Assembly: GCA_022763185.1 (NCBI GenBank)
Contig: JALEGL010000003.1
Location: 1-64,000, forward strand
Direction: 5' to 3'
Length of the DNA stretch: 64,000 nt
Origin: a bacterium
Lineage (GTDB): Bacteria; Bdellovibrionota_G; JALEGL01
Made by a program: the position numbers and the translations under genes. The notes beneath the pieces were generated by a model, which saw only the letters and a program-made list of their open reading frames with translations, did no database searches and was not told where the DNA came from. Each line of letters begins with the position of its first letter. Position 1 is the first letter of the stretch. Shown in pieces: positions 1 to 64,000 of this stretch.

Positions 1-224
1 AAGAATTTCAGTACAATTTAGATTTTATTTTTTACTCAAAATGTGGGTAGTCGGAATCGAACCTGCGGTTCGCCTCGTTACAAGCACATGGTTCAAAGGC
101 TCCCTTGGTCGCATTTTCACGTGTGCTTTGTACACTCGGTGTCTCTGGGCACCACTCTGCTTCGCTAAAGCTTCGTTGGGCTTTGCCATAAGGCTGTTTT
201 TTAATAGCTCTGAATTGAGTTTCA
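1..224. other. Structured non-coding stretch downstream of the glycosyltransferase gene
   Basis: No convincing gene lies here. The stretch is rich in short inverted repeats: CGAACC/GGTTCG around 60-75, an imperfect stem between CAAGCACATG (80-90) and CGTGTGCTTTG (120-130), and GGTG/CACC near 139-153. It is more GC-rich than the neighbouring coding DNA. It could be a 3' untranslated structure of the minus-strand gene that ends at 225, or remnants of RNA genes. The contig edge prevents a better call. Confidence 0.35.
41..66 (-). other. tRNA 3'-end-like fragment
   Basis: Read on the minus strand, this stretch contains GGTTCGATTCC followed by GACTACCCACA. That resembles a tRNA T-loop plus the 3' acceptor strand. 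The bases upstream on that strand do not close a T-stem: GCAGG faces CCGAC. No GTGGGTA 5' acceptor strand or proper anticodon arm is visible. I therefore read it as a fragment, a decayed tRNA, or an attachment-site remnant, and not as a working tRNA. Confidence 0.3.
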
Positions 225-2210
225 TTACATATGGCGTTTGGTGCCATACCATTGACTGCCGCCATGGTCTAAATGTAATAGTGTGATTTCTTTGGCGATG
301 GTTGGTTTTTCGCAACGCTTGCTGATATCTTCAGCAAAAAAAGCATCAGCTCCTTCAAAATTAGGTAAATCTTGATACGGAACCTTATGCAAGTAGTCGG
401 TCTTAACCAACTGAAAAAAACCAACGGGTCTGCCTTTGGCTTCATCAATACGCAATTCACCAGAATCACTTTCAATAATACTTTTGTAATCGCGCTGAGG
501 GTTGAGTTCAGCCAAGAGAATTTTTGCAGTCGTTTCTGGTGAGAGCATTTTCCTGGCATAGGCACCCACAAAACCATGCTGACTGTATTTTTCATCCAAA
601 ATTTTAAAAAGGTCAGGGGGCATGACTATATCGGCATCGGTTAATAACACTTTTTTGCCCTGTATGTATTGCGACGCAGAATTAATCATAAACCCTTTAT
701 GATGTTGTTTTGATGTGTGAAAGGGTAAACGAACAATCGATACTTTGGGATATGCCAGTTGTATGGAGTCAATTAGGTCGTCGGTTCCATCAAGACCGGG
801 AACATAGCATACAAGAATTTGTAGTTTCTCAGTTGCATAATTTTGTGTACAAATGCTTTTTAATAACTGTTCTAGCCGACGAGAAAAACGAGTGCATACC
901 ACTACAACGGAGTAATCAATGTCTTGAGTCTTACTCATTATATTGCTTTCATCCCAATATCTGATTTGTTGAGTAATTAATGAACCTAGAACAGCTTTAG
1001 CAGCTAAACCTATGGTATTTTGAGAGCTGATTCTAGCGGGAGTGTGAAATTGTTTAGAAAATAGTGGGGCTATGATTTTATTGTCTCTTAGCAATGTATA
1101 GTTGCCATGTTTATCAATATAGAGTGATATCTCATGGGTCTCTTTTTCAGCTTGGCAAACAATATACTGTTGTTCATGAACATAAAAACCAATGAGCCTT
1201 GCAGTTCCAGAAAACTGAGCTTTAATTAATGATGGAGTGTTGGTGTTTGTAAGAACAGTACTTCTTTTGAAATTAAAAAAAATACTCCGCCACTCTATAG
1301 AACCATTCATTTTATCAAAATAACAATTTTGTATTTTATATTGAGATGAAGATATTTTTTTAAGCCTAGATTGTTCAGAGAGGATTTTTAAAGCAACATT
1401 ATAATTGTTCTGAACCAAGGGGTATCTATGATTTTGGTAATGTTGCTGAGGCTCTATTTTTCGTAAGACTTTTATTCGCCTTGGTGTAAATAAAAACCAT
1501 CGGCAAACTCTTTCAAAAAAGTGGGTTAAAAACTTAAAAAAGTCTTTTTGTTTTAATTTATTTACACGCGTTTTTGATGTTTTGACATACCTAAGAAGCT
1601 TAAACTGAGATTGATTGATATGACGTAAAAAATATTGTGCAAGCTTAGTGTCAGATGAATTATTTTGATAGGGCCAGCGTGCTTGGTATAAATTATTACA
1701 CAGAGCTGCATTTTGATTATTGTGTAGATGAAAAGCAATGTTTTTTAAGTTTTTAAGATCAGGTAGAGGATGAGTATGGGTTGATGTGATATGGATATAG
1801 GCTTTAGATTGTTCTAATTGTGGTAAGTTTGGGTCTAATAGCTCAGTGCTGAGATTTAAAATGATGCGATCAATATTTTTTTTGTAATCTTGAGCATTGA
1901 TTGCAGTGTTGAGATCTTTTTGATTGTTAATTATAGCTACAAAACGATGAAATTTTGAAATACTGTTTGCATGGTTTAATGCATTATCCACACTGGTATA
2001 CAGTGTGCACGTAATGTTTAAATGCTCAGCACTGACAAAGAAAGGCTCTAATTTTTCTAAAATACCTTCATTGCATTGATCAACATTAAGATCAATATAA
2101 CGAATAGGGTACTTTTTTAGAAAACTAAAAAGCGCCTTATCCCAACGAATCATTGAGAAATCAGGAGTCGCTAAAAAATCATCAAGCCGTATTTCAAATC
2201 GAGCAGACAT
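225..2210 (-). CDS. Large glycosyltransferase (GT-A fold) with a long unidentified N-terminal region
   Basis: The 661-residue protein has a GT2-like nucleotide-sugar transferase domain in its C-terminal third. It opens with a hydrophobic strand and an Arg-Leu-Glu-Gln helix, and carries the DxD-type motif TDAD near residue 524. A late Glu-Asp pair (FFAED) is typical of the GT2 catalytic base. The first 200 or so residues show about six alternating strands and helices (YIDLNV, NITCTLYT, RFVAIINN, RIILNLS, AYIHITS, NIAFHLH), which suggests a degenerate TIM-barrel without any cysteine cluster. A beta-rich middle part follows. The radical SAM gene lies 25 bp upstream and is probably co-transcribed. 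A role in surface glycan assembly is inferred from the neighbours; the sugar is unknown. Confidence 0.72.
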   Translation of the reverse strand: MSARFEIRLDDFLATPDFSMIRWDKALFSFLKKYPIRYIDLNVDQCNEGILEKLEPFFVSAEHLNITCTLYTSVDNALNHANSISKFHRFVAIINNQKDLNTAINAQDYKKNIDRIILNLSTELLDPNLPQLEQSKAYIHITSTHTHPLPDLKNLKNIAFHLHNNQNAALCNNLYQARWPYQNNSSDTKLAQYFLRHINQSQFKLLRYVKTSKTRVNKLKQKDFFKFLTHFFERVCRWFLFTPRRIKVLRKIEPQQHYQNHRYPLVQNNYNVALKILSEQSRLKKISSSQYKIQNCYFDKMNGSIEWRSIFFNFKRSTVLTNTNTPSLIKAQFSGTARLIGFYVHEQQYIVCQAEKETHEISLYIDKHGNYTLLRDNKIIAPLFSKQFHTPARISSQNTIGLAAKAVLGSLITQQIRYWDESNIMSKTQDIDYSVVVVCTRFSRRLEQLLKSICTQNYATEKLQILVCYVPGLDGTDDLIDSIQLAYPKVSIVRLPFHTSKQHHKGFMINSASQYIQGKKVLLTDADIVMPPDLFKILDEKYSQHGFVGAYARKMLSPETTAKILLAELNPQRDYKSIIESDSGELRIDEAKGRPVGFFQLVKTDYLHKVPYQDLPNFEGADAFFAEDISKRCEKPTIAKEITLLHLDHGGSQWYGTKRHM

Positions 2211-2235
2211 GATATTTTACTTAATGAAGATAGGT

Positions 2236-3636
2236 TTAATTGTTGGGTAAAGCCCAAGCTTCATCTTCTTGCTCAACCCACTTTTGTTGTTCAGCAATAA
2301 AGGTGGTTGGATCAGTGACTTGATGATCAAGTAAAATAGCATTGGCTTCATCTGTACCAAACAAATCCGCATAGTCACCATGAAAACCGTCACAAATGGC
2401 TTTCACAGAGCAATCATTACATTTTGTACTGTATTGGTAGCCACAATGTAACTCAGCTCTTACCTTTGCATTGTTTCTATAGGCATCTTCTTTAGACTTC
2501 AGGTTCTGTGTAAAATAGGTCAGTACTCGATAGGCTTTTTGCGCAAGTGCACCGATAACTGGAATTGCAGCTACCTTTGCAGCCAAGTCTACATTTTTAG
2601 ATACAATTCTTTCACTTCCCAAGTGGAAAGGCTCAGAAGTATTGCCGCCTTTCATTCTTTGTGGTTGCAAACCGGTCCAGTTCCATGAGGCATAGTCCCA
2701 TTCGTGATGGTCATACGGAAGTTGCTGAAAATTGTACATGGACTTTAAATGTCTACGTTCGGTCATGCATAATGGGTAATAGCGGACATTGGCTTCAACC
2801 TTGTTTTCATCCAATATATCCAAAGCTTGGTTTAATTTGGGCATGATATCAGAATATTTGGGTACATTGTAAGCTGAGCGTTTGCCATCTTTGGCTTGGT
2901 CTTCAAAGGGATTAAAAGCCAAGAAGTTAACAACACTAGCGCCTGTTTTAACGGCCAATTCAGCAATCTGGGGTAGTTGATTGATCACAGGTTTTGACAA
3001 TACGCAATTAAATCTAAAAGGTATTCCCACTTCTTGTAAGTTTTTTAAAGCCCGCATTTGTTTTTCATGAGCGCCAGGCATTTGGACCACTCTATCATGC
3101 ACATCGCCAATGCCGTGCACACTGACCAAAAAGTCTCTTAGTCCCGCATCCTTATAAGCTTGGCATTTTTCCTTTTTCTCTAAAACCAAAGCATTGGTAA
3201 TCAGCGTTGGATAAAGTCCAATAGACTGGCAGTAGGTGACAAAGGGCAAAATATCTTTCCAAATGGTAGGCTCCCCACCTTGAATATCAATGGCATTATT
3301 GCCATACAAATTGACCATGGTGTCAGCTATTTTTTTAGCTTTTTCCAAACTCATGAAGGGGTGTTCAGGGTGTGTTCTAATTTCAATACGATCAAGAAAG
3401 TAACAAAAATGACAACGAAGGTTACAGGTTTGCCCCAGCCACATCACACCTCTCTTAGTAATGGTTCTGTGAGGCGTTTGTTTGAGTTTAGGAGTTGGGG
3501 CCTTGTTATCTGTATGAGCTAGTTTTAAGGCACGAGCTAAGGCAGACTGAGGGTCTTTTTCATCAGGACTGACATCCATTGAAATTAAGTTTGAAGTTTT
3601 GCGACTGGGAGACTTTTTATCTAATTTTGAAAGCAT
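2236..3636 (-). CDS. Radical SAM protein with SPASM-like C-terminal cysteines
   Basis: The protein has 466 residues. The [4Fe-4S] binding motif is C71-N-L-R-C75-H-F-C78, and QGGEPT is the typical GGE motif that contacts AdoMet. A C-terminal cysteine group (CGYQYSTKCNDCSVKAICDG) resembles a SPASM/twitch auxiliary cluster site. Residues 1-60 are a polar tail. The family carries out radical chemistry on peptides, sugars or small molecules. Here it lies next to a glycosyltransferase and an O-antigen exporter, so sugar or lipid-carrier modification is one possibility. The substrate cannot be told from sequence. No precursor peptide is visible next to it. Confidence 0.8.
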   Translation of the reverse strand: MLSKLDKKSPSRKTSNLISMDVSPDEKDPQSALARALKLAHTDNKAPTPKLKQTPHRTITKRGVMWLGQTCNLRCHFCYFLDRIEIRTHPEHPFMSLEKAKKIADTMVNLYGNNAIDIQGGEPTIWKDILPFVTYCQSIGLYPTLITNALVLEKKEKCQAYKDAGLRDFLVSVHGIGDVHDRVVQMPGAHEKQMRALKNLQEVGIPFRFNCVLSKPVINQLPQIAELAVKTGASVVNFLAFNPFEDQAKDGKRSAYNVPKYSDIMPKLNQALDILDENKVEANVRYYPLCMTERRHLKSMYNFQQLPYDHHEWDYASWNWTGLQPQRMKGGNTSEPFHLGSERIVSKNVDLAAKVAAIPVIGALAQKAYRVLTYFTQNLKSKEDAYRNNAKVRAELHCGYQYSTKCNDCSVKAICDGFHGDYADLFGTDEANAILLDHQVTDPTTFIAEQQKWVEQEDEAWALPNN

Positions 3637-3729
3637 TTGTACATACTATACTAAAAAATTTGTTGTTAAAACTTTTGTACAGCTTTTTAAATCTTTTGCA
3701 TATATGGGCGAAGGCTATATTGAGAAAAT

Positions 3730-5124
3730 CTAGTGTTCATGGGGGTGGATTTTTATGCTGCCATCAAAAAAAAGCAAAGTTTGATTGCATTTATCTGTCT
3801 CTTGATTGAAATGTAAAAACTGTAATACTGAGCTATTGAGCTCTTTTGAAGTGATTAGAGCAGAAGCTTGAGTTGGAAGCCCGTCTTTTTTATGTATAGT
3901 GATGGATTGTTGAGTTTCTTTATGGATTGCTGAGACTGTATTTGATGTTCCATGTTCTAATGAGCTCAGAAGTAGCCAATTATCCCAAGATTCTTGCTTT
4001 TGAGCAAATGTTCCGGTTTCTTGGCCCACCAACCAGTTGGTAAAATCTGGAGATAGCATGCAACTGAGTTGAATTTCACTCCAGCGACAATTTTTTTCAA
4101 AATCAAGCTCAACTTTAACATTAAAAGTGTTTTCATCAATGACCGTGATTGTCCAAGTTTGTTTTATGGGCAAACGGCGCATTTTACCTTTAAGAACCAT
4201 TTGATTGTGTGTTTGCTGATGTAACTCCCAAAGACACTGATCAGAATCATGCCAGGTTTTGTAGGCATAAATAGAGGTGTAGATACCAAATACTTTTGTT
4301 AAGATTGCATTGTGATGAATAATACTTACGTTGCCGGCATTGAAGTACAATTTTAGATTGTCCATTGTTATGGCATAGTTTGATCTGTCATCTCCACAGA
4401 GCTGGATGTAGTGAGCAACAACAGAGGAAGCTGGGCCATTGGCTAAAATTTGACTATCATTGATAAGAATTGCACGGTCACATAAACCACTGACCAAAGA
4501 TAAATCATGCGAAACAAATAAAATAGTGCAGCCCTGTTCTTTAAGTTTTACAATTGTGTCAATACATTGCGCTTGAAACGTAATATCACCAACAGCCAAA
4601 GCTTCATCAATGACTAATATTTCAGGATGGCAATGAACAGCAATGGCAAAACCCAAACGGACGGCCATACCGCTAGAGTACTGATATAAAGCTTGATCTA
4701 TGCTATCTTCAATGCCGGAATAAGAAATAATATCTTCAATGATAGTTTCAGTTTGAGTACGTGTTAATCCATTAAGTGCTGCATTTAAATAAATATTTTC
4801 TCTTCCCGATAGCAAGGGACTAAAACCAGCGCCCACTTCCAATAGACTAATTATTTTACCTTTGGTTTCAACTGTGCCGGAGTTGGCTTGGGTAACACCT
4901 GTGATTATTTTAAGCAGAGTACTTTTTCCAGAACCATTTTTACCGATAATAGCAAAAGTCTCACCCTTATTTACTTCAAAAGAAATGTTATCTAAAACCA
5001 CGTGATCCACTGAAGGTTGCTTAAAAAAAATAGACTTGATCATGTCTAAAACCAATGAATAGCTAGTGCTTGAAATGGAGAAGCGCTTACTTAAGTTATG
5101 TATAGTTACAACAGGAGAAGGCAT
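3730..5124 (-). CDS. wzt: Polysaccharide/O-antigen ABC exporter, ATP-binding subunit (Wzt-like)
   Basis: The 464-residue protein has an ABC ATPase in residues 1-240: Walker A GKNGSGKS at 61-68, an H-loop-type histidine in FVSHD, signature YSSGM and Walker B ILVIDEALAVGD. The YSSGM variant is usual in the CPR/Wzt subfamily. The 220-residue C-terminal extension is beta-rich and matches the position of the Wzt domain that reads the modified end of the glycan chain. Its stop side is AT-rich spacer. Its start overlaps the stop of the permease gene by one base, so the two are translationally coupled. The subunit drives export of a lipid-linked polysaccharide across the inner membrane. Confidence 0.88.
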   Translation of the reverse strand: MPSPVVTIHNLSKRFSISSTSYSLVLDMIKSIFFKQPSVDHVVLDNISFEVNKGETFAIIGKNGSGKSTLLKIITGVTQANSGTVETKGKIISLLEVGAGFSPLLSGRENIYLNAALNGLTRTQTETIIEDIISYSGIEDSIDQALYQYSSGMAVRLGFAIAVHCHPEILVIDEALAVGDITFQAQCIDTIVKLKEQGCTILFVSHDLSLVSGLCDRAILINDSQILANGPASSVVAHYIQLCGDDRSNYAITMDNLKLYFNAGNVSIIHHNAILTKVFGIYTSIYAYKTWHDSDQCLWELHQQTHNQMVLKGKMRRLPIKQTWTITVIDENTFNVKVELDFEKNCRWSEIQLSCMLSPDFTNWLVGQETGTFAQKQESWDNWLLLSSLEHGTSNTVSAIHKETQQSITIHKKDGLPTQASALITSKELNSSVLQFLHFNQETDKCNQTLLFFDGSIKIHPHEH

Positions 5125-5909
5125 TATTTTACATAGTCCGCAATCAGAGGGTTTTTGGTTTTATGGACAAATTTAGCTAGAATAAGCATGATGCTTGTCC
5201 ATACAACAAGGATAAGCATTTTTTTCTGATCAAAAGAGAGGTCAGGTAAAAAAATAAAACGATGTAAATCAATGTAAATGATGGCAGGATTAAGAAAAGC
5301 CAACAGTTGCAGTTTTTTAGGCATAGAATCCAGAGTGTAAAAAATGGGTGTTGCATAAAATAATATAAAAACGCCAAGTTCAGCAATGGGACCTATGTCA
5401 CGATAATAAGCAAACAGGTAGCCTAAAATAATACTGATGCAAGCACAGAAGGTGATTTGAAAAATTAGTAACAAAGGAATAAGGAGTAACTTGTGTGCAG
5501 CCAAGGGATATCCCAAAGCGAGTCCAAAAATGATAAGAATCAATAGAGAAATAGTATAACTTAATGCATGCGTGCTGGTCACAGATAAAGGTAACAGTAC
5601 TCTAGGAAAAGCAATTTTTTTAATCAGGTTGGCATTGTTGGCCATAACATAAACACCCTCATTGACTGAAAAGGAAATAAAGAACCATGGAACCAGACCA
5701 CTGATAAGATAGAGTGGGTAGTGAGGAATGTTCATGGGCATGAAAAATTGAAAAATAACATAAAAGGTTGCCATGGTTACAAAAGGAACCAAAAGCATCC
5801 AAAGCATGCCAAAGTACGACTCTTTGTATTTGCTTTTAAGGTTCTTAAGGCTTAAAAAGTAAAGCAGCTCCATATGTTGTTTTTTAATCAAGGTGTGCAA
5901 ACTATACAA
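5124..5909 (-). CDS. wzm: Polysaccharide ABC exporter, ABC-2 permease subunit (Wzm-like)
   Basis: The 261-residue protein is very hydrophobic, with about six membrane segments. The N-terminal amphipathic stretch (FLSLKNLKSKYKESYFGMLWM) and the 'WFFISFSVNEG' and 'YYRDIGPI' regions are typical of TagG/Wzm ABC-2 permeases. Length fits the family (about 260). It is the obligate partner of the adjacent ATPase and forms the inner-membrane channel for undecaprenyl-linked glycan. The upstream GT2 gene lies 16 bp away in the same orientation, consistent with an operon. Confidence 0.87.
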   Translation of the reverse strand: MYSLHTLIKKQHMELLYFLSLKNLKSKYKESYFGMLWMLLVPFVTMATFYVIFQFFMPMNIPHYPLYLISGLVPWFFISFSVNEGVYVMANNANLIKKIAFPRVLLPLSVTSTHALSYTISLLILIIFGLALGYPLAAHKLLLIPLLLIFQITFCACISIILGYLFAYYRDIGPIAELGVFILFYATPIFYTLDSMPKKLQLLAFLNPAIIYIDLHRFIFLPDLSFDQKKMLILVVWTSIMLILAKFVHKTKNPLIADYVK

Positions 5910-5925
5910 TTGTAGAAATTATGCT

Positions 5926-6930
5926 TCAATGATTCAATGGTTTTTTTGCAAAGATTTTCTCATACCATCGACCCAATTGGTAAAAGGTATGGGTTAAAAC
6001 TTCTAAAAATGGAAATATCATTTTATCAAGTAAGGATAGGTTTTTGTTGGAGAAGTCTTTAAAGCACTTTTTAATGATGGACCACAGGGTTAAGAATACT
6101 TTTTTCGGTTCAAAAATGGTTTTGCTGGTCACGTGTTCCGTATTGTAGTGTTCATGGATTTTTGCGCATCGGTAGGCGCCACGCCCTGAAATAAAAAAAA
6201 GTTTGAACAATAAGTATAAGCTCTGTCTATGATGGTGAAGGACTAAAGCGTCTTCGTTATAAAAGAAGCGGTACCCTTTTTGGCGCAATCGAAAGCCTAA
6301 ATCCATATCGTCTCCAGCAGGAAAGCGAAATTCTTCATTAAAACCATTGATGTCATCTAGAGCTGATTTTTTAAATGCACAGTTGGCGGTGCATATATAA
6401 GACAAGCTACCATCTTCGGAAAAGTGGTGCGCATGGAGATGTTGGACATGGTTTAAATAACGTTCACTGATGCTTTTGGGAGAAACTGCTAGGGTGAGGC
6501 CGGCAACACCATCGGCATTGTTGTTTAGTAAAGGTTTAAGAATTTCTTCCAGCCAGTTGTCCTGTGGTAGAGCATCGTCATCTAAAAAAGCAATATAACG
6601 ACCTTGGGCATGTCTTAAGCCATGATTTCTTGCGGTAGCCGGCCCTGAGTTTTTTTGTTTTAAAAAAGTAAAGGGAAAATTAAAGCTAAACTGTTGCAAC
6701 ATGGTTTCTTTTTCAACTATATTGGGAGAGCCATCATCCACAACAATGACTTCAAAATTAGGTTTATACTGGTTTTGATCCGAGCTGATGCTAATGATTT
6801 GCTGTAAAAGCTTTTCTAATAGATGGGTGCGTTTGTAGCTCGGAATAATAATAGAAAGTTCAATGGTGGATTTAGCTTTTTCCTCAGGCATGATTTCTAC
6901 GCTCTTTTTAACATATTCGTCCAATATCAT
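5926..6930 (-). CDS. Glycosyltransferase family 2
   Basis: The 334-residue protein has the GT2 signature at its N-terminus: a SIIIPSYKR strand, VIVVDDGSP, SGPATARNHG, and the metal-binding DDD at 117-119 in YIAFLDDDALP. Later come FPAGDDMDLGFRLRQKG (catalytic base region) and a HHHRQS motif. The C-terminal amphipathic stretch may lie on the membrane. It starts the minus-strand group that includes wzm and wzt, so it probably adds a sugar to the exported glycan. Donor and acceptor are unknown. Confidence 0.85.
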   Translation of the reverse strand: MILDEYVKKSVEIMPEEKAKSTIELSIIIPSYKRTHLLEKLLQQIISISSDQNQYKPNFEVIVVDDGSPNIVEKETMLQQFSFNFPFTFLKQKNSGPATARNHGLRHAQGRYIAFLDDDALPQDNWLEEILKPLLNNNADGVAGLTLAVSPKSISERYLNHVQHLHAHHFSEDGSLSYICTANCAFKKSALDDINGFNEEFRFPAGDDMDLGFRLRQKGYRFFYNEDALVLHHHRQSLYLLFKLFFISGRGAYRCAKIHEHYNTEHVTSKTIFEPKKVFLTLWSIIKKCFKDFSNKNLSLLDKMIFPFLEVLTHTFYQLGRWYEKIFAKKPLNH

Positions 6931-7007
6931 TTAATGAAAAACAATATTGTTTAAAAATATGTTTTAGAGGTTTTGCATTCCAATCATAATAGAGTAAGTT
7001 TTAAACC

Positions 7008-8450
7008 ATGACACAAAGGTTGTTTGTTATTGTCGTTGCATTTATTGGTCTCCTGGGCTTCTTGATTCGGTTTTTTATGTCCATAGACCCTAGTATTTGG
7101 GCCGATGAAGGGCAACACGTGTGGATAGTTGGGGTTAACCATTGGTATGAAATGAGAAAGGTTTATGAAACCACAGCACATGATCAACCTTTTGGCTTAT
7201 ACATTGCCTTGTATATATGGAAAAATATATTCAGTTGGAGTCAGGTATCCATGCGCTGTTTCTCTGCATTTTTTTCTGCAGCCAGTATTCCATTGATAGC
7301 CAGATACAGCCATAAATTATTGGGGGATAAAATGATAACGCTTTTTACGGCCAGTTTGTTATGTTTTTCTCCTCTATCCATCCGATACGGTTACGATGTA
7401 ACGCCATATGCTTTGGTCCAGTTTTTAGCAGTCATATCAACAGGTCAGTTTCTATTGGCCATTAAAAATAAAAACTATGGCTTCACCATGTCGCATGTTT
7501 TGGTCAACATGTGTTTATTGAATGTGCATTATTTTTCGTACTTCTTTGTTTTTGCACAAGTGCTGATATTTTTGATGTATTCCTACAAAAATACTTGGCA
7601 AAAAAAATTGACTGCTTTGGTCTACCCGTGCATGTTTTATGTATTTGCATCCATACCTATGTTTCTTTTGTTTGATCCCACCATTGCGAAGGGCAATCAC
7701 TGGTGGATTGGTTTAGAAAATAGAAGCAGTATAGAAGTGTTCAGTAATCTTGTATTATACCAAGACCTTTTGGCCTGGGGGGTGTTGGCAACAGGCCTGA
7801 TTTTTTTAGTTAAAAAGCAATTTTTTGAACAAGAAAAACCAAATTTATCTATGGTTTATCCTTTGCTGGGAATCAATGCAGTCATGGTTTTTATAGTTTA
7901 TGTTGCAGGGCTCATCGCATGGAAGGTGTCAGGAAATGAGCGCTATTATATTGCACTCTTACCCAGTATCATATTGATTTTCTCGATTGTACTGGGCTTG
8001 ATACCCAAGCAAAAGATTAAATACGCTATGTTTGCACTGCTTGTTGGGCTGTTTGTATACGATGCCTATAAGAGTCTTCCACGTCAAAACTATCAAGATT
8101 TTGATTCAGCCATGCATTTTATAAAAAAAGATGATTTGAACAGTCAAGGTGTTCAAAAAGTTATGTTTATTCCAGAATGCTGTCGCTGGGGGATATATTA
8201 TTACCAAGCTCAGAAAAATCTCCAACTTAAAAACACGGTTCTCCCTTTAGCAAACTTTATCAACAATGAAGACCAAAGGTATGCCTTCATACAAAAACTT
8301 AAGGCAGAGGGCTATCAAAGAATGTATACGGTCTTGTATTATGAAAGTTTAAAGCATAAACACCTGTTGATGGATACAATGAAACAGCATGGACAAATAA
8401 TCACCGAACGAAGTTTTCATGGTGTGTGTGTATTGATTCACACACTCTAA
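7008..8450 (+). CDS. GT-C membrane glycosyltransferase (ArnT/PMT-like)
   Basis: The 480-residue protein has about ten membrane segments. The first periplasmic loop carries SIDPSIWADEGQHVW, whose Asp-Glu pair matches the conserved acidic motif of PMT/ArnT-type GT-C enzymes that use polyprenyl-phosphate sugars. The C-terminal 100 residues are soluble. Such enzymes act on the periplasmic face, adding a sugar to lipid A, glycan or protein. It is transcribed opposite to its neighbours: divergent from the GT2 gene, with 77 bp between them, and convergent with the flavin oxidoreductase, 15 bp apart. Confidence 0.78.
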   Translation: MTQRLFVIVVAFIGLLGFLIRFFMSIDPSIWADEGQHVWIVGVNHWYEMRKVYETTAHDQPFGLYIALYIWKNIFSWSQVSMRCFSAFFSAASIPLIARYSHKLLGDKMITLFTASLLCFSPLSIRYGYDVTPYALVQFLAVISTGQFLLAIKNKNYGFTMSHVLVNMCLLNVHYFSYFFVFAQVLIFLMYSYKNTWQKKLTALVYPCMFYVFASIPMFLLFDPTIAKGNHWWIGLENRSSIEVFSNLVLYQDLLAWGVLATGLIFLVKKQFFEQEKPNLSMVYPLLGINAVMVFIVYVAGLIAWKVSGNERYYIALLPSIILIFSIVLGLIPKQKIKYAMFALLVGLFVYDAYKSLPRQNYQDFDSAMHFIKKDDLNSQGVQKVMFIPECCRWGIYYYQAQKNLQLKNTVLPLANFINNEDQRYAFIQKLKAEGYQRMYTVLYYESLKHKHLLMDTMKQHGQIITERSFHGVCVLIHTL

Positions 8451-8465
8451 ACTTGCAGTGCTGGC

Positions 8466-9866
8466 CTATTCAGGAATGATGTTGGGTCTGCCGTATTGAT
8501 CATAGCTTTGTTGACTCGTTTCAAGCGTATGAACATTTTTTTCTTCTAAATAGTTCTCTATGTGCTTACTTGCTTCTAAAGCACTCTCATGCGTGCGTTC
8601 GAGCATTCTGTACTGAAAGGTTCCTGTTCTGCCCGCAATAAAAAGATTACTTACCGGGGTGTGGTGATGAATATCAGAAAAGACCTGTTTATTTTTTTGA
8701 CTGAGCACAGGATAGGCTTGCGGACTTCTATTGAGAGATAGGCTGATAATTTTATCACGGTCTAGGCCATAAATTTTTTGCAAATCAGTAAAGCACTCTT
8801 CTAAAAGCTCTTCTTTGCTCATCTTAAAAATAGCATCTGTTTCCTGACAAGCAAACTCAACAGCAATAAGAGTTTTGTCTTTGGGTGCCATGTGGGCTAA
8901 GGCATTTTTAAACTCACTGACCCTGTAAAAAGAATATTTTTCTTCTGGAAACCATGACCAGAGGCCGTCTAGCACTTTTTTTTGTTGCAGCTTAATGAAT
9001 AATATAACAATGCCTCTGTAGTGTAATTTGTCCCAATCAGTTGTAATAGCATTTTTTTTAAGGTGTTCTGCTAAATGATGAATAGGAATAGTGCTTAGAT
9101 AAGCATCCGCCACTATTTTTTTACTGTTCACAGTGGCAGAGGTAATTGTTTTATCATCAATATCCAAATCTTCTAATGTATGGTTAAGATGAACATGAAC
9201 GCCCGGTGTATTGGCTAAAGTTTCAAAAATAAGCGCATTGGTTTTTTTTGGATAAACAATATAACGATCTTCTCTAAAATAGTCTTTGGTAATACCTTTT
9301 CTTACTTTGCGCATGATTTGATGTAAGATATATTTTATATTGGTAGGTAAAAGCCTGGAGGCAAAATCAAGTGACATGTCGTAAGCGGGCATACCCGCCC
9401 ATTTTTCAATCAAGGGTTGCAAGACAGATTTAGAAAAATATTTACCGTAGTATTGATACAAATATTGCTGCAAGTTTTTTGCGCTGGGCTTAAAGTTTCT
9501 TAGGATCATGGCTGAGCCAGCGGAAATACAATACAAAGGGTTTTTAATAAAACCAAAAGGAAATTCGTAAAAACGATTTTTTACATACAAATGTTCATAG
9601 TACTTCACTTTAAAACATTGATCTAAAATGCCTATTTTCTTGGCCAAGCTTGAAAAAATAAAACGCGGGCCATTGTCATACATGAAGCCATCTTCATCTT
9701 TAAACGTGGCCGCTAGGCCTGCAATATGAGGGTTTTTTTCATAAACATCAACGTGATAGCCTTTTTTTGCCAGTTCACTTGCAGCAGCCAGTCCTGCCAT
9801 ACCAGCGCCAAAAATGGCAACAGTTTTTTTTGTTTGTGATTTTGAATCTGAAGAAAAATCAGCCAT
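8466..9866 (-). CDS. FAD-dependent oxidoreductase (amine oxidase / protoporphyrinogen oxidase superfamily)
   Basis: The 466-residue protein has an N-terminal dinucleotide-binding fold, AIFGAGMAGLAAASELAKKG followed by a YEKN acidic end, near residues 17-45. The C-terminal FAD-contact motif is LFIAGRTGTFQYR. A DNGPRFIF segment is like that of flavin enzymes acting on sugars or polyprenyl compounds. The start gives a short polar leader before the Rossmann fold. It overlaps the next upstream gene, a GT4 glycosyltransferase, by 8 bp, so it probably acts in the same glycan pathway. UDP-galactopyranose mutase-like activity is possible but not shown. Confidence 0.72.
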   Translation of the reverse strand: MADFSSDSKSQTKKTVAIFGAGMAGLAAASELAKKGYHVDVYEKNPHIAGLAATFKDEDGFMYDNGPRFIFSSLAKKIGILDQCFKVKYYEHLYVKNRFYEFPFGFIKNPLYCISAGSAMILRNFKPSAKNLQQYLYQYYGKYFSKSVLQPLIEKWAGMPAYDMSLDFASRLLPTNIKYILHQIMRKVRKGITKDYFREDRYIVYPKKTNALIFETLANTPGVHVHLNHTLEDLDIDDKTITSATVNSKKIVADAYLSTIPIHHLAEHLKKNAITTDWDKLHYRGIVILFIKLQQKKVLDGLWSWFPEEKYSFYRVSEFKNALAHMAPKDKTLIAVEFACQETDAIFKMSKEELLEECFTDLQKIYGLDRDKIISLSLNRSPQAYPVLSQKNKQVFSDIHHHTPVSNLFIAGRTGTFQYRMLERTHESALEASKHIENYLEEKNVHTLETSQQSYDQYGRPNIIPE

Positions 9867-10917
9867 GGCTAATGCTATACGTGTTTTTTAAGTGTTCTGC
9901 TAATTTTGCGACACTTTGTTGTGTACTAGGCCAAGAAAACTGTAAATGTTTTGTACTTAATGAAGGGTCCTTAAGGTACATGAGACTTTTTTTTGCCATG
10001 TCTTCTTTGTGACTCAGCATGATCCATTCTCCAAGTTGGATATTTGACTCGCCAATGCATTGACCCAAAGTGGGTATACCCAGAGCAAGATACTCACAGA
10101 GTTTTAAGGACACTCTTGCATAATTGGCGGGACGGGGTGAAAGGTAAATATGCGCCAAGTCCAATTGTTTTAACCAACGTTTAACATCATCTTTTTGCAA
10201 AAAACCAGTAACAACAACATGTTCAGACAATCCACGTGTACTAATCAGATGTTTGGCAAGGCCTTCAAAGGGGCCACCGGCCAAAAGTATAAAATAAACA
10301 TTTTTGTCATTGATATGGATGTGTTGCCACACATCCAAAATATTGGGTAAGTCCAGCATGCCTCCATGCGTGAAGGTACACATGTAGCCAATTAACTTGG
10401 CATCAGGGTTGATATGGTAACAATGCTTGATAAAGCATGGCTCGTCTTTAGCTTTATGCTGCCACTGCAGCAAGGTATCATCAATGGTCTGAGGTAAAAA
10501 ATATGTTTTTTTATGGGGAGCATAATCAAGAATGGATTGGCTGTGTGATGTAACAATATGGGCTAACTTGGGACCCCATTTTTCTGATAACCTGACCATG
10601 TATTCAAAAAATTCAGACTTTTGCATGTCATGGTCTAGGTCATCCCAATCCACCCAAACATACTTTTGTCTGATGCGAGCAATGAGCATGCAGGCCAAGG
10701 TGATGGGGTTGAATTTTTGCACAAACAAAATATCATAGCCAGCACTTAAGCTCTGCCAAACAAAATGAAAAAGAGTTTGATGCGCTTTCTTCAGAGATTT
10801 TGGCGTGATAATTTTGGAAAAATGTGGTTTGAGGTACTGAACAATAAGATTAAATCTTACTGTGGAGCCGTGTTGAGGGCTTAAACTGTTTAGAGCTAAA
10901 ATCCGCAGTTTAGGCAT
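9859..10917 (-). CDS. Glycosyltransferase family 4-like (GT-B)
   Basis: The 352-residue protein has a two-Rossmann GT-B layout. The N-terminal half opens with LRILALNSLSPQHGSTVRFN. The C-terminal donor domain includes VVVTGFLQKDDVKRWLKQLDLAHIYLSPRP and YARVSLKLCEYLALGIPTLG, the GT4-like 'E...ALGxP' nucleotide-sugar motif. It overlaps the flavin oxidoreductase by 8 bp. It is likely cytoplasmic or membrane-associated and contributes a sugar to the same glycan. Donor specificity cannot be read. Confidence 0.78.
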   Translation of the reverse strand: MPKLRILALNSLSPQHGSTVRFNLIVQYLKPHFSKIITPKSLKKAHQTLFHFVWQSLSAGYDILFVQKFNPITLACMLIARIRQKYVWVDWDDLDHDMQKSEFFEYMVRLSEKWGPKLAHIVTSHSQSILDYAPHKKTYFLPQTIDDTLLQWQHKAKDEPCFIKHCYHINPDAKLIGYMCTFTHGGMLDLPNILDVWQHIHINDKNVYFILLAGGPFEGLAKHLISTRGLSEHVVVTGFLQKDDVKRWLKQLDLAHIYLSPRPANYARVSLKLCEYLALGIPTLGQCIGESNIQLGEWIMLSHKEDMAKKSLMYLKDPSLSTKHLQFSWPSTQQSVAKLAEHLKNTYSISHG

Positions 10918-10939
10918 TCACACAACTCCACAGGTTAAT

Positions 10940-12190
10940 TTATAGTTTGTAACCTAGGCCAAGAGAGACGGATTGAATGAAGCCTTTGTAGTTGCCATCA
11001 AGAGGGTTGATGCCGCCAGCTGTGGTGTCGCGCGCACCAAAACGGGCATTCCAGGTTAAACCAATATTAAGGTCTTTAAATTGATATGCAGCACCAGCCG
11101 ATACTTCATGTGAGGCAATATCTGCAACTACGCGGTTTATGACCTCGTCAGGAATGGCTTCATTGAAATCTTTGGCATAGCCGGCTCTAACAGACAAGGC
11201 ATCGGTTGCTTTGTAATCGGCACCAACATGGATGGTGTGTGTATTTTCCCAGTTTTGTGGCAATGTCTGGCTCAATGCTCCGTCATTGATGTCCACGGTG
11301 AATTCTTCAATGGCGTCATTTTTTTCAAACTGATAGGCCAAGCCAAAGGTTAATTTATCGGTAGGGTAAAAACCAAAACCAGCATTTAAGGTCATGGGAA
11401 GGGTTTGGCTCAAAGTAACATCGTTGTTGGTGCTGGTGGTTTGGGCTTCTATAGGTCCGCCGCTTGCAGTTTGGATGCTTCCATCTATGCCTCTTTCAAC
11501 AACAGTGCGCAGATTGGCACCAAAAGACACATATTGAACAGGTTTGTAAAATAAACCAAAACTCGCTCCCAGCGCCCATCCGCTAACGTCAAGGTCTTCA
11601 ATGGTGTCAAGAACAGTGCCGGGATTGTCTGGGTCTAGGTCTACCAGCTGACCTTTAAGTTGATTTTGTATTCTCACAATACGGAATCCGGCGCCTACGC
11701 TTAAACCAAAATTAGTTTTGTAAGCAAGCGTAGGAATAATTTCCATGGAATAGATCCTACCTTCATTTGGATGGGTGGGTACTGCAGAGTCAGACGGGTA
11801 TTGACCGCCGTTACCATGCGGAAAAAACACCCCAACCCCAACATACAAGGGTTTAGCAATACTACTGACAAATGAAAATGCAGGCACAGGCAAAAATTCT
11901 CTTTCGGCGGTTTCAGTGCTCTCACCTTCGGGGGTAAACTCTAAATTGCTGATAAGCGAGTCTGCACCAATAAAAACATGATGTCCTTCTAGTTGAGTTA
12001 TCCCAGCAGGGTTGTGATAAACAGCGGTTGCATCGTCAGCAATACCCACAAAAGCACCCCCCATACCAATGGCTTTTGGACCCACATTAACGGATTTGGA
12101 CAGGCCGGTTGCATATCCAGCGTCAGTAATCAGGCAAAGGCATGAACAAGCCAAGATGAAGTGTTTAAGTAATGTATAGGTGTAATGCAT
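10940..12190 (-). CDS. FadL/TodX-type outer-membrane hydrophobic-compound porin
   Basis: The 416-residue protein has a signal peptide (about 1-27, cut after YATG or nearby). The mature start GLSKSVNVGPKAIGMGGAFVGIADDATAVYHNPAGI is the hallmark hatch region of the FadL/OMPP1 family, including the NPAG turn. The rest alternates beta strands and ends in an aromatic-rich LGLGYKL, as expected for a 14-stranded barrel. The start is supported by a GGAGG ribosome binding site just upstream on the minus strand. The family imports long-chain fatty acids or aromatic compounds, which fits the acyl-CoA dehydrogenase and thiolase genes further along. Confidence 0.9.
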   Translation of the reverse strand: MHYTYTLLKHFILACSCLCLITDAGYATGLSKSVNVGPKAIGMGGAFVGIADDATAVYHNPAGITQLEGHHVFIGADSLISNLEFTPEGESTETAEREFLPVPAFSFVSSIAKPLYVGVGVFFPHGNGGQYPSDSAVPTHPNEGRIYSMEIIPTLAYKTNFGLSVGAGFRIVRIQNQLKGQLVDLDPDNPGTVLDTIEDLDVSGWALGASFGLFYKPVQYVSFGANLRTVVERGIDGSIQTASGGPIEAQTTSTNNDVTLSQTLPMTLNAGFGFYPTDKLTFGLAYQFEKNDAIEEFTVDINDGALSQTLPQNWENTHTIHVGADYKATDALSVRAGYAKDFNEAIPDEVINRVVADIASHEVSAGAAYQFKDLNIGLTWNARFGARDTTAGGINPLDGNYKGFIQSVSLGLGYKL

Positions 12191-12359
12191 GAGAAAACCT
12201 CCAAAAAATCAATGTTTGAAATGCAACAGTAAACAATAAATGCATGATGGCGCTAAATGACAATTGAAACAAGTATTTTTAGCAATTAAAATTTTTTGTT
12301 GGATTTGAGATTCGTTCACAAATTATATAAAAATTATGCTAGAATAAAGCACTTTTATT

Positions 12360-14420
12360 GTGATAAAACTTGTTAAATCAGATTCTAGAAATTACCCAAG
12401 GATAAAACTGCAAAAAAATGTGCAGGGAAAGATTTTAATTGGCCCAGAGACTGAGCTGGCCAAAATTATTGATCGTTCTCTGGGCGGATTCTCTATGCTA
12501 GCCAAGCCTGAATTGTTGAAAAAAGTAAGGCTCTATCAAAATGAATTGATGCTTGAATATCACGATCAGGTATTTAAAACGGCCATTAAAAACTATAGAA
12601 ATGACAAAGGGGGTTATATTTATGGCCTTCAGTTGGTAGATTTTTCTGAAGAAAAAAGCTTATCTTTTAAAGATAACGAAGCGGATTGGGATTTGGTTGA
12701 AAATGCAGAAACCATTCAAAATATCTTTTCAGACTTAGCCTTTAAAGCTGCCAGTGCTTTGGTTAATGCTAAACAAGTTTCTGGGCAAAGTGTTTTAATT
12801 CCGCATCAGTATAATCAAGATGAGCACAGCATGACATTTGAGTTTTTAGAAAACAGCTATGGGCAAATGTCGCCGGGTAAATCTAATTTTAGCTTTCACT
12901 TATTTCAGACCTATCATAGTTTTGAAGGTCAGATTTTGCAAATGGATGATTCCATGGTCAAAGTAAAACTGCCCAAGAGCATTGCCCGGATGTTGCGCAG
13001 AGAAACAGAAAGGATTCTTCCTAAACAGTTCAAGGTAGGTTTGCAAGTGGAAATCAATACGCCATTTTTTGCGCAAGCGTACAAAGGAGAGATTTATGAT
13101 ATTTCAGAACATGGCCTGAGTATTTTAGATGCTGATAATGGAGAACTGTTTTTACCCATTGGCTATAAAATACAAAATGTTCAGCTAAAGCTTGAGAATG
13201 GTGATGTTATTGAGGGCCATGCTGAAGTGAGAGGCTCAAAGTGGATAGAAGACAAGCAGTGTTATGCGGTTGGCTTTCGTTTTAAACCCATAGATGATGC
13301 CAACACAACAAAATGGCATAATTTTATTTTAGAGTCCCGGTACCCACAAATGACCTTTGATTATCAAAGCAAAAGCGACCACAAAAAAATTTGGGATTTG
13401 TTTGCAAGAAGTGGACATTTAAATATTAATAAAAACAATAAAACATATACTCATATTCTAAACTTGACTAAGCGTACTTGGGAAAAACTATCTAAAACAG
13501 GTACTAAATGGTCTAAAAGAGCCATGATCAAAAAAGAAGGGCAAATTGTTGGACATATCCAGATGGATAGAATTTATCAGGATACCTGGTGTATTCACCA
13601 TTTATCTATTGACCCTAAAGTATCAAAGTTGGTAGCCAGAGATATTTATGCTTTAACCACAGATGTCTTGCTTGCTGAAGGGGGTGAGTTTTTAGTTAGT
13701 TTTACTGAAGCAAATAAGCCGTGGAACCAACGCAGTTATTACGATTTTGTAGAGGATTATAGATATAAAGATCATAACGAACTTAAACACTATACAACAG
13801 TTGAGGTTTCAACTGGTATTGGTCAAGAAAAAAATAATGATATTATTTGCAGAATTGCAAATAGTTATGATCAAAAAAGAATTATTCGTTTTATCGAAAT
13901 TTATATTTCAGAATTAGAAAAACGGGCTTGTTGTCTAAATAGCGAAAATTTAAAGTTAGAAAAAACTGCTAAAATATGGCGTAAAAATGATTTGCTTCGA
14001 GGAAGAGAGTTTGTTGTTGCATACAAGAAAAATCAACTTGTAGGCTTATCTGCGCTTGAATATGGTGAAAGTGGTTTGAATATTGTGGGTGTTTTAAATA
14101 TGCTTTATGTCTTTAATCTAGACTTTGCTCAAGAGGAGTACAAAATTGAAGCTGTTGATGCAATGTTGCAAGAAGCGGCTGTTTTTTATAAAAGTACAGG
14201 TAGAAAAAAGTTTTTAGTTAATTTAGAAAAGGGTTTAGATATAGAAGAACTCAAAACAGAAAACTCTTTTTTAGCTGAGGCTGTTCGTTGGATTGCAAAA
14301 AAGGATATTCTTCCACGCTATCGATCATTTAGTCATTTGCTGTATGGTCATATTATTCTTAATAAAGAAAAAATCAGAAAAAGAATTTCTGATAAAAAGA
14401 AAGTTAAAAGAACCGATTAA
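12360..14420 (+). CDS. PilZ-domain protein with acetyltransferase-like (GNAT) C-terminal half
   Basis: The 686-residue protein starts at GTG, with no strong ribosome binding site and an AT-rich promoter-like stretch (TATGCTAGAAT) just ahead. Residues 11-46 hold a PilZ signature: NYPRIKL (RxxxR-like) and DRSLGGFSM (D/NxSxxG). A second PilZ-like unit follows near 230-310 (EIYDISEHGLSIL, YAVGFRFKP), so c-di-GMP binding is plausible. The C-terminal half shows two GNAT-like strand patterns (GQIVGHIQMDR...TWCIHHLSIDP and REFVVAYKKNQLVGLSALEYGE). No named family covers the whole protein. It may be a c-di-GMP-responsive modifying enzyme or an inactive sensor; the function is unknown. Confidence 0.7.
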   Translation: MIKLVKSDSRNYPRIKLQKNVQGKILIGPETELAKIIDRSLGGFSMLAKPELLKKVRLYQNELMLEYHDQVFKTAIKNYRNDKGGYIYGLQLVDFSEEKSLSFKDNEADWDLVENAETIQNIFSDLAFKAASALVNAKQVSGQSVLIPHQYNQDEHSMTFEFLENSYGQMSPGKSNFSFHLFQTYHSFEGQILQMDDSMVKVKLPKSIARMLRRETERILPKQFKVGLQVEINTPFFAQAYKGEIYDISEHGLSILDADNGELFLPIGYKIQNVQLKLENGDVIEGHAEVRGSKWIEDKQCYAVGFRFKPIDDANTTKWHNFILESRYPQMTFDYQSKSDHKKIWDLFARSGHLNINKNNKTYTHILNLTKRTWEKLSKTGTKWSKRAMIKKEGQIVGHIQMDRIYQDTWCIHHLSIDPKVSKLVARDIYALTTDVLLAEGGEFLVSFTEANKPWNQRSYYDFVEDYRYKDHNELKHYTTVEVSTGIGQEKNNDIICRIANSYDQKRIIRFIEIYISELEKRACCLNSENLKLEKTAKIWRKNDLLRGREFVVAYKKNQLVGLSALEYGESGLNIVGVLNMLYVFNLDFAQEEYKIEAVDAMLQEAAVFYKSTGRKKFLVNLEKGLDIEELKTENSFLAEAVRWIAKKDILPRYRSFSHLLYGHIILNKEKIRKRISDKKKVKRTD

Positions 14421-14536
14421 AAAACCTGTCCAAAAAATGAACATGTGTCCAAATTGTATACATTGTTACAATATATCTAATTTATAGAATTTGTTGAAAA
14501 GCAAATTAAGATAGGTACTTTAGTTAAGTTGCTTTT

Positions 14537-14552
14537 TGGCATTACTTTTGCT
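14537..14552 (+). promoter_or_regulatory. Sigma54 (-24/-12) promoter upstream of the hybrid kinase
   Basis: The site reads TGGCATTACTTTTGCT. GG at 14538-14539 and GC at 14550-14551 are separated by exactly 10 bases, as in the sigma54 consensus TGGCAC-N5-TTGCT. One base differs from the best consensus in the -24 half. It lies 65 bp before the kinase start at 14618. An NtrC-like sigma54 activator is encoded at 23465-24796. Confidence 0.65.
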
Positions 14553-14617
14553 TTTTTAGACCACTTGGTTTCTTAAGTCTTGGCTTAGATGTAAATATTA
14601 CGTAAATAGGTTCTTGC

Positions 14618-16882
14618 ATGATAAAAAGATTGATTTTTTTAACTTTTCTTACAACCTTGTGTTTGGTTTTTATTGCAAAAAATCAGCAGATAAATTTTAA
14701 AGCATATCATGTTAAATATACTATAGGTGATGATCCGACCTTTAAAAAAGAATACTACAGCGATGAAAGCTGGAAAAACTATAAAATTGGTGAAGCGTTA
14801 AAAAATCATAAAAAACCTTTTATATATTGGATAAGATTTAAATTTAATAATGATAAACCTTCTTTAAAACAGCCAGCAATTTCATTAGGCAAAATTGGAG
14901 ATATCGATGAAGTTTATTTTAATGGTGAACTTATTGGATTTAATGGAAGTATTGAAGGTAAATCAAAATCCTATTACCATTATCCGAGACTGTATAGAAT
15001 TCCAAAGCACTTATTGAAAAATAATAATATTGTTGCAATAAGAGCTAAGAAAAGTGGTATCTTGTCAGCAGGTATTCATTCTGGTCCAGTTGATTTTGGC
15101 GAATACGAAGATTTAAGAATTTCTACTGGCATTGTAAATTTTTTGTCACTTGGTTTGGGAATGATTCTTTGTTTTTTTAGTCTTATGGTAGGTTTGTATC
15201 ATTTATATTTGTATTTTCGGATAAAAGAATATCGATATAATTTGGTTTACTTCTTTTTTTCACTTTTCTCAGCTGTTTTTATTTACTCTGCTGCATGGGG
15301 GTTTAATAATCACATCACTAATCCGAAGTTGATACCCCAAATACATGCTTTATCAGGAGTTTTGACCACGATTTTTTATTTAGTATTTGTAGTAAGATTT
15401 CTCAATTTAAAAATAAATTATTGGCACAAGTTAATTATTCAATTGCAGCTGATTATTGCAGGGGCATGTTTTTTTTATAATGATGTTGATCACATTGTAA
15501 GGATATATAGGGTATGGTTTTTCTTGGCATTATTTACGATTTTGTACGCAGGATATTTATTTATAGTGCATTACTATAATAACAACAGAAAAGATTTAAG
15601 AGTCTTAATTTATTCAATAGTCATAATGTTTTTGTGTGCTGGGTTTGACTCTTTGTATGGTTTTGTTGTTTTTTCAAGTTTTCAGCTTAGTGGAATAGGT
15701 ATTTTTGCTTTAAACGTTGGTATAATATTTTCAGTGGCTCAAAAATTTACAACGAACTATTTAGAAGTTCAAAGAGAAGTCGAAGGGCATACACAAATAA
15801 TGTATGAAAGGGCACAGCAAGTAGCGCATGACATCCGTTCGCCGTTAACGGCCTTGAATGTAGTATCGAAGGATTTGTCAGGTTTACCAGAGGGGTCTCG
15901 GGTTTTGCTGCGAGCATCTATTCAAAGGATACAAGATATTGCCAATAATCTAGTAAGCAAGAGTGAAGTGTATACTGAAGATACCGAGGGTATAGATGAA
16001 CACAATACTTTAGAATCTGTATTGTTGTTGCCTGTAATAGAAGAGATAGTATCAGAGAAAAGGCATCAGCAAAGAAGTAAAGAAGGTGTGAATATTGTTT
16101 TAGATAGTGAACAAACTTATGGTTTGTTTGCTAAAGTAGATGAGCATACTTTAAAAAGAGTTCTTTCTAATTTGATTAATAATAGTGTAGAAGCCTTTGA
16201 AGGTTCTGGAGAGGTGGTTGTTCAAATTACTGAATGCTTAGATTCTGATGAGGTTTTAATTCTTGTCAAAGACAATGGCAGAGGAATTCCAAAAGATGTG
16301 TTGCCCAAGTTGGGTGAAAGAGGAGCCTCTTTTGGCAAAGAAGCCCATAAAGGTTCAGGATCAGGCTTAGGCTTGTATCATGCCAAAAGCAGTATAGAGC
16401 AATGGGGTGGGCGCTTTATAATAGATTCTGAAGAAGGTAATGGTACAGAAATTCAACTTTATCTGCCCAAAACAGACGCGCCAGACTGGTTTATACCAGC
16501 GATCAACTTGGAAGGTATTAAAACTATTATTATGTTGGATGATGATGAGTCAATTCATCAAGTGTGGGAAAAGCGTTTAAGCCCCTATACAGAGCAATAT
16601 AACATAGAGTTAAAACATGCTAGATGTCCAGATGCATTTGAAAAGCTGGTGCAAGAGAGAGAAGGTTTGTTGTGTTTATGCGATTATGAGCTTTTGGGTT
16701 ACAAAGAGACTGGTTTAGACCTGATTGAGCAGAATAAACTAGAAGATATGGCAATCCTGGTGACGAGCCGGTATGCTGAAGAAGCTGTGCAGGGACGCTG
16801 CAAAAAACTTGGTATAAAACTTATCCCAAAAACATCTGCGGATTTGGTGCCGTTTACACTAAAAGATAAAGAATCTACGTGA
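14618..16882 (+). CDS. Hybrid histidine kinase with jelly-roll sensor and 7TM region
   Basis: The 754-residue protein reads in order: N-terminal membrane anchor; periplasmic sugar-binding-like beta domain (about 30-165, with ISLGKIGDIDEVYFNGELIG as in galactose-binding folds); seven membrane helices (about 175-385, 7TMR-DISM type); HisKA with phospho-acceptor H404 (AHDIRSPLTAL); HATPase with N-box NLINNSVEAFEG and G-box GSGSGLGLYHAK; C-terminal receiver with likely phospho-Asp D689 (LCDYELLG). The receiver lacks an obvious output domain, so phosphate is probably passed on to another protein. A sigma54 promoter lies upstream. The ligand is unknown; a sugar or cell-wall fragment is only a guess from the sensor fold. 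Confidence 0.85.
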   Translation: MIKRLIFLTFLTTLCLVFIAKNQQINFKAYHVKYTIGDDPTFKKEYYSDESWKNYKIGEALKNHKKPFIYWIRFKFNNDKPSLKQPAISLGKIGDIDEVYFNGELIGFNGSIEGKSKSYYHYPRLYRIPKHLLKNNNIVAIRAKKSGILSAGIHSGPVDFGEYEDLRISTGIVNFLSLGLGMILCFFSLMVGLYHLYLYFRIKEYRYNLVYFFFSLFSAVFIYSAAWGFNNHITNPKLIPQIHALSGVLTTIFYLVFVVRFLNLKINYWHKLIIQLQLIIAGACFFYNDVDHIVRIYRVWFFLALFTILYAGYLFIVHYYNNNRKDLRVLIYSIVIMFLCAGFDSLYGFVVFSSFQLSGIGIFALNVGIIFSVAQKFTTNYLEVQREVEGHTQIMYERAQQVAHDIRSPLTALNVVSKDLSGLPEGSRVLLRASIQRIQDIANNLVSKSEVYTEDTEGIDEHNTLESVLLLPVIEEIVSEKRHQQRSKEGVNIVLDSEQTYGLFAKVDEHTLKRVLSNLINNSVEAFEGSGEVVVQITECLDSDEVLILVKDNGRGIPKDVLPKLGERGASFGKEAHKGSGSGLGLYHAKSSIEQWGGRFIIDSEEGNGTEIQLYLPKTDAPDWFIPAINLEGIKTIIMLDDDESIHQVWEKRLSPYTEQYNIELKHARCPDAFEKLVQEREGLLCLCDYELLGYKETGLDLIEQNKLEDMAILVTSRYAEEAVQGRCKKLGIKLIPKTSADLVPFTLKDKEST

Positions 16883-16938
16883 TAAGTATTTATTTTTTCA
16901 CTATAAATAGTTTTAACAGAAAGGTATTAGCTATAAAA

Positions 16939-18564
16939 TCAACTTTTTTTATCAAAATCATATCGACCAGGAGACATGATTTTTGCTGGGTCAATTGTAT
17001 TTTTAATTGTTTCTAAAAATTTTAAATAAGAGTCGTTGGGTTCAGGTAAGCTTTTCATTGATTGTATACCTAAGCGGTGAGGAAAGCATTTTTTTTCAAT
17101 AAAAGCTTGTAGCATTTCATCATGACATCGCATTGCACGAGTATCTTCTCCCTCTTGTTCACGATCGTATACAATCACAGGTAGAAAATAAATTGATCTT
17201 GAGGATGGAAAAGTCATAGCAATTATAGGCTCATAACTATGCTTTGCCAAATAGTCTCTCATAAGATTAATAGATGACATAAGATCATTTTGAGTAAAGG
17301 GAACTGTAGGACAAAGCCATAGTGCGCCACATTTGTCACGTTCAGGATGAGGGTTGTCAGGTATAGGAAATCTTTTGCGCCAGTACATACCTTTAACACT
17401 TTTCTGTGTTGGATTTCCAAGAAATATTGAATCATTGTATAGTGTGTCGACAATGGATGCGATATCTTTTTTTGCTAGCCAATTTAAAGGTTTTTTAAAA
17501 ATTGAACAGATTTGAGCAGTGGTTTTATTGATTGTAAAAAATCCTTTTGAATAGGGTTTTAAACGTTTCTTTATTAAAGCTTTATCAGCTTTTGCATGAG
17601 CTTTTGAAGCAGAGTAGATGCCAACTAAACCAAACCAATTGATTCCTTTAAATGGACCGCTGACTTTATCAAAAATCGATGAAGATAAAGGAGTTTTTTC
17701 TCCAGTTAAATCCCAAGGGTATTGTGTTTCCCAGGCTAAAAATTTATGCCGATTCCAGACAACTGCACTATAAGGTGAAATAACTCCTTCATCCATTAAA
17801 TCGCGCAGTGTTTCTGATGCTTTTTCCAAGTCTTTATCAGATTGTAAAGTAAATAATACCACTTGAAAATGCGCTGGTTTTAAAGGGAGCCAAAAAGTTG
17901 CTTGAGTTACAATACCTAAGTTTGATTGAGTGAAAATACCATCAAATGCAGGTCCTACGCCGTATCGGTGAATGTTCGATGAAGTTGATTCTCCATAACG
18001 ACCAAAGCCAGTATGTATAGTTTCTCCAGTAGGTAAAACGACTTTCATATTGCAGCAGTGTTGTAATCGATCTCCAAATGGACCACTGCTATCGCCACGC
18101 TCTACCATATTTCCAATTAAGCTAGCATCTGGAGAACCTCCAATAACGGAAAGGTAGCGTTTAGAATTTTTTTTCTTGAGATACTTTGAAACTTGGGAAA
18201 AGGTTACACCGGGTTCAACTGTTATATAGCCCAATTCATCGTTGTAATTGATGATTTTATCCATTTTACCAAGATCTACAAGAGTACAATTTGATTGAGG
18301 GGGTACAAACGAACCCAGTCCCCAATTTTTACCACGACTAACAGGGTAAATGGTTACGTTATTTTCTTTTGCTATTTCTACACATTGACGAACTTTTTCA
18401 TGAGTATCAGGTTGAATGATTGCAGCAATAGATTGGTCAGTTTCAAAAGTTGTCTCTTCATAGCTTTTGATATTATCTTTATTTGTATGGACAAAAGTAT
18501 CCCCTAAAAGATTTTTCCATTGTTCGCAAGCAGAGTCAAAATTAGACGTATTTTTAGTATTCAT
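16939..18564 (-). CDS. FAD-linked oxidase of the vanillyl-alcohol oxidase / p-cresol methylhydroxylase family
   Basis: The protein has about 541 residues. The PCMH-type FAD domain is clear: VTIYPVSRGKNWGLG, then GYITVEPGVTFSQVSKYL, then SVIGGSPDASLIGNMVERG with the GPFGDR segment, then GRYGESTSSNIHRYGVGP. The C-terminal substrate domain ends with MSPGRYDF, a usual closing motif of the family. The start at 18564 is preceded by AAAGAACGAG; an upstream ATG at 18594 would add ten residues but has no ribosome binding site. The family oxidises phenolic or other aromatic alcohols. No cytochrome partner is seen nearby. It lies between two hybrid kinases of similar design and is convergent with the first. 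Confidence 0.8.
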   Translation of the reverse strand: MNTKNTSNFDSACEQWKNLLGDTFVHTNKDNIKSYEETTFETDQSIAAIIQPDTHEKVRQCVEIAKENNVTIYPVSRGKNWGLGSFVPPQSNCTLVDLGKMDKIINYNDELGYITVEPGVTFSQVSKYLKKKNSKRYLSVIGGSPDASLIGNMVERGDSSGPFGDRLQHCCNMKVVLPTGETIHTGFGRYGESTSSNIHRYGVGPAFDGIFTQSNLGIVTQATFWLPLKPAHFQVVLFTLQSDKDLEKASETLRDLMDEGVISPYSAVVWNRHKFLAWETQYPWDLTGEKTPLSSSIFDKVSGPFKGINWFGLVGIYSASKAHAKADKALIKKRLKPYSKGFFTINKTTAQICSIFKKPLNWLAKKDIASIVDTLYNDSIFLGNPTQKSVKGMYWRKRFPIPDNPHPERDKCGALWLCPTVPFTQNDLMSSINLMRDYLAKHSYEPIIAMTFPSSRSIYFLPVIVYDREQEGEDTRAMRCHDEMLQAFIEKKCFPHRLGIQSMKSLPEPNDSYLKFLETIKNTIDPAKIMSPGRYDFDKKS

Positions 18565-18751
18565 AACTCGTTCTTTATGGGGATGATAGTTCATATAAAG
18601 TGAGGATATTCTTGCTGCAAATTAAACTTAAATCAAGGTTTAAATAATTAAAGTAATAATTTGGATTTGAAAAGAAATAATGTAATAGTAAGTCAGTGAT
18701 TTTGAATATGCTTTTTATACAATTCGATTTTATCTTTGTTTAGGGGCGGCA

Positions 18752-21700
18752 GTGAATTTTTTAAAAGCTATTTCTAATAAACTTATTCAGATTCAGTATA
18801 AATTAGCTATATTTTTGGGACCTTGGTTAGGGGTAATCTTAGCATTAATTTTAGTAGGACTTCTCTTTAAAACAACGATTCCATATGGTTTTAAAGTTCC
18901 GGGTACTAAGATAACTAATTCGTGGGAAGTAACATTTTCAGATCCAACAAAATGTAACGTTGAATGTGTTTGGAAAAAATTGGATGTTGTAGATAAATCT
19001 ATTTTGAATAAATATAGAGGTTATTTAGGGTATCGAATGCAAGTCGATAGTGAAGTTGTTCCAAAAGTAAAGCAGTTGGCTCTTTTTCTGGGGCCAATTG
19101 GTGATATTGATGAGACTTACTGGAATGGAACTTTAATTGGTAAAACAGGTGTTTTTTTTCCAAATGGGCGATTTACGCACCATAAAAATCGTATATATGA
19201 CGTTCCCAACCATACAATTTTAAATCAACCTTTTCAAACAATCATTTTGAAGGTTCAAAAAATTGCTGGACCTGGAATAGGACCATATCGTTTAGATCCA
19301 CATATAGGAAATTCAAAAGACTTGCATATTCATACAAAAATAAGGAATTTTGGGAGTATAACGGGGATATGGGTTGGAGCTATTATTTTAATAGTTTTAG
19401 GTATCTATCATTTTATCTTATTTAAGAAATTACCAGCAAGACGTGATTATTTTTATACGGGTATGAGTTTAATTTTTACTGGAGTTTATGGTGTATGTGC
19501 AAGTTTTACTCCTTACATGCTAACGCCAAAACCAGGGTCGTTATTTCGTATTCACGCTATCAGTGGTTATTTTGCGATTGCATTTTTGATAGCATTTATT
19601 AGAGAGCACTTTTCTTTAAAAAGCCAGTTAATGAAATGGGCAAATATTATTGTTACAAGTATTTGTACAGTAACAAGCCTGATCATAGTTGACTTTGATC
19701 GAGGGATTTTAGTTTTTCAAGCTTGGTTTGGTTTTTTAATAGTGTTTTGTGTTTGGACACCTTGGATTTTTTGGAAGCATAGAAAGTTAGAGCAGGCTGT
19801 TACACATAAGGTATTGCGTATAGGTTTGTTTATATTTTGTTCAACAATCATTCATGACATGATGGTTACTTCAGGGTTGTTTAGAAGTAATCTAATATCT
19901 ATATATGGAATGTTTGCATTTCTAGGTGGTATTGCTGTGATGTTAGCTCAAGAATTTGCTCTTAGATATGCTCATGTTGAAGAGCAAGTTGAATCGAGAA
20001 CAAAAGACTTAGCTATTGCGATTGAACGCCTTAAAGATCTAGAGCAGATGAAGGATAAGTTTTTTGCTAATATATCGCATGATTTTAAGACACCAATTGC
20101 TGTAGCTATGGGGTCTTTAGAGGAGATTAAACGTGAGACTTTGCCCACAGAAACTGTGCAAAGGCGGGCTGTAATAGCTGCAGAGAGCAGCTTGAACAAA
20201 CTACTTGCCATGGTTGGTGATCTTTTAGATGTCATAAAGGCGGAGTCTGGAACATTAAAAATGGAGTGGGCGAATGTTGATCCTGTTAAAGCTATAAAAG
20301 AGTGGATGCAGCCCTTTACCATTTTAGCCAACAAGAAAAATTTACAACTAAACCTTAAGAATCAACTAAAAGAATCTATTAAAATTCCTCTGGATGTGAA
20401 TAAGTTTGAAAGAATCATGCAAAACTTGCTGTCCAATGCTCTAAAGTTTACCAACTACAGTAAAAATAGAGAAAACTTAATTGAGGTTCAGCTAAAGATG
20501 GATCAAGCGTGGTGCTATATTGAAGTCCACGATAGCGGCATGGGTATACCCGATGATGAAAAACCCATGGTTTTTGAGCGTTACTATCAAACAACAAAGA
20601 CTTCTTTAAAACATCATGGCGGCTCTGGAATAGGATTATCATTTGTCAAAGAGATGATAGAAAATCACAATGGTACAATAACAGTTAAAGACTCTGACTA
20701 TGGCGGTGTTAAATTTGTTATAGCCTTGCCTTTAAAACAAAATGTTGAAGTTACAGGAAATTACTTTGTAGGCAGTGAAGCCAACACATATGCAGAAACT
20801 TATACTGTTGAGTTTCCTAGGCACGCCCCCGAAAAACTTAATGAAAATTTATTCACCATTTTGGTAGCGGAAGACAATCCTGAGGTGGCCAATATTACTT
20901 TGGCCGCAATAGAAAAAGAATTTAATGTGTATATGGTTGAAAATGGTCAAGAGGCTTTTGAGTTTATTCAAAATCACTCTATAGATTGTTTGGTAACCGA
21001 TATTGTTATGCCTGTGATGCGGGGTGAAGAGTTGGTAAAAAAAGTACGCGCTTACAACAAGACCAAAAACCTGCCCATTGTAGTATTAAGCTCGCAAAGT
21101 GATGAGAATACAGTTGTTGAGCTGATTAAAGATGGAGCCAATGATTATGTGACCAAGCCGTTTAAAAGAGAGATTTTGTTGGCCAGAGTTTTTGGTCAAA
21201 TAGAAAAGCATAAAAGTTCTCAATGGATTGCCCAAAATGAAAAAGTGATTGAGCTGGGGATGCTAGCCAGTGGTATTGCCCATCAAATAAGAAATGGTTT
21301 ACATGCCATGAAAAACCAAATTTCATATTATGAAAAAACAGCCCAAAGAATTGAGCAAAATATTCATGAATTGAGTGAAGAGCAGAGGCATAAAATCAAG
21401 ACACGACTAGATCAGTGTAATGAGATGATGATGCGGGCATTAGATAGAATTGATTCTTTAACCGCTTCAGTGAATTCCTATGCTTTGGGTTCAAAACAAG
21501 CCATTGAAATTACTTTAAATGACTCCTTAACCTTAATGAAAGAATTATTGGCAGATAAAATTAAAAGTACAGCAATAAACATTGAATTGAATGTTGAAGA
21601 AAATCTTAAGTTTATAGGTTACACTTCATTCCATGAAGTCATTATTAATCTCTTTGTCAATGCTATGGATGCCTGCAAGCATGATGGTACGGGTAAGATA

Positions 21701-22003
21701 ATTTTAAATGCTAAACAAGATGGCCAAGTGATTAAAATAGAGATTACAGATAATGGTACTGGAATAAAAAAAGATGCTCTAGATAGAATCTGGCAACCGT
21801 TTTTTACAACCAAAGATCCAGATAAAGGTACGGGTTTAGGTTTGTATATTGTGAGAGATATTATTCAAGGGCAACATGGTGGTAAGCTTAATGTTTATTC
21901 TGAGGGTGAAAACAAAGGAGCTAAATTTGTTATAGAGATTCCTAAAGTTGCTAAAGAAGCCACGCAAGATGCAAGTTTTGTCATGCATGGGCATGAAGTT
22001 TAA
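18752..22003 (+). CDS. Double hybrid histidine kinase (sensor-7TM-HK-REC-HK)
   Basis: The 1083-residue protein starts at GTG behind AGGGG. Order: one N-terminal membrane helix (about 15-38); periplasmic jelly-roll domain ([22 protein letters not shown]) like the one in the kinase at 14618; seven membrane helices (about 200-400); coiled linker; HisKA with H443 ([11 protein letters not shown]); HATPase ([24 protein letters not shown]); receiver with D750 ([10 protein letters not shown]) and a KPF lysine; then a second kinase core with H844 ([11 protein letters not shown]) and an ATPase domain ([19 protein letters not shown]). Two complete transmitter modules around one receiver are unusual. Phosphate could flow from the first core to the receiver to control the second. 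Confidence 0.86.
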
Positions 22004-22093
22004 AATAAAAACTTTTACTATACTTAGCTTTTAAATTTTATGAAATGGTAAGGCTTATTAAAATTTTGATAGAGTTTATAAGGTATAATAAGT

Positions 22094-23122
22094 TTAGCAT
22101 TTTTTAAATTCACCATAGATTTCCTGATCATCCAGTTCAATAAAGGTTACAAGTAGCTCTGTAAGTCTAAAGCAAGCAATGCATTGTTCTAACGTGATCC
22201 AGGGAATATGGCGTAATAATGTGCATGCTATATAAAAATGGTCTTCTCTTAAATTAGTTTCATGATGTTTTTGTACGCAGTCACCTGCAGTTTTAGTTTT
22301 GGGGTGTTGCCAAAAAATATCAGCAATAGGGTTGATCTCATTGAGAGAGGTGTCTTCAAAACGTTCTAGCAACATAATAAAGGCGGGAAAAAATACATCG
22401 TAGGAACTGGATAGTTTTAGTAAATCCATGGAAAGTTTTGTCCAAGTATTAACCGGCAGTTGATCCAAATTTTTACCAAGGCTGTTAAGTGCCATGAGTA
22501 AAATTTTATCATGGCCATTTTTACTGTGAATATAATTTTGCATAACCTCCTTAGTTGAGAAGCTTCTATTAAGTGCCGGCTTTAATGCATCATGGCACCT
22601 TGTTGTGACATAATGATTCAAGCGTAAAAATTTTTTAACCAAGTGCAAATACGACTCTTCATCAGTATTAATTAAATGGTTAAACTTATTAATGTAACTA
22701 AAACTGTTTTTACCAGATGAATGTTTTTTGACCCACTGTCGAACAATACTATACACATGTAAACTTGAGAACATGGTATGCTTTGAGTGATAATGGCATT
22801 GTCTCAGTGTTTTTTTAAGGTTAATCTCCCAAGATTTTTTTTTCAGGGCAAAAATATCATTTGAATGAATGGTTTTTTTAAACAACTGCTTTGTTAAATT
22901 ATAGGGATTGGGTTTTTCAGAAATTAAATAAGAGCCTTTAAACAGTTGAGTGTTGTTTGGATAAATGTAGCACACTGGAAAGTGGGCGAGCTGTTTTAAA
23001 ATATCATGTTCATTGTAACCTTGATCAATTTCAGCATGAATGTCTATCCATGGGGTTTGAATTTTAATATCATTATAGTTCTGCTCCATTGAAGCATCTT
23101 GATAAAGTTTATAGTTATACAT
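22094..23122 (-). CDS. Protein of unknown function
   Basis: The protein has 342 residues. I do not recognise the family. It has no signal peptide or membrane segment, is rich in His, Lys and aromatic residues, and appears mostly alpha-helical. Features include a conserved-looking DIHAEIDQGYNEHDIL segment, CHYHSKHTMFSSLH near residue 110, NHYVTTRCHDALKP and AFIMLLERFEDTS. The clustered His, Cys and Asp/Glu residues could bind metal, but no standard motif is seen. The gene is in the same orientation as the NtrC-like regulator, 342 bp downstream of it, and is convergent with the double kinase. Confidence 0.6.
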   Translation of the reverse strand: MYNYKLYQDASMEQNYNDIKIQTPWIDIHAEIDQGYNEHDILKQLAHFPVCYIYPNNTQLFKGSYLISEKPNPYNLTKQLFKKTIHSNDIFALKKKSWEINLKKTLRQCHYHSKHTMFSSLHVYSIVRQWVKKHSSGKNSFSYINKFNHLINTDEESYLHLVKKFLRLNHYVTTRCHDALKPALNRSFSTKEVMQNYIHSKNGHDKILLMALNSLGKNLDQLPVNTWTKLSMDLLKLSSSYDVFFPAFIMLLERFEDTSLNEINPIADIFWQHPKTKTAGDCVQKHHETNLREDHFYIACTLLRHIPWITLEQCIACFRLTELLVTFIELDDQEIYGEFKKC

Positions 23123-23464
23123 GGTTTCCCCAGATGAAAAAAATAATGCACAGTAATAACGCTTTGTTGGGTATTTGTTGAGTCTTGCAACAGCTATTAC
23201 TGTGCATGGTATTTATAGTGTTCTTGCGTCGCTTGCGACCTTAACCACTACTTTTTTTATTTTCATCCGTGACCTCCTCTTTAGTTTGGTAGATAATGCT
23301 CAATTAAAAGCAAGCATTGTGCCATTAAGAAAAGGTCTGAAATATATCTATATGTGTTTATTGTGCTGTTGTTTGTGTATGAATGTTTGTAAAACAAACA
23401 CAAGTGGTTATAAACTGAACATGGTAAGCAGCAATGTGTTTACATTATACGTTTAAAAATAGTT
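23123..23464. other. Intergenic region with a long hairpin; no convincing gene
   Basis: This 342-bp gap lies between the unknown protein gene and the sigma54 activator gene. It holds the 13-bp inverted repeat at 23146-23207 and a small GTCGC/GCGAC hairpin near 23228-23239. A 93-codon frame beginning with TTG runs through it. It lacks a ribosome binding site, and its composition looks like non-coding DNA translated by chance. A small RNA is possible. Confidence 0.4.
23146..23207. repeat. 13-bp perfect inverted repeat forming a 62-nt hairpin
   Basis: ATGCACAGTAATA at 23146-23158 is perfectly complementary to TATTACTGTGCAT at 23195-23207. The 36-nt loop contains a further TGTTG/CAACA pairing. 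It sits just upstream of the minus-strand unknown gene that starts at 23122, so it could act in that gene's leader or be an operator. There is no T-run, so it is not a standard terminator. Confidence 0.55.
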
Positions 23465-24796
23465 TTACAGTTCTTCGCTACCCATATCCAAGCGTTTCAT
23501 TCTTGAATATAAACTGGATCTTGAAATATTAAGTAGCTTGGCAGCCTCAGAGTAGTTTTTGTTGCTGTTATCAATAGCGCGCGTTATAAAATCACGTTCA
23601 AAGTCATCCAAAGCATCTTTAAATTCATTGACCGGTCTAGGTATTTGATGATGGTTTGTTACCATCATTAACTCACTGCGTATGCGTTTAGGAATATTAT
23701 GGATACCCAGTTCATCTTCATCCGCTAACAGTAACATTTGTTCAAGGGTATGAAACAGCTGCCGGGCATTGCCTGGCCATGGATAAGCGGCCAACATGCC
23801 TTTGGCCTCAGCATTTATCCTTTTACCATCTGGATTTTTGTCGTTTTGATCTAGAAAATAATTGATCAATAAAGGAATATCTTCTGGTCGCTCTCTTAAA
23901 GGTGGAATTTCAATTTCAATAATATTGAGACGATAAAATAAATCTTCTCGGAATGTTTTTTGAGCAATCATTTCGTGCAGGTTCTCATTGCTGGCAGCGA
24001 TGACTCGGAAATTAGAATGAATGATACGGTTGCCGCCAACACGTTCAAATTCTTTTTCTTGCAAGACACGCAATAGTTTTGCCTGTAAACTTAAGGGCAT
24101 ACAGCTAACTTCATCTAAAAATAAATTGCCTTGATCTGCAACTTCAAATTTCCCGCGTTTTAAATCAGTGGCGCCAGTAAAAGATCCTTTTTCATGGCCA
24201 AAAAAAGTAGATTCCATCAGTTCTGAAGGAACAGCAGCGCAGTTTACCGCAATAAAGGACTTTTTTTCTGACATGCGATGAATCATCCGTGCCATGACTT
24301 CTTTGCCAGTGCCGCTTTCACCTTGTATTAAGATATTGGCGGAGCTTGAAGCCGCTTTTTTTGCCAGTGTTCTTATTTTTTGAATACTTTGTGAGCGGCC
24401 AATAAATTCATAAGGTAGAGTGCTGTCATTTGCACAGTTGTCAATAGCTCTACATAAAGTAAATAAAAGATCTTCGCTTTGAAAAGGTTTTGAAACATAA
24501 TCGAAGGCCCCTATTTTTAAGGCCTGAGAAATTTGTTCGGTTCGTGTTGAACCTGTGAGCATGAGTATGGGACAGTCTGGGGTTAACTGTATTAAATCAG
24601 GTAAGATATCCAGGCCATTGTTTTCTTGTAAGTGAATATCCAGTAAAATAGCACTGGGAGTGTTTTTGTCTAAATATTGGACGGATTCTTGATAGTTGCT
24701 TGCCCAGTCAACCGTATAATGTTGCTCTAATTCTAGCTTTAGAGAGTGATATATGAGTTTGTCATCATCAATGAGAAGGATTGTTTTTTTGTCCAT
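23465..24796 (-). CDS. NtrC-family sigma54-dependent response regulator
   Basis: The 443-residue protein has a receiver with acidic pocket IDDD (9-12), phospho-acceptor D53 and a KPF switch lysine. The AAA+ domain has Walker A GESGTGKE at 159-166, the sigma54-contact loop as GSFTGA (204-209, where most members have GAFTGA), and an arginine-finger region FYRLN. A Fis-type helix-turn-helix closes the protein (NYSEAAKLLNISRSSLYSRMKRL). It is a transcription activator that remodels RNA polymerase-sigma54. It has no adjacent kinase in the same operon. The two hybrid kinases upstream are candidate partners, and a sigma54 promoter at 14537 is a candidate target. Confidence 0.93.
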   Translation of the reverse strand: MDKKTILLIDDDKLIYHSLKLELEQHYTVDWASNYQESVQYLDKNTPSAILLDIHLQENNGLDILPDLIQLTPDCPILMLTGSTRTEQISQALKIGAFDYVSKPFQSEDLLFTLCRAIDNCANDSTLPYEFIGRSQSIQKIRTLAKKAASSSANILIQGESGTGKEVMARMIHRMSEKKSFIAVNCAAVPSELMESTFFGHEKGSFTGATDLKRGKFEVADQGNLFLDEVSCMPLSLQAKLLRVLQEKEFERVGGNRIIHSNFRVIAASNENLHEMIAQKTFREDLFYRLNIIEIEIPPLRERPEDIPLLINYFLDQNDKNPDGKRINAEAKGMLAAYPWPGNARQLFHTLEQMLLLADEDELGIHNIPKRIRSELMMVTNHHQIPRPVNEFKDALDDFERDFITRAIDNSNKNYSEAAKLLNISRSSLYSRMKRLDMGSEEL

Positions 24797-25064
24797 ATTT
24801 TGGACATATCCAGTTAAAAAAGTGTTGTCAACAAAGTTTTTTTTCTATTGAGTTAAAATAAGATGTGCGCGCTTTATAATCAGTGTTTGAAGTAAAGACA
24901 GCTTGATAGGTTTAAAAAAATCTTATACTTAATTGCTTTTTTGATGTCTTTGATGTTTGGATCAGACGAGAGTTTTTTTACTGAGTTTATCGTGCATGTA
25001 TGAAGAGCCATTTTCATGCTTTGTTTAAAGCAACTTATGTGTCATTAGAATTGTATTGTTAGGC

Positions 25065-25490
25065 TTAACTGTGATGGTAGGGCGAATTGTTTAGTATGGT
25101 AAAAGCGCGGTAAATTTGCTCTGTTAATACCAATAAAGCAATACGGTGAGGAAGAGTCATTTTAGAAAGGCTTATGTATTCTTTAGTAAAGTTCTTTATA
25201 TCTTTAGGCAAACCGTAAGACCCTCCTATGATAAAGTATAAGTCTTGAGTTGTGTGCTGATTAAGCTTATAGGCAAGCTTTTTTGAGCTTAACTCTTGGC
25301 CACTTTCATCCAAAGCAATGATATAAGCTTTTGTCATTTTCTTTTTAAATATATCACTCAAGCTTTTGTTTTCAGCGTAGCGTAATATTTCAAAGTCACA
25401 ATAATGTTTCAGACGTTTTTGGTAAACATCAATCCAACTTTGCTCTGTTGCACTTGGCTTTTTTGAAAATGTGACGATTGTAATTTTCAC
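25065..25490 (-). CDS. rlmH: 23S rRNA (pseudouridine-1915-N3)-methyltransferase RlmH
   Basis: The 141-residue protein is slightly shorter than the usual 155. The SPOUT trefoil-knot signature is clear: LYFIIGGSYGLP for AdoMet binding, and the C-terminal LSLSKMTLPHRIALLVLTEQIYRA-type segment ending in SPYHH. RlmH methylates pseudouridine 1915 in helix 69 of 23S rRNA on the assembled ribosome. It follows rsfS in the same orientation, with 122 bp between them. This grouping with rsfS and obgE is common in bacteria and points to ribosome assembly and quality control. Confidence 0.92.
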   Translation of the reverse strand: MKITIVTFSKKPSATEQSWIDVYQKRLKHYCDFEILRYAENKSLSDIFKKKMTKAYIIALDESGQELSSKKLAYKLNQHTTQDLYFIIGGSYGLPKDIKNFTKEYISLSKMTLPHRIALLVLTEQIYRAFTILNNSPYHHS

Positions 25491-25612
25491 AATTGATTCT
25501 GGTATGTTTAGATTTTAGATAAAAACACTTAATATTTTTGCTTATAAGCAATATGTTGCACAATCACCCAGTGTTGTTCAACAAAAAGTGAGTTGAGTTT
25601 TGAAAAACTGTC

Positions 25613-26044
25613 CTAATGTGCGGTCAGGAGAGCCGCATCATGAACTTTTTCATAAGGTACGTGTCCCCACAACTTATCAAAGTTGTAATGTTCACGGGCC
25701 TCTTCTAGAAAAATATGCACGACGACATCTCCAACATCCAACAATATCCATTGACCATTTTGATAGCCTTCTAAATGCTGACTCCCTTTTGGAAATTGCT
25801 TTAAAATGGCATCAGCCAAGCCTTGGGCATGGGTTGTCGATGTAGCACTCATCACCACAAAAAAATCGGCATAAGCAGAATGACCTTGAACATTAAATAC
25901 TTTAAGATCCAATGCTTTTTGGTTAGATGCTATTTGCAGGACTTTTTTGGATTTGAGATCGGGTGAAAGAACAGACTGTTTTTGTTTTGTTGTTACTTTA
26001 CTCAGAATATCTTTATTATAACAAAGATGATGCATATGAATCAA
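25613..26044 (-). CDS. rsfS: Ribosomal silencing factor RsfS
   Basis: The 143-residue protein has the family core: ALDLKVFNVQGHSAYADFFVV, then the HLEGYQNGQWILLDVGDVVVHIF pattern and REHYNFDKLWG. RsfS binds L14 on the 50S subunit and blocks subunit joining during starvation. The N-terminal 30 residues are longer than in many homologues, so a shorter start is possible. The gene is 9 bp downstream of obgE and shares its orientation. nadD, often found between these two genes, is absent here. Confidence 0.92.
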   Translation of the reverse strand: MIHMHHLCYNKDILSKVTTKQKQSVLSPDLKSKKVLQIASNQKALDLKVFNVQGHSAYADFFVVMSATSTTHAQGLADAILKQFPKGSQHLEGYQNGQWILLDVGDVVVHIFLEEAREHYNFDKLWGHVPYEKVHDAALLTAH

Positions 26045-26053
26045 ATAATATCC

Positions 26054-27070
26054 TTATTTTTTTAAAGGTTTTAAAAATTGTTCTTGCATTTTTTCTTTAA
26101 GTTCATCTAAGCTTTCAGGCGTATTTGCAGAAATGAAGCAAGCTTCACTGAATTTCTTTTTTAGAGCAACTTTCAACTTTTCTTGTTCTTTTATGGCTAG
26201 TAAGTCCATTTTGTTAAAAACAATCAAGCTTCTTTTATTGAGAAGAGATGGGTCATAGGCTTTTAATTCACTTTCAATGGTATGATAATTTTTTACAATT
26301 TGCTCAAGGTCGTTGCATGAAGCATCAATTAAATGAATTAAGTTTTTAGCACGTTCAATATGTCGTAAAAAGTCATGGCCTAGACCTATCCCTTCACTGG
26401 CGCCTTCAATTAAGCCTGGGATGTCGGCCAATATTAGATTTTGATCTTTAAAATGAACAACCCCAAGAAAAGGGTGGATGGTGGTAAAGGGGTAGTCTGC
26501 ACTTTTTGATTTTGCTTTAGTGATGTGACTAAGTAAAGTGGATTTTCCAGCATTGGGGAGACCAATGATGCCTACATCGGCCAATATTTTTAGCTCCAGA
26601 TAAATCCACATGCCTTCCACCGTTTTACCTGGTGTTGCTTTTTGTGGGGCTTGGTTGACGGAAGATTTAAAATGAATATTGCCTAAGCCGCCTTTACCGC
26701 CTTTTTGTAAAAGGCAAGTTTCATCATGCGCAAACACCTCGCCCAATTTTTCTTGGCTTTCTGCGTGATAGGCAAGGGTTCCCGGCGGCACTTTAAGATA
26801 AACCGGAGCACCTTGTGCACCATTTTTTTGGCGTGTTCCACCGGGCTGACCATTTTTAGCTTTGTGATGGCGCTTTTTTTTGTAATCTAAAAGTGTACTT
26901 AAATGTTTTGAAGCGACCATATAAATATCACCGCCTTTGCCGCCATCGCCACCATCAGGGCCACCTTTAGGAATATAGCGTTCACGCCTAAAACCGACGT
27001 GACCATCACCGCCATCGCCAGCTTTGATGAAAATTTTAACATGATCTAAGAATGTATTATTTTTTGCCAT
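26054..27070 (-). CDS. obgE: GTPase ObgE (CgtA), 50S assembly
   Basis: The 338-residue protein has a glycine-rich Obg domain (1-155), with repeated GGDGG, GGKGG and GGKGGLG elements. The G domain follows: G1 GLPNAGKS, G2 DYPFTTIHP, G3 DIPGLIEGA, G4 NKMD and G5 SANT. Length matches short Obg proteins that lack the variable C-terminal domain. It is an essential GTPase linked to 50S maturation and the stringent response. It follows rpmA, from which a strong hairpin terminator separates it. Confidence 0.96.
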   Translation of the reverse strand: MAKNNTFLDHVKIFIKAGDGGDGHVGFRRERYIPKGGPDGGDGGKGGDIYMVASKHLSTLLDYKKKRHHKAKNGQPGGTRQKNGAQGAPVYLKVPPGTLAYHAESQEKLGEVFAHDETCLLQKGGKGGLGNIHFKSSVNQAPQKATPGKTVEGMWIYLELKILADVGIIGLPNAGKSTLLSHITKAKSKSADYPFTTIHPFLGVVHFKDQNLILADIPGLIEGASEGIGLGHDFLRHIERAKNLIHLIDASCNDLEQIVKNYHTIESELKAYDPSLLNKRSLIVFNKMDLLAIKEQEKLKVALKKKFSEACFISANTPESLDELKEKMQEQFLKPLKK

Positions 27071-27088
27071 ATTTTTTTTGCCGTAAAA

Positions 27089-27120
27089 AAAAAGCCCGAC
27101 TAATTTTAGTCAGGCTTTTT
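27089..27120 (-). terminator. Rho-independent terminator after rpmA
   Basis: AAAAAGCCCGACTA (27089-27102) pairs with TAGTCAGGCTTTTT (27107-27120), with one mismatch in 14 pairs and a four-base loop. On the minus strand the hairpin is followed by a run of U. It ends rplU-rpmA transcription 23 bp after the rpmA stop codon and lies directly before obgE, so obgE may depend on partial read-through. Confidence 0.85.
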
Positions 27121-27142
27121 AAATTCAATACGTTATTGGACG

Positions 27143-27400
27143 TTAAGAGGCTAAAACAACGCTGACTTTCTTTTTGTCTTTACCTACACGGTCAAACTTA
27201 ACAACACCATCTGTTTTTGCAAAAATAGTATAATCTTTACCAAGGCCAACATTGTCACCAGGATGAATTTTGGTGCCTACTTGTCTTACAATAATATTGC
27301 CCGCTTTGACGCTTTGACCTGCATAAATTTTAACACCGCGTCGCTGACCCTGACTGTCGCGACCGTTTTTAGAACTACCACCAGCTTTTTTATGTGCCAT
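27143..27400 (-). CDS. rpmA: 50S ribosomal protein L27
   Basis: The 85-residue protein has the typical L27 N-terminus [20 protein letters not shown] and the core [19 protein letters not shown], then [20 protein letters not shown]. The N-terminal tail begins directly with the mature AHKK sequence, without the cleaved extension known in Firmicutes. L27 lies near the peptidyl-transferase centre. The gene follows rplU by 157 bp, and that space contains a copy of the double-hairpin repeat. SD AAGGAG lies just upstream on the minus strand. Confidence 0.97.
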
Positions 27401-27415
27401 TTACTTTTTCTCCTT

Positions 27416-27461
27416 GGGGAAAACGCTTTTCCCCTCTTGACGAAAACGCGGTTTCCGTCAA
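27416..27461. repeat. Double-hairpin intergenic repeat, copy 1
   Basis: Hairpin 1 is GGGGAAAA-CGC-TTTTCCCC at 27416-27434. Hairpin 2 spans 27437-27461, with arms TTGACGAAAAC and GTTTCCGTCAA and one mismatch. The sequence then continues ATTCACCCC. Nearly the same 55-60 bp occur at 27931-27990, and a diverged copy with the same layout is at 41878-41924. This copy lies in the leader of rpmA, between it and rplU. Confidence 0.75.
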
Positions 27462-27557
27462 TTCACCCCTTTGCGGTCAACATCGATATAAAATCTCGTT
27501 TCCACGCTTCTGAAAAAAATCAGGGGGTATTTGTTAACATCGTATAACCTAAACTTA

Positions 27558-27869
27558 TTACCCTTCGATTGTTTTGATTTCTACTTGTGTATAGTTTTGT
27601 CTGTGCCCTTGCTTCTTCTTGTAGCCTTGTCTTCTTTTTTTCTTAAAGACGACAATTTTTTTGGCTTTTACTTGAGCACGAATTTCACCTGTAACAGTAG
27701 ATTTTAAGCCTTCACCTGTTTTTAAGGTTGCGCCATCAGACACAGCCAAGACTTGATTAAATTTCACTTCACTTCCAACTTCACCATCCAGCTTTTCAAT
27801 GGTGATAATTTCACCAGGGGTAGCTTTGAATTGGTGGTTTCCTACTTGTACTATCGCATATTTAGACAT
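27558..27869 (-). CDS. rplU: 50S ribosomal protein L21
   Basis: The protein has 103 residues when started at MSKYAIVQVGNHQF; this matches the L21 family length and N-terminus. An in-frame ATG at 27908 would add 13 residues and is less likely. The family core EVKFNQVLAVSDG and the basic C-terminal KKRRQGYKKKQGHRQNYT are present. It is a 23S rRNA-binding protein. It heads the rplU-rpmA-obgE-rsfS-rlmH block on the minus strand, divergent from the dcw operon. Confidence 0.96.
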   Translation of the reverse strand: MSKYAIVQVGNHQFKATPGEIITIEKLDGEVGSEVKFNQVLAVSDGATLKTGEGLKSTVTGEIRAQVKAKKIVVFKKKRRQGYKKKQGHRQNYTQVEIKTIEG

Positions 27870-27930
27870 AATCAGGCGACACATATGAGTCTTTTTCAGA
27901 CTTGTCAAGTGATTTGTTTTTTTTCTGAGA

Positions 27931-27976
27931 GGGAAAAACGCTTTTCCCCTCTTGACGAAAACGCGGTTTCCGTCAA
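27931..27976. repeat. Double-hairpin intergenic repeat, copy 2, with an extra hairpin
   Basis: Hairpin 1 is GGGAAAAACG-CTTTTCCCC at 27931-27949. Hairpin 2 at 27952-27976 is identical to that in copy 1. The shared sequence runs on through ATTCACCC and TTTGCG. A third perfect hairpin, GCAAGCG-CTTT-CGCTTGC, follows at 27994-28011. The copy lies in the rplU-mraZ divergent region, about 60-110 nt upstream of rplU. Confidence 0.75.
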
Positions 27977-28137
27977 TTCACCCTTTTGCGCTCGCAAGCG
28001 CTTTCGCTTGCTTGCTCGTTCTTCGGTAAAAATCAAGCTATATCAATATATAGAGGTAATAATTATTTCAAATTTAATTTATGAAGGCTTTAAACTGTTG
28101 AAATTGCGTTTGCATTGTGGATTTAAGCAAATTCTCT

Positions 28138-28166
28138 TTGACAAAAAGTTGGCGAAGACATACGAA
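28138..28166 (+). promoter_or_regulatory. Candidate dcw operon promoter
   Basis: TTGACA at 28138-28143 is a perfect -35 box. A 17-base spacer leads to TACGAA at 28161-28166, a weak -10. An alternative pair is TTGGCG (28149-28154) and TATAGT (28173-28178). Either one puts transcription start close to or inside the MraZ boxes. The rest of the 377-bp gap between rplU and mraZ holds the repeat copy and AT-rich DNA. Confidence 0.45.
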
Positions 28167-28195
28167 GTGGGATATAGTGGGACAAAGTGGAGTAT
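28166..28195 (+). promoter_or_regulatory. MraZ operator: three 10-bp-spaced TGGG-type boxes
   Basis: The boxes TGGGA (28168-28172), TGGGA (28178-28182) and TGGAG (28188-28192) sit exactly 10 bp apart, each preceded by AG. MraZ is known to bind direct TGGG repeats with five-base spacers at its own promoter. The third box is less perfect. The array overlaps the promoter, 55-80 bp before the mraZ start, as expected for autoregulation. Confidence 0.75.
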
Positions 28196-28246
28196 AGTCT
28201 CTACGGTGTGGTATGAAGTGTAACATTTTTTTGAAGAAAGGTAACT

Positions 28247-28687
28247 GTGTTTAGAGGGCAATACGAACATACGATAGATACCAAAGGTCGTGTCAGTGTG
28301 CCGTCTAATTTTAGGGATTTGATTCAGGAAAATTATAGCGAGGCTTTGGTGCTAACCCGTTTTAATGATTGTTTGGTGTGTTATCCCCAAGAAGAGTGGG
28401 ATGCTCTGGAAAAAAAGATTGCGCAATTGCCTCAGCTTAAGCCGGAGGTTCAGGTTTTTCAACGGTTTTTTCTTTCAGGAGCCAGCAATTGTCAGTTTGA
28501 TAAACAAGGGCGTATTTTGATTCCAGCCTTTTTGCGCCAGCATGCAGCAATAGAAAAAGAAGTGGTTTTTGTAGGGATGCTTAAAAAAATTGAATTATGG
28601 TCTAAAGATAGATGGGATAAAGCGTTTGCTGAATCTCAAGAAAAATTCAGTGCCATGAGTAGTGTGTTGTCGGATTTGGGGATTTAA
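28247..28687 (+). CDS. mraZ: Transcriptional regulator MraZ
   Basis: The 146-residue protein starts at GTG behind GAAAGG; the family N-terminus MFRGQYEHTIDTKGRVSVP is clear. Two AbrB-like half-domains are seen: DTKGRVSVP near residue 11 and DKQGRILIP near 86. MraZ forms a ring that binds repeated TGGG boxes and controls the dcw operon; three such boxes lie just upstream. It is the first gene of the operon and ends 2 bp before rsmH. Confidence 0.95.
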   Translation: MFRGQYEHTIDTKGRVSVPSNFRDLIQENYSEALVLTRFNDCLVCYPQEEWDALEKKIAQLPQLKPEVQVFQRFFLSGASNCQFDKQGRILIPAFLRQHAAIEKEVVFVGMLKKIELWSKDRWDKAFAESQEKFSAMSSVLSDLGI

Positions 28688-28689
28688 CG

Positions 28690-29616
28690 ATGGATAGATC
28701 AGCAGAACAAGTCTATGAAAGCCAGCATATTACAGTCTTACTTAAAGAAGCTGTGGAGTACTTAAACTGTGTTCCAGGAAAGCACTATCTAGATTTTACT
28801 TTTGGTGGAGGTGGCCACAGTGAGGCTATTTTAGAGCAAACTGCAGACTTGGGAACGGTGGATGCATTTGATAAAGACACTCAGGCTATAGCCAGTTATA
28901 AAAATAAAAACTTGCTGGGGAAAAGGCTGTTTTTGCATCATAAGACCATGAGTCAAGTTCCAGTTTGGCTCAATGAGCAGAAAAATTGGCAAAAATACGA
29001 TGGGGCATTGGTTGATTGCGGGGTTTCGTCCTTTCAACTTGATCATCCTGAGCGAGGTTTTTCTTATATGCACGACGGTCCATTGGATATGCGCATGGAC
29101 CATCAGAGTTCAATAACCGCTAAAGATTTAATTTTAAAGAGTTCAGAACAAGAGCTTAAGAGAATCATTAAAGATTATGGTGAAGAAAACTTTTCTGGCA
29201 GAATAGCCAGAACCATAAAAGAGAGACAAACGCAGTTATTCACTACCCAAGATTTGGTTGATTGTATTGTCAAAGCCATTCCTGATTTTATTAAGGGAAA
29301 AAAAAAGCAGGCAGTTTTGTCTCGAGTGTTTCAAGCTATTCGTATTGCTGTCAATGATGAAATGGGTGAAATCAAAGTTGTTTTAGACTATTTATGTGAA
29401 AACCTTAAAGCCATGGCAAGAATTGTGGTGATCACATTTCATTCTATTGAAGACAGGCTAGTCAAGCAGCTTTTTAAAGAAAAGGAAAAGCAAGGCTTCA
29501 TTAAACGTATCAATAAAAAGGTTATTGTCCCCAGTGAAGAAGAAATAGCAGTTAATCCGCGCTCAAGAAGCGCTAAAATGCGTGTTGTGGAATGTTTGGG
29601 CAGAGGTGAACAATGA
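28690..29616 (+). CDS. rsmH: 16S rRNA (cytosine-1402-N4)-methyltransferase RsmH
   Basis: The 308-residue protein has the AdoMet-binding motif DFTFGGGGHSEAIL. Further family motifs are DGALVDCGVSSFQLDHPERGFSY, GPLDMRMD, YGEENFSGRIARTI, RVFQAIRIAVNDE and HSIEDRLVK. It methylates C1402 in the ribosomal decoding centre. It is the second gene of the dcw cluster and overlaps ftsL by 4 bp. Confidence 0.96.
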   Translation: MDRSAEQVYESQHITVLLKEAVEYLNCVPGKHYLDFTFGGGGHSEAILEQTADLGTVDAFDKDTQAIASYKNKNLLGKRLFLHHKTMSQVPVWLNEQKNWQKYDGALVDCGVSSFQLDHPERGFSYMHDGPLDMRMDHQSSITAKDLILKSSEQELKRIIKDYGEENFSGRIARTIKERQTQLFTTQDLVDCIVKAIPDFIKGKKKQAVLSRVFQAIRIAVNDEMGEIKVVLDYLCENLKAMARIVVITFHSIEDRLVKQLFKEKEKQGFIKRINKKVIVPSEEEIAVNPRSRSAKMRVVECLGRGEQ

Positions 29617-29912
29617 AATTACTAGCGCATAAAAAGTTAATTGTGTTGGCTGCGCTGTTGATGACTTTATCGTTTTCTCTATTATATGTACGTTCAAGGT
29701 TTTTGTTGCTTGAGCTTAGTTATGAGGTGGGTCAATTAGAGCAGTCTTTGGCTAAAAAAGAAAACGAAAGAGACATTTTGCTTCTTGAGCTGGCAGTGCT
29801 TAAAAATCCAAAACGTATTACAAAAATTGCAAAAGAGAAGTTAAATCTTAACTCTTCAGTTCATCCAATCTCTGTAACCCTTAAAAACAGTGGGGGTGTG
29901 CATGACTTTTGA
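29613..29912 (+). CDS. ftsL: Cell division protein FtsL
   Basis: The 99-residue bitopic protein has a short cytoplasmic tail, one membrane helix (about 8-28) and a periplasmic coiled coil with a leucine zipper-like pattern (LEQSLAKKENERDILLLELA). It ends with the family-like NPKRITKIAKEKLNL motif. The assignment rests on this topology plus its place between rsmH and ftsI. It overlaps both neighbours. FtsL forms a complex with FtsB and FtsQ that activates FtsWI. Confidence 0.85.
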   Translation: MKLLAHKKLIVLAALLMTLSFSLLYVRSRFLLLELSYEVGQLEQSLAKKENERDILLLELAVLKNPKRITKIAKEKLNLNSSVHPISVTLKNSGGVHDF

Positions 29913-31842
29913 AAACAAACTTTTTAAGGCAAAAGTATTATTTGTTTTGAGTCTTTTCATGCTTTCGTTTGTAAGTCTAGTTGTGAGAAGTGTTCAACTG
30001 CACCTGTTTGCAGATGAAAGAATCGCCAATATGGGCCGGCAGAATAACCGTACCATACATTTGGCCACCAAAAGAGGAACTATTTTTGATCGTAAAGGAA
30101 GGACATTGGCGTTAAGTTTAAAAGTGCCATCCTATTTTGTGGACCCTCATATTTTTAAACCAACGCAAGCAGAAATTGAACAATTGGCCAGTTTATTTGG
30201 GGTAAGTTCTAGGAAGCTGTTGAAACGTGTCAAAAATGGTTCTCGGCGTTTTGCTTGGGTGAGTCGTTTTGCTAACCCAGAAATAGAAGAAAAAATTAAA
30301 GCGCTTGATATTGCTGGCTTACATTATGTCAGTGAGTGGAAACGATTTTACCCTGATAAAGAGTTAGCAGGACAAGTCTTGGGTTTTGTCGGTTATGAAG
30401 GTAAAGGTTTGGAGGGTATTGAGCGTTATTATGATGATCAGCTGGTCCAAGAAGAGCGCTCCATTGCCACCAAAAAAGATGGAAAAGGCAGAACAATATA
30501 CTCAGAAGTTGCTGCTGTAAGAGCAAAGAAACGCAGTACACACTTAGCCTTAAGTATTGATGCCAATTTACAGTATATTCTTGAAGAAAAATTAGCCATG
30601 GGTGCTCAAGAAACGAAAAGCGAATCGGCTGTGGGGGTGTTAATGGATCCTTACAGTGGTGAAGTTTTAGCTATGGCCTCTTATCCTCAGGTTAACCCGA
30701 ATCAATTTTCTCAATACCCAATGCAGCACTGGCGTAACCGAGCAGTTCAGGAAGTTTTTGAACCTGGATCTACATTTAAAATTTTTACCATGGCGGCAGC
30801 TTTGGAAAAAAAAGCGCTAAAACCCGATCAAATTTTTCACTGTGAAGAGGGGAGTTTAAATTTTGGCTCAAAAGCCATACGCAACTCCATTCAAAAAACA
30901 TGGCTAGATCCAGAGGGTATTTTAAAATATTCAAATAATGTGGGGTCAGCCAGAATAGGTTTGGATTTGGGTGCCCATAATTTATACAAAGCTATTGTTA
31001 ACTATGGTTTTGGTCAAAAAACTGGCTTAGATTTTCCTGGGGAACTGAATGGGCTGTTATCAAGATATAAATCTTGGCAACCTATGGATGTGGCCAATAT
31101 ATCTTTTGGTCAAGGTCTTGGTGTGACAGCTGTTCAAATGGTGTCAGCTGCGGCAAGCTTTGCCAATGGGGGCTATGCAGTTCAGCCAAGCATGTTGGTT
31201 AAATCAAAAGAAGAAATAAAGAAATCTAAAACTAAAATTATTTCAGATAAAACATTGGAGTTTATTCATAAATGGATGTTTGCCGTGACTCAAAAAGGCG
31301 GTACTGGATACAGAGCAAGAATCGATGGATTCAATGTTGCGGGTAAAACGGGGTCGGCACAGATTGTTGATAGCTCAACAGGCCGTTACTCCAATTCAGA
31401 TTTATTCAGTTCGTTCATTGGCTTTGCCCCTTTAGAAAAGCCAAAGTATGTTTTATTTATTGGCTATAAAAAACCAAAGCAATACCGTCATGGTGGAGAG
31501 CTAGCCGCACCTATATTTTCTGCAGTAATGTCAGAATCACTACAGTATGCTGGAGTTAAGCCAACACTTCAAGAAACAGACAATATGTTTATGATGGCTC
31601 AAGAAAAACCAGAAAATGATCATAAAAAAGACTCGATCATTGAAGGTAAAGATAATTTACAAAATTTAAAAGGTTTGTCTTTGCGTGAGGTCTTGTCTTG
31701 GGCATCTGGCCAAAACTTTGATGTTGAGATTATAGGGCATGGCAATGTTTACTCACAGCGCCCCGATCCAGGGTCGAGTATTGTGGATTTACACAAAGTT
31801 AAAGTCTACTTGTCATCAAGTTTAGGGGAAACTAAAATATGA
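29902..31842 (+). CDS. ftsI: Peptidoglycan transpeptidase FtsI (PBP3) with PASTA domain
   Basis: The protein has about 646 residues when started at ATG 29902, which follows a GGGGG stretch; a GTG at 29890 is possible. Order: membrane helix (about 10-32), PBP dimerisation domain (RGTIFDRKGRTLA), transpeptidase domain with S290-TFK (SxxK), SNN (SxN) and KTGS (KTG). A C-terminal PASTA domain covers about the last 60 residues (LSLREVLSWASGQNF). The PASTA domain is absent in E. coli FtsI but known in other phyla. It cross-links septal peptidoglycan and overlaps ftsL and murF. Confidence 0.94.
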   Translation: MTFENKLFKAKVLFVLSLFMLSFVSLVVRSVQLHLFADERIANMGRQNNRTIHLATKRGTIFDRKGRTLALSLKVPSYFVDPHIFKPTQAEIEQLASLFGVSSRKLLKRVKNGSRRFAWVSRFANPEIEEKIKALDIAGLHYVSEWKRFYPDKELAGQVLGFVGYEGKGLEGIERYYDDQLVQEERSIATKKDGKGRTIYSEVAAVRAKKRSTHLALSIDANLQYILEEKLAMGAQETKSESAVGVLMDPYSGEVLAMASYPQVNPNQFSQYPMQHWRNRAVQEVFEPGSTFKIFTMAAALEKKALKPDQIFHCEEGSLNFGSKAIRNSIQKTWLDPEGILKYSNNVGSARIGLDLGAHNLYKAIVNYGFGQKTGLDFPGELNGLLSRYKSWQPMDVANISFGQGLGVTAVQMVSAAASFANGGYAVQPSMLVKSKEEIKKSKTKIISDKTLEFIHKWMFAVTQKGGTGYRARIDGFNVAGKTGSAQIVDSSTGRYSNSDLFSSFIGFAPLEKPKYVLFIGYKKPKQYRHGGELAAPIFSAVMSESLQYAGVKPTLQETDNMFMMAQEKPENDHKKDSIIEGKDNLQNLKGLSLREVLSWASGQNFDVEIIGHGNVYSQRPDPGSSIVDLHKVKVYLSSSLGETKI

Positions 31843-33311
31843 TGAGCAAGCAGTCCTATTTACATGACCATGAACAGGCCATCATGAACGATAAGCGCTT
31901 GCGTGTAACAGTTGATTTCTCTGATGATTTTAAAAGCAGTGAACCCGTTAAGCGTATTTTTGCTAGAGCGCTTCCTGGTTCAATGCGGGGAGTCTGTATT
32001 GATAGTCGTGTGATTGAATCTGGCGATGTGTTTTTTGCAATTAAAGGTGAGTCTGGTGTTGATGGCCATGATTTTGCTCAAGACGCTTTAAATAAAGGTG
32101 CCTGTGCGATTGTTGTATCAAAGAAAGATGAAAGTATTGATCCAGAATTACAGTTGGAGGTTGACGATACACTTGTTGCGCTGCAAAAGTTTGCTACCGC
32201 ATGGAGAAAAGCTTGGGGGCAGACAGTGGTTGCCATTACCGGCTCTAATGGTAAAACCAGCACAAAGTATTTATGTTTTCAGATATTAAAAGCAAAATTT
32301 AAGATTACCCCACCGAGAAACTCATGGAATAATGCTTTAGGGGTTCCTTTGTCTTTGTTGTCTATTCAAAAAAATGATGACCTACATGTATTGGAACTGG
32401 GCATGAATCATCCAGGAGAGATCTATCCCTTAACGGCAATAGCCCAGCCGGATATTGCGGGGATAACCAATATTGGAAGAGCGCATATTGGTTTTTTTGA
32501 AAACATAGAAGGCATCGCACAAGAAAAAAAACAAATTTTGCGTTGGCTCAATGAAAACAAAAGTCAAACCGGTACAGCGATTATAAATCTTGATGATTCA
32601 AGGTTAGCACCTGTTGTTGAATCAAAAAACTATGGGTTTAAAAAGAAAAGTTTTTCTCTAGAGCATCGTGAGGCAGATGTTTACGTGCTAGATGAAAACC
32701 AAGAGCAAATGATTAATTATGGGAATAAGGGGCAGTTTAAAAATACTATACGTTTGTTGGGAAAGCATAACTTAAGTAATGTTTTGTTTGCGCTGTGTGT
32801 TGCAGATGTTCTGAATATTGATGCTGATTCAGTCAAAGATAGCTTGCCCAGTCTATATTTGCCTGCCTTAAGACAGGAAACCATAGTTTTGGCCAATGAT
32901 ATTGTGCTGTTGTTGGATTGTTACAACGCCAACTTAGACTCTACGTTGATTGCAATAAAAACACTAAGCAGTATGTCGCAGAAAAATAAAGTTCTTGTTT
33001 TGGGTGATATGGCTGAAAATGGAGTGTTTAGCCGAGAAAACCATCTATTGGTGGCTAAAGCCATTGCAAAAGAAAGCGCAATTAATACAATTTTATGCTT
33101 TGGCGATGAAACAAAAATTATTGCTGAATTTTTCAATGAAAATGAATCTAAACGATGCTTTCACTTTAATGAAAAAGAGCCGTTATTGAATAAGATAAAA
33201 CAAGAAATTCAAAAGGATATGGTAATTTTGTTCAAAGGTTCCAGAAGTAATGCTTTAGAAACTGTTGTAGCGGAATTACAAAAAAGCCCAAAATTCAGGA
33301 AGGTGGGATAA
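31839..33311 (+). CDS. murF: UDP-N-acetylmuramoyl-tripeptide--D-Ala-D-Ala ligase MurF
   Basis: The 490-residue protein has the ATP-binding motif TGSNGKTSTK (about 134-143), the Mur ligase core LELGMNHPGEI, NIGRAHIGFF and LGKHNLSN. The closing domain has DCYNANLDS and VLVLGDMAENG, both MurF-specific. The N-terminal tail of about 50 residues before GVCIDSRVIESGDVF is longer than usual. It adds D-Ala-D-Ala to the UDP-MurNAc tripeptide in the cytoplasm. It is the only Mur ligase in the cluster: murE, normally just before it, is missing. Confidence 0.94.
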   Translation: MMSKQSYLHDHEQAIMNDKRLRVTVDFSDDFKSSEPVKRIFARALPGSMRGVCIDSRVIESGDVFFAIKGESGVDGHDFAQDALNKGACAIVVSKKDESIDPELQLEVDDTLVALQKFATAWRKAWGQTVVAITGSNGKTSTKYLCFQILKAKFKITPPRNSWNNALGVPLSLLSIQKNDDLHVLELGMNHPGEIYPLTAIAQPDIAGITNIGRAHIGFFENIEGIAQEKKQILRWLNENKSQTGTAIINLDDSRLAPVVESKNYGFKKKSFSLEHREADVYVLDENQEQMINYGNKGQFKNTIRLLGKHNLSNVLFALCVADVLNIDADSVKDSLPSLYLPALRQETIVLANDIVLLLDCYNANLDSTLIAIKTLSSMSQKNKVLVLGDMAENGVFSRENHLLVAKAIAKESAINTILCFGDETKIIAEFFNENESKRCFHFNEKEPLLNKIKQEIQKDMVILFKGSRSNALETVVAELQKSPKFRKVG

Positions 33312-34384
33312 TGTTTTATCACTTGGTTGATTGGCTAGCATTAAATGAAACGGCATTTAGAGTTTTTCAATACATTTCATTTAGAGTGTTTCTTTCAATT
33401 TTAACCGCTTTAAGTATTTCTCTTTTTTTAGGGCCACCCATTATCCGTTATTTGAAGCGTAAGCAGGGACATGCCAGTAATGTGCGTGAAGATGTTCCCC
33501 AAAGTCATCAGAAAAAAAGCGGCACGCCTACCATGGGTGGAATGATGATTATTTTGTCTATTGTTTGTGCAAGTATCTTATGGGCAAGGCTAGATATTTA
33601 TTATATTTGGTTGATGTTGGCCTGTGTACTGTTTTTTGGGTTGATTGGCTTTATTGATGATACGTCTAAAGTAAAAAAAACCAAGGGAATGACAGCTAAA
33701 GTTAAGTTTATTTTTCAATGGTTATGTGCAGCTTTTTTTTCAATTGTCTTATGGAAACAGGGTTTTGATTTGAATTTGCAGGTTCCTTTTATAAAAGATC
33801 CCAATATTGTTTTACCGGTTGTATTGTTTATTATTTTTTCTTGTTTAGTCATTGTTGCTACGTCCAATGCGGTAAACTTAACAGACGGTTTGGATGGTCT
33901 AGCCATTGGGCCTATTTTAGTTGCTGCAGGATGTTTTTTAATTTTTTCTTATCTGGCAGGACATGATGAATTTTCAAGCTACTTAAACTTATACCCTGTT
34001 CCTGGTGCTGGGGAGCTGTGTGTTTTCTTTGGCGCCATGCTCGGGGCTGGCTTAGGGTTTTTATGGTACAATACGTATCCGGCTCAAGTATTTATGGGTG
34101 ATGTGGGCTCTTTATCTTTGGGGGCAAGTTTAGGTCTTGCAGCAGTTATTGTTAAGCAGGAATTGCTGTTGTTTTTGGTGGGTGGAATTTTTGTGCTTGA
34201 AACGGTCAGCGTTATTATTCAAGTCATCTCTTTTAAATTAACGGGTAAAAGAGTGTTTAAGATGGCACCTGTTCACCATCACTTTGAGCTTAAAGGCTGG
34301 GCAGAACCCAAGGTTATAGTAAGATTTTGGATCATTGCAATTGTTTTGGCATTGTTATCTCTAACCACATTGAAGTTAAGGTGA
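33311..34384 (+). CDS. mraY: Phospho-N-acetylmuramoyl-pentapeptide-transferase MraY
   Basis: The 357-residue integral membrane protein has about ten helices. Signature motifs: GTPTMGG, FIDDTSK, NLTDGLDGLAIGP (Mg binding), FMGDVGSLSLGA, and the histidine loop APVHHHFELKGW. It transfers phospho-MurNAc-pentapeptide to undecaprenyl phosphate and makes lipid I. Its start shares one base with the murF stop. In most bacteria murD follows; here ftsW follows after 4 bp. Confidence 0.97.
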   Translation: MFYHLVDWLALNETAFRVFQYISFRVFLSILTALSISLFLGPPIIRYLKRKQGHASNVREDVPQSHQKKSGTPTMGGMMIILSIVCASILWARLDIYYIWLMLACVLFFGLIGFIDDTSKVKKTKGMTAKVKFIFQWLCAAFFSIVLWKQGFDLNLQVPFIKDPNIVLPVVLFIIFSCLVIVATSNAVNLTDGLDGLAIGPILVAAGCFLIFSYLAGHDEFSSYLNLYPVPGAGELCVFFGAMLGAGLGFLWYNTYPAQVFMGDVGSLSLGASLGLAAVIVKQELLLFLVGGIFVLETVSVIIQVISFKLTGKRVFKMAPVHHHFELKGWAEPKVIVRFWIIAIVLALLSLTTLKLR

Positions 34385-34388
34385 GTCC

Positions 34389-35543
34389 ATGGCAAGTCGG
34401 GTAGCTAAACATATATCGAATCGTTTATCCAGCATGGATTATGTGCTGCTGATCAGCATTATAAGTCTGGTGTTTTTAGGAACAATAATGATTTATAGTG
34501 CATCCTCATTGCTGGCAGCAGAGAAGTATGGTTCAAGTGCATTTTTCTTAAGTCGACACCTTTTTGTTTTGGCATTAACGTTTTTGTTAATGCCAGCTGT
34601 TTACTTTATAAAAATTCATTGGTTAAAAAAGACAGCAACTTTGATGTTGCTGCTAATGATTGTTGGCCTAGTCTTAACCGTTTACACAGATCTAGGAGTC
34701 ACCATGAACTATGCAAAACGTTGGCTTAATTTAGGATTTATGCGCATACAGGTATCGGAGTTTTTAAAGCCAATATTAATTATTTATGTTGCCTCTTATC
34801 TTTCGCGTAAGAAAGATAAATTGCATTCTTTTTCAGATGGTTTGTTACCTTTGTTAATTATATTGGGTTTAATTGTTGCGTTAATGATGAAACAACCGGA
34901 CTTTGGTTCAACGGCAGTGATTGTTGCCAGTTGTGGCTTGATGATGTTTGTTGGAGGCGTGCGTATGTCACATCTTTTGGCCTTGTTGCTTGCTGGAATA
35001 GGCGGTGGCGCAGCTTTGATTGCAGGAGCACAGTATCGTTTGGATCGTTTAACAACATTTTTAAATCCATGGGATGATCCCAGTGGTAAAGGCTTTCAAA
35101 TTTTACAGTCTTTGGTGGCTTTTCAGCGAGGCGGTGCCTACGGGCAAGGTTTAGGGGATGGGTCACAAAAGTTACTGTACTTACCTGAAGCGCATACAGA
35201 TTTTATTTTCTCGGTTGTTGGAGAAGAGTTAGGTTTGGTTGGGTCATTGTTACTCATTTTCTTTTTTGTATGTTTTGTTGTGCAAGGATTAAAGCTATCG
35301 ATCAGGCTCAAAGATGATTTTGCCCGTTACATGGCGTTTGGTTTAACAGCGCTTATTGGCTTGGAAGCTGTATTAAATATGTCTGTGGTGATGGCTTTAT
35401 TACCGACCAAAGGCCTAACGCTGCCATTTATTAGCTATGGGCGGTCATCTTTGTTAGCCAGTCTATTTTGTGCAACATTATTGTTGTCACTTTCTTCTTC
35501 TGTGGGTTCTATACAACGTAATGCTAAAAAGGTGGTTGTATGA
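34389..35543 (+). CDS. ftsW: Peptidoglycan glycosyltransferase FtsW
   Basis: The 384-residue SEDS protein has about ten membrane helices. Family motifs: YAKRWLNLGFMRIQVSEFLKP, KQPDFGSTAV, YRLDRLTTFLNPWDDPSGKGFQ with the catalytic Asp region, LPEAHTDFIFSVVGEELG, and PTKGLTLPFISYGRSSLLAS. It polymerises septal glycan together with FtsI. The start lies 4 bp after mraY with GGTGAG ahead, and the gene overlaps murG by 4 bp. murD is absent from its usual place before it. Confidence 0.95.
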   Translation: MASRVAKHISNRLSSMDYVLLISIISLVFLGTIMIYSASSLLAAEKYGSSAFFLSRHLFVLALTFLLMPAVYFIKIHWLKKTATLMLLLMIVGLVLTVYTDLGVTMNYAKRWLNLGFMRIQVSEFLKPILIIYVASYLSRKKDKLHSFSDGLLPLLIILGLIVALMMKQPDFGSTAVIVASCGLMMFVGGVRMSHLLALLLAGIGGGAALIAGAQYRLDRLTTFLNPWDDPSGKGFQILQSLVAFQRGGAYGQGLGDGSQKLLYLPEAHTDFIFSVVGEELGLVGSLLLIFFFVCFVVQGLKLSIRLKDDFARYMAFGLTALIGLEAVLNMSVVMALLPTKGLTLPFISYGRSSLLASLFCATLLLSLSSSVGSIQRNAKKVVV

Positions 35544-36619
35544 AGTGGGCATTTGTTGCAGGAGGAACAGGTGGGCATATTTACCCAGCAATTGCTATTG
35601 CAGACCATTTAAAGCGTCACCAACTGGCAGATGAGATTGTGTTCCTAACAACCGAAAAAGTCTTGGATCAAGAGATTATTGAACAGGCGGGTTATCCACT
35701 GTATGCAATGAGCGGTTCTGGTTTTAATCAAACAGGGCTTGTACAAAAAATAAAAGCATTACTTAACTTTGTGAAACTATTTTTTAAAAGTAGAAAACTC
35801 ATTAAACAGCATCAATTTGATTGTGTTATTGGCACCGGTGGCTATATGTCTGGACCAGTTTTATGGTCAGCGTACTTGGCTAAAAAAATCACAGCAACTT
35901 TGGAGCCTAATGTTGTTGTTGGGCTAAGCAATCAATGGGTGAGTAGCTTTGTGAATAAAGTTTTTTTTGCTTTTGAAGAAAGTAAAAAGTTTTTAAACAA
36001 AAAAAAATGTATGTTTACCGGCAATCCCATTCGTCAAACAATTCTAAATATTGCGCCACCACAAGAGCCTAAAACAAAAAAAGTCTGTGTCATGATTTTT
36101 GGGGGCTCACAAGGGGCCAAGCAAATTAATGATTTATTGATACAAGCCATTCCAAAATTGAGCGAAAACAAAGATCAGGTTAGTTTTGTGCATCAAACCG
36201 GTAAACATAATTACAAGGAAGTCTTACAAACTTATGAAAAGTTTAACTTTGAACATGAGGTTCATGAATATATTTTTGATATTGCCAAAGCATATGAGCG
36301 GGCAGACATTATTGTAGGGCGTGCTGGTTCAAGTATTCTTGAAATAGCTGCCTGTGGACGCCCCAGTATTTTAATCCCTTATCCCTATGCAGCAGATAAT
36401 CACCAGCAAGAAAACGCAGCTGTTATGGAAAAAAACAATGCTTCTTATGTATTAACCGGTAAAGACATTGATGTTGAAGATTTTGTAGGCTGCTTAAAAG
36501 AATTGATTCTTAATCAACAAAAGAGAGAGCTGTTTAGAGCAGGCGCTCTAAGCTTAAGGCATGATCAGGCAGCCAAAACAATTGTTGATCAATTAATGCA
36601 GGAGTTTAGACATGCATAA
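35540..36619 (+). CDS. murG: UDP-GlcNAc:lipid I N-acetylglucosaminyltransferase MurG
   Basis: The 359-residue GT-B enzyme has the N-terminal loop GGTGGHIYPAIAIA, FDCVIGTGGYMSGPV, the ITATLEPNVVVGLSNQW acceptor side, FGGSQGAKQIN, GRAGSSILEIAACGRPSILIPYPYAADNHQ with the UDP-GlcNAc-contact region, and HQTGK. It makes lipid II from lipid I at the inner face of the membrane. It overlaps ftsW by 4 bp and murB by 8 bp. murC, which usually follows murG, is missing. Confidence 0.96.
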   Translation: MKWAFVAGGTGGHIYPAIAIADHLKRHQLADEIVFLTTEKVLDQEIIEQAGYPLYAMSGSGFNQTGLVQKIKALLNFVKLFFKSRKLIKQHQFDCVIGTGGYMSGPVLWSAYLAKKITATLEPNVVVGLSNQWVSSFVNKVFFAFEESKKFLNKKKCMFTGNPIRQTILNIAPPQEPKTKKVCVMIFGGSQGAKQINDLLIQAIPKLSENKDQVSFVHQTGKHNYKEVLQTYEKFNFEHEVHEYIFDIAKAYERADIIVGRAGSSILEIAACGRPSILIPYPYAADNHQQENAAVMEKNNASYVLTGKDIDVEDFVGCLKELILNQQKRELFRAGALSLRHDQAAKTIVDQLMQEFRHA

Positions 36620-37553
36620 AAATTGGCAGCAATGGGAAAGGTCTCTTGACAGTATTGTTGGTTTGTCTGTGAAGAAAAATAAGCCTTTAAAAAACAAAAC
36701 AAGTTTTGCAAATCAGTCTTCTGCTCAGTGGTATGTTGAGATTGAACAAAAATCTGCTTTAAAACAACTCATTGTTTCATTTAAAGAAAGTGGGCTGGTT
36801 TGGAAAAAAGATTGGGATGTTTTAGGCAAAGGGTCCAATGTTTTATTCAAAGACCAAGGGTATCAGGGTTGTATTGTCGATTTATCTAAAGCCTTTGCCT
36901 ATTATCAACCTGCTGGTAGCAATGCTGAGGGTAAAAAATATAAAGTTGGTGCTGGTCTAGCTAATATTGTTTTGCTTAATCACCTTAGAAAAGAAAAGCT
37001 CAAAGGTTTTGGTTATGTTTTTGGTATTCCTGGAAGTGTGGGTGGGGGATTAATCATGAATGCGGGCACACCCTTAGGTTGGTATGGTCAAAACGTTATT
37101 GCGGTCCAAGGTTATCATGTTAATGGTGATGATGTGCAGTGGGAAGTCAGCGAGAAAGATTTTGAGTACCGTTCTTTTAAAAAGAAAAAAGATTTTATTG
37201 TCACCGACCTTGAAATGTTTTTTAAACACAGTGACGGTTTAAGTATTGAAAATGAAATCAAACAAGCTAAAGAAAGCCGAAAAAATCAACCCTTAAACAA
37301 ACCCAGCTTTGGTTCTGTATTTAAAAATCCACAGCCGTTGTACGCGGCGCAATTGATTGAGCAAGCCCAATTAAAGGGAAAAACAATAGGGGGAGCGCAA
37401 ATTTCAGAGAAACATGCCAACTTTATTGTTAATCAAGGAACGGCAACATGCTCTGATGCCATGGCTTTAATCACTCTAATGAAAGAAACTGTGAAAACAA
37501 AGTTTGCGGTGGATTTACAACAAGAAGTCATTGTGATGGGGGATCAAGGATGA
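36612..37553 (+). CDS. murB: UDP-N-acetylenolpyruvoylglucosamine reductase MurB
   Basis: The 313-residue flavoenzyme has the FAD-binding part VLGKGSNVLFKDQG, then YVFGIPGSVGGGLIMNAG, YRSFKKKK, and the C-terminal NKPSFGSVFKNP, with the catalytic serine, and LIEQAQLKGKTIGGAQISEKHANFIVN. This is the type lacking the large insertion of the E. coli enzyme. It reduces the enolpyruvyl group to give UDP-MurNAc. It overlaps murG and ddl, so the operon is tightly coupled here. Confidence 0.95.
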   Translation: MHKNWQQWERSLDSIVGLSVKKNKPLKNKTSFANQSSAQWYVEIEQKSALKQLIVSFKESGLVWKKDWDVLGKGSNVLFKDQGYQGCIVDLSKAFAYYQPAGSNAEGKKYKVGAGLANIVLLNHLRKEKLKGFGYVFGIPGSVGGGLIMNAGTPLGWYGQNVIAVQGYHVNGDDVQWEVSEKDFEYRSFKKKKDFIVTDLEMFFKHSDGLSIENEIKQAKESRKNQPLNKPSFGSVFKNPQPLYAAQLIEQAQLKGKTIGGAQISEKHANFIVNQGTATCSDAMALITLMKETVKTKFAVDLQQEVIVMGDQG

Positions 37554-38488
37554 TGTTTGATAAAAATCTTAAAATTGTTGTTCTTCAAGGTGGTTTTTCA
37601 AAAGAAAGAGAGGTTTCTTTAAAAACTGCAAAAGCTATTGTCAGTGCTTTAGAAGGCGGTGGATATCAGCATGTTAAAGTTATTGATGTAAAACAAGGCT
37701 TTGTGCATCAGCTTTTAAACCAAGATATTGACCTTGTGATTAATGCTCTTCATGGTCATTATGGTGAAGATGGCACTGTACAAGGTTTATTAGATAGTTT
37801 GGGTATTGCGTATACGGGTGCAGGTGTTGAAGCTTCCGCTTTATGTATGAATAAATTTGTATCAAAGGTTTTGATGCAGTCTCACAATATTAGCACACCA
37901 AATTTTAAACATGTTCAGATAACAGAAAGTTTAGAGGCAATCAAAGCCAAAGCCCTTGATATAGGCTTTCCTTTAGTGATTAAGCCCTGTCATGAAGGTT
38001 CAACGTATGGTTTAAAAGTGGTGAAAAAACCTGAGGATTTTTCAGACAGTTATGCGTGGTGTAAACCTTATGGACAATCTTTTCTTTTAGAACAATATAT
38101 TTCTGGTAGGGAAATAACGGTGGCTGTCTTAAATGGTCAGTGTTTACCCACTGTAGAAATTAGTCCCAAGAGCGGTTTCTATGATTATGAAGCCAAGTAT
38201 ACCCCAGGAAAAACTGAATTTGCATGTCCGGCACAGTTGAGTGAGAGCTTGCAACAACAAGCCAATGATTTAGCGTATAGATCAGCTCAAGTGTTGGGTG
38301 TTTTAGATTTTTGTCGTGTAGATATGATGATAAAAGATAATCAGGTTTTTGTTTTGGAAGTGAATACTTTGCCAGGCATGACTCCCACCAGTTTATTTCC
38401 AAGAGCTGCAAGTGTAGCAGGGATTTCGTTTTTAGATCTTTTGCAAACTTTAATTGAACAGGCTTTACAAAGAAAGGAGAAAAGATGA
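37550..38488 (+). CDS. ddl: D-alanine--D-alanine ligase
   Basis: The 312-residue ATP-grasp enzyme has the motifs GGFSKEREVSLKTA at the N-terminus, ALHGHYGEDGTVQGLLD, YTGAGVEASALCMNK, LVIKPCHEGSTYG, FLLEQYISGREITVAVL, and the C-terminal EVNTLPGMTPTSLFP, which closes the Mg/ATP site. It makes the D-Ala-D-Ala that MurF uses. It overlaps murB by 4 bp and ftsQ by 4 bp. It is of DdlB type by size and operon place. Confidence 0.96.
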   Translation: MMFDKNLKIVVLQGGFSKEREVSLKTAKAIVSALEGGGYQHVKVIDVKQGFVHQLLNQDIDLVINALHGHYGEDGTVQGLLDSLGIAYTGAGVEASALCMNKFVSKVLMQSHNISTPNFKHVQITESLEAIKAKALDIGFPLVIKPCHEGSTYGLKVVKKPEDFSDSYAWCKPYGQSFLLEQYISGREITVAVLNGQCLPTVEISPKSGFYDYEAKYTPGKTEFACPAQLSESLQQQANDLAYRSAQVLGVLDFCRVDMMIKDNQVFVLEVNTLPGMTPTSLFPRAASVAGISFLDLLQTLIEQALQRKEKR

Positions 38489-39351
38489 ATCGCTACCATA
38501 GACCAGTGTTAAATATTGGCTCATCAGACAAAAAAATTTTTTTGAAATCTGCGTCAAAAAAGAGGAAAGTCTACGCTTTTTTTGTTATTCTCTTTATTGT
38601 TGTTGGTGGCATTGGCATATACAAATATCAAGCAAAGAGACAAACAAATATGCAAGGAATAGTATTAAATGAAAGTACGTTAAAAGCTGTTAAGGAGAAC
38701 ATGCTTATAAGCTTGGAAAAAGCTCAAGACCTGTTTACTAAATTGTATAAGAATATTGTAGAGCACTATCAACAACAACAAAAATTAAAGAAACAAGAAT
38801 TAGATTTTATTGTGCAGCAGTACTCTGAAAACGAAAATCTATCCAAAGTTGTGTTTGGAAAAAGCTGGGTCGGGCAAAAATTATTTGAAAAACATCAGTT
38901 AAGCGATTTTGCAACGGTCAAGTTAAATAAGTTCTATCAAGTGAATAGAAATGCTTATATTTTGTCCGAAACGCAAAAGCAACAAATGGGTGTTTATCCA
39001 ATTTTGTCTGGTCCTTGGAGTCAAAAAGAAAGCCATTCGTTGACAGAGGAAGATAGACGTATTTTGGAGCAGGGGATAGAGCTTTTAGCTTTATTTAATC
39101 AGTACCCACAAATAAGTAGAATCTTGTCTGAAGTAAACTATAATTCAGATTATGGTTGGGTTTTGTTTTCAACTGCACCAGGGATGACTGTAACTTTAGG
39201 TAGAGATGATTTTCAAGAAAAAACCCAACGTTTACTGCGTGTTATGGATCAGTATCGGGATAATGTGGTGAATGTGAAGAGTATAGATTTAGATTACAGT
39301 GAACTGGCAATTGTAAAATTAAGAAAAGGAGAGCAGCATGGCCAATCATAA
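38485..39351 (+). CDS. ftsQ: Cell division protein FtsQ (divergent)
   Basis: The 288-residue protein has a basic cytoplasmic tail, one membrane helix (about 30-47) and a periplasmic part. The C-terminal beta domain shows the FtsQ-type pattern GWVLFSTAPGMTVTLGRDDFQEKTQRLLRVM, then VKSIDLDYSELAIVK. The region between has long charged helices (QDLFTKLYKNIVEHY) in place of an easily recognised POTRA domain, so the protein is divergent. Its place between ddl and ftsA, overlapping both, supports the call. Confidence 0.82.
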   Translation: MNRYHRPVLNIGSSDKKIFLKSASKKRKVYAFFVILFIVVGGIGIYKYQAKRQTNMQGIVLNESTLKAVKENMLISLEKAQDLFTKLYKNIVEHYQQQQKLKKQELDFIVQQYSENENLSKVVFGKSWVGQKLFEKHQLSDFATVKLNKFYQVNRNAYILSETQKQQMGVYPILSGPWSQKESHSLTEEDRRILEQGIELLALFNQYPQISRILSEVNYNSDYGWVLFSTAPGMTVTLGRDDFQEKTQRLLRVMDQYRDNVVNVKSIDLDYSELAIVKLRKGEQHGQS

Positions 39352-40573
39352 GGACAATTTAATTGTTGGTCTGGATATTGGGACAACCAAAGTCTGTGCC
39401 ATTGTTGGTGAAAAAAGTGATAAAGGCATAGACATTGTCGGTATTGGCACAGCTGAGTCCAAGGGTTTGCGTAAAGGTGTTGTCATTAATATTGACTCTA
39501 CCGTTCAAGCCATAGCCAAAGCCATTGAAGAAGCAGAGTTAATGGCCGGATGTGAAATTTCCTCCGTGTATGCAGGTATTGCTGGAGGGCATATCCGAGG
39601 ATTCAATAGCCATGGTGTTGTTGCTGTGGGTGATAGAGAGGTAAGAACTCAAGATGTGGACAGAGTGATAGATGCGGCAAAAGCGGTTGCGATTCCTATG
39701 GATAGAGAAGTTTTGCATGTCTTACCCAAAGAGTTTATTGTTGATGATCAGGATGAAATTAAAGATCCTGTAGGGATGTCAGGGGTAAGGTTAGAGGCTA
39801 AAGTGCATATTGTGACTGCTGCAGTAACCTCGGCGCAAAACATTGTGAAATGTGCCAATAAATGTGGCTTAACCGTTGAAGATATTGTTTTGGAGCAATT
39901 GGCGTCTGCCGAAGCCATTTTGACTCCTGATGAAAAAGAGTTGGGTGTTGCTTTAATTGATATTGGTGGTGGGACAACCGATGTTGTTTTATATGCCCAA
40001 GGTGCTATTCAACATACCTCAGTGATTGCATTGGGGGGGCAGCATTTTACCAATGATATTGCTGTAGGGGTAAGAACCCCAACAGTGGAAGCAGAGAAAA
40101 TAAAGTGTGAATATGGCTGTGCTGCTAGAGAGTTAGCCACCGATGTTGTGATTGATGTTCCTAGCGTTGGTGGTCGAAGTGCTAGAAAAATTTCTAAACA
40201 CTTGCTGAGTGAAATTATTGAACCTAGAGCGGAAGAACTTTTTTCTTTAGCAAAAAGAGAAATTGATCGCAGTGGTTTTTCTCACCTATTGGGTTCAGGT
40301 ATAGTGATTACTGGTGGCAGTTCCATGCTGGAAGGCATGAGTGACGTGGCAGAAAAGGTTTTTGATTTGCCAGTGAGGTTGGGTGTTCCACAGAATGTTG
40401 GTGGCTTGGTTGATGTTGTATCAAGCCCACGTTATGCAACATCCGTTGGTCTTGTCCAGTATGGAGCCAAGCAAATGCAAAGTGGGCAGCAAAAACATTA
40501 TCGAGAAAAAAGTTCTGGACCTTATTTAAAAGTTTCTGATCGGGTGAAGCAGTGGTTTGGAGAGTTTTTTTAA
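39338..40573 (+). CDS. ftsA: Cell division protein FtsA
   Basis: The 411-residue actin-like ATPase has the phosphate 1 motif IVGLDIGTTKVCAIVGE, the FtsA-specific 1C domain, ALIDIGGGTTDVVLY (phosphate 2), GSGIVITGGSSMLEGM (adenosine), and the C-terminal amphipathic membrane-targeting helix SDRVKQWFGEFF. A GGAGA ribosome binding site precedes the start, which overlaps ftsQ by 14 bp. It anchors FtsZ to the membrane and recruits the divisome. Confidence 0.96.
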   Translation: MANHKDNLIVGLDIGTTKVCAIVGEKSDKGIDIVGIGTAESKGLRKGVVINIDSTVQAIAKAIEEAELMAGCEISSVYAGIAGGHIRGFNSHGVVAVGDREVRTQDVDRVIDAAKAVAIPMDREVLHVLPKEFIVDDQDEIKDPVGMSGVRLEAKVHIVTAAVTSAQNIVKCANKCGLTVEDIVLEQLASAEAILTPDEKELGVALIDIGGGTTDVVLYAQGAIQHTSVIALGGQHFTNDIAVGVRTPTVEAEKIKCEYGCAARELATDVVIDVPSVGGRSARKISKHLLSEIIEPRAEELFSLAKREIDRSGFSHLLGSGIVITGGSSMLEGMSDVAEKVFDLPVRLGVPQNVGGLVDVVSSPRYATSVGLVQYGAKQMQSGQQKHYREKSSGPYLKVSDRVKQWFGEFF

Positions 40574-40658
40574 TTAAGTGATGCTGATGACTGAAGTGGT
40601 TAAAAATACGAGCAAAAACAATAGAAAGAGCAGTAAAGAAAACGAAGGAGATCAATGT

Positions 40659-41864
40659 ATGTTTGAATTTGAAGAAGTAAGCAATGTGGCAAAGATTAAG
40701 GTCATTGGTGTTGGTGGCGGCGGTGGAAATGCTGTAAACACAATGATAGAAGAAGGTTTGTCCAATGTTGACTTTATTGCGGTTAATACGGATGCTCAAG
40801 CGCTCAATGCATCAAGAGCTGATCACAAAATGCAAATTGGTGAGACTTTGACTCGCGGTTTAGGTGCTGGAGCCAATCCTGAAATTGGACGCGAAGCCGC
40901 TTTAGAAGATAGAGATAGAATTGCAGAACATATTAAAGGTGCGGATATGGTCTTTATCACTGCCGGTATGGGCGGCGGAACTGGGACCGGAGCAGCGCCT
41001 ATTGTGGCGGAAATTGCTAGAGAGAGTGGTGCCTTGACCATTGGTGTTGTAACCAAACCTTTTATCTTTGAGGGTAAACGCAGAAAAAAGCATGCTGAAG
41101 AAGGTATAGATGTATTACAAAGCACTGTCGACACTTTAATTACCATCCCTAATCAACGTTTGATTAATCTTGCTGGTGAATCAACATCCATGGTGGATGC
41201 ATTTAAAAAGGCTGATGAAGTGTTGTTGCAAGCGGTACGTGGTATCAGTGACTTAATTACCATTCCTGGCTTGATTAACTTGGATTTTGCTGACGTGAGA
41301 ACCATCATGAATGGCCAAGGTCTAGCCATGATGGGTACTGGGCAAGCCACAGGTGAAAAACGCTCTGTAGAATCAGCCCAACGCGCTATTTCTTCTCCAC
41401 TACTGGAAGATATTGATATTCATGGTGCAACTGGAGTTCTATTGAACATTACAGGTAGTTCAAACATGACTTTGCATGAAGTCAACGAAGCTGCAGTGAT
41501 GATTCAGGAAGCCACGCATGAAGATGCCAATATTATCTTTGGTGCCGTAATCGATGAGCGCATGGGTGATGATTTAAGAATCACAGTCATTGCCACTGGC
41601 TTTGAAAATGAAGACAGTAAGCGCGATCACGCTTTTAACCCGCAAAAAACAAGAGCTTATTCAAATCAAAGAGTAGGTGCTGGCTTACCGTCTTCTGCAC
41701 CGCAAGCGAGAAAAGACAAAGACATTCCAATTGAAAACTCTCTGTTGAAACTGCGTGATATTGATTCTTTAGAGTTTAGAAAGCGTATTAAAGAACTGGG
41801 TGCCGATGCCTTTGAAGAAAGCGAATACGACATTCCTACTTTTTTGCGCAAGCAGGTGGATTGA
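40659..41864 (+). CDS. ftsZ: Cell division GTPase FtsZ
   Basis: The protein has 401 residues when started at ATG 40659, which sits 8 bases after an AAGGAG and gives the canonical N-terminus [20 protein letters not shown]. An in-frame ATG at 40578 would add 27 atypical residues. The tubulin signature [10 protein letters not shown] and the T7 loop region [11 protein letters not shown] are present, and the C-terminal tail ends with [10 protein letters not shown], the peptide that binds FtsA. The linker is short. The gene lies 85 bp after ftsA and closes the dcw operon. Confidence 0.96.
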
Positions 41865-41877
41865 TTGTTTTTTATTA

Positions 41878-41924
41878 GGGGGATCTTCCCCCCTTCTTGA
41901 TCAAAAAACGTCGTTTTTGATCAA
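41878..41924. repeat. Double-hairpin intergenic repeat, diverged copy 3
   Basis: The layout is the same as in the two copies around rplU: a G-run/C-run hairpin (GGGGGATCTTCCCCCC, 41878-41893), then CTTC, then a second hairpin with arms TTGATCAAAAA and TTTTTGATCAA at 41897-41924. Both arms changed together relative to TTGACG/CGTCAA in the other copies, so pairing is kept. It lies 14 bp after the ftsZ stop and may also help to end the dcw transcript. Confidence 0.6.
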
Positions 41925-42048
41925 TACAACCCACCCAGGTCAGAAACGGCACAAGGCCTCTCTTCCTATAATTTAAAATAAATATAAGCTTATGTCCCTG
42001 AGCTTTATAAAATTGTTTTAGTTATTTTACTTCTATTTATTTTAATGT

Positions 42049-42451
42049 TTGCAGAACCACCCTAATGATCCAGATATAGAGTATCATATAGGCTGGATTT
42101 ATGATGTGAGTGATCAGCCCAAAGAAGCCATTGAATATTATCAACGGGCCTTAGAGTATGGACTTAGTGAAGATAAAAAAGGTTGTATGTTGTCATTGGG
42201 TAGTTCTTTAAGAGCAATAGGACATTATAAACAATCAAAAGCAGTTCTTGAACAAGCCATTCAAGATTACCCGGAATATAAAACCCTAAAAAATTTTTTT
42301 AGCGCTGACCTTATTTAATCTAAAATAATATGAAACAAGCACAGTGCTTTTGTTAAATGAGTTGATGGATACAAGCAATAACGATGAGATTTTAGTCTAT
42401 ATAGAAGCAATACAATATTATCTTAATGAAGGCCTAGAGAAAATTTTTTAG
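42049..42451 (+). pseudogene. Remnant of a tetratricopeptide-repeat (TPR) gene
   Basis: A frame beginning with TTG at 42049 encodes 89 residues with a clear TPR pattern: DIEYHIGWIYDVSDQPKEAI and YYQRALEYG, then LSLGSSLRAIGHYKQSKAVLEQAI. It stops at 42318. Frame-shifted DNA after it (42375-42451) encodes LLLNELMDTSNNDEILVYIE and more, up to a TAG, which looks like the end of the same protein family. A stop sits just before the TTG and the usual N-terminal part is missing. Truncation and frameshift both point to decay. The small TPR protein family involved has about 120-160 residues. Confidence 0.6.
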
Positions 42452-42545
42452 AATAGAATTACTAATCAAGCTATAAAAATTATTATCTTGTTTTAGTAGA
42501 TTTAGTTTGTTAGCGTTTTACCTTCAAACAAAATAAGGAGAAACC

Positions 42546-42626
42546 ATGAAAAAATTCAATCTTAAAATTCATAAAGTAAAAGTTTACGGAGCTGCAAGAG
42601 TACTACCAGTCTGCAAGAAAAAGTAA
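42546..42626 (+). CDS. Small basic peptide, candidate precursor for the downstream HExxH protein
   Basis: The gene encodes 26 residues, beginning MKKFNLKIHKVKVYG and ending in VCKKK. A strong AAGGAG (42535-42540) sits 5 bases before ATG. The peptide has nine Lys and one Arg, one His (9), one Tyr (14) and one Cys (23). It has no signal peptide. A hairpin follows it directly, and then comes a gene of the HExxH putative peptide-modification family in the same orientation, 72 bp after the peptide stop. Role as a modified-peptide precursor is inferred from this context only. No homologue is recognised, and a regulatory leader peptide is the main alternative. Confidence 0.55.
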   Translation: MKKFNLKIHKVKVYGAARVLPVCKKK

Positions 42627-42633
42627 ACCTTTT

Positions 42634-42681
42634 ATAAAGCACAGTTATTATGATCTTTTTAGAACGTAAGCTGTGCTTTAT
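42634..42681 (+). terminator. Hairpin between the small peptide and the HExxH gene (possible partial terminator)
   Basis: ATAAAGCACAG (42634-42644) is perfectly complementary to CTGTGCTTTAT (42671-42681), with a 26-nt loop. A T-rich TATTTTG follows. The run of T is short and the loop large, so termination is probably partial. Such a hairpin would let the peptide be made in excess over the enzyme, or stabilise the peptide mRNA. Confidence 0.5.
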
Positions 42682-42698
42682 TATTTTGATGGAGAAAT

Positions 42699-43571
42699 AT
42701 GTATTCCTTATTATTTGATTTAGATCAAACTCAAAAACTAGCAAGAGAATATTGGCAGGCTTTACGCTCAGAAACGATGAGTGAGTTGAACATTGAGTTA
42801 AATGAAGAGTTGTCTGTTTTTGATAAATCTATTATTTGGAGTATGGGTACGTATAGGCCCGAAACACTTTCAGAAATTAAAGATAGTGAAAGCTTAAAAG
42901 CTCAATTGATTGGTGAGAATGAATATATTCATAACTATCAACTAAACTCAGCACCAAGTTTTATTAAACGATACTCTATGGACCTTGAACAAGGTTTACA
43001 CTATGATCTTGATGAAGCACTATTAAAAGAAGTAGAGGGTGCTATTGAAAGGGCACTAGAGATTGTAAAAACTCATTGGCATGAAGCCTATGAAGAAATA
43101 GAAGCAATTTATAAAGCTTTTGTTTGGCAAAGATCGCCAGGCTTGAATAATAGAGCGCACTCAGCACCCCAAAACTTTGGCTTCTCTTTTTTAAATATTG
43201 ATTACTTTAAAGATGTTGAACCAGTTGCTTTAGCTACACAATTTGTTCATGAAGCATCACATCAAATTTTATTTGTTGAATGTGCCATTGACCCATTGAT
43301 TCCAGAGGATTACGATACAATGGTTTATTCACCCTTCAGGGGTGAGCAAAGACCAGCAATAGGAGCATTGCATGCATTGATATCAATGGCGAGAATGTTA
43401 ATGTGGAAGGAAAAGCTAGAAAACCATCTTGATTACGAGAAAGAATGTAAAGATATTGAGAGACTGATTCCTTTATATAATCAAGCTATTGAAGAGTTAG
43501 CATCCATAAAATTTAGCCAACGAGGAAATGATTTAATGGATTCCTTCAAGCGGCTTCAAACAACACTTTAA
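42699..43571 (+). CDS. HExxH-motif putative peptide-modification protein (possible Fe/2-oxoglutarate peptide hydroxylase)
   Basis: The 290-residue protein has no signal peptide. The metal motif is H184-E-A-S-H188 in QFVHEASHQILF. It is followed by YSPFRGEQRPAIGALHALI (210-228), where H225 is a candidate third metal ligand and R214/R218 are candidate substrate or cosubstrate contacts. This 'HExxH ... SPxR...RP..G.LH' pattern is that of the family named HEXXH putative peptide modification proteins (TIGR04267 type); some members are reported as 2-oxoglutarate-dependent peptide beta-hydroxylases. GGAGA precedes the start. A short peptide gene lies upstream. A metalloprotease is the alternative, but the motif after HExxH does not fit common peptidase families. 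Confidence 0.75.
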   Translation: MYSLLFDLDQTQKLAREYWQALRSETMSELNIELNEELSVFDKSIIWSMGTYRPETLSEIKDSESLKAQLIGENEYIHNYQLNSAPSFIKRYSMDLEQGLHYDLDEALLKEVEGAIERALEIVKTHWHEAYEEIEAIYKAFVWQRSPGLNNRAHSAPQNFGFSFLNIDYFKDVEPVALATQFVHEASHQILFVECAIDPLIPEDYDTMVYSPFRGEQRPAIGALHALISMARMLMWKEKLENHLDYEKECKDIERLIPLYNQAIEELASIKFSQRGNDLMDSFKRLQTTL

Positions 43572-43581
43572 TGTATAAAAA

Positions 43582-44358
43582 TTAAATCATCTTATAGGCA
43601 AAAAATGCAATAACCAGACTAATGGCCAAGGCTGCAAGTGTAACCAATACTTTAACTAATAAAGAAGCATCACCAACATTGGTCAAGGCTGTAAGATTGG
43701 AGGAGCCTGTTTTTGATTTTTCTAAATCTTTGAGATCTCCGGTATAAACTTCGGTTTTTGAATGTTTTAAAGTCTCTAAGAGTTCTTTTTGGGAGGTGTC
43801 CATAAATAACATTTTTGTTTTTGAATGTTTAGCGAGTGAAGCGCGCTCGTTTTTATAATCTAAAACATCATTGGCCTTAAGCTGCTTTTGGTTGATTGCA
43901 TGCTCTAAAGCACGAAAAGAGTCAAAGTCTCTAAGCTCGCCGTTTTCTTTTGTAACACGGGGATGTGTAAACATATTATCAAGCAAGTTAGAGAGGACAC
44001 TGCTTTTTCTATTATAAGAATTTTCAGGTTCCGGTAAATCTTTGTCAGGGGCTTTTGACAAGGTGTCATTGATCCAAAGGCGTAGATTTTCTTCAGAAAC
44101 ATTATTATCTATACTGGCAGATTCTGCTTCTGCTAAAGATTTTTCTGGCTTATCCAAAATAAAATCACTGCCCAGAATTTCAAAGTATTTTTCTTGTTCA
44201 CTCCCTACCGATTTATGGAGAAAACTTTTGTGTGTGCAGTGGGGACAGGTGATGAAGTCATTGGGTTTATCAAAGTTGATATTTTTATGCGTATAGTCAT
44301 GCCCACAAGCATTGCATTGAAGCATTAGAGATAAAGCACCATGTTCACTGCGGTTCAT
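43582..44358 (-). CDS. Zinc-ribbon protein with a C-terminal membrane anchor
   Basis: The protein has 258 residues. Near the N-terminus, two CxxC knuckles (CNACGHDYTH and CPHCTHKSF) form a zinc ribbon like the MJ0042-type finger. The middle is charged and low in complexity. A segment near 145-190 (DFDSFRALEHAINQKQLKANDVLDY) resembles a GYF-like/tip domain often found with such fingers. The last 25 residues are a membrane helix. The start may be the internal ATG at 44325, which gives MLQCNACGH. It is convergent with the HExxH gene. The role is unknown; an inner-membrane regulatory or scaffold protein is a guess. Confidence 0.6.
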   Translation of the reverse strand: MNRSEHGALSLMLQCNACGHDYTHKNINFDKPNDFITCPHCTHKSFLHKSVGSEQEKYFEILGSDFILDKPEKSLAEAESASIDNNVSEENLRLWINDTLSKAPDKDLPEPENSYNRKSSVLSNLLDNMFTHPRVTKENGELRDFDSFRALEHAINQKQLKANDVLDYKNERASLAKHSKTKMLFMDTSQKELLETLKHSKTEVYTGDLKDLEKSKTGSSNLTALTNVGDASLLVKVLVTLAALAISLVIAFFAYKMI

Positions 44359-44535
44359 GTCTTATTTATGCCATGTTTTAAAACTTAAGACAAAAAATAG
44401 AAGCCAATGCTTGTAGTTTATTAATGATCCATCACGGCTCATGCTAGGATTTATGGCTATAATTGAGGTAAATTTTTTAATACAAAAATTGAAAATGAAT
44501 TTGATCTTCATGCAGGCTTGAGTTAGGTAGCTTGC

Positions 44536-45648
44536 ATGATTATTGGTTTACCTAAAGAAGTTAAAGATCATGAGTATAGGGTTGGTTTAACCGATGACGG
44601 TGTCATGCAGTTGGTCCAGCTTGGAGCCAAAGTGATTGTAGAAAAAGATGCTGGTGCTGGCTGTGGTATTACAGATGCAATGTATCAAGCTGCAGGCGCA
44701 GAGATTATTGAGTCAGGAAAAGATGTTTGGCAACAAGCAAATATGATCATTAAAGTTAAAGAGCCTATGCCGCAAGAGTATGCTTTGATTCAAGACAATC
44801 AGATCATATACACTTATTTGCATTTGGCGGTTTTTCCTGAGTTGACTCAAATTTTATGTGACAAGAATGCCTTTTCCATAGCCTATGAAACCATTGAAGG
44901 TAAAAAAGGTGGTTTACCATTATTAAAGCCAATGAGTGAGGTTGCCGGACGCATGGCCGTGCAAATTGGAGCAACTTACTTGCAAAAAGAACATGGTGGT
45001 AGGGGCGTTTTATTGAGTGGTGTCCCCGGCGTATCCAGAGCCAATGTGACTATTATTGGTGGTGGTATTGTTGGAACCAATGCCTGTAAGATTGCTGTGG
45101 GTATGGGAGCCAATGTGACGATTTTAGATGTTAATGTTGATCGCTTAGAATATTTGGATGATATTTTTTCTAATAAAATTACAACTTTAAAATCAACGCC
45201 AGCGAATATACAGAAAGTGATTTCTTATACAGATTTATTGGTGGGAGCTGTGTTGATTCCAGGTGCTAAAGCGCCGCGTTTGGTGACCAAAGAGATGCTT
45301 AAAGACATGCATGCAGGTAGTGTGATTGTTGATGTGGCAGTTGATCAGGGTGGCTGTGTTGAAACCTGTAAACCAACCACGCATGATAAGCCCACTTACG
45401 TTGTAGAAGATGTAATTCATTATTGTGTAGCCAATATGCCTGGTGCCGTGCCTCGTTCTTCAACTTTTGCCTTAACCAATTCAACCTTAGATTATGCTAA
45501 AAAAATAGTTTCGATGGGCGCATTAGAGGCTGTGAAGACTGATCCTTGCTTAGCACCGGGAGTGAATACCTATAAAGGTAAAATAACATGCAAAGCAGTT
45601 GCAGAAGCATTGGATCAGGATTATACTCCACTTGCAGATTTAATATAA
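44536..45648 (+). CDS. ald: Alanine dehydrogenase
   Basis: The 370-residue protein matches the family length. The N-terminus [19 protein letters not shown] and the KVKEP(M) segment with the substrate lysine are clear. So are YTYLHLA with the catalytic histidine, [14 protein letters not shown], the NAD-binding [20 protein letters not shown] and DVAVDQGGC. It converts L-alanine to pyruvate and ammonia with NAD. Being next to an acyl-CoA dehydrogenase suggests amino-acid catabolism. A TATAAT is present at 44459-44464, but no good -35 box. Confidence 0.95.
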
Positions 45649-45649
45649 G

Positions 45650-45678
45650 TATCAAAAGGTAGATTTTACCTTTTGATA
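45650..45678. repeat. 12-bp perfect inverted repeat between ald and the acyl-CoA dehydrogenase gene
   Basis: TATCAAAAGGTA (45650-45661) is complementary to TACCTTTTGATA (45667-45678), with a five-base loop. It starts directly after the ald stop codon and ends 18 bp before the next start. A partial third arm (AAAAAGGTAAAGG) follows and could compete for pairing around the ribosome binding site. It may be an operator or a leader hairpin; there is no U-run. Confidence 0.5.
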
Positions 45679-45696
45679 AAAAGGTAAAGGTATTCT

Positions 45697-46869
45697 ATGA
45701 GTGAAGCATATATTCGTGATTTAGATTTTGTTCATGCCGACTTACTCTTGTCTGATGAAGATAAGATGGTTCGGCAAACGGTCAGAGATTTTGTTGACCA
45801 AGAAGTGTTGCCTATTATTCAGAAACATTATCGAGCAGGCAGTTTTCCAAAAGAGTTGGTAAAACCTATGGCTGATTTGGGCTTGTTGGGTGCCAACTTA
45901 AAAGGCTATGATTGTGCTGGAATGGGAGCAAAAGCTTATGGTTTGGTTATGCAAGAACTTGAGCGTGGTGATTCCGGCATTCGTAGTTTCGCTTCAGTGC
46001 AAGGGGCTTTATGTATGTATCCCATTTATGCTTTTGGTTCAGAAGAACAGAAGCAGAAATGGTTGCCTCAAATGGCTGCTGGAGAAGTGATAGGCTGTTT
46101 TGGTTTAACCGAGCCAGATTATGGCTCCAACCCAGCAGGGATGATTACCCGTGCAGAGAAAAAAGGCAACAAGTGGATTATTCATGGCACCAAAATGTGG
46201 ATCACCAATGGTTGCAATGCACATATTGCCATTATTTGGGCCAAAACAGAAGAGGGTATCCGAGGTTTTATTGTTGAAACAGATACAAAAGGTTTTGAAG
46301 CGACACAAGTCACAGGTAAGCTGTCTTTAAGAGCATCCGATACAGCTGAGTTGAGTTTGGACCAAGTTGAAGTACCAGAAGAGAATATGTTGCCAGATGT
46401 AAAAGGTTTAAAAGGTCCTTTAAGCTGCTTAAGTCAAGCCAGATATGGCATTGCTTGGGGTGCAATTGGTGCCGCTAAAGCTTGTTTTTCTGAAGTGTTA
46501 TCTTATTCAAAAAACAGAATACAATTTGATAAACCTATTGCCTCATTTCAGTTGGTCCAACGTAAACTGACCAATATGGCAACAGAAATCACTAAAGCGC
46601 AGTTGTTGGCCAATCAATTGGCAGAACTAAAGGATAAAGGGCAAATCAAGCCTGCTCATATATCTATGGGAAAAATGAACAATGTAAAAATGGCTTTGGA
46701 AGTGGCTAGAGAAGCACGATCTATTTTAGGCGGCAACGGTGTTTTAGATGAATACTGTTCTATGCGCCATATGATGAACTTGGAGTCTGTGTTTACCTAT
46801 GAAGGCACGGATGATATTCACAGCTTGATTGTTGCCCATGAATTAACCGGTATTCCTGCATACAGCTAA
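45697..46869 (+). CDS. Acyl-CoA dehydrogenase, glutaryl-CoA dehydrogenase-like
   Basis: The 390-residue protein has the family motifs CFGLTEPDYGSNP (FAD and substrate contact), WITNGCNAHIAIIWAK and the C-terminal FTYEGTDDIHSLIV with catalytic base E369, at the place used in glutaryl- and short-chain enzymes. GANLKGYDCAGMG and the residues around FQLVQRKL fit glutaryl-CoA dehydrogenase best. It is an FAD enzyme that passes electrons to ETF. No glutarate or lysine pathway genes lie nearby, so substrate is uncertain. It overlaps the convergent ogt gene by 4 bp. Confidence 0.88.
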   Translation: MSEAYIRDLDFVHADLLLSDEDKMVRQTVRDFVDQEVLPIIQKHYRAGSFPKELVKPMADLGLLGANLKGYDCAGMGAKAYGLVMQELERGDSGIRSFASVQGALCMYPIYAFGSEEQKQKWLPQMAAGEVIGCFGLTEPDYGSNPAGMITRAEKKGNKWIIHGTKMWITNGCNAHIAIIWAKTEEGIRGFIVETDTKGFEATQVTGKLSLRASDTAELSLDQVEVPEENMLPDVKGLKGPLSCLSQARYGIAWGAIGAAKACFSEVLSYSKNRIQFDKPIASFQLVQRKLTNMATEITKAQLLANQLAELKDKGQIKPAHISMGKMNNVKMALEVAREARSILGGNGVLDEYCSMRHMMNLESVFTYEGTDDIHSLIVAHELTGIPAYS

Positions 46870-47372
46870 GCTGAAAAAATACACTGTTCATGCATGAGAA
46901 GCTTTTGCTTTAGGGCAAGTCCTCCAGCATAGCCAGTAAGTTTTTTATTTTGACCAATGACCCGGTGACAGGGAATAATAATAGGGAGGCTATTCTTATT
47001 GTTTGCCATGCCAACAGCCCGGTAAGCTTTAGGCGTATTGATTTTTTCTGCAATATTTTTGTAACTGACAGTGCTACCAAGCGGGATAGTTGTTAATGCT
47101 TGCCATACTTTTTGTTCAAAGGCAGTACCTTTTTGTTGAGTGGGGAGGGTAAAAGTCTGCCTTTGTTTGGAAAAGTACTCATCCAATTGCTTAAAGCACT
47201 CTTGACTTAAGGTGTTGGGCTTGGTCTCTTCAATGATATTAAACTGTGAGTGACGATCTAAAAAAGTTTGTTTGTTGTTGTCAGGCAGTGAAAGGGCAAA
47301 AATATACGTTTGATCATGCAGTAAATAAAGTTCACCCCAGGCACTTTGATGTTGTGCCAGGTAATAGGTCAT
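46866..47372 (-). CDS. ogt: Methylated-DNA--protein-cysteine methyltransferase
   Basis: The 168-residue protein has the active site IIIPCHRVIG with acceptor C135. FEQKVWQALTTIPLGSTVSYKNIA is the DNA-binding helix-turn-helix region, and the C-terminal LTGYAGGLALKQKLL motif follows. It directly repairs O6-alkylguanine by a suicide reaction. The N-terminal domain is short, as in Ogt-type and not Ada-type proteins. It lies 3 bp downstream of fabH, so the two probably share a transcript. Confidence 0.93.
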   Translation of the reverse strand: MTYYLAQHQSAWGELYLLHDQTYIFALSLPDNNKQTFLDRHSQFNIIEETKPNTLSQECFKQLDEYFSKQRQTFTLPTQQKGTAFEQKVWQALTTIPLGSTVSYKNIAEKINTPKAYRAVGMANNKNSLPIIIPCHRVIGQNKKLTGYAGGLALKQKLLMHEQCIFSA

Positions 47373-47375
47373 GCC

Positions 47376-48374
47376 TTAGTAGCTCCAACGGAGTAAGGTC
47401 GCCCCCCAAGTATAACCTGCTCCAAAAGAGGCTAAAACAATGAGATCCCCTTTTTTAAAGATCTTTTCTTCACTGGCCTTGGCAATACAAGTAGGAATAG
47501 TTGCGGCTGTGGTATTGGCGTACTTATCAATATTAGTGATCACTTGTTCGTCTTTGAGTTTTAGCTTTTTTTGACACATGTCAATGATGCGCATGTTGGC
47601 CTGGTGTGGAACAAAATAATCAATGTCACTGGGTTTTAAGTTGTTTTTCTCTAATAGCTCCAAAGATACGTCTGGCATTGCCGTTACCGCTTGCTTAAAA
47701 ACAATTTTGCCATCTTGCTGTGCATAATGTTCGTTGTTTTCAACGGTTTCTATGCTGGCCGGCTTAACGCTTCCACCAGCAGGCATTTGTAAAAACTGCT
47801 CACCTTTACCGTCAACATGGTGAATGTAGTCTAAAATTCCAAGCTCTGAGGCTTTGTCTTCTCTTTCTAATAAAACAACGCCACACCCATCACCAAAAAT
47901 AACACAAGTATTGCGATCTTGAGGGTTGATAATTGTACTCATGACATCCACGCCAATAACCAAGGCTTTTTTAACACTGCCGGCCCTGATAAATTGATCG
48001 GCAGTGGTTAAAGCGTATAAAAAACCAGAACATGCGGCATTAAGGTCAAAACCCCAAGCATTTTTGGCACCGATTTTAGCTTGAATAATACAAGCTGTTG
48101 CCGGAACAGGTTTGTCGGGCGTAATAGTGGCACAGATGATTAAGTCAATGTCTTCAGCATTTAATTTCTTTTGTTTAAGTAGCTTTTCTATGGCTTTTGT
48201 TGCCAAATCACTTGAGCCAGTACCAGCGGGAGCTTTTCTACGTTCATGAATACCTGTTCTAGTTCTAATCCATTCATCAGAAGTATCGACAACTTTTGCA
48301 AGATCATCATTAGAAACAACTTTTGAGGGATAGTGTTGAGCTGTGGCAGTAATGGTTGATCGGTATTGGTTCAT
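47376..48374 (-). CDS. fabH: 3-oxoacyl-[ACP] synthase III (FabH)
   Basis: The 332-residue protein has catalytic C115 in DLNAACSGFLYAL, the His in YFVPHQANMRIID, and the Asn in KYANTTAATIP. DTSDEWIRTRTGIHERRKA is the usual N-terminal CoA-binding segment. It condenses acetyl-CoA with malonyl-ACP to start fatty acid synthesis. It stands alone here, without other fab genes, and is followed by ogt. The residue after N is T where most members have G, a minor variation. Confidence 0.94.
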   Translation of the reverse strand: MNQYRSTITATAQHYPSKVVSNDDLAKVVDTSDEWIRTRTGIHERRKAPAGTGSSDLATKAIEKLLKQKKLNAEDIDLIICATITPDKPVPATACIIQAKIGAKNAWGFDLNAACSGFLYALTTADQFIRAGSVKKALVIGVDVMSTIINPQDRNTCVIFGDGCGVVLLEREDKASELGILDYIHHVDGKGEQFLQMPAGGSVKPASIETVENNEHYAQQDGKIVFKQAVTAMPDVSLELLEKNNLKPSDIDYFVPHQANMRIIDMCQKKLKLKDEQVITNIDKYANTTAATIPTCIAKASEEKIFKKGDLIVLASFGAGYTWGATLLRWSY

Positions 48375-48408
48375 AAGAAATTTGCACTAACGTATATTGA
48401 CATAAAGT

Positions 48409-49017
48409 TCAAGGTGTATGAAGAATGGAAGTATTTTGTTTGGACCATTGTTTATCTTCCCAGTGATACAATGTTCTTGTACTTAAGCGATGTTCTTGTT
48501 GTGAAACTTGAAAGATATCCCAGTAATGGGGGGTAAAAAGAATGACATCATGGTTGGGAGCAGGCTGATCTAAAGGGTAACTTTTTACATTGCTGGTTTT
48601 AAGCTCAATGTTTTCATTGTCGAGATAGTAAGCTAAACGAACCTCGTTACGCATACCTTGCCAAGCTTTTTTTTGCAGCTGATCTTGATCAACAGTATGA
48701 ATTGTACTTAAAACATATGGCCGAGCATGCCATGTATATTGTGTAGCAGCATTAATATCCCAATAACAACCAGAAAATATTTCTTCTTTTAAAGCAGATT
48801 GATACTTTCTAGAATTTTGATGAACATTGATAAAAAAAATATTTAATTCAGTGTCATAATTAAAGTGAACGGTTCGTTGAAAAATTTTTTGTTCATGCAT
48901 GGTGGCAATTTGGCCATAGGCTTTTGTCACAACAAAAGATTGTTCAATATTTTTAATGATGTTTTTAGGCAATGGAATGCTTGGCAATTTATTATTCACG
49001 TAAAGTTGATTTATCAA
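48409..49017 (-). CDS. Pyridoxamine 5'-phosphate oxidase-like flavin-binding protein
   Basis: The 202-residue protein starts at TTG 49017 or GTG 48999; neither has a clear ribosome binding site. The order of motifs resembles the PNPOx split-barrel fold: QRTVHFNYD, LNIFFINVHQNSRKYQ (FMN phosphate contact), SGCYWDINAATQYTWHARPYVL, then WQGMRNEVRLAYY, which matches the W..LR.SVR pattern. It lacks the RRLAP C-terminus of true PdxH. The substrate is unknown. It is divergent from the thiolase gene, with about 23 bp between starts, so they share a short control region. Confidence 0.6.
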   Translation of the reverse strand: MINQLYVNNKLPSIPLPKNIIKNIEQSFVVTKAYGQIATMHEQKIFQRTVHFNYDTELNIFFINVHQNSRKYQSALKEEIFSGCYWDINAATQYTWHARPYVLSTIHTVDQDQLQKKAWQGMRNEVRLAYYLDNENIELKTSNVKSYPLDQPAPNHDVILFTPHYWDIFQVSQQEHRLSTRTLYHWEDKQWSKQNTSILHTP

Positions 49018-49040
49018 GCAATGTCATTATTGTAAACAAT

Positions 49041-50222
49041 ATGTCTGCCAGATTTTATAGAGATCCAGATGTTGTGATTGTTGCCGGTAAGAGAACAACG
49101 TTTACAAAAATTCAAAGCTTGAATCAGAGCACTGCTATTTTGGATTTGGCAAAGCTTGCAGCAGAAAAAAGTTTGGATTCCGTTAATTTCGATAGAGAGA
49201 TTATCGATCATTGTGTTGTGGGCAATGTTTTGGTTTCAGGTCAGAATCATGCCTATTTACCACGACATCTTAGTTTAGCTTTAGGGCTTAGGAATGATTG
49301 TCCATCGTATATGGTGAATCGTTTATGTGGTTCGGGTATGCAGGCGATGATTGAGGGCTATCACTTAATCAAACTAGGCAAAGCTCGATGTGTTTTAGCG
49401 CTTGGTGTTGAAAGTATGAGTGAAGCAGCATTTTATAACTTTGGTCTGCGTGGCGGACTAAAGTTAGGTCATGCCACGATGATTGACAGTATTGCTGGCA
49501 TTTTACATGATCAGTGGATCGACTTACCCATGGGGCAAACCGCTGAATTAATTGTAAGACATTACGGTTTTTCCAGAGAGAAGTGTGATACTTATACTCA
49601 ATACAGTCACGAAAAATATAAAACCGCATGGGAAAAAGGATTTTACCACAATGAGCTGCTAGACTATGATGGGATCGTCAAACAGGATGAATTCTTTAAA
49701 GAGTCTAGTAAAGAAGATTTAAGTAAACTACGACCAGTTTTTTCAGATCAAGGTGTGCATACCGCAGCTTCAAGCAGCGGTTTGGCCGATGGAGCCAGTG
49801 CAGTTGTTTTAATGGATAAATATGAAGCAGATTTAAGGGGAATTGAATACCATACACGTGTTAAAGACTACGCGGTTACAGCTTGTGATCCTAAAATGAT
49901 GGGCTTGGGTCCAGTTTATGCTATTAGACAACTGCTCAACCAACAAAAGGTATCCATGCGTGATATTTCCCTGTTTGATGTCAATGAAGCTTTTGCAGGA
50001 CAAGTGTTGGCAGTGAAACATGAGTTGGGCATTCCTAAGCAAAGACTGAATGTTCATGGTGGCTCGTTAGCAATGGGACATCCTCTAGGCGCCAGTGCAA
50101 ATAGAAATATCCTTACCTTGTCGTATGCCTTAAGAGAACACAATAAAAACTATGGTATTGCTTCTGCCTGTATTGGCGGAGGGCAAGGCATTGCAACCTT
50201 GTTGCAAAATATTGAAAAGTAA
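49041..50222 (+). CDS. Acetyl-CoA C-acyltransferase (thiolase)
   Basis: The protein has 393 residues when started at ATG 49041 (MSARFYRDPDVVIVAGKRT). An upstream in-frame ATG at 48972 would overlap the divergent gene. Catalytic C96 lies in NRLCGSGMQA, with NEAFAG, GGSLAMGHPLGAS (catalytic His) and SACIGGGQG (second Cys). It degrades or makes 3-ketoacyl-CoA; the sequence does not separate a biosynthetic acetoacetyl-CoA type from a beta-oxidation type. Together with the acyl-CoA dehydrogenase and FadL porin it suggests fatty-acid use. Confidence 0.9.
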   Translation: MSARFYRDPDVVIVAGKRTTFTKIQSLNQSTAILDLAKLAAEKSLDSVNFDREIIDHCVVGNVLVSGQNHAYLPRHLSLALGLRNDCPSYMVNRLCGSGMQAMIEGYHLIKLGKARCVLALGVESMSEAAFYNFGLRGGLKLGHATMIDSIAGILHDQWIDLPMGQTAELIVRHYGFSREKCDTYTQYSHEKYKTAWEKGFYHNELLDYDGIVKQDEFFKESSKEDLSKLRPVFSDQGVHTAASSSGLADGASAVVLMDKYEADLRGIEYHTRVKDYAVTACDPKMMGLGPVYAIRQLLNQQKVSMRDISLFDVNEAFAGQVLAVKHELGIPKQRLNVHGGSLAMGHPLGASANRNILTLSYALREHNKNYGIASACIGGGQGIATLLQNIEK

Positions 50223-50281
50223 TAAAAAATCACAGAAGCGAGCATGGCATAGCCGGATATTGTCAAATATTAATGGCTTAC

Positions 50282-51376
50282 TTAAGCGCTTAAACGGTAC
50301 TTTTCTGATAGAGCCTGGATTTTTTCTGCAACAGCAACATGTTCAATCAGGGCGTCTTCTTGGTCAATATGAAGCAGTAGGGTTTCTTCTAGGGCACTTT
50401 GGGTGTTGGGTAAATGTGGTGGGCGCAGCATGACATTGATCAGAGCGTTATTGTGCGCAGCTTCAAGACTTTTATCAATAAACGTACAATGTTTTTTCAA
50501 ACTATCATAAAAAAAGCTTCTTTCTTCAGCAGGGACACGTAAAGGAACGGTGTGTTTGGAAGCAATTGATTGAGTACTATCTTGATATAAATTGATGTTG
50601 GTGATCTCAGATAAATAGTTACTATAGGTAGTGTGTATTTGTTGTAGGTGAGATAATTTATGATCTAGTGCATTGAGGTGATGTAAGCCCAAAGCCCCAA
50701 AAAATTCACTGAGCTCATGTAGAACAGAATAAGGTTGCTGTATATTTGGACGAACCATCTTTGCAATATGTGTATGATCTGTAATGCATAAGCCGGCTTG
50801 ACTTGCGCATAGTTGGTTTTTAGGGTGGTGATCAAAGAAGGCAACATCAGAAAACGTTCCCAGTTTTTGATCGCGAAAAAAAGCGCCCAATCCCGATTGA
50901 ATGTCTTCTATGAGTAAAATTTTGTGTTGACGAGCAAGTTCTTTAAAACGGTGTGCTTGATTGGGTATGCCAAGAGGGTAAGAAAGGATAATGGCTTTGG
51001 TCTTTTGATTTATCAACTGTTTGCAGTGTTCAAATGATAAGGTGTACTCACCGGTATTAAGGTCAGCAAAGGCAGGAATGATTTTTTCTTGTAATAAGGC
51101 ATTAACTGTTTTTGACATACCAAACGAGGTGCAAATGACTTCATCATTGATCCCTATGCCGTGACCTTTGAGGACATTCATCATTGATTTTATTTTTGAA
51201 TCTGTATTGATGGCATATAAAGAACCAAAATATTGAGCGAGTTCATATTCATATTGTTTGGCATAATTGCCTAAAAAATAAGCATCACTGGTATGAATAT
51301 TTTTAAGTATATCTAAAAAATAGGTATTTTTTTCGCTTAAATTTTCTGATGGTTGAGTGCTGAGCATTGGAGTCAT
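50282..51376 (-). CDS. DegT/DnrJ/EryC1/StrS-type PLP aminotransferase
   Basis: The 364-residue protein has fold-type I PLP features: a conserved DEVICTSFG start, IPAFADLN, KAIILSYPLGIPNQ, and LLIEDIQSGLGAFFRDQKLGTFSDVAFFDHHPKNQL, where D of IEDIQ contacts the pyridine N and K of HPKN is the likely Schiff-base lysine. Typical members carry SFHPTKN-GEGG; the GEGG is not kept here. The family makes amino-sugars for surface glycans. It lies far from the glycan cluster, alone, and convergent with the thiolase. It could act on another ketone. Confidence 0.75.
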   Translation of the reverse strand: MTPMLSTQPSENLSEKNTYFLDILKNIHTSDAYFLGNYAKQYEYELAQYFGSLYAINTDSKIKSMMNVLKGHGIGINDEVICTSFGMSKTVNALLQEKIIPAFADLNTGEYTLSFEHCKQLINQKTKAIILSYPLGIPNQAHRFKELARQHKILLIEDIQSGLGAFFRDQKLGTFSDVAFFDHHPKNQLCASQAGLCITDHTHIAKMVRPNIQQPYSVLHELSEFFGALGLHHLNALDHKLSHLQQIHTTYSNYLSEITNINLYQDSTQSIASKHTVPLRVPAEERSFFYDSLKKHCTFIDKSLEAAHNNALINVMLRPPHLPNTQSALEETLLLHIDQEDALIEHVAVAEKIQALSEKYRLSA

Positions 51377-51502
51377 ACTACACCAAAATCTATTGTTTAC
51401 AAAGACTTAGCATATGTTTTTAGAAAAAAGTTAAGGTTTTTTTTATAAGTTAAATATTTAATTCGTTATTTTTTGTAGAACAAATGTTATAGAAACGAAC
51501 TG

Positions 51503-52288
51503 ATGGATCAGTATATTTTTGAAAGTAAAGATTTTGTTAGTGAGGAGCATAAGCTCAAAATAGGGTCTTATGCTTTGGCTAGCATAAAATCACCTGCTAA
51601 AAAAACAGTCAATGAAGATGCCTGTTGTTTTTTTTCTGTGTCCTCAAAGCTAAATATAGCAGTTGTTTGTGACGGTGTCGGAGGAAGTCCCAATGGTAAT
51701 AAGGCAAGTAGAATTATTGTTGAAAAGATAAAAGCTTCATGTTTGAACAAAAAAAAACAAACCATTAGAAATGCAATTCTTGATGCAATTGAAGATGCCA
51801 ACGAAACAATATTAAAGAGTGATGATGGAAGTTTAAGTACCTGCGTTGTTGCGGAAATTCATCCAAATTTGGTTAGATTTTATCACTGTGGAGATTCTAT
51901 GGCATTAATTCTCAATGGCGATGGAGAGTTAATGTACTATACAGTTTCGCATGCCCCACTGGCCTATGGTCTTGAGTTGGGCGTTAAACGTGCAGAACTA
52001 CAGCATATTAAGAATTTAGTGAACAATGTTGTGGGCAGTACAGATTTAAGGATAGAAATGAGCGCACTCATACCTCTTGAAAAAAATGATCGTATCGTGT
52101 TGATGAGTGATGGCTTAAGTGATAACTACAAGTTTACAAAGCTTTGCGGTAAGCTATCTAAGAAAACAGATTTAAGTACATTGTTGAATGATTTGAAAAA
52201 TGAGACAGTCGAAAAAATGTTGTCTGTTGAAAAATTAGAGTTTGGTGGGCCAGATGATTTAACCATGTTGGCTTACCAGGTGAAGTAG
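51503..52288 (+). CDS. PP2C-family serine/threonine phosphatase
   Basis: The 261-residue protein has the metal-binding motifs NEDACCFFS, VVCDGVGGSPNG, CGDSMALIL, VLMSDGLSDN and GGPDDLTMLAYQ. All PPM-type motifs, including the terminal GxxDN/D-like pair, are present. It has no membrane segment or sensor domain, so it is a cytoplasmic phosphatase of phospho-Ser/Thr proteins. It begins the PP2C-speD-speE group, with 24 bp to speD. A link to polyamine control is only contextual. Confidence 0.9.
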   Translation: MDQYIFESKDFVSEEHKLKIGSYALASIKSPAKKTVNEDACCFFSVSSKLNIAVVCDGVGGSPNGNKASRIIVEKIKASCLNKKKQTIRNAILDAIEDANETILKSDDGSLSTCVVAEIHPNLVRFYHCGDSMALILNGDGELMYYTVSHAPLAYGLELGVKRAELQHIKNLVNNVVGSTDLRIEMSALIPLEKNDRIVLMSDGLSDNYKFTKLCGKLSKKTDLSTLLNDLKNETVEKMLSVEKLEFGGPDDLTMLAYQVK

Positions 52289-52312
52289 TTTGAGTGGAAA
52301 ATTTTAAGTGCA

Positions 52313-53236
52313 ATGAATTTTGATGGTCCAGAAAAAAAATGTGAATTAAGTCTTGTAGCAGATAAAAAAAGTTTAAGAAGCTTGGACTATGGTTTTTGGG
52401 AAAAAATAGTTCAGTATGCTAGAGCTCAAATTTTATCGCATGTTAAAAATGAGCATTGTGACGCCTACTTGTTATCTGAGTCTAGTTTGTTTGTATACGA
52501 TCATAAATGTCTCATGATTACCTGTGGACAAACAGATTTAGCCAAAGCCATGAACGAGTTGATTTTCTTTTTAGATAAAGATGATATCAATCAATTTATT
52601 TATGAAAGAAAAATAGGACACTTTCCAGAACAACATCCTTACCAAATTGAAGACGATTATAAGTTATTGAGTAATCATTTTAAATTAGAGAGAAAAATCT
52701 TTAATCAAGAAGAAAACTCACCGATTCATTTTTTTTCTTATGAAAAGCCTAGTTTTGAAGCTGAAGAAGATGGAACCATTGAGATTTTAATGCATGATCT
52801 AAATCCTGAAGTGTTTTCTTTGTTTTCTTATGACCAAAAAAATAATTTTCAAGACTCTAATGCCTACCAAGAAATAAAAAAACTGCTGCATGGTTTTACC
52901 ATAGACGAGTATTTTTTTGATCCTTGTGGTTATTCACTTAATGCAATCAAAGAAAACGAATATGCAACCATTCATGTGACTCCGCAAAAAGTAGGATCTT
53001 ATGTCAGTTTTGAAACCAATATGTTGCATAGAGGTGAGCGCTTGAATCAGATTATTTTAGACTGTGTTGAGATTTTTCAGTCTAATACTTTTGATGTGGT
53101 TGTGTTTGATACAAAAGCAATCAACTGGAAGAGCAAACTGTCAGATTCATACAGCATTGAAAATCAACAAGAACACTTGATTCAATCTCAATATCACTTA
53201 ATGTGTAGACGTTATATTAAAAGTAAAATTAAATGA
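52313..53236 (+). CDS. speD: S-adenosylmethionine decarboxylase proenzyme, eukaryotic type
   Basis: The 307-residue protein aligns by eye with human AdoMetDC over its length. Self-cleavage site LSE56-S57SLF gives the pyruvoyl group. Matches: FDGPE (human FEGTE), ITC71G (human Cys82), FDPCGYS208LN (Ser229), TIH221VTP (His243) and SYVSFETN. Human Glu247, which binds AdoMet ribose, is Q225 here, and Glu8 is Asp4. Bacteria usually have a much shorter SpeD, so this is the eukaryotic-like class. It provides decarboxylated AdoMet to the spermidine synthase that follows directly. Confidence 0.9.
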   Translation: MNFDGPEKKCELSLVADKKSLRSLDYGFWEKIVQYARAQILSHVKNEHCDAYLLSESSLFVYDHKCLMITCGQTDLAKAMNELIFFLDKDDINQFIYERKIGHFPEQHPYQIEDDYKLLSNHFKLERKIFNQEENSPIHFFSYEKPSFEAEEDGTIEILMHDLNPEVFSLFSYDQKNNFQDSNAYQEIKKLLHGFTIDEYFFDPCGYSLNAIKENEYATIHVTPQKVGSYVSFETNMLHRGERLNQIILDCVEIFQSNTFDVVVFDTKAINWKSKLSDSYSIENQQEHLIQSQYHLMCRRYIKSKIK

Positions 53237-53247
53237 GGATGTTTGTC

Positions 53248-54138
53248 ATGGAGAGCAATAAACAAAATAATTATCCCAGTATTTGGGTGCAAGACATTTT
53301 AAACAAAGATTTTCAACTGTCATTAAGGGTAAAAGAAAGTTTGTATTCTAAACAATCTTCTTTTCAAAGAGTAGACGTAGTGGATACCTATGAAGTGGGT
53401 AAAGTTTTGCTCAATGACGGTATTTTTATGCTCAGTGAAAAAGATGAGTTTATTTATCATGAGATGATCAGCCATGTGGCCTTGTTTTCTCACCCAAACC
53501 CAAAAAGGGTGTTGATTATTGGTGGTGGTGATGGAGGTACCGCGCGTGAAGTTTTAAGGCATGAGTGTTTGGAAAGTATTGTCATGGTTGAAATTGATGA
53601 AGCTGTGGTTGAGGCATGTAGGCTGCATATCCCTCAAACCGGAGATTGTTTGAACCAGCATGATCCAAGGTTTGAGCTGCTGATTGATGATGGGGTAGCC
53701 TATATTAAAAATCATATTGCCCAACAAAAACAAAAGTTTGATGTGATTATTGTTGACTCAACTGACCCAATCGGCCCGGCAGCGCCATTGTTTAACCATT
53801 CTTTTTATGAGAGTGTAAAGCAGTGTCTGAATAAAGACGGTGTTGTTGTTTCGCAAGCTGAATCTCCTTTTTTGTTGCAAGAAGAGCAAAAACACCTGGT
53901 ACAAATTTTAAAAGATACCTTTGAATCAGTTCAAGTCTACAATTACTGCAATATGATATATCCAGGAGGCCCCTATTCGTTTTCTATTGCAGGAAATGGA
54001 CAGTTAGACCCACAAAACATTGTCAGAGAAGAAGAGGCAAAAGAATTGTTTACACAATATTATAGTATAGAGATGCATAAAAGCAGTTTTGTTTTGCCAA
54101 GATTTCAAAGAGACTACCTAAAACAAATTTTGTTTTAG
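53248..54138 (+). CDS. speE: Spermidine synthase
   Basis: The 296-residue aminopropyltransferase starts at ATG 53248 behind GAGGA; an ATG at 53233 overlapping the speD stop is possible. Motifs: the N-terminal beta domain ending with LNDGIFMLSEKDEFIYHEMISHV, then RVLIIGGGDGGTAREVLRH (AdoMet-type nucleotide pocket), MVEIDEAVVEACR, DVIIVDSTDPIGPAAPLF with the catalytic Asp, and YPGGPYSFSIAG. It makes spermidine from putrescine. It forms an operon with the eukaryotic-type speD. A short GGTT/AACC hairpin with a T-run after the stop is a weak terminator candidate. Confidence 0.93.
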   Translation: MESNKQNNYPSIWVQDILNKDFQLSLRVKESLYSKQSSFQRVDVVDTYEVGKVLLNDGIFMLSEKDEFIYHEMISHVALFSHPNPKRVLIIGGGDGGTAREVLRHECLESIVMVEIDEAVVEACRLHIPQTGDCLNQHDPRFELLIDDGVAYIKNHIAQQKQKFDVIIVDSTDPIGPAAPLFNHSFYESVKQCLNKDGVVVSQAESPFLLQEEQKHLVQILKDTFESVQVYNYCNMIYPGGPYSFSIAGNGQLDPQNIVREEEAKELFTQYYSIEMHKSSFVLPRFQRDYLKQILF

Positions 54139-54321
54139 ATTTGTTTTTTTGCACTTATTGGTTTGTTTAACCGGTTTTTTTGTTTATTTTTAATTGCTTA
54201 GTAGCTGAAAAAAATTGCAAAAAATTCAGCTTCGGTTAAGGTCTTTCTCATAAGAAATTTTCTCGTTTGTACAATAACACTTGCAAACGGATTGTAGACC
54301 AACCTATCTGAGGAGATATAA

Positions 54322-54990
54322 ATGTTAAAAAAAGGAATGATAAGTTTTGTTCTAGTGGCCGCTTTGGCGCTATTTCAAACATCGTGTGCAACAAAAACAG
54401 GTAAAGGCGCAGCCATTGGCGGTGTTGGAGGAGCAGCAGCAGGAGCTGGTATAGGCGCATTAGTCGGTGGTAAAAACGGCGCTTTAGCAGGTGCAGCTAT
54501 TGGTGCAGTAGCGGGTACAGCAACAGGTGCAGCCATTGGTCGTCACATGGATAAAAAAGAAGCCAAACTTAGAAAACAAGTTAAGAGCGCCAATATTCAG
54601 CGTGTGGGCAACGATTTGATTGTACGTTTTCCTTCTGGAATCTTGTTTGACAGTAATCAGTATTCATTAAAAGCAGCTTCACAAAATGATTTGGCGGAGT
54701 TTGCTAAAATTATTGCTGAGGACAATACCACATCATTGGTTATTGAAGGTCATACCGATAACACAGGTTCAGATAGTTATAACCAAGTTTTATCAAAAAA
54801 CAGAGCTGAAAGTGTTCAGACATTTTTGAGTTCAAAAGGTGTTCCTACTTCAAGAATGGCAGCTGTAGGCGCAGGAGAATCTCAGCCAGTGGCAGATAAC
54901 TCTTCAGCAGAAGGAAGAGCCCTGAACAGACGCGTTGTCGTTAAAGTAATGGCAGATGCTGTTGCTATTGAAAAAATGAACAAAGGTTAA
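54322..54990 (+). CDS. OmpA-family lipoprotein with glycine-zipper
   Basis: The 222-residue protein has a signal peptide with lipobox FQTSC, so Cys is lipidated. A glycine-zipper follows (about 27-75: repeated GAAIGG, AGAGIGALVGG, GALAGAAIG), which can insert in membranes. The C-terminal OmpA domain binds peptidoglycan: FDSNQYSLKAASQNDLAEFAKI, VIEGHTDNTGSDSYNQVLSKNRA, LNRRVVVKV. The start is preceded by GAGGAGA. It likely links the outer membrane to the cell wall, like YiaD/Pal. It is the last gene before a strong terminator. Confidence 0.92.
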   Translation: MLKKGMISFVLVAALALFQTSCATKTGKGAAIGGVGGAAAGAGIGALVGGKNGALAGAAIGAVAGTATGAAIGRHMDKKEAKLRKQVKSANIQRVGNDLIVRFPSGILFDSNQYSLKAASQNDLAEFAKIIAEDNTTSLVIEGHTDNTGSDSYNQVLSKNRAESVQTFLSSKGVPTSRMAAVGAGESQPVADNSSAEGRALNRRVVVKVMADAVAIEKMNKG

Positions 54991-55032
54991 TTTTGTTCAA
55001 GCGAAACCTCGTGATAGGGTTGAGCGCATAAG

Positions 55033-55069
55033 AAAAAAGGGACAGGTAACAAATACCTGTCCCTTTTTT
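55033..55069 (+). terminator. Rho-independent terminator after the OmpA lipoprotein gene
   Basis: AAAAAAGGGACAGGTA (55033-55048) pairs perfectly with TACCTGTCCCTTTTTT (55054-55069) across a five-base ACAAA loop. The symmetrical A-run and T-run make it able to work in both directions. It lies 43 bp after the stop codon. Confidence 0.93.
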
Positions 55070-55188
55070 ATTGCATGGAGTTTTTAAGAGATAAAATTAT
55101 TTTATGAACGCTTGGCTAATCGGGCTGAAAAAAAACCGCAGCAAGAAAAAACCTTGCTTTGCAGCATATTTATTCGTAAAGCAAGAGT

Positions 55189-55722
55189 ATGATTTTAAGT
55201 GATACCCAAATAGAAAAAGAAATAGAACAAGGAAGCATCAAAATAGAACCTTTCAGAGCAAAGTGTTTAGGGTCAAACAGTTATGATGTGCATCTTGGTA
55301 AAACCTTGGGTGTTTATGATGACGCTATTTTGGATAGCAAAAAAGATAACAGCGTTCACTACTTTGAAATTCCAGAAGAAGGATATGTTTTAAAACCTAA
55401 TGTTTTGTATTTGGGAATTACTGAAGAATATACCGAAACCCATAAACATGTGCCTTTTTTAGAAGGTAAGTCCAGTGCCGGTCGTTTGGGGATTGATATT
55501 CACGCCACGGCAGGTAAGGGTGATGTTGGTTTTTGTAATTATTGGACTTTGGAAATCTCTGTGCAAATGCCAGTAAGGGTGTATGCGGGGATGCCTATTG
55601 GACAGCTGATTTATTTTGAAGTCAGTGGAGAAGTCAGAACCAGCTATGCCACAAAAGCTTCCGCCAAGTACAATCAAAAAGATGTTAAGCCCATGGGCTC
55701 CATGATGTGGAAAAACTTTTAA
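55189..55722 (+). CDS. dcd: dCTP deaminase
   Basis: The 177-residue trimeric enzyme has the family motifs SNSYDVHLG, LEGKSSAGRLGI with the substrate-contact Ser and Arg, then GDVGFCNYWTLEIS with the catalytic Glu, and MPIGQLIYFEV. It deaminates dCTP to dUTP for thymidylate synthesis. The start lies in an AT-rich region without an obvious ribosome binding site; an AGCAAG/CTTGCT hairpin stands 50 bp upstream. It is monocistronic, between a terminator and a secreted-protein gene. Confidence 0.95.
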   Translation: MILSDTQIEKEIEQGSIKIEPFRAKCLGSNSYDVHLGKTLGVYDDAILDSKKDNSVHYFEIPEEGYVLKPNVLYLGITEEYTETHKHVPFLEGKSSAGRLGIDIHATAGKGDVGFCNYWTLEISVQMPVRVYAGMPIGQLIYFEVSGEVRTSYATKASAKYNQKDVKPMGSMMWKNF

Positions 55723-55803
55723 GTTTTTTCATAGGTGAAGAATCAGTTCTGAGTACTCATTTTTAGGCTTGAATATTCTATTTAAGTTGGGTAGCTTCCC
55801 AGT

Positions 55804-56880
55804 ATGGGGAAATCAGTCAATAGAGTTGTGTTTGTATTCGTAGGTATTTTAAATCTGGGTCTTGGACAAGCTGTTTATGCGCAAAGTGAACTGGGGGTCA
55901 GCTCTAGTTTATTCTCAGGTGAAATCAGGCAGAGTTATAGCAGCAGTTCAGCGCGATCATTAAAAGATTTGCTGTTTTTTTGGAATGAGGATTATACCGA
56001 TGATCTGTCAAGGCCATGGAAAGCTGACTTTGATGTGGACGCTTATCGTGAGAACCTTAAAAATTCTTGGTATGGAAAGTGCCGTAATAAAGATTTTTAC
56101 TATTATCCAATACAAGAAATCACCATTGCTGGAACTTCAAAATTACAGGATAAATGCAGACCTGAGTTTTTATACTCTTGGGGAAATGAAAAAAAGCTAG
56201 AAGAATTAAAATCTGTTGCAGGAAATGGTGCGTGGTCACATGGTTTTGCTCCTTCGATTTCAGATGCGTTGTCTGATCAAAATATTAGAGTTTTGTATAT
56301 GGGCTTAACCCCTGCCAGTACCTTTCCTTATGGAGATGTCATGGTTCGTTTAAAGGTTAGGCCAGATGTGAGTTTTATTAATATTGAAAGTGAGTGGTTC
56401 AGGCACAACTGGGGGGCTGACTGTTCTAAAGTTTCTCAAAACATTAAAGATAATGTGATTGTGTATAAATATAGAGTGTTTGATGGACCTGCCTTGCCGG
56501 CGTATCAAGTTTATTTGGAGTATCAAGCATGTTCACCCAGAGTTTTTGAGTCCTGGAGCCATGATACAAAATATAATTATGATGAAATTGTGAAAGATTA
56601 TTTATGGATGATGTATGGAGAATCATGGACATCTGAGCATATTGCGTATCAATATTTGGTAGATGGATTATCTATTCAGCAAACAGAAACATATGGTAAA
56701 GGACGCTTTCATCAGCAAAATATTGATGGAGCAAGGTGGACAAAAGAAAACTTTACCCAAATGCTCAAAGTGCAAATTGATAGGATCAAGGTTAAGAAGG
56801 GAGAAGTTTTTTATCACAACGCTTGCTTTAATCATTATGATTACACGCAGCCTATGTGGTTCTTAAATGATGTACCGTGA
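55804..56880 (+). CDS. Secreted protein of unknown function
   Basis: The 358-residue protein has a signal peptide (about 1-26, VNRVVFVFVGILNLGLGQAV, cut after VYA). I do not recognise the mature part. It is rich in Trp and Tyr and contains several Cys that could form disulfides (CRNKDFYYYP, QDKCRPEF, GADCSKV, YQACSPR, HNACFNH). Sequences such as GDVMVRLKVRPDVSFINIESEWF suggest a globular beta-rich protein. It lies 81 bp after dcd in the same orientation. Location in the periplasm or outside is likely. Confidence 0.6.
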   Translation: MGKSVNRVVFVFVGILNLGLGQAVYAQSELGVSSSLFSGEIRQSYSSSSARSLKDLLFFWNEDYTDDLSRPWKADFDVDAYRENLKNSWYGKCRNKDFYYYPIQEITIAGTSKLQDKCRPEFLYSWGNEKKLEELKSVAGNGAWSHGFAPSISDALSDQNIRVLYMGLTPASTFPYGDVMVRLKVRPDVSFINIESEWFRHNWGADCSKVSQNIKDNVIVYKYRVFDGPALPAYQVYLEYQACSPRVFESWSHDTKYNYDEIVKDYLWMMYGESWTSEHIAYQYLVDGLSIQQTETYGKGRFHQQNIDGARWTKENFTQMLKVQIDRIKVKKGEVFYHNACFNHYDYTQPMWFLNDVP

Positions 56881-56926
56881 TAAACAGGAAAGTCTTTTTT
56901 AGCGAGATGAATTGATAGTTTTTATT

Positions 56927-58894
56927 CTACAAGCCTAAGCTTTGAATAAACGCATTGTTGTTGGAAGATCTTTGTAGAAAACCTTCAATCAATACTTCTG
57001 CATCTTGACTTCCACCTTTTTCTAAAATCCACTTTTTATAGTCAAGACCTGCGTTTTGGTCCAGCAGCCCATTTTTTTCAAAGCGTGTAAATAAGTCTGC
57101 GGCATAAACTTCAGCCCAAAGGTAACCATAATAGGCAGAATCATAGCCGCCCATGAGGTGGCCAAAGCCTGCAACTTTGAGAGAATCTTCTGGCATGGGA
57201 ATGCTAAAAATATCCTTTTGTACATCACTCCAAAGTTTGATGGGATCAAGTTTACCATTGCTTGTATGGTACTTTAAATCAACGGTGGCAAACATCAATT
57301 GTCTGCAATAGTGTAGACCTGTATCGCAGAGTTTGGAGGCTAGGATCTTGTCTAGCAGGTCTTTAGGCAAAGTTTGAGAAGCGTTTTGATAATGTCCGGA
57401 GAATTTATTGAGCATGCGTTCATCCCACACCCAATTCTCTAAAACCTGTGAAGGGGTTTCAACAAAGTCTCTGGCGACACTTGTTCCAGAAAAGGCTAAG
57501 TACGGAGCGCGAGTTAGAGTTTGGTGCATGATGTGACCAAACTCATGAAATAGGGTTTCTACCTGATTGATAGGCAATAAAGAGGGGGTGTCTTGGCTTG
57601 GCTGAGGGAAGTTTGCCACAATAGCAGATACCGGTTTATTATAGCTACCATCGGGCAACAGTCTTCCTGATTTTAAAGTAAAGGCAGCGGCATGGGGGTA
57701 TTTGTTGTTACGAGGGTATAAATCCATGTAAAAGTATGCCACTGGATTAGGATCATTGTTTTCAGTAATGCTAAATAATTGAGCATCTTTGTGCCAAGCA
57801 AAGTGATTATCAATTTGATTAAACTTTACGTTGAATAGCGTTTGATAAATGTCAAACATACCCTTGATCACAGTTTTTGCCGGGAAGTATTCTTTGATAA
57901 GTTCTTGATCAACTTGGTATTTTTCTTTTTTCAGTTGATTCATATAGTAGCGCCAATCCCAGTCATTGAGATGTGTTGTGCCAGGTTGCTCTTTTTGTTT
58001 GAGTGCAAGGAGTTGGTCAAGCTCTTGTTTGAGTTTAGGCCGGAGTTTGTTAGTAAGGTCTTTAAGAAAGTGCTCAACGTTTTCTGGGGTTTTGGCCATA
58101 CGCTCTTCTAAAATGAATGCCGCGTGATTTTTATAGCCCATGATTTTTGCTAAAATATGACGTATGCGTAAAGCTTGTTGAAACAAGGCAATATTCTGTT
58201 TTCCGCCACGTTTGAAAAACTTTGTTTGTAAAAGCTTTCGTGTGGAAGCTTTTTTGGCATTTTCCATAATGGAAAAATAGTGTGGGTAGGCCAACGTAAC
58301 AATGTAAGTATTGCCTTTGGTTTTCTCAAGCTGCTCTAGAAAAGATTCGGGTAAGCCTTCGAGATCGCTTTTTGTAAGCTCTGTATTGTCAGTGTGTTCA
58401 GCAAGGTTTTTACTGAATTGTGATTGCAGTTCACTTAAGGCCTTACTGAGTTTGTTGTAACGTGATCTTTGATGTTGATTGAGTTTCATGCCTGAACGCT
58501 CAAAAGCAAGAAGCGTTTTGTCAACCAAACGCTTATCAACGGGTTTAAGCTCAAGATAATCATGTTTATTTTTAAAGCTATGTAAAACTCTATAAAGTTT
58601 TTCTCGCGTATAAAGATCAACATAAAATTGATTCACCTGCTGTTGGCAATTAAAAGCGGAATCTCTTAATGATTTGTCGGCAGAGACACTGTTGAAAAAA
58701 ACCAGAGGCAAATAAATGTCGCTAAAGTCTCCTAAGCTTTGATCAAAGGCAACAAAGGTATTGTTAAAGCTGACGCTGTCTGGATTTAAGTTTTCAATTG
58801 AAGAGAGTCTCATGTCCAGCTGTTTTATAGCTTGCTGGCAATGTTCTGTGATTTGTTTGGCGTCTAGATTAAAATCAATAGGCGAGTTGTGCAT
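56927..58894 (-). CDS. prlC: M3-family oligopeptidase (oligopeptidase A-like)
   Basis: The 655-residue zinc peptidase has the motif H450-E-F-G-H454 in ETLFHEFGHIMHQ and a downstream Glu in SQVLENW, the third zinc ligand. Other M3 motifs: FYMDLYPRNNKYPHAAAF, FSGTSVARDFVETPSQ and LWAEVYAADLFTRF. Length is close to that of E. coli oligopeptidase A (680). It has no signal peptide, so it cleaves short peptides in the cytoplasm. It is divergent from an oligopeptide ABC importer, a sensible functional neighbour. Confidence 0.92.
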   Translation of the reverse strand: MHNSPIDFNLDAKQITEHCQQAIKQLDMRLSSIENLNPDSVSFNNTFVAFDQSLGDFSDIYLPLVFFNSVSADKSLRDSAFNCQQQVNQFYVDLYTREKLYRVLHSFKNKHDYLELKPVDKRLVDKTLLAFERSGMKLNQHQRSRYNKLSKALSELQSQFSKNLAEHTDNTELTKSDLEGLPESFLEQLEKTKGNTYIVTLAYPHYFSIMENAKKASTRKLLQTKFFKRGGKQNIALFQQALRIRHILAKIMGYKNHAAFILEERMAKTPENVEHFLKDLTNKLRPKLKQELDQLLALKQKEQPGTTHLNDWDWRYYMNQLKKEKYQVDQELIKEYFPAKTVIKGMFDIYQTLFNVKFNQIDNHFAWHKDAQLFSITENNDPNPVAYFYMDLYPRNNKYPHAAAFTLKSGRLLPDGSYNKPVSAIVANFPQPSQDTPSLLPINQVETLFHEFGHIMHQTLTRAPYLAFSGTSVARDFVETPSQVLENWVWDERMLNKFSGHYQNASQTLPKDLLDKILASKLCDTGLHYCRQLMFATVDLKYHTSNGKLDPIKLWSDVQKDIFSIPMPEDSLKVAGFGHLMGGYDSAYYGYLWAEVYAADLFTRFEKNGLLDQNAGLDYKKWILEKGGSQDAEVLIEGFLQRSSNNNAFIQSLGL

Positions 58895-59093
58895 GCCGCT
58901 ATTTATGAAAGGTTATCTTAAAAAAAGCAAAGAAAAAACGCTGTATTAAAAAAGTTTGGATAGTAAAAATGATATAAGCATAATTTTTTTTACGCGTTAA
59001 ATTATTAAATTAATAAATGTTTCTAGCAAAAATATTAAATAAAAGGATTTTTTTATTGTATTTTTTATTGATCTTGTCTAACAACACAAGACT

Positions 59094-61094
59094 ATGCAGA
59101 AAAATATTTTGCGTTATGCGCTAGTTTTAGGGTTTAGTTTAATAGTAAGTTCTTGTATTTCAACGGAAAATGAGAAGTTTTTTGGTACAACAAAACCAAA
59201 ACATGATCCAAATGTTTTGTGGATCAACAATGGATCAGAACCACAATATATGGATCCACAAAAAGCTTCTGGTGCGCCGGATGGTGAAATTGTAAGAAAT
59301 ATGTTTGGTCGTTTAACAGAAATTAATCCTAAAACCGGCAAACCTATTGCTGACATGGCAGAAAGATGGGAAATTTCTGAGGATGGGACTGAATTTACAT
59401 TTTATATGCGAAAAGGATTGCAGTGGTCAGATGGTAAGCCTCTGACAGCACATGATGTTGAGTATTCATGGTTACGTTTGCTTGATCCAGAAACAGCGTC
59501 TGTGTACGCAAGTTTGGCTTTTGATATTGTTAACGGTGACGCTTATAATCTGGGAGCAATTTTTGTTCAAGGCCAAGGGCTCAGTGTTGAAAAAATTCAA
59601 GATACATTAAGTGCTTTGGATCTGGGCGATATCAAACAGTCCAAATATCCAGCGGGCTTCATGGTCTATCCAGAGGGTTCTGATAAAGATGCTGTGCGCA
59701 AAGCTATTCTAAAGAAAGTAAATGAGGAAAAAGTTTTAGGTGCAGAGGTTACAGCAGAACCGGCCGCCAAAAAACATGTTCAAGCTAAGGCTTTGGATGA
59801 TGAACGGTTTTGGGTCAAGCTTAATGGTCCACTTCCATATTTCTTAGCCATGATTGAGTTTTATATTTTTGCCATTGTTCCTGAGCATGTGATTGAAAAA
59901 ATTAAAGCGCGCGACGGTGATGATAGTTTATGGGTACGCCCTGAAAATGTGGTGTGTAACTATGCATATTGTTTGGAAGAAGAGGCCTTTAGACAGTATA
60001 AAATTTTTAAAAAGAACCCATTATTTTGGGATGCTAAAAATGTCACCCTTGATACCGTGAAAGCCTATTCTATTGAAAGTGGTAATACCAATATTTTTAT
60101 GTACAGAACAGGGGAGGTTGATTGGACAGGTGCCAATACCGATGTGCCCTTGGAGTACATTAAAAAACTTAAGCACTTAGAAGATTTTCATATTGATCCT
60201 TATCTTGGCGTATACTTTTATGGCTTTAATGTGAACTCTAAACCTCTGGATGATAGCAGAGTGAGAAGAGCCTTGAGTAAAGCTGTGGATAGAAAAGCTT
60301 TGTCTGAGATTTTGGGTGGCGGTGAGATTCCTTTTGCCGATATGGTTATGGATGGCTTAGCGGGTTACAAATCTTTAGGTACGCCATTGTTTGAGCCGAA
60401 AGAAGCAAAAAGACTTTTAGCAGAAGCAGGCTTTCCAGATGGCAAAGGTTTTCCTCGCTTAGAGCTGGTTTACAACACCCAAGAAAAACATAAGCAAATT
60501 GGACAAGCCGTTCAACAAATGTGGAAAGAGAATCTTAACATTGAGATAGAGTTGGTGAATAAAGAATGGAAAGTGTATCTGGATGATATGACCGGAAGAA
60601 ACTACGACATTATTCGTAGAGGTTGGATTGGTGACTTTATTGATCCTTACACTTTCTTGGAATTGGCCTTGTCAACATCCGGCAACAATAGAACAGGTTG
60701 GAAGAATGCAAAGTACGATAAGTTGATTCGTAATGCGAATATCATGAGCGATTACGATAAGCGACTTGAAATGATGCGTGAAGCAGAGAAAATTCATGCG
60801 CAAGAGATGCCTTTTATGCCATTGTTTTTGTATACAAGGAATCATATCAAAAAACCCTATTTGAAAGGCTTTTACTTTGACTATCAAGGACATCATCATT
60901 GGAGGTATATGTACATTGATGAGCGTTACTATGATGGTAAATATCATAAAGAGCTTCCTGAGGAAGAAGATCCTTTAAGAAGAAGCCCTGTGTGGCCTCC
61001 ATCAGAGGAAACAACAACCATAACTTTGGATGAAATAAAGGGTTCAAAGTCAGCGAGTGTCAATGTAACGCAAATCAATAAGGTGGGATCATGA
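59094..61094 (+). CDS. oppA: Oligopeptide-binding lipoprotein (OppA-type SBP)
   Basis: The 666-residue protein has a lipoprotein signal peptide with the lipobox VSSC near residue 21. Class C substrate-binding protein motifs: LWINNGSEPQYMDPQKASG, MFGRLTEINPKTGKPI, WEISEDGTEFTFYMRKGLQWSDGKPLTAHDVEYSW, DSRVRRALSKAVDR and YDIIRRGWIGDFIDPYTFL. It is longer than E. coli OppA (543), with an insertion around residues 150-230 and an acidic C-terminal tail. It captures peptides at the outer face of the inner membrane. It overlaps oppB by 4 bp. Confidence 0.92.
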   Translation: MQKNILRYALVLGFSLIVSSCISTENEKFFGTTKPKHDPNVLWINNGSEPQYMDPQKASGAPDGEIVRNMFGRLTEINPKTGKPIADMAERWEISEDGTEFTFYMRKGLQWSDGKPLTAHDVEYSWLRLLDPETASVYASLAFDIVNGDAYNLGAIFVQGQGLSVEKIQDTLSALDLGDIKQSKYPAGFMVYPEGSDKDAVRKAILKKVNEEKVLGAEVTAEPAAKKHVQAKALDDERFWVKLNGPLPYFLAMIEFYIFAIVPEHVIEKIKARDGDDSLWVRPENVVCNYAYCLEEEAFRQYKIFKKNPLFWDAKNVTLDTVKAYSIESGNTNIFMYRTGEVDWTGANTDVPLEYIKKLKHLEDFHIDPYLGVYFYGFNVNSKPLDDSRVRRALSKAVDRKALSEILGGGEIPFADMVMDGLAGYKSLGTPLFEPKEAKRLLAEAGFPDGKGFPRLELVYNTQEKHKQIGQAVQQMWKENLNIEIELVNKEWKVYLDDMTGRNYDIIRRGWIGDFIDPYTFLELALSTSGNNRTGWKNAKYDKLIRNANIMSDYDKRLEMMREAEKIHAQEMPFMPLFLYTRNHIKKPYLKGFYFDYQGHHHWRYMYIDERYYDGKYHKELPEEEDPLRRSPVWPPSEETTTITLDEIKGSKSASVNVTQINKVGS

Positions 61095-62014
61095 TTAGAT
61101 TTATTACCCGACGTTTGATCGGTATTGTTATTACATTTTTTGTGGCAATCAGCTTGTCATTTTTTATTGTTCGTTATGCCAAGGGTTCACCCTTTACATC
61201 TGAGCGGGCCATGACTGCTGAAGTAAAACAAGCTTTAGAAGAGCGCTACGGCTTTGATAAGCCAATGCCAGTTCAATACATGAACTACATGAAAAAAGTG
61301 TTTTTTGAATTTGATTTGGGTTTATCAACCAAATACCCAGACAGAACCGTGAATGAAATTATTGGTATGAGCTTACCTAAAACCATGCTGCTTGGCATGT
61401 TTGCTTTGTTTTGGGCTATACTCGTGGGCTTGTCTGCAGGAATAATTGGAGCTGTGAAGCAAAATACCAAGTGGGATTTTGCTGCCATGTCGATGGCCGT
61501 TGTGGGTATAAGCTTACCCAGTTTTGTTTTAGGTCCAATTTTAGCTTTGATTTTTGCGCTGGGCTTACTATGGTTTCCTGCCGGTGGCTGGGGAACCTTT
61601 AGTCACTTGGTTTTACCCGCTATTACTTTAGGAACGCTCAGAGCTGCGTATATTGCGCGTTTATCTAGGAGTGGAATGCTTGAAGTAGTCCGTTCTGATT
61701 TTGTTAGAACAGCCCGAGCAAAAGGTTTAAGAGAGTCTTACATTATTTGGAAACACGCATTGAAAGGCGGTATCATTCCGGTTGTAAGTTATTTAGGGCC
61801 AGCCATTGCGAACATCATGGTTGGAAGCGTTGTGGTAGAAAAAATCTTTAACTTACCAGGGATGGGACCTTACTTTGTTGATGCGGCCTTTAACCGGGAT
61901 TATTTTTTAGTGTTGGGTGTTGTGATTGTTTATTCAGCATTTCTTTTATTATTAAACTTGGCGGTGGATGTTGCCTACCGTTTATTAGATCCGAGGGTAA
62001 ATTTCAATGGCTAA
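61091..62014 (+). CDS. oppB: Oligopeptide ABC transporter permease OppB
   Basis: The 307-residue protein has six membrane segments. The N-terminus MIRFITRRLIGIVITFFVAI is typical for DppB/OppB, as are the ERYGFDKPMPVQYMNYM loop and the EAA-like motif DFVRTARAKGLRESYIIWKHAL that docks the ATPases. It ends with LAVDVAYRLLDPR. It pairs with OppC to form the channel. It overlaps oppA by 4 bp and oppC by 8 bp. Confidence 0.95.
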   Translation: MIRFITRRLIGIVITFFVAISLSFFIVRYAKGSPFTSERAMTAEVKQALEERYGFDKPMPVQYMNYMKKVFFEFDLGLSTKYPDRTVNEIIGMSLPKTMLLGMFALFWAILVGLSAGIIGAVKQNTKWDFAAMSMAVVGISLPSFVLGPILALIFALGLLWFPAGGWGTFSHLVLPAITLGTLRAAYIARLSRSGMLEVVRSDFVRTARAKGLRESYIIWKHALKGGIIPVVSYLGPAIANIMVGSVVVEKIFNLPGMGPYFVDAAFNRDYFLVLGVVIVYSAFLLLLNLAVDVAYRLLDPRVNFNG

Positions 62015-62918
62015 TGCATTAGAAAAAAAACAAGAAGAAAGAATAATTGTTGAAGGAACATCTTTATGGAAAGATGCTTACCGACGTTTAAAGAAGAACA
62101 AGCCAGCCATGATTTGTGCCTATATTGTGCTATTTTTAGTGCTTTTATGTTTTTTAGGGCCATGGATTATCAATGAGTTTTTTCCAGACTATGCTTACAG
62201 AAAAACAGACTTGGTTTTAAAAGCGCAGCCACCTTCATTGAAGCATTGGTTTGGAACAGACTTTTTGGGGCGTGACTTGTTTTCAAGAGTGTTGATGGGT
62301 GGACAGATCAGTATCAAAATTGGTTTGATAGCCGCCATTGTTGCCGCCATTTTTGGTACGGTCTATGGTGCTATTTCAGGTTATGCGTCACGCAGAGTTG
62401 ATAATCTTATGATGCGCTTTGTAGATGTGATGTATTCTTTGCCTTACATGTTCTTGGTGATTATTTTTATTACCATGACCGACAGTAAAAGCGAAATGCT
62501 ACTTTTTGCAGCCTTGGGGCTTGTGGGTTGGTTGACCACAGCCAGGATTGTAAGGGGGCAAGTGTTGGGCTTAAAAAACAGAGAGTTTGTTCTGGCCGCA
62601 AAAAGTGTTGGGGTGAGCTCAGCCGGTATTATTTTTAAGCATTTGATTCCTAACACACTTGGTCCCGTGATTATTTATTTTACGCTCACTGTGCCAACCA
62701 TGATTTTACAGGAAGCCTTTTTATCCTTTTTAGGTTTAGGTGTTCAGCCTCCAAAACCAAGTTTGGGTTCTTTGATTAACGACGGTGCCAATCATATGAT
62801 TGCTTTTTGGTGGGAGTTGGTTTTCCCAGGTATGTTTATGGCAATTTTATTGTTTTGTTTAAACTTTTTAGGTGATGGGGTCAGAGACGCTTTGGATCCT
62901 CAAATGAGGAAGGACTAA
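62007..62918 (+). CDS. oppC: Oligopeptide ABC transporter permease OppC
   Basis: The 303-residue protein has an N-terminal OppC_N-type segment (SLWKDAYRRLKKNKPAMICAYIVL), the motif HWFGTDFLGRDLFSRVLMGGQISI, and the EAA-like EFVLAAKSVGVSSAGIIFKHLIPN. It ends FLGDGVRDALDPQMRKD. It forms the second half of the translocation pore. Spacing to oppD is 6 bp, so the operon continues. Confidence 0.95.
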   Translation: MANALEKKQEERIIVEGTSLWKDAYRRLKKNKPAMICAYIVLFLVLLCFLGPWIINEFFPDYAYRKTDLVLKAQPPSLKHWFGTDFLGRDLFSRVLMGGQISIKIGLIAAIVAAIFGTVYGAISGYASRRVDNLMMRFVDVMYSLPYMFLVIIFITMTDSKSEMLLFAALGLVGWLTTARIVRGQVLGLKNREFVLAAKSVGVSSAGIIFKHLIPNTLGPVIIYFTLTVPTMILQEAFLSFLGLGVQPPKPSLGSLINDGANHMIAFWWELVFPGMFMAILLFCLNFLGDGVRDALDPQMRKD

Positions 62919-62924
62919 ATTATT

Positions 62925-63893
62925 ATGTCAAACGTATTGAGTATTAATAACTTAAAAACATATTTTAAAACAGAAGATGGAGTTGTCAAAGCCTGTGATG
63001 GTGTTTCTTATGAGCTTAAAAAGGGAGAAGTTTTAGGTGTCGTTGGAGAGAGTGGTAGTGGTAAGTCTGTAACCGCAATGTCAGTTATGCAATTGGTGCC
63101 GCAGCCTCCGGGCTATTATGCTGGGGGAGAGATTATTTTTGAAGGCAAGGACTTGTTGAAATTATCTCAAAAACAAATGCGTGATATCAGAGGTGAGAGT
63201 ATTTCTATGATCTTTCAAGATCCAATGACTGCTTTAAACCCTTATCTAAAAATTGGTACACAATTGATTGAAGTATTGGTTAGACATAAAAAAATGAGTT
63301 CCGATGCTGCTTTTAAGCGTTCTGTAGAGATGATGGCTAAAACCGGTATTCCTATGCCAGATAAACGGATGAATATGTATCCGCACGAGTTATCGGGTGG
63401 TTTAAGGCAAAGGGTAATGATTGCCATGGCGCTTTTAAATGAGCCAAGTGTCTTGATTGCCGATGAACCAACAACAGCACTTGATGTAACCATTCAGGCA
63501 CAAATATTGGATTTAATTAAGGAGTTGAATCACAATTTTGGTACCAGTGTTATTTTTATCAGTCATGATTTGGGTGTGGTTGCAGGGATGACGGATAGGA
63601 TAGCTGTGATGTATGGGGGAAGAGTGGTTGAAACAGCTTCTACTCCGGCTTTGTTTAAAAATCCATCACATCCTTATACAAAAGCACTTTTATCCAGTAT
63701 CCCACGTTTGGATGAAGAAAAAGGATCTGCATTAAAACCCATTAAAGGATTGCCACCAAGTTTAGAAAACTTACCCAGTGGTTGTTACTTTCATCCAAGA
63801 TGTCCAAAAAAAGTAGAGCGTTGTGAACACAGCTACCCGGAAAGAAAAACGATTGGAGAAGGTCACTGGGCAACATGTTGGGAAATTGAGTAG
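62925..63893 (+). CDS. oppD: Oligopeptide ABC transporter ATP-binding protein OppD
   Basis: The 322-residue protein has Walker A GESGSGKS (41-48), the Q-loop in FQDPMTALNP, signature ELSGGLRQRVMIAMALL, Walker B VLIADEPTTALD and H-loop ISHDLG. The C-terminal oligopeptide/dipeptide domain has CYFHPRCPKKVERCEHSYPE, whose four-Cys pattern is known to bind a [4Fe-4S] cluster in family members. It powers peptide import with OppF. Confidence 0.96.
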   Translation: MSNVLSINNLKTYFKTEDGVVKACDGVSYELKKGEVLGVVGESGSGKSVTAMSVMQLVPQPPGYYAGGEIIFEGKDLLKLSQKQMRDIRGESISMIFQDPMTALNPYLKIGTQLIEVLVRHKKMSSDAAFKRSVEMMAKTGIPMPDKRMNMYPHELSGGLRQRVMIAMALLNEPSVLIADEPTTALDVTIQAQILDLIKELNHNFGTSVIFISHDLGVVAGMTDRIAVMYGGRVVETASTPALFKNPSHPYTKALLSSIPRLDEEKGSALKPIKGLPPSLENLPSGCYFHPRCPKKVERCEHSYPERKTIGEGHWATCWEIE

Positions 63894-63927
63894 TATGAGT
63901 TTTAGTACGAATGATGGAGATTGAATC

Positions 63928-64000
63928 ATGAGTGAAAATATTTTAAAAGTTGAAGATCTTAAAGTACATTTTAAATTAAGACAAAAAGGTATCTTTACAT
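63928..64000 (+). CDS. oppF: Oligopeptide ABC transporter ATP-binding protein OppF, N-terminal part only
   Basis: The start ATG lies 35 bp after the oppD stop, and the window ends after 24 codons. The fragment begins MSENILKVEDLKVHFKLRQK, which is the usual OppF/DppF N-terminus. The operon place also fits. The rest lies beyond the window. A tiny nine-codon frame (63896-63925) between oppD and oppF seems meaningless. Confidence 0.8.
   Translation, partial: MSENILKVEDLKVHFKLRQKGIFT

Follow-up and report, generated by a model that had tools for sequence, protein, structure and literature searches.

Does the gene pair between positions 42,546 and 43,571 of this 64,000-nucleotide stretch of bacterial DNA (hereafter the window) encode a ribosomal peptide together with the enzyme that modifies it, and what would such a peptide be for? 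The first gene is only 26 codons long, the second specifies a protein of 290 residues with an HExxH motif. Judging from sequence and from analogy with related loci, we consider it fairly probable that one supplies the precursor and the other the hydroxylase for a peptide that is exported and probably serves as a signal, where both modification and signalling are what we infer. The core of this reading, a RiPP-type precursor and its maturase, is highly probable. The peptide-signalling role, drawn by analogy, stands somewhat below an even chance, and its weakness holds down our estimate for the whole.

The enzyme gene (42699-43571, forward strand) begins four bases after a GGAG ribosome binding site seen in the sequence (42691-42694, forward strand). 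Residues 117-244 of its product match TIGR04267 (NCBIfam; IPR026337; aKG-HExxH-type peptide beta-hydroxylase) with 59.6 bits, the cut-off being 40, and a Pfam search of the 290 residues gave no match and no peptidase family. A profile built from 15 homologs retrieved PDB 8s5f (HExxH domain of ChlBH) at 2.3e-21; the match covers about 230 residues and aligns both family motifs. The first of these is the predicted metal-binding motif HEASH (residues 184-188; 43248-43262, forward strand), in which H184, E185 and H188 are invariant among the 15 homologs. The second, YSPFRGEQRPAIGALHAL (residues 210-227; 43326-43379, forward strand), contains invariant R218 and H225 and aligns in the profile match with SPWREDLRPPSGLLHA of ChlH. 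An AlphaFold model of the enzyme has a mean pLDDT of 72, with blocks of 65-96 from residue 111 on; searched against known folds, it retrieved 8s5f at 2.1e-10 (query TM-score 0.64) and SjiH at 3.5e-6, followed by the peptidase selecase at E 0.55, and peptidases did no better than that. By its sequence profile and modelled fold, the protein falls among the Fe(II)/2-oxoglutarate aKG-HExxH peptide oxygenases. The original prediction had placed it in the HExxH peptide-modification family on the strength of the two motifs, which lie at the residues it gave; the TIGR04267 and ChlH profile matches and the modelled fold agree with that placement, and profile search and structure prediction both favour this family over metallopeptidases.

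The short gene (42546-42626, forward strand) encodes the candidate precursor MKKFNLKIHKVKVYGAARVLPVCKKK, a basic peptide with a single His, a single Tyr and a single Cys. Its ATG stands five bases downstream of AAGGAG (42535-42540, forward strand), found both in the sequence and in an SD scan. Between the two genes lies a hairpin (42634-42681, forward strand) with a folding energy of -21.8 kcal/mol, compared to a mean of -8.65 for shuffled sequences (z -5.6; no shuffle equalled it). The start signal and its spacing, the hairpin and the residue composition had all been read from the letters beforehand, and sequence, shuffling and translation bear them out.

Is the small frame kept where the enzyme is kept? 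Among five genomes of the window's phylum that we examined, three possess the enzyme family. One of these, G003, belongs to the same order as the window genome and corresponds to JAGRMV01 ('Deltaproteobacteria bacterium HKST-UBA01'). Its enzyme ortholog, 44% identical, has a 21-codon frame, VIKFNINIHSDATYGAARVHV, immediately 5' of it. When the window peptide was compared with all five genomes, its sole match besides itself was this site 5' of the G003 ortholog (whole-genome E 0.1). Against the 300 bases 5' of the G003 enzyme the score of the window peptide was 59, a value that none of 2000 dinucleotide shuffles reached (maximum 36). Within the YGAARV block, the two species differ at four bases, all of them third codon positions. 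The G003 match, the shuffle test and the restriction of changes to third positions together identify the small frame, at the level of sequence, as a conserved protein-coding partner of the enzyme, in what is a thin sample of two species, the window genome and G003, to which this exact peptide type is confined. A ribosomal precursor that is encoded and conserved with its maturase, as expected of a RiPP, is thus present through the frame of the G003 ortholog, and the proposal that the small frame is the precursor survived comparison with a related genome, with YGAARV conserved at the codon level. Searches of the window's genus returned only its own genome, a single-protein search of genome contigs had no matches, and a tblastn search of plasmids gave none either. 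A contig search based on an alignment recovered, besides G003, one distant relative each from Myxococcota and Planctomycetota.

Short peptide genes accompany other enzymes of this family as well. In the genome to which the window belongs, contig 14 carries a frame of 21 codons, MKINLDIFDNEIFSELRQDFN, which has a ribosome binding site and is followed by a hairpin comparable to that in the window (z -5.7). This gene heads an operon containing an oligopeptide-type solute-binding protein (SBP_bac_5; SBP below) and is divergent from another HExxH enzyme gene. In G407, a genome from another phylum, the frame MSEINLDIFLEDSIAEPRVDRAAF is preceded by AAGGAG at a spacing of six and ends 17 bases 5' of an HExxH enzyme gene. 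The similarity between the contig 14 and G407 peptides is equalled by only one of 2055 unrelated short frames. The enzyme tree joins the window with G003 (100/99) and contig 14 with G407 (100/97), so that peptides and enzymes pair in the same way, as co-evolution of precursor and maturase predicts. A third peptide form, MAKSNESKKTVSFNFSFQSHRVLGAKLASIPTGS, is found directly 5' of the enzyme gene in G004. For the present we reject a single family of all these short peptides, since the two pairs are weakly linked: their cross score is equalled by 69 of 2055 unrelated frames. With cross scores this ordinary, the [FI]N[LIF]x[IF] stretch at most hints that the peptides of both pairs share an ancestor. 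By eye, several of the longer peptides may have a Pro motif in common.

The surroundings of the window pair are plain. Upstream is a gene (40578-41864) that we call FtsZ-like from its sequence, downstream an opposite-strand gene (43582-44358) that weakly matches a zinc ribbon. Neither a transporter nor a protease nor a second maturase adjoins the pair, no exporter, SBP or kinase gene was found within 6 kb of it, and no cleavage site is evident in the peptide; some RiPP loci lack a local protease (PMC12636437). The original prediction, which had noted that no transporter adjoins, thus holds for the window locus but not for the G003 ortholog, where an MFS gene follows 17 bases downstream. Within the phylum, the subfamily of this MFS protein is present in each of the three genomes that possess the enzyme and absent from the two that lack it; the carrier has its nearest relative in the window genome on contig 14, and the second phylum yielded no member apart from one weak match. 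Of the overall interpretation, enzyme family and precursor stand, but a complete, minimal intracellular system is not the best description, given the exporter of the ortholog and the fuller systems related to it.

These fuller systems have a recurrent composition. We compared 14 loci of this enzyme set with seven outside family members, some of them from Myxococcota and Planctomycetota. According to home-made HMMs, an SBP_bac_5 gene lies nearby in 11 of the 14 and a membrane histidine kinase gene in nine, neither being found at any of the seven, in a comparison where phylum and clade are confounded. MFS genes are likewise present in most of the 14 loci and in none of the seven. The G436 C20 locus was counted as lacking an SBP since the gene after its MFS gene (L088 10039-11409), SBP-like by eye, has no Pfam match; at the G004 YcaO locus, one further kinase lies just beyond the scanned stretch. 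SBP and kinase genes stand beside the peptide or enzyme gene on contigs 14 and 7 and in most related loci, and do not in the window. The contig 14 system comprises peptide, enzyme, SBP, MFS protein and hybrid kinase; that on contig 7 comprises enzyme, a 51-residue frame, MFS protein, SBP, hybrid kinase and a GNAT protein. In G407 an 878-residue frame (L091:6262-8898) unites an MFS-like membrane portion with a histidine kinase and adjoins an SBP gene, the HExxH enzyme gene and a 24-residue peptide gene; from its sequence, it looks as if exporter and receptor kinase were combined in a single protein. In G003 the enzyme is not accompanied by an SBP-kinase pair, and the four SBP genes of that genome lie elsewhere with no kinase in view. 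In G004 the SBP-kinase pair is additionally found with a LanM-dehydratase-like protein and a 27-residue frame, and with YcaO proteins. Constancy of the apparent receptor pair combined with variable peptide chemistry is what one would expect a signalling system to show.

Receptors of the LuxP-LuxQ type consist of a periplasmic binding protein and a hybrid histidine kinase. The periplasmic SBP and the membrane kinase of the sister loci form, by their sequences, an apparent two-part receptor that would work in the same way, the binding protein capturing the signal and the membrane kinase reporting it. They differ in that the binding protein is of the oligopeptide type (SBP_bac_5) and not the sugar type, and in that the ligand would be a modified ribosomal peptide; the window locus itself is devoid of such a pair.

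The strongest competitor, still unlikely, is that the product of the locus is a small RiPP with antimicrobial action that leaves through the MFS carrier and has no part in signalling, the SBP and kinase of the sister loci serving immunity, uptake or cluster regulation. Characterised family members do occur in antibiotic clusters (biphenomycins, PMC12707348), the Os17 cluster has been linked to antibiotic activity (PMC7726476), the window peptide is basic and the exporter adjoins the enzyme in G003. Against this, no immunity gene was recognised, and receptor-like orphan SBPs, with no permease genes, stand beside membrane kinases in three systems of the window's own genome and phylum as well as in a second phylum.

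Much less probable is that the short frame is an attenuator-type leader frame for the enzyme gene, acting with the hairpin and not as a substrate. The order of short frame, strong hairpin and enzyme gene would suit such an arrangement, but the codons of YGAARV change while its amino acids stay, the same folding comparison found no hairpin between the peptide and enzyme genes of G003, and the contig 14 peptide gene, first in its SBP operon, points away from the enzyme gene; we rejected this candidate on these grounds. An ordinary zinc metallopeptidase beside an unrelated short frame is extremely improbable and was rejected too: HExxH is also the zincin motif and PflC is capable of hydrolytic cleavage without a leader (PMC12636437), but the lack of any Pfam peptidase match, the TIGR04267 score above cut-off, the 8s5f profile and fold matches, the invariant family residues, best folds that are aKG-HExxH enzymes with peptidases at E 0.55 or worse, and the conservation of the short frame in G003 leave it unsupported.

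For the modified, exported and possibly signalling peptide that we prefer, the following course can be proposed. The hairpin would allow the peptide to be produced in excess over the enzyme. The enzyme may grip the N-terminal, strand-like stretch KFNLKIH and hydroxylate or oxidatively trim the C-terminal stretch around YGAARV. The product would then leave the cell through an MFS carrier of the kind that adjoins the enzyme in G003 and has its nearest window-genome relative on contig 14, and could act outside as a signal perceived by an SBP-kinase pair, as the sister loci suggest; for the window peptide any such receptor would have to work in trans, from elsewhere. Signalling is the weakest step for the window locus, as neither the window nor G003 has an SBP-kinase pair beside the enzyme, and the window branch may work with a receptor in trans or may have changed its role. 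The gene content of the locus suggests a reduced member of the fuller systems, or one that acts in trans.

Comparison with characterised systems places the pair more closely. The window enzyme has its fold and its HExxH and RPxxGxLHA motifs in common with ChlH/ChlBH (PDB 8s5f, Chlorogloeopsis). As described in PMC12636437, ChlH forms one protein with a radical SAM enzyme and has a cyclophane peptide as its substrate, whereas the window enzyme is stand-alone, with a 26-residue peptide and no radical SAM partner; ChlBH is cited there as hydroxylating Asp and His. PflC and PosC of the Pseudomonas pfl and pos clusters are, like the window enzyme, stand-alone aKG-HExxH enzymes with a small precursor and no protease in the cluster; they hydroxylate Gln and cleave oxidatively before ARMD (PMC12636437). 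A C-terminal AR step, within ARMD in their target region and within AARV in the window peptide, is a resemblance and no more. Precursors of the PosA/PflA type have a long nitrile-hydratase-like leader (85 residues in Os1348), unlike the 26-residue window peptide. The pfl and pos clusters also carry GNAT, MNIO-nitroreductase and efflux genes, with no SBP-kinase pair reported (PMC12636437). PesO of the nitrilobacillin cluster hydroxylates Pro before R(V/T)DN (PMC13060819), and may be likened to the window enzyme as an aKG-HExxH enzyme whose target lies close to the C-terminal end of a short precursor; it differs in working with an MNIO and a nitrile-forming enzyme, in a cluster that encodes peptidases and a transporter (PMC13060819).

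In the literature consulted, the characterised aKG-HExxH enzymes belong to clusters of cyanobacteria, Pseudomonas, Streptomyces and Peribacillus, whose products are antibiotics or of unknown function. In the open-access literature, where absence is weak evidence, we found no paper connecting HExxH enzymes with a histidine kinase and a solute-binding protein, nor a paired SBP-kinase described for the characterised enzymes. The window pair looks like a variant of aKG-HExxH RiPP loci, related to an apparent peptide-signalling family, and the findings point to modified peptides as a class of Gram-negative signals that has been little explored. Likewise somewhat below an even chance is a Gram-negative pheromone class defined by a very short peptide, an aKG-HExxH or other RiPP maturase, MFS export and an oligopeptide-type SBP with a kinase, in which the window pair would be a receptor-less branch acting in trans. 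If true, the recurring SBP-kinase link would give the aKG-HExxH family a role in cell-to-cell signalling, modified ribosomal peptides would join the known Gram-negative signals, and receptor-ligand pairs would become testable, each complete locus specifying its own peptide, enzyme, exporter and receptor.

Several minor observations concern the same genomes. The window encodes two large membrane hybrid histidine kinases (14618-16882 and 18752-22003), the first with a core, AHDIRSPLTAL, resembling that of the SBP-linked kinases, and a radical-SAM-like protein (2236-3636) among sugar-transfer and export genes, unrelated to the pair as far as seen. Contigs 7 and 14 of the window genome (L005, L007) each begin with a near-identical aminotransferase fragment and, past the HExxH-SBP-kinase system, share a similar MATE-like gene, as if this system resided in a duplicated or exchanged island. 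Contig 10 of the same genome (L003:288-713) holds a fourth HExxH enzyme relative, interrupted by a stop codon close to the end of the contig and followed by a GNAT-like frame. In G436 (L089:1-6993), at least four tandem SBP_bac_5 genes lie downstream of an HExxH enzyme and a 66-residue frame. The G004 region L065:3100-7700 presents a basic 27-residue frame, MKKRRREYIDLDKLEKIVVIRGVTVGI, followed by a 363-residue LanM-dehydratase-like (DUF4135) protein, SBP_bac_5 and a histidine kinase, which by sequence is the same layout with a different predicted peptide chemistry. Finally, a row on contig 14 (L069:1320-9165) consists of a BioF-like alpha-oxoamine synthase, two family-less proteins, an MFS protein, SBP_bac_5 and a hybrid kinase; the synthase is related to quorum-sensing autoinducer synthases, and the row possibly serves a non-peptide signal sensed via the same kind of receptor.
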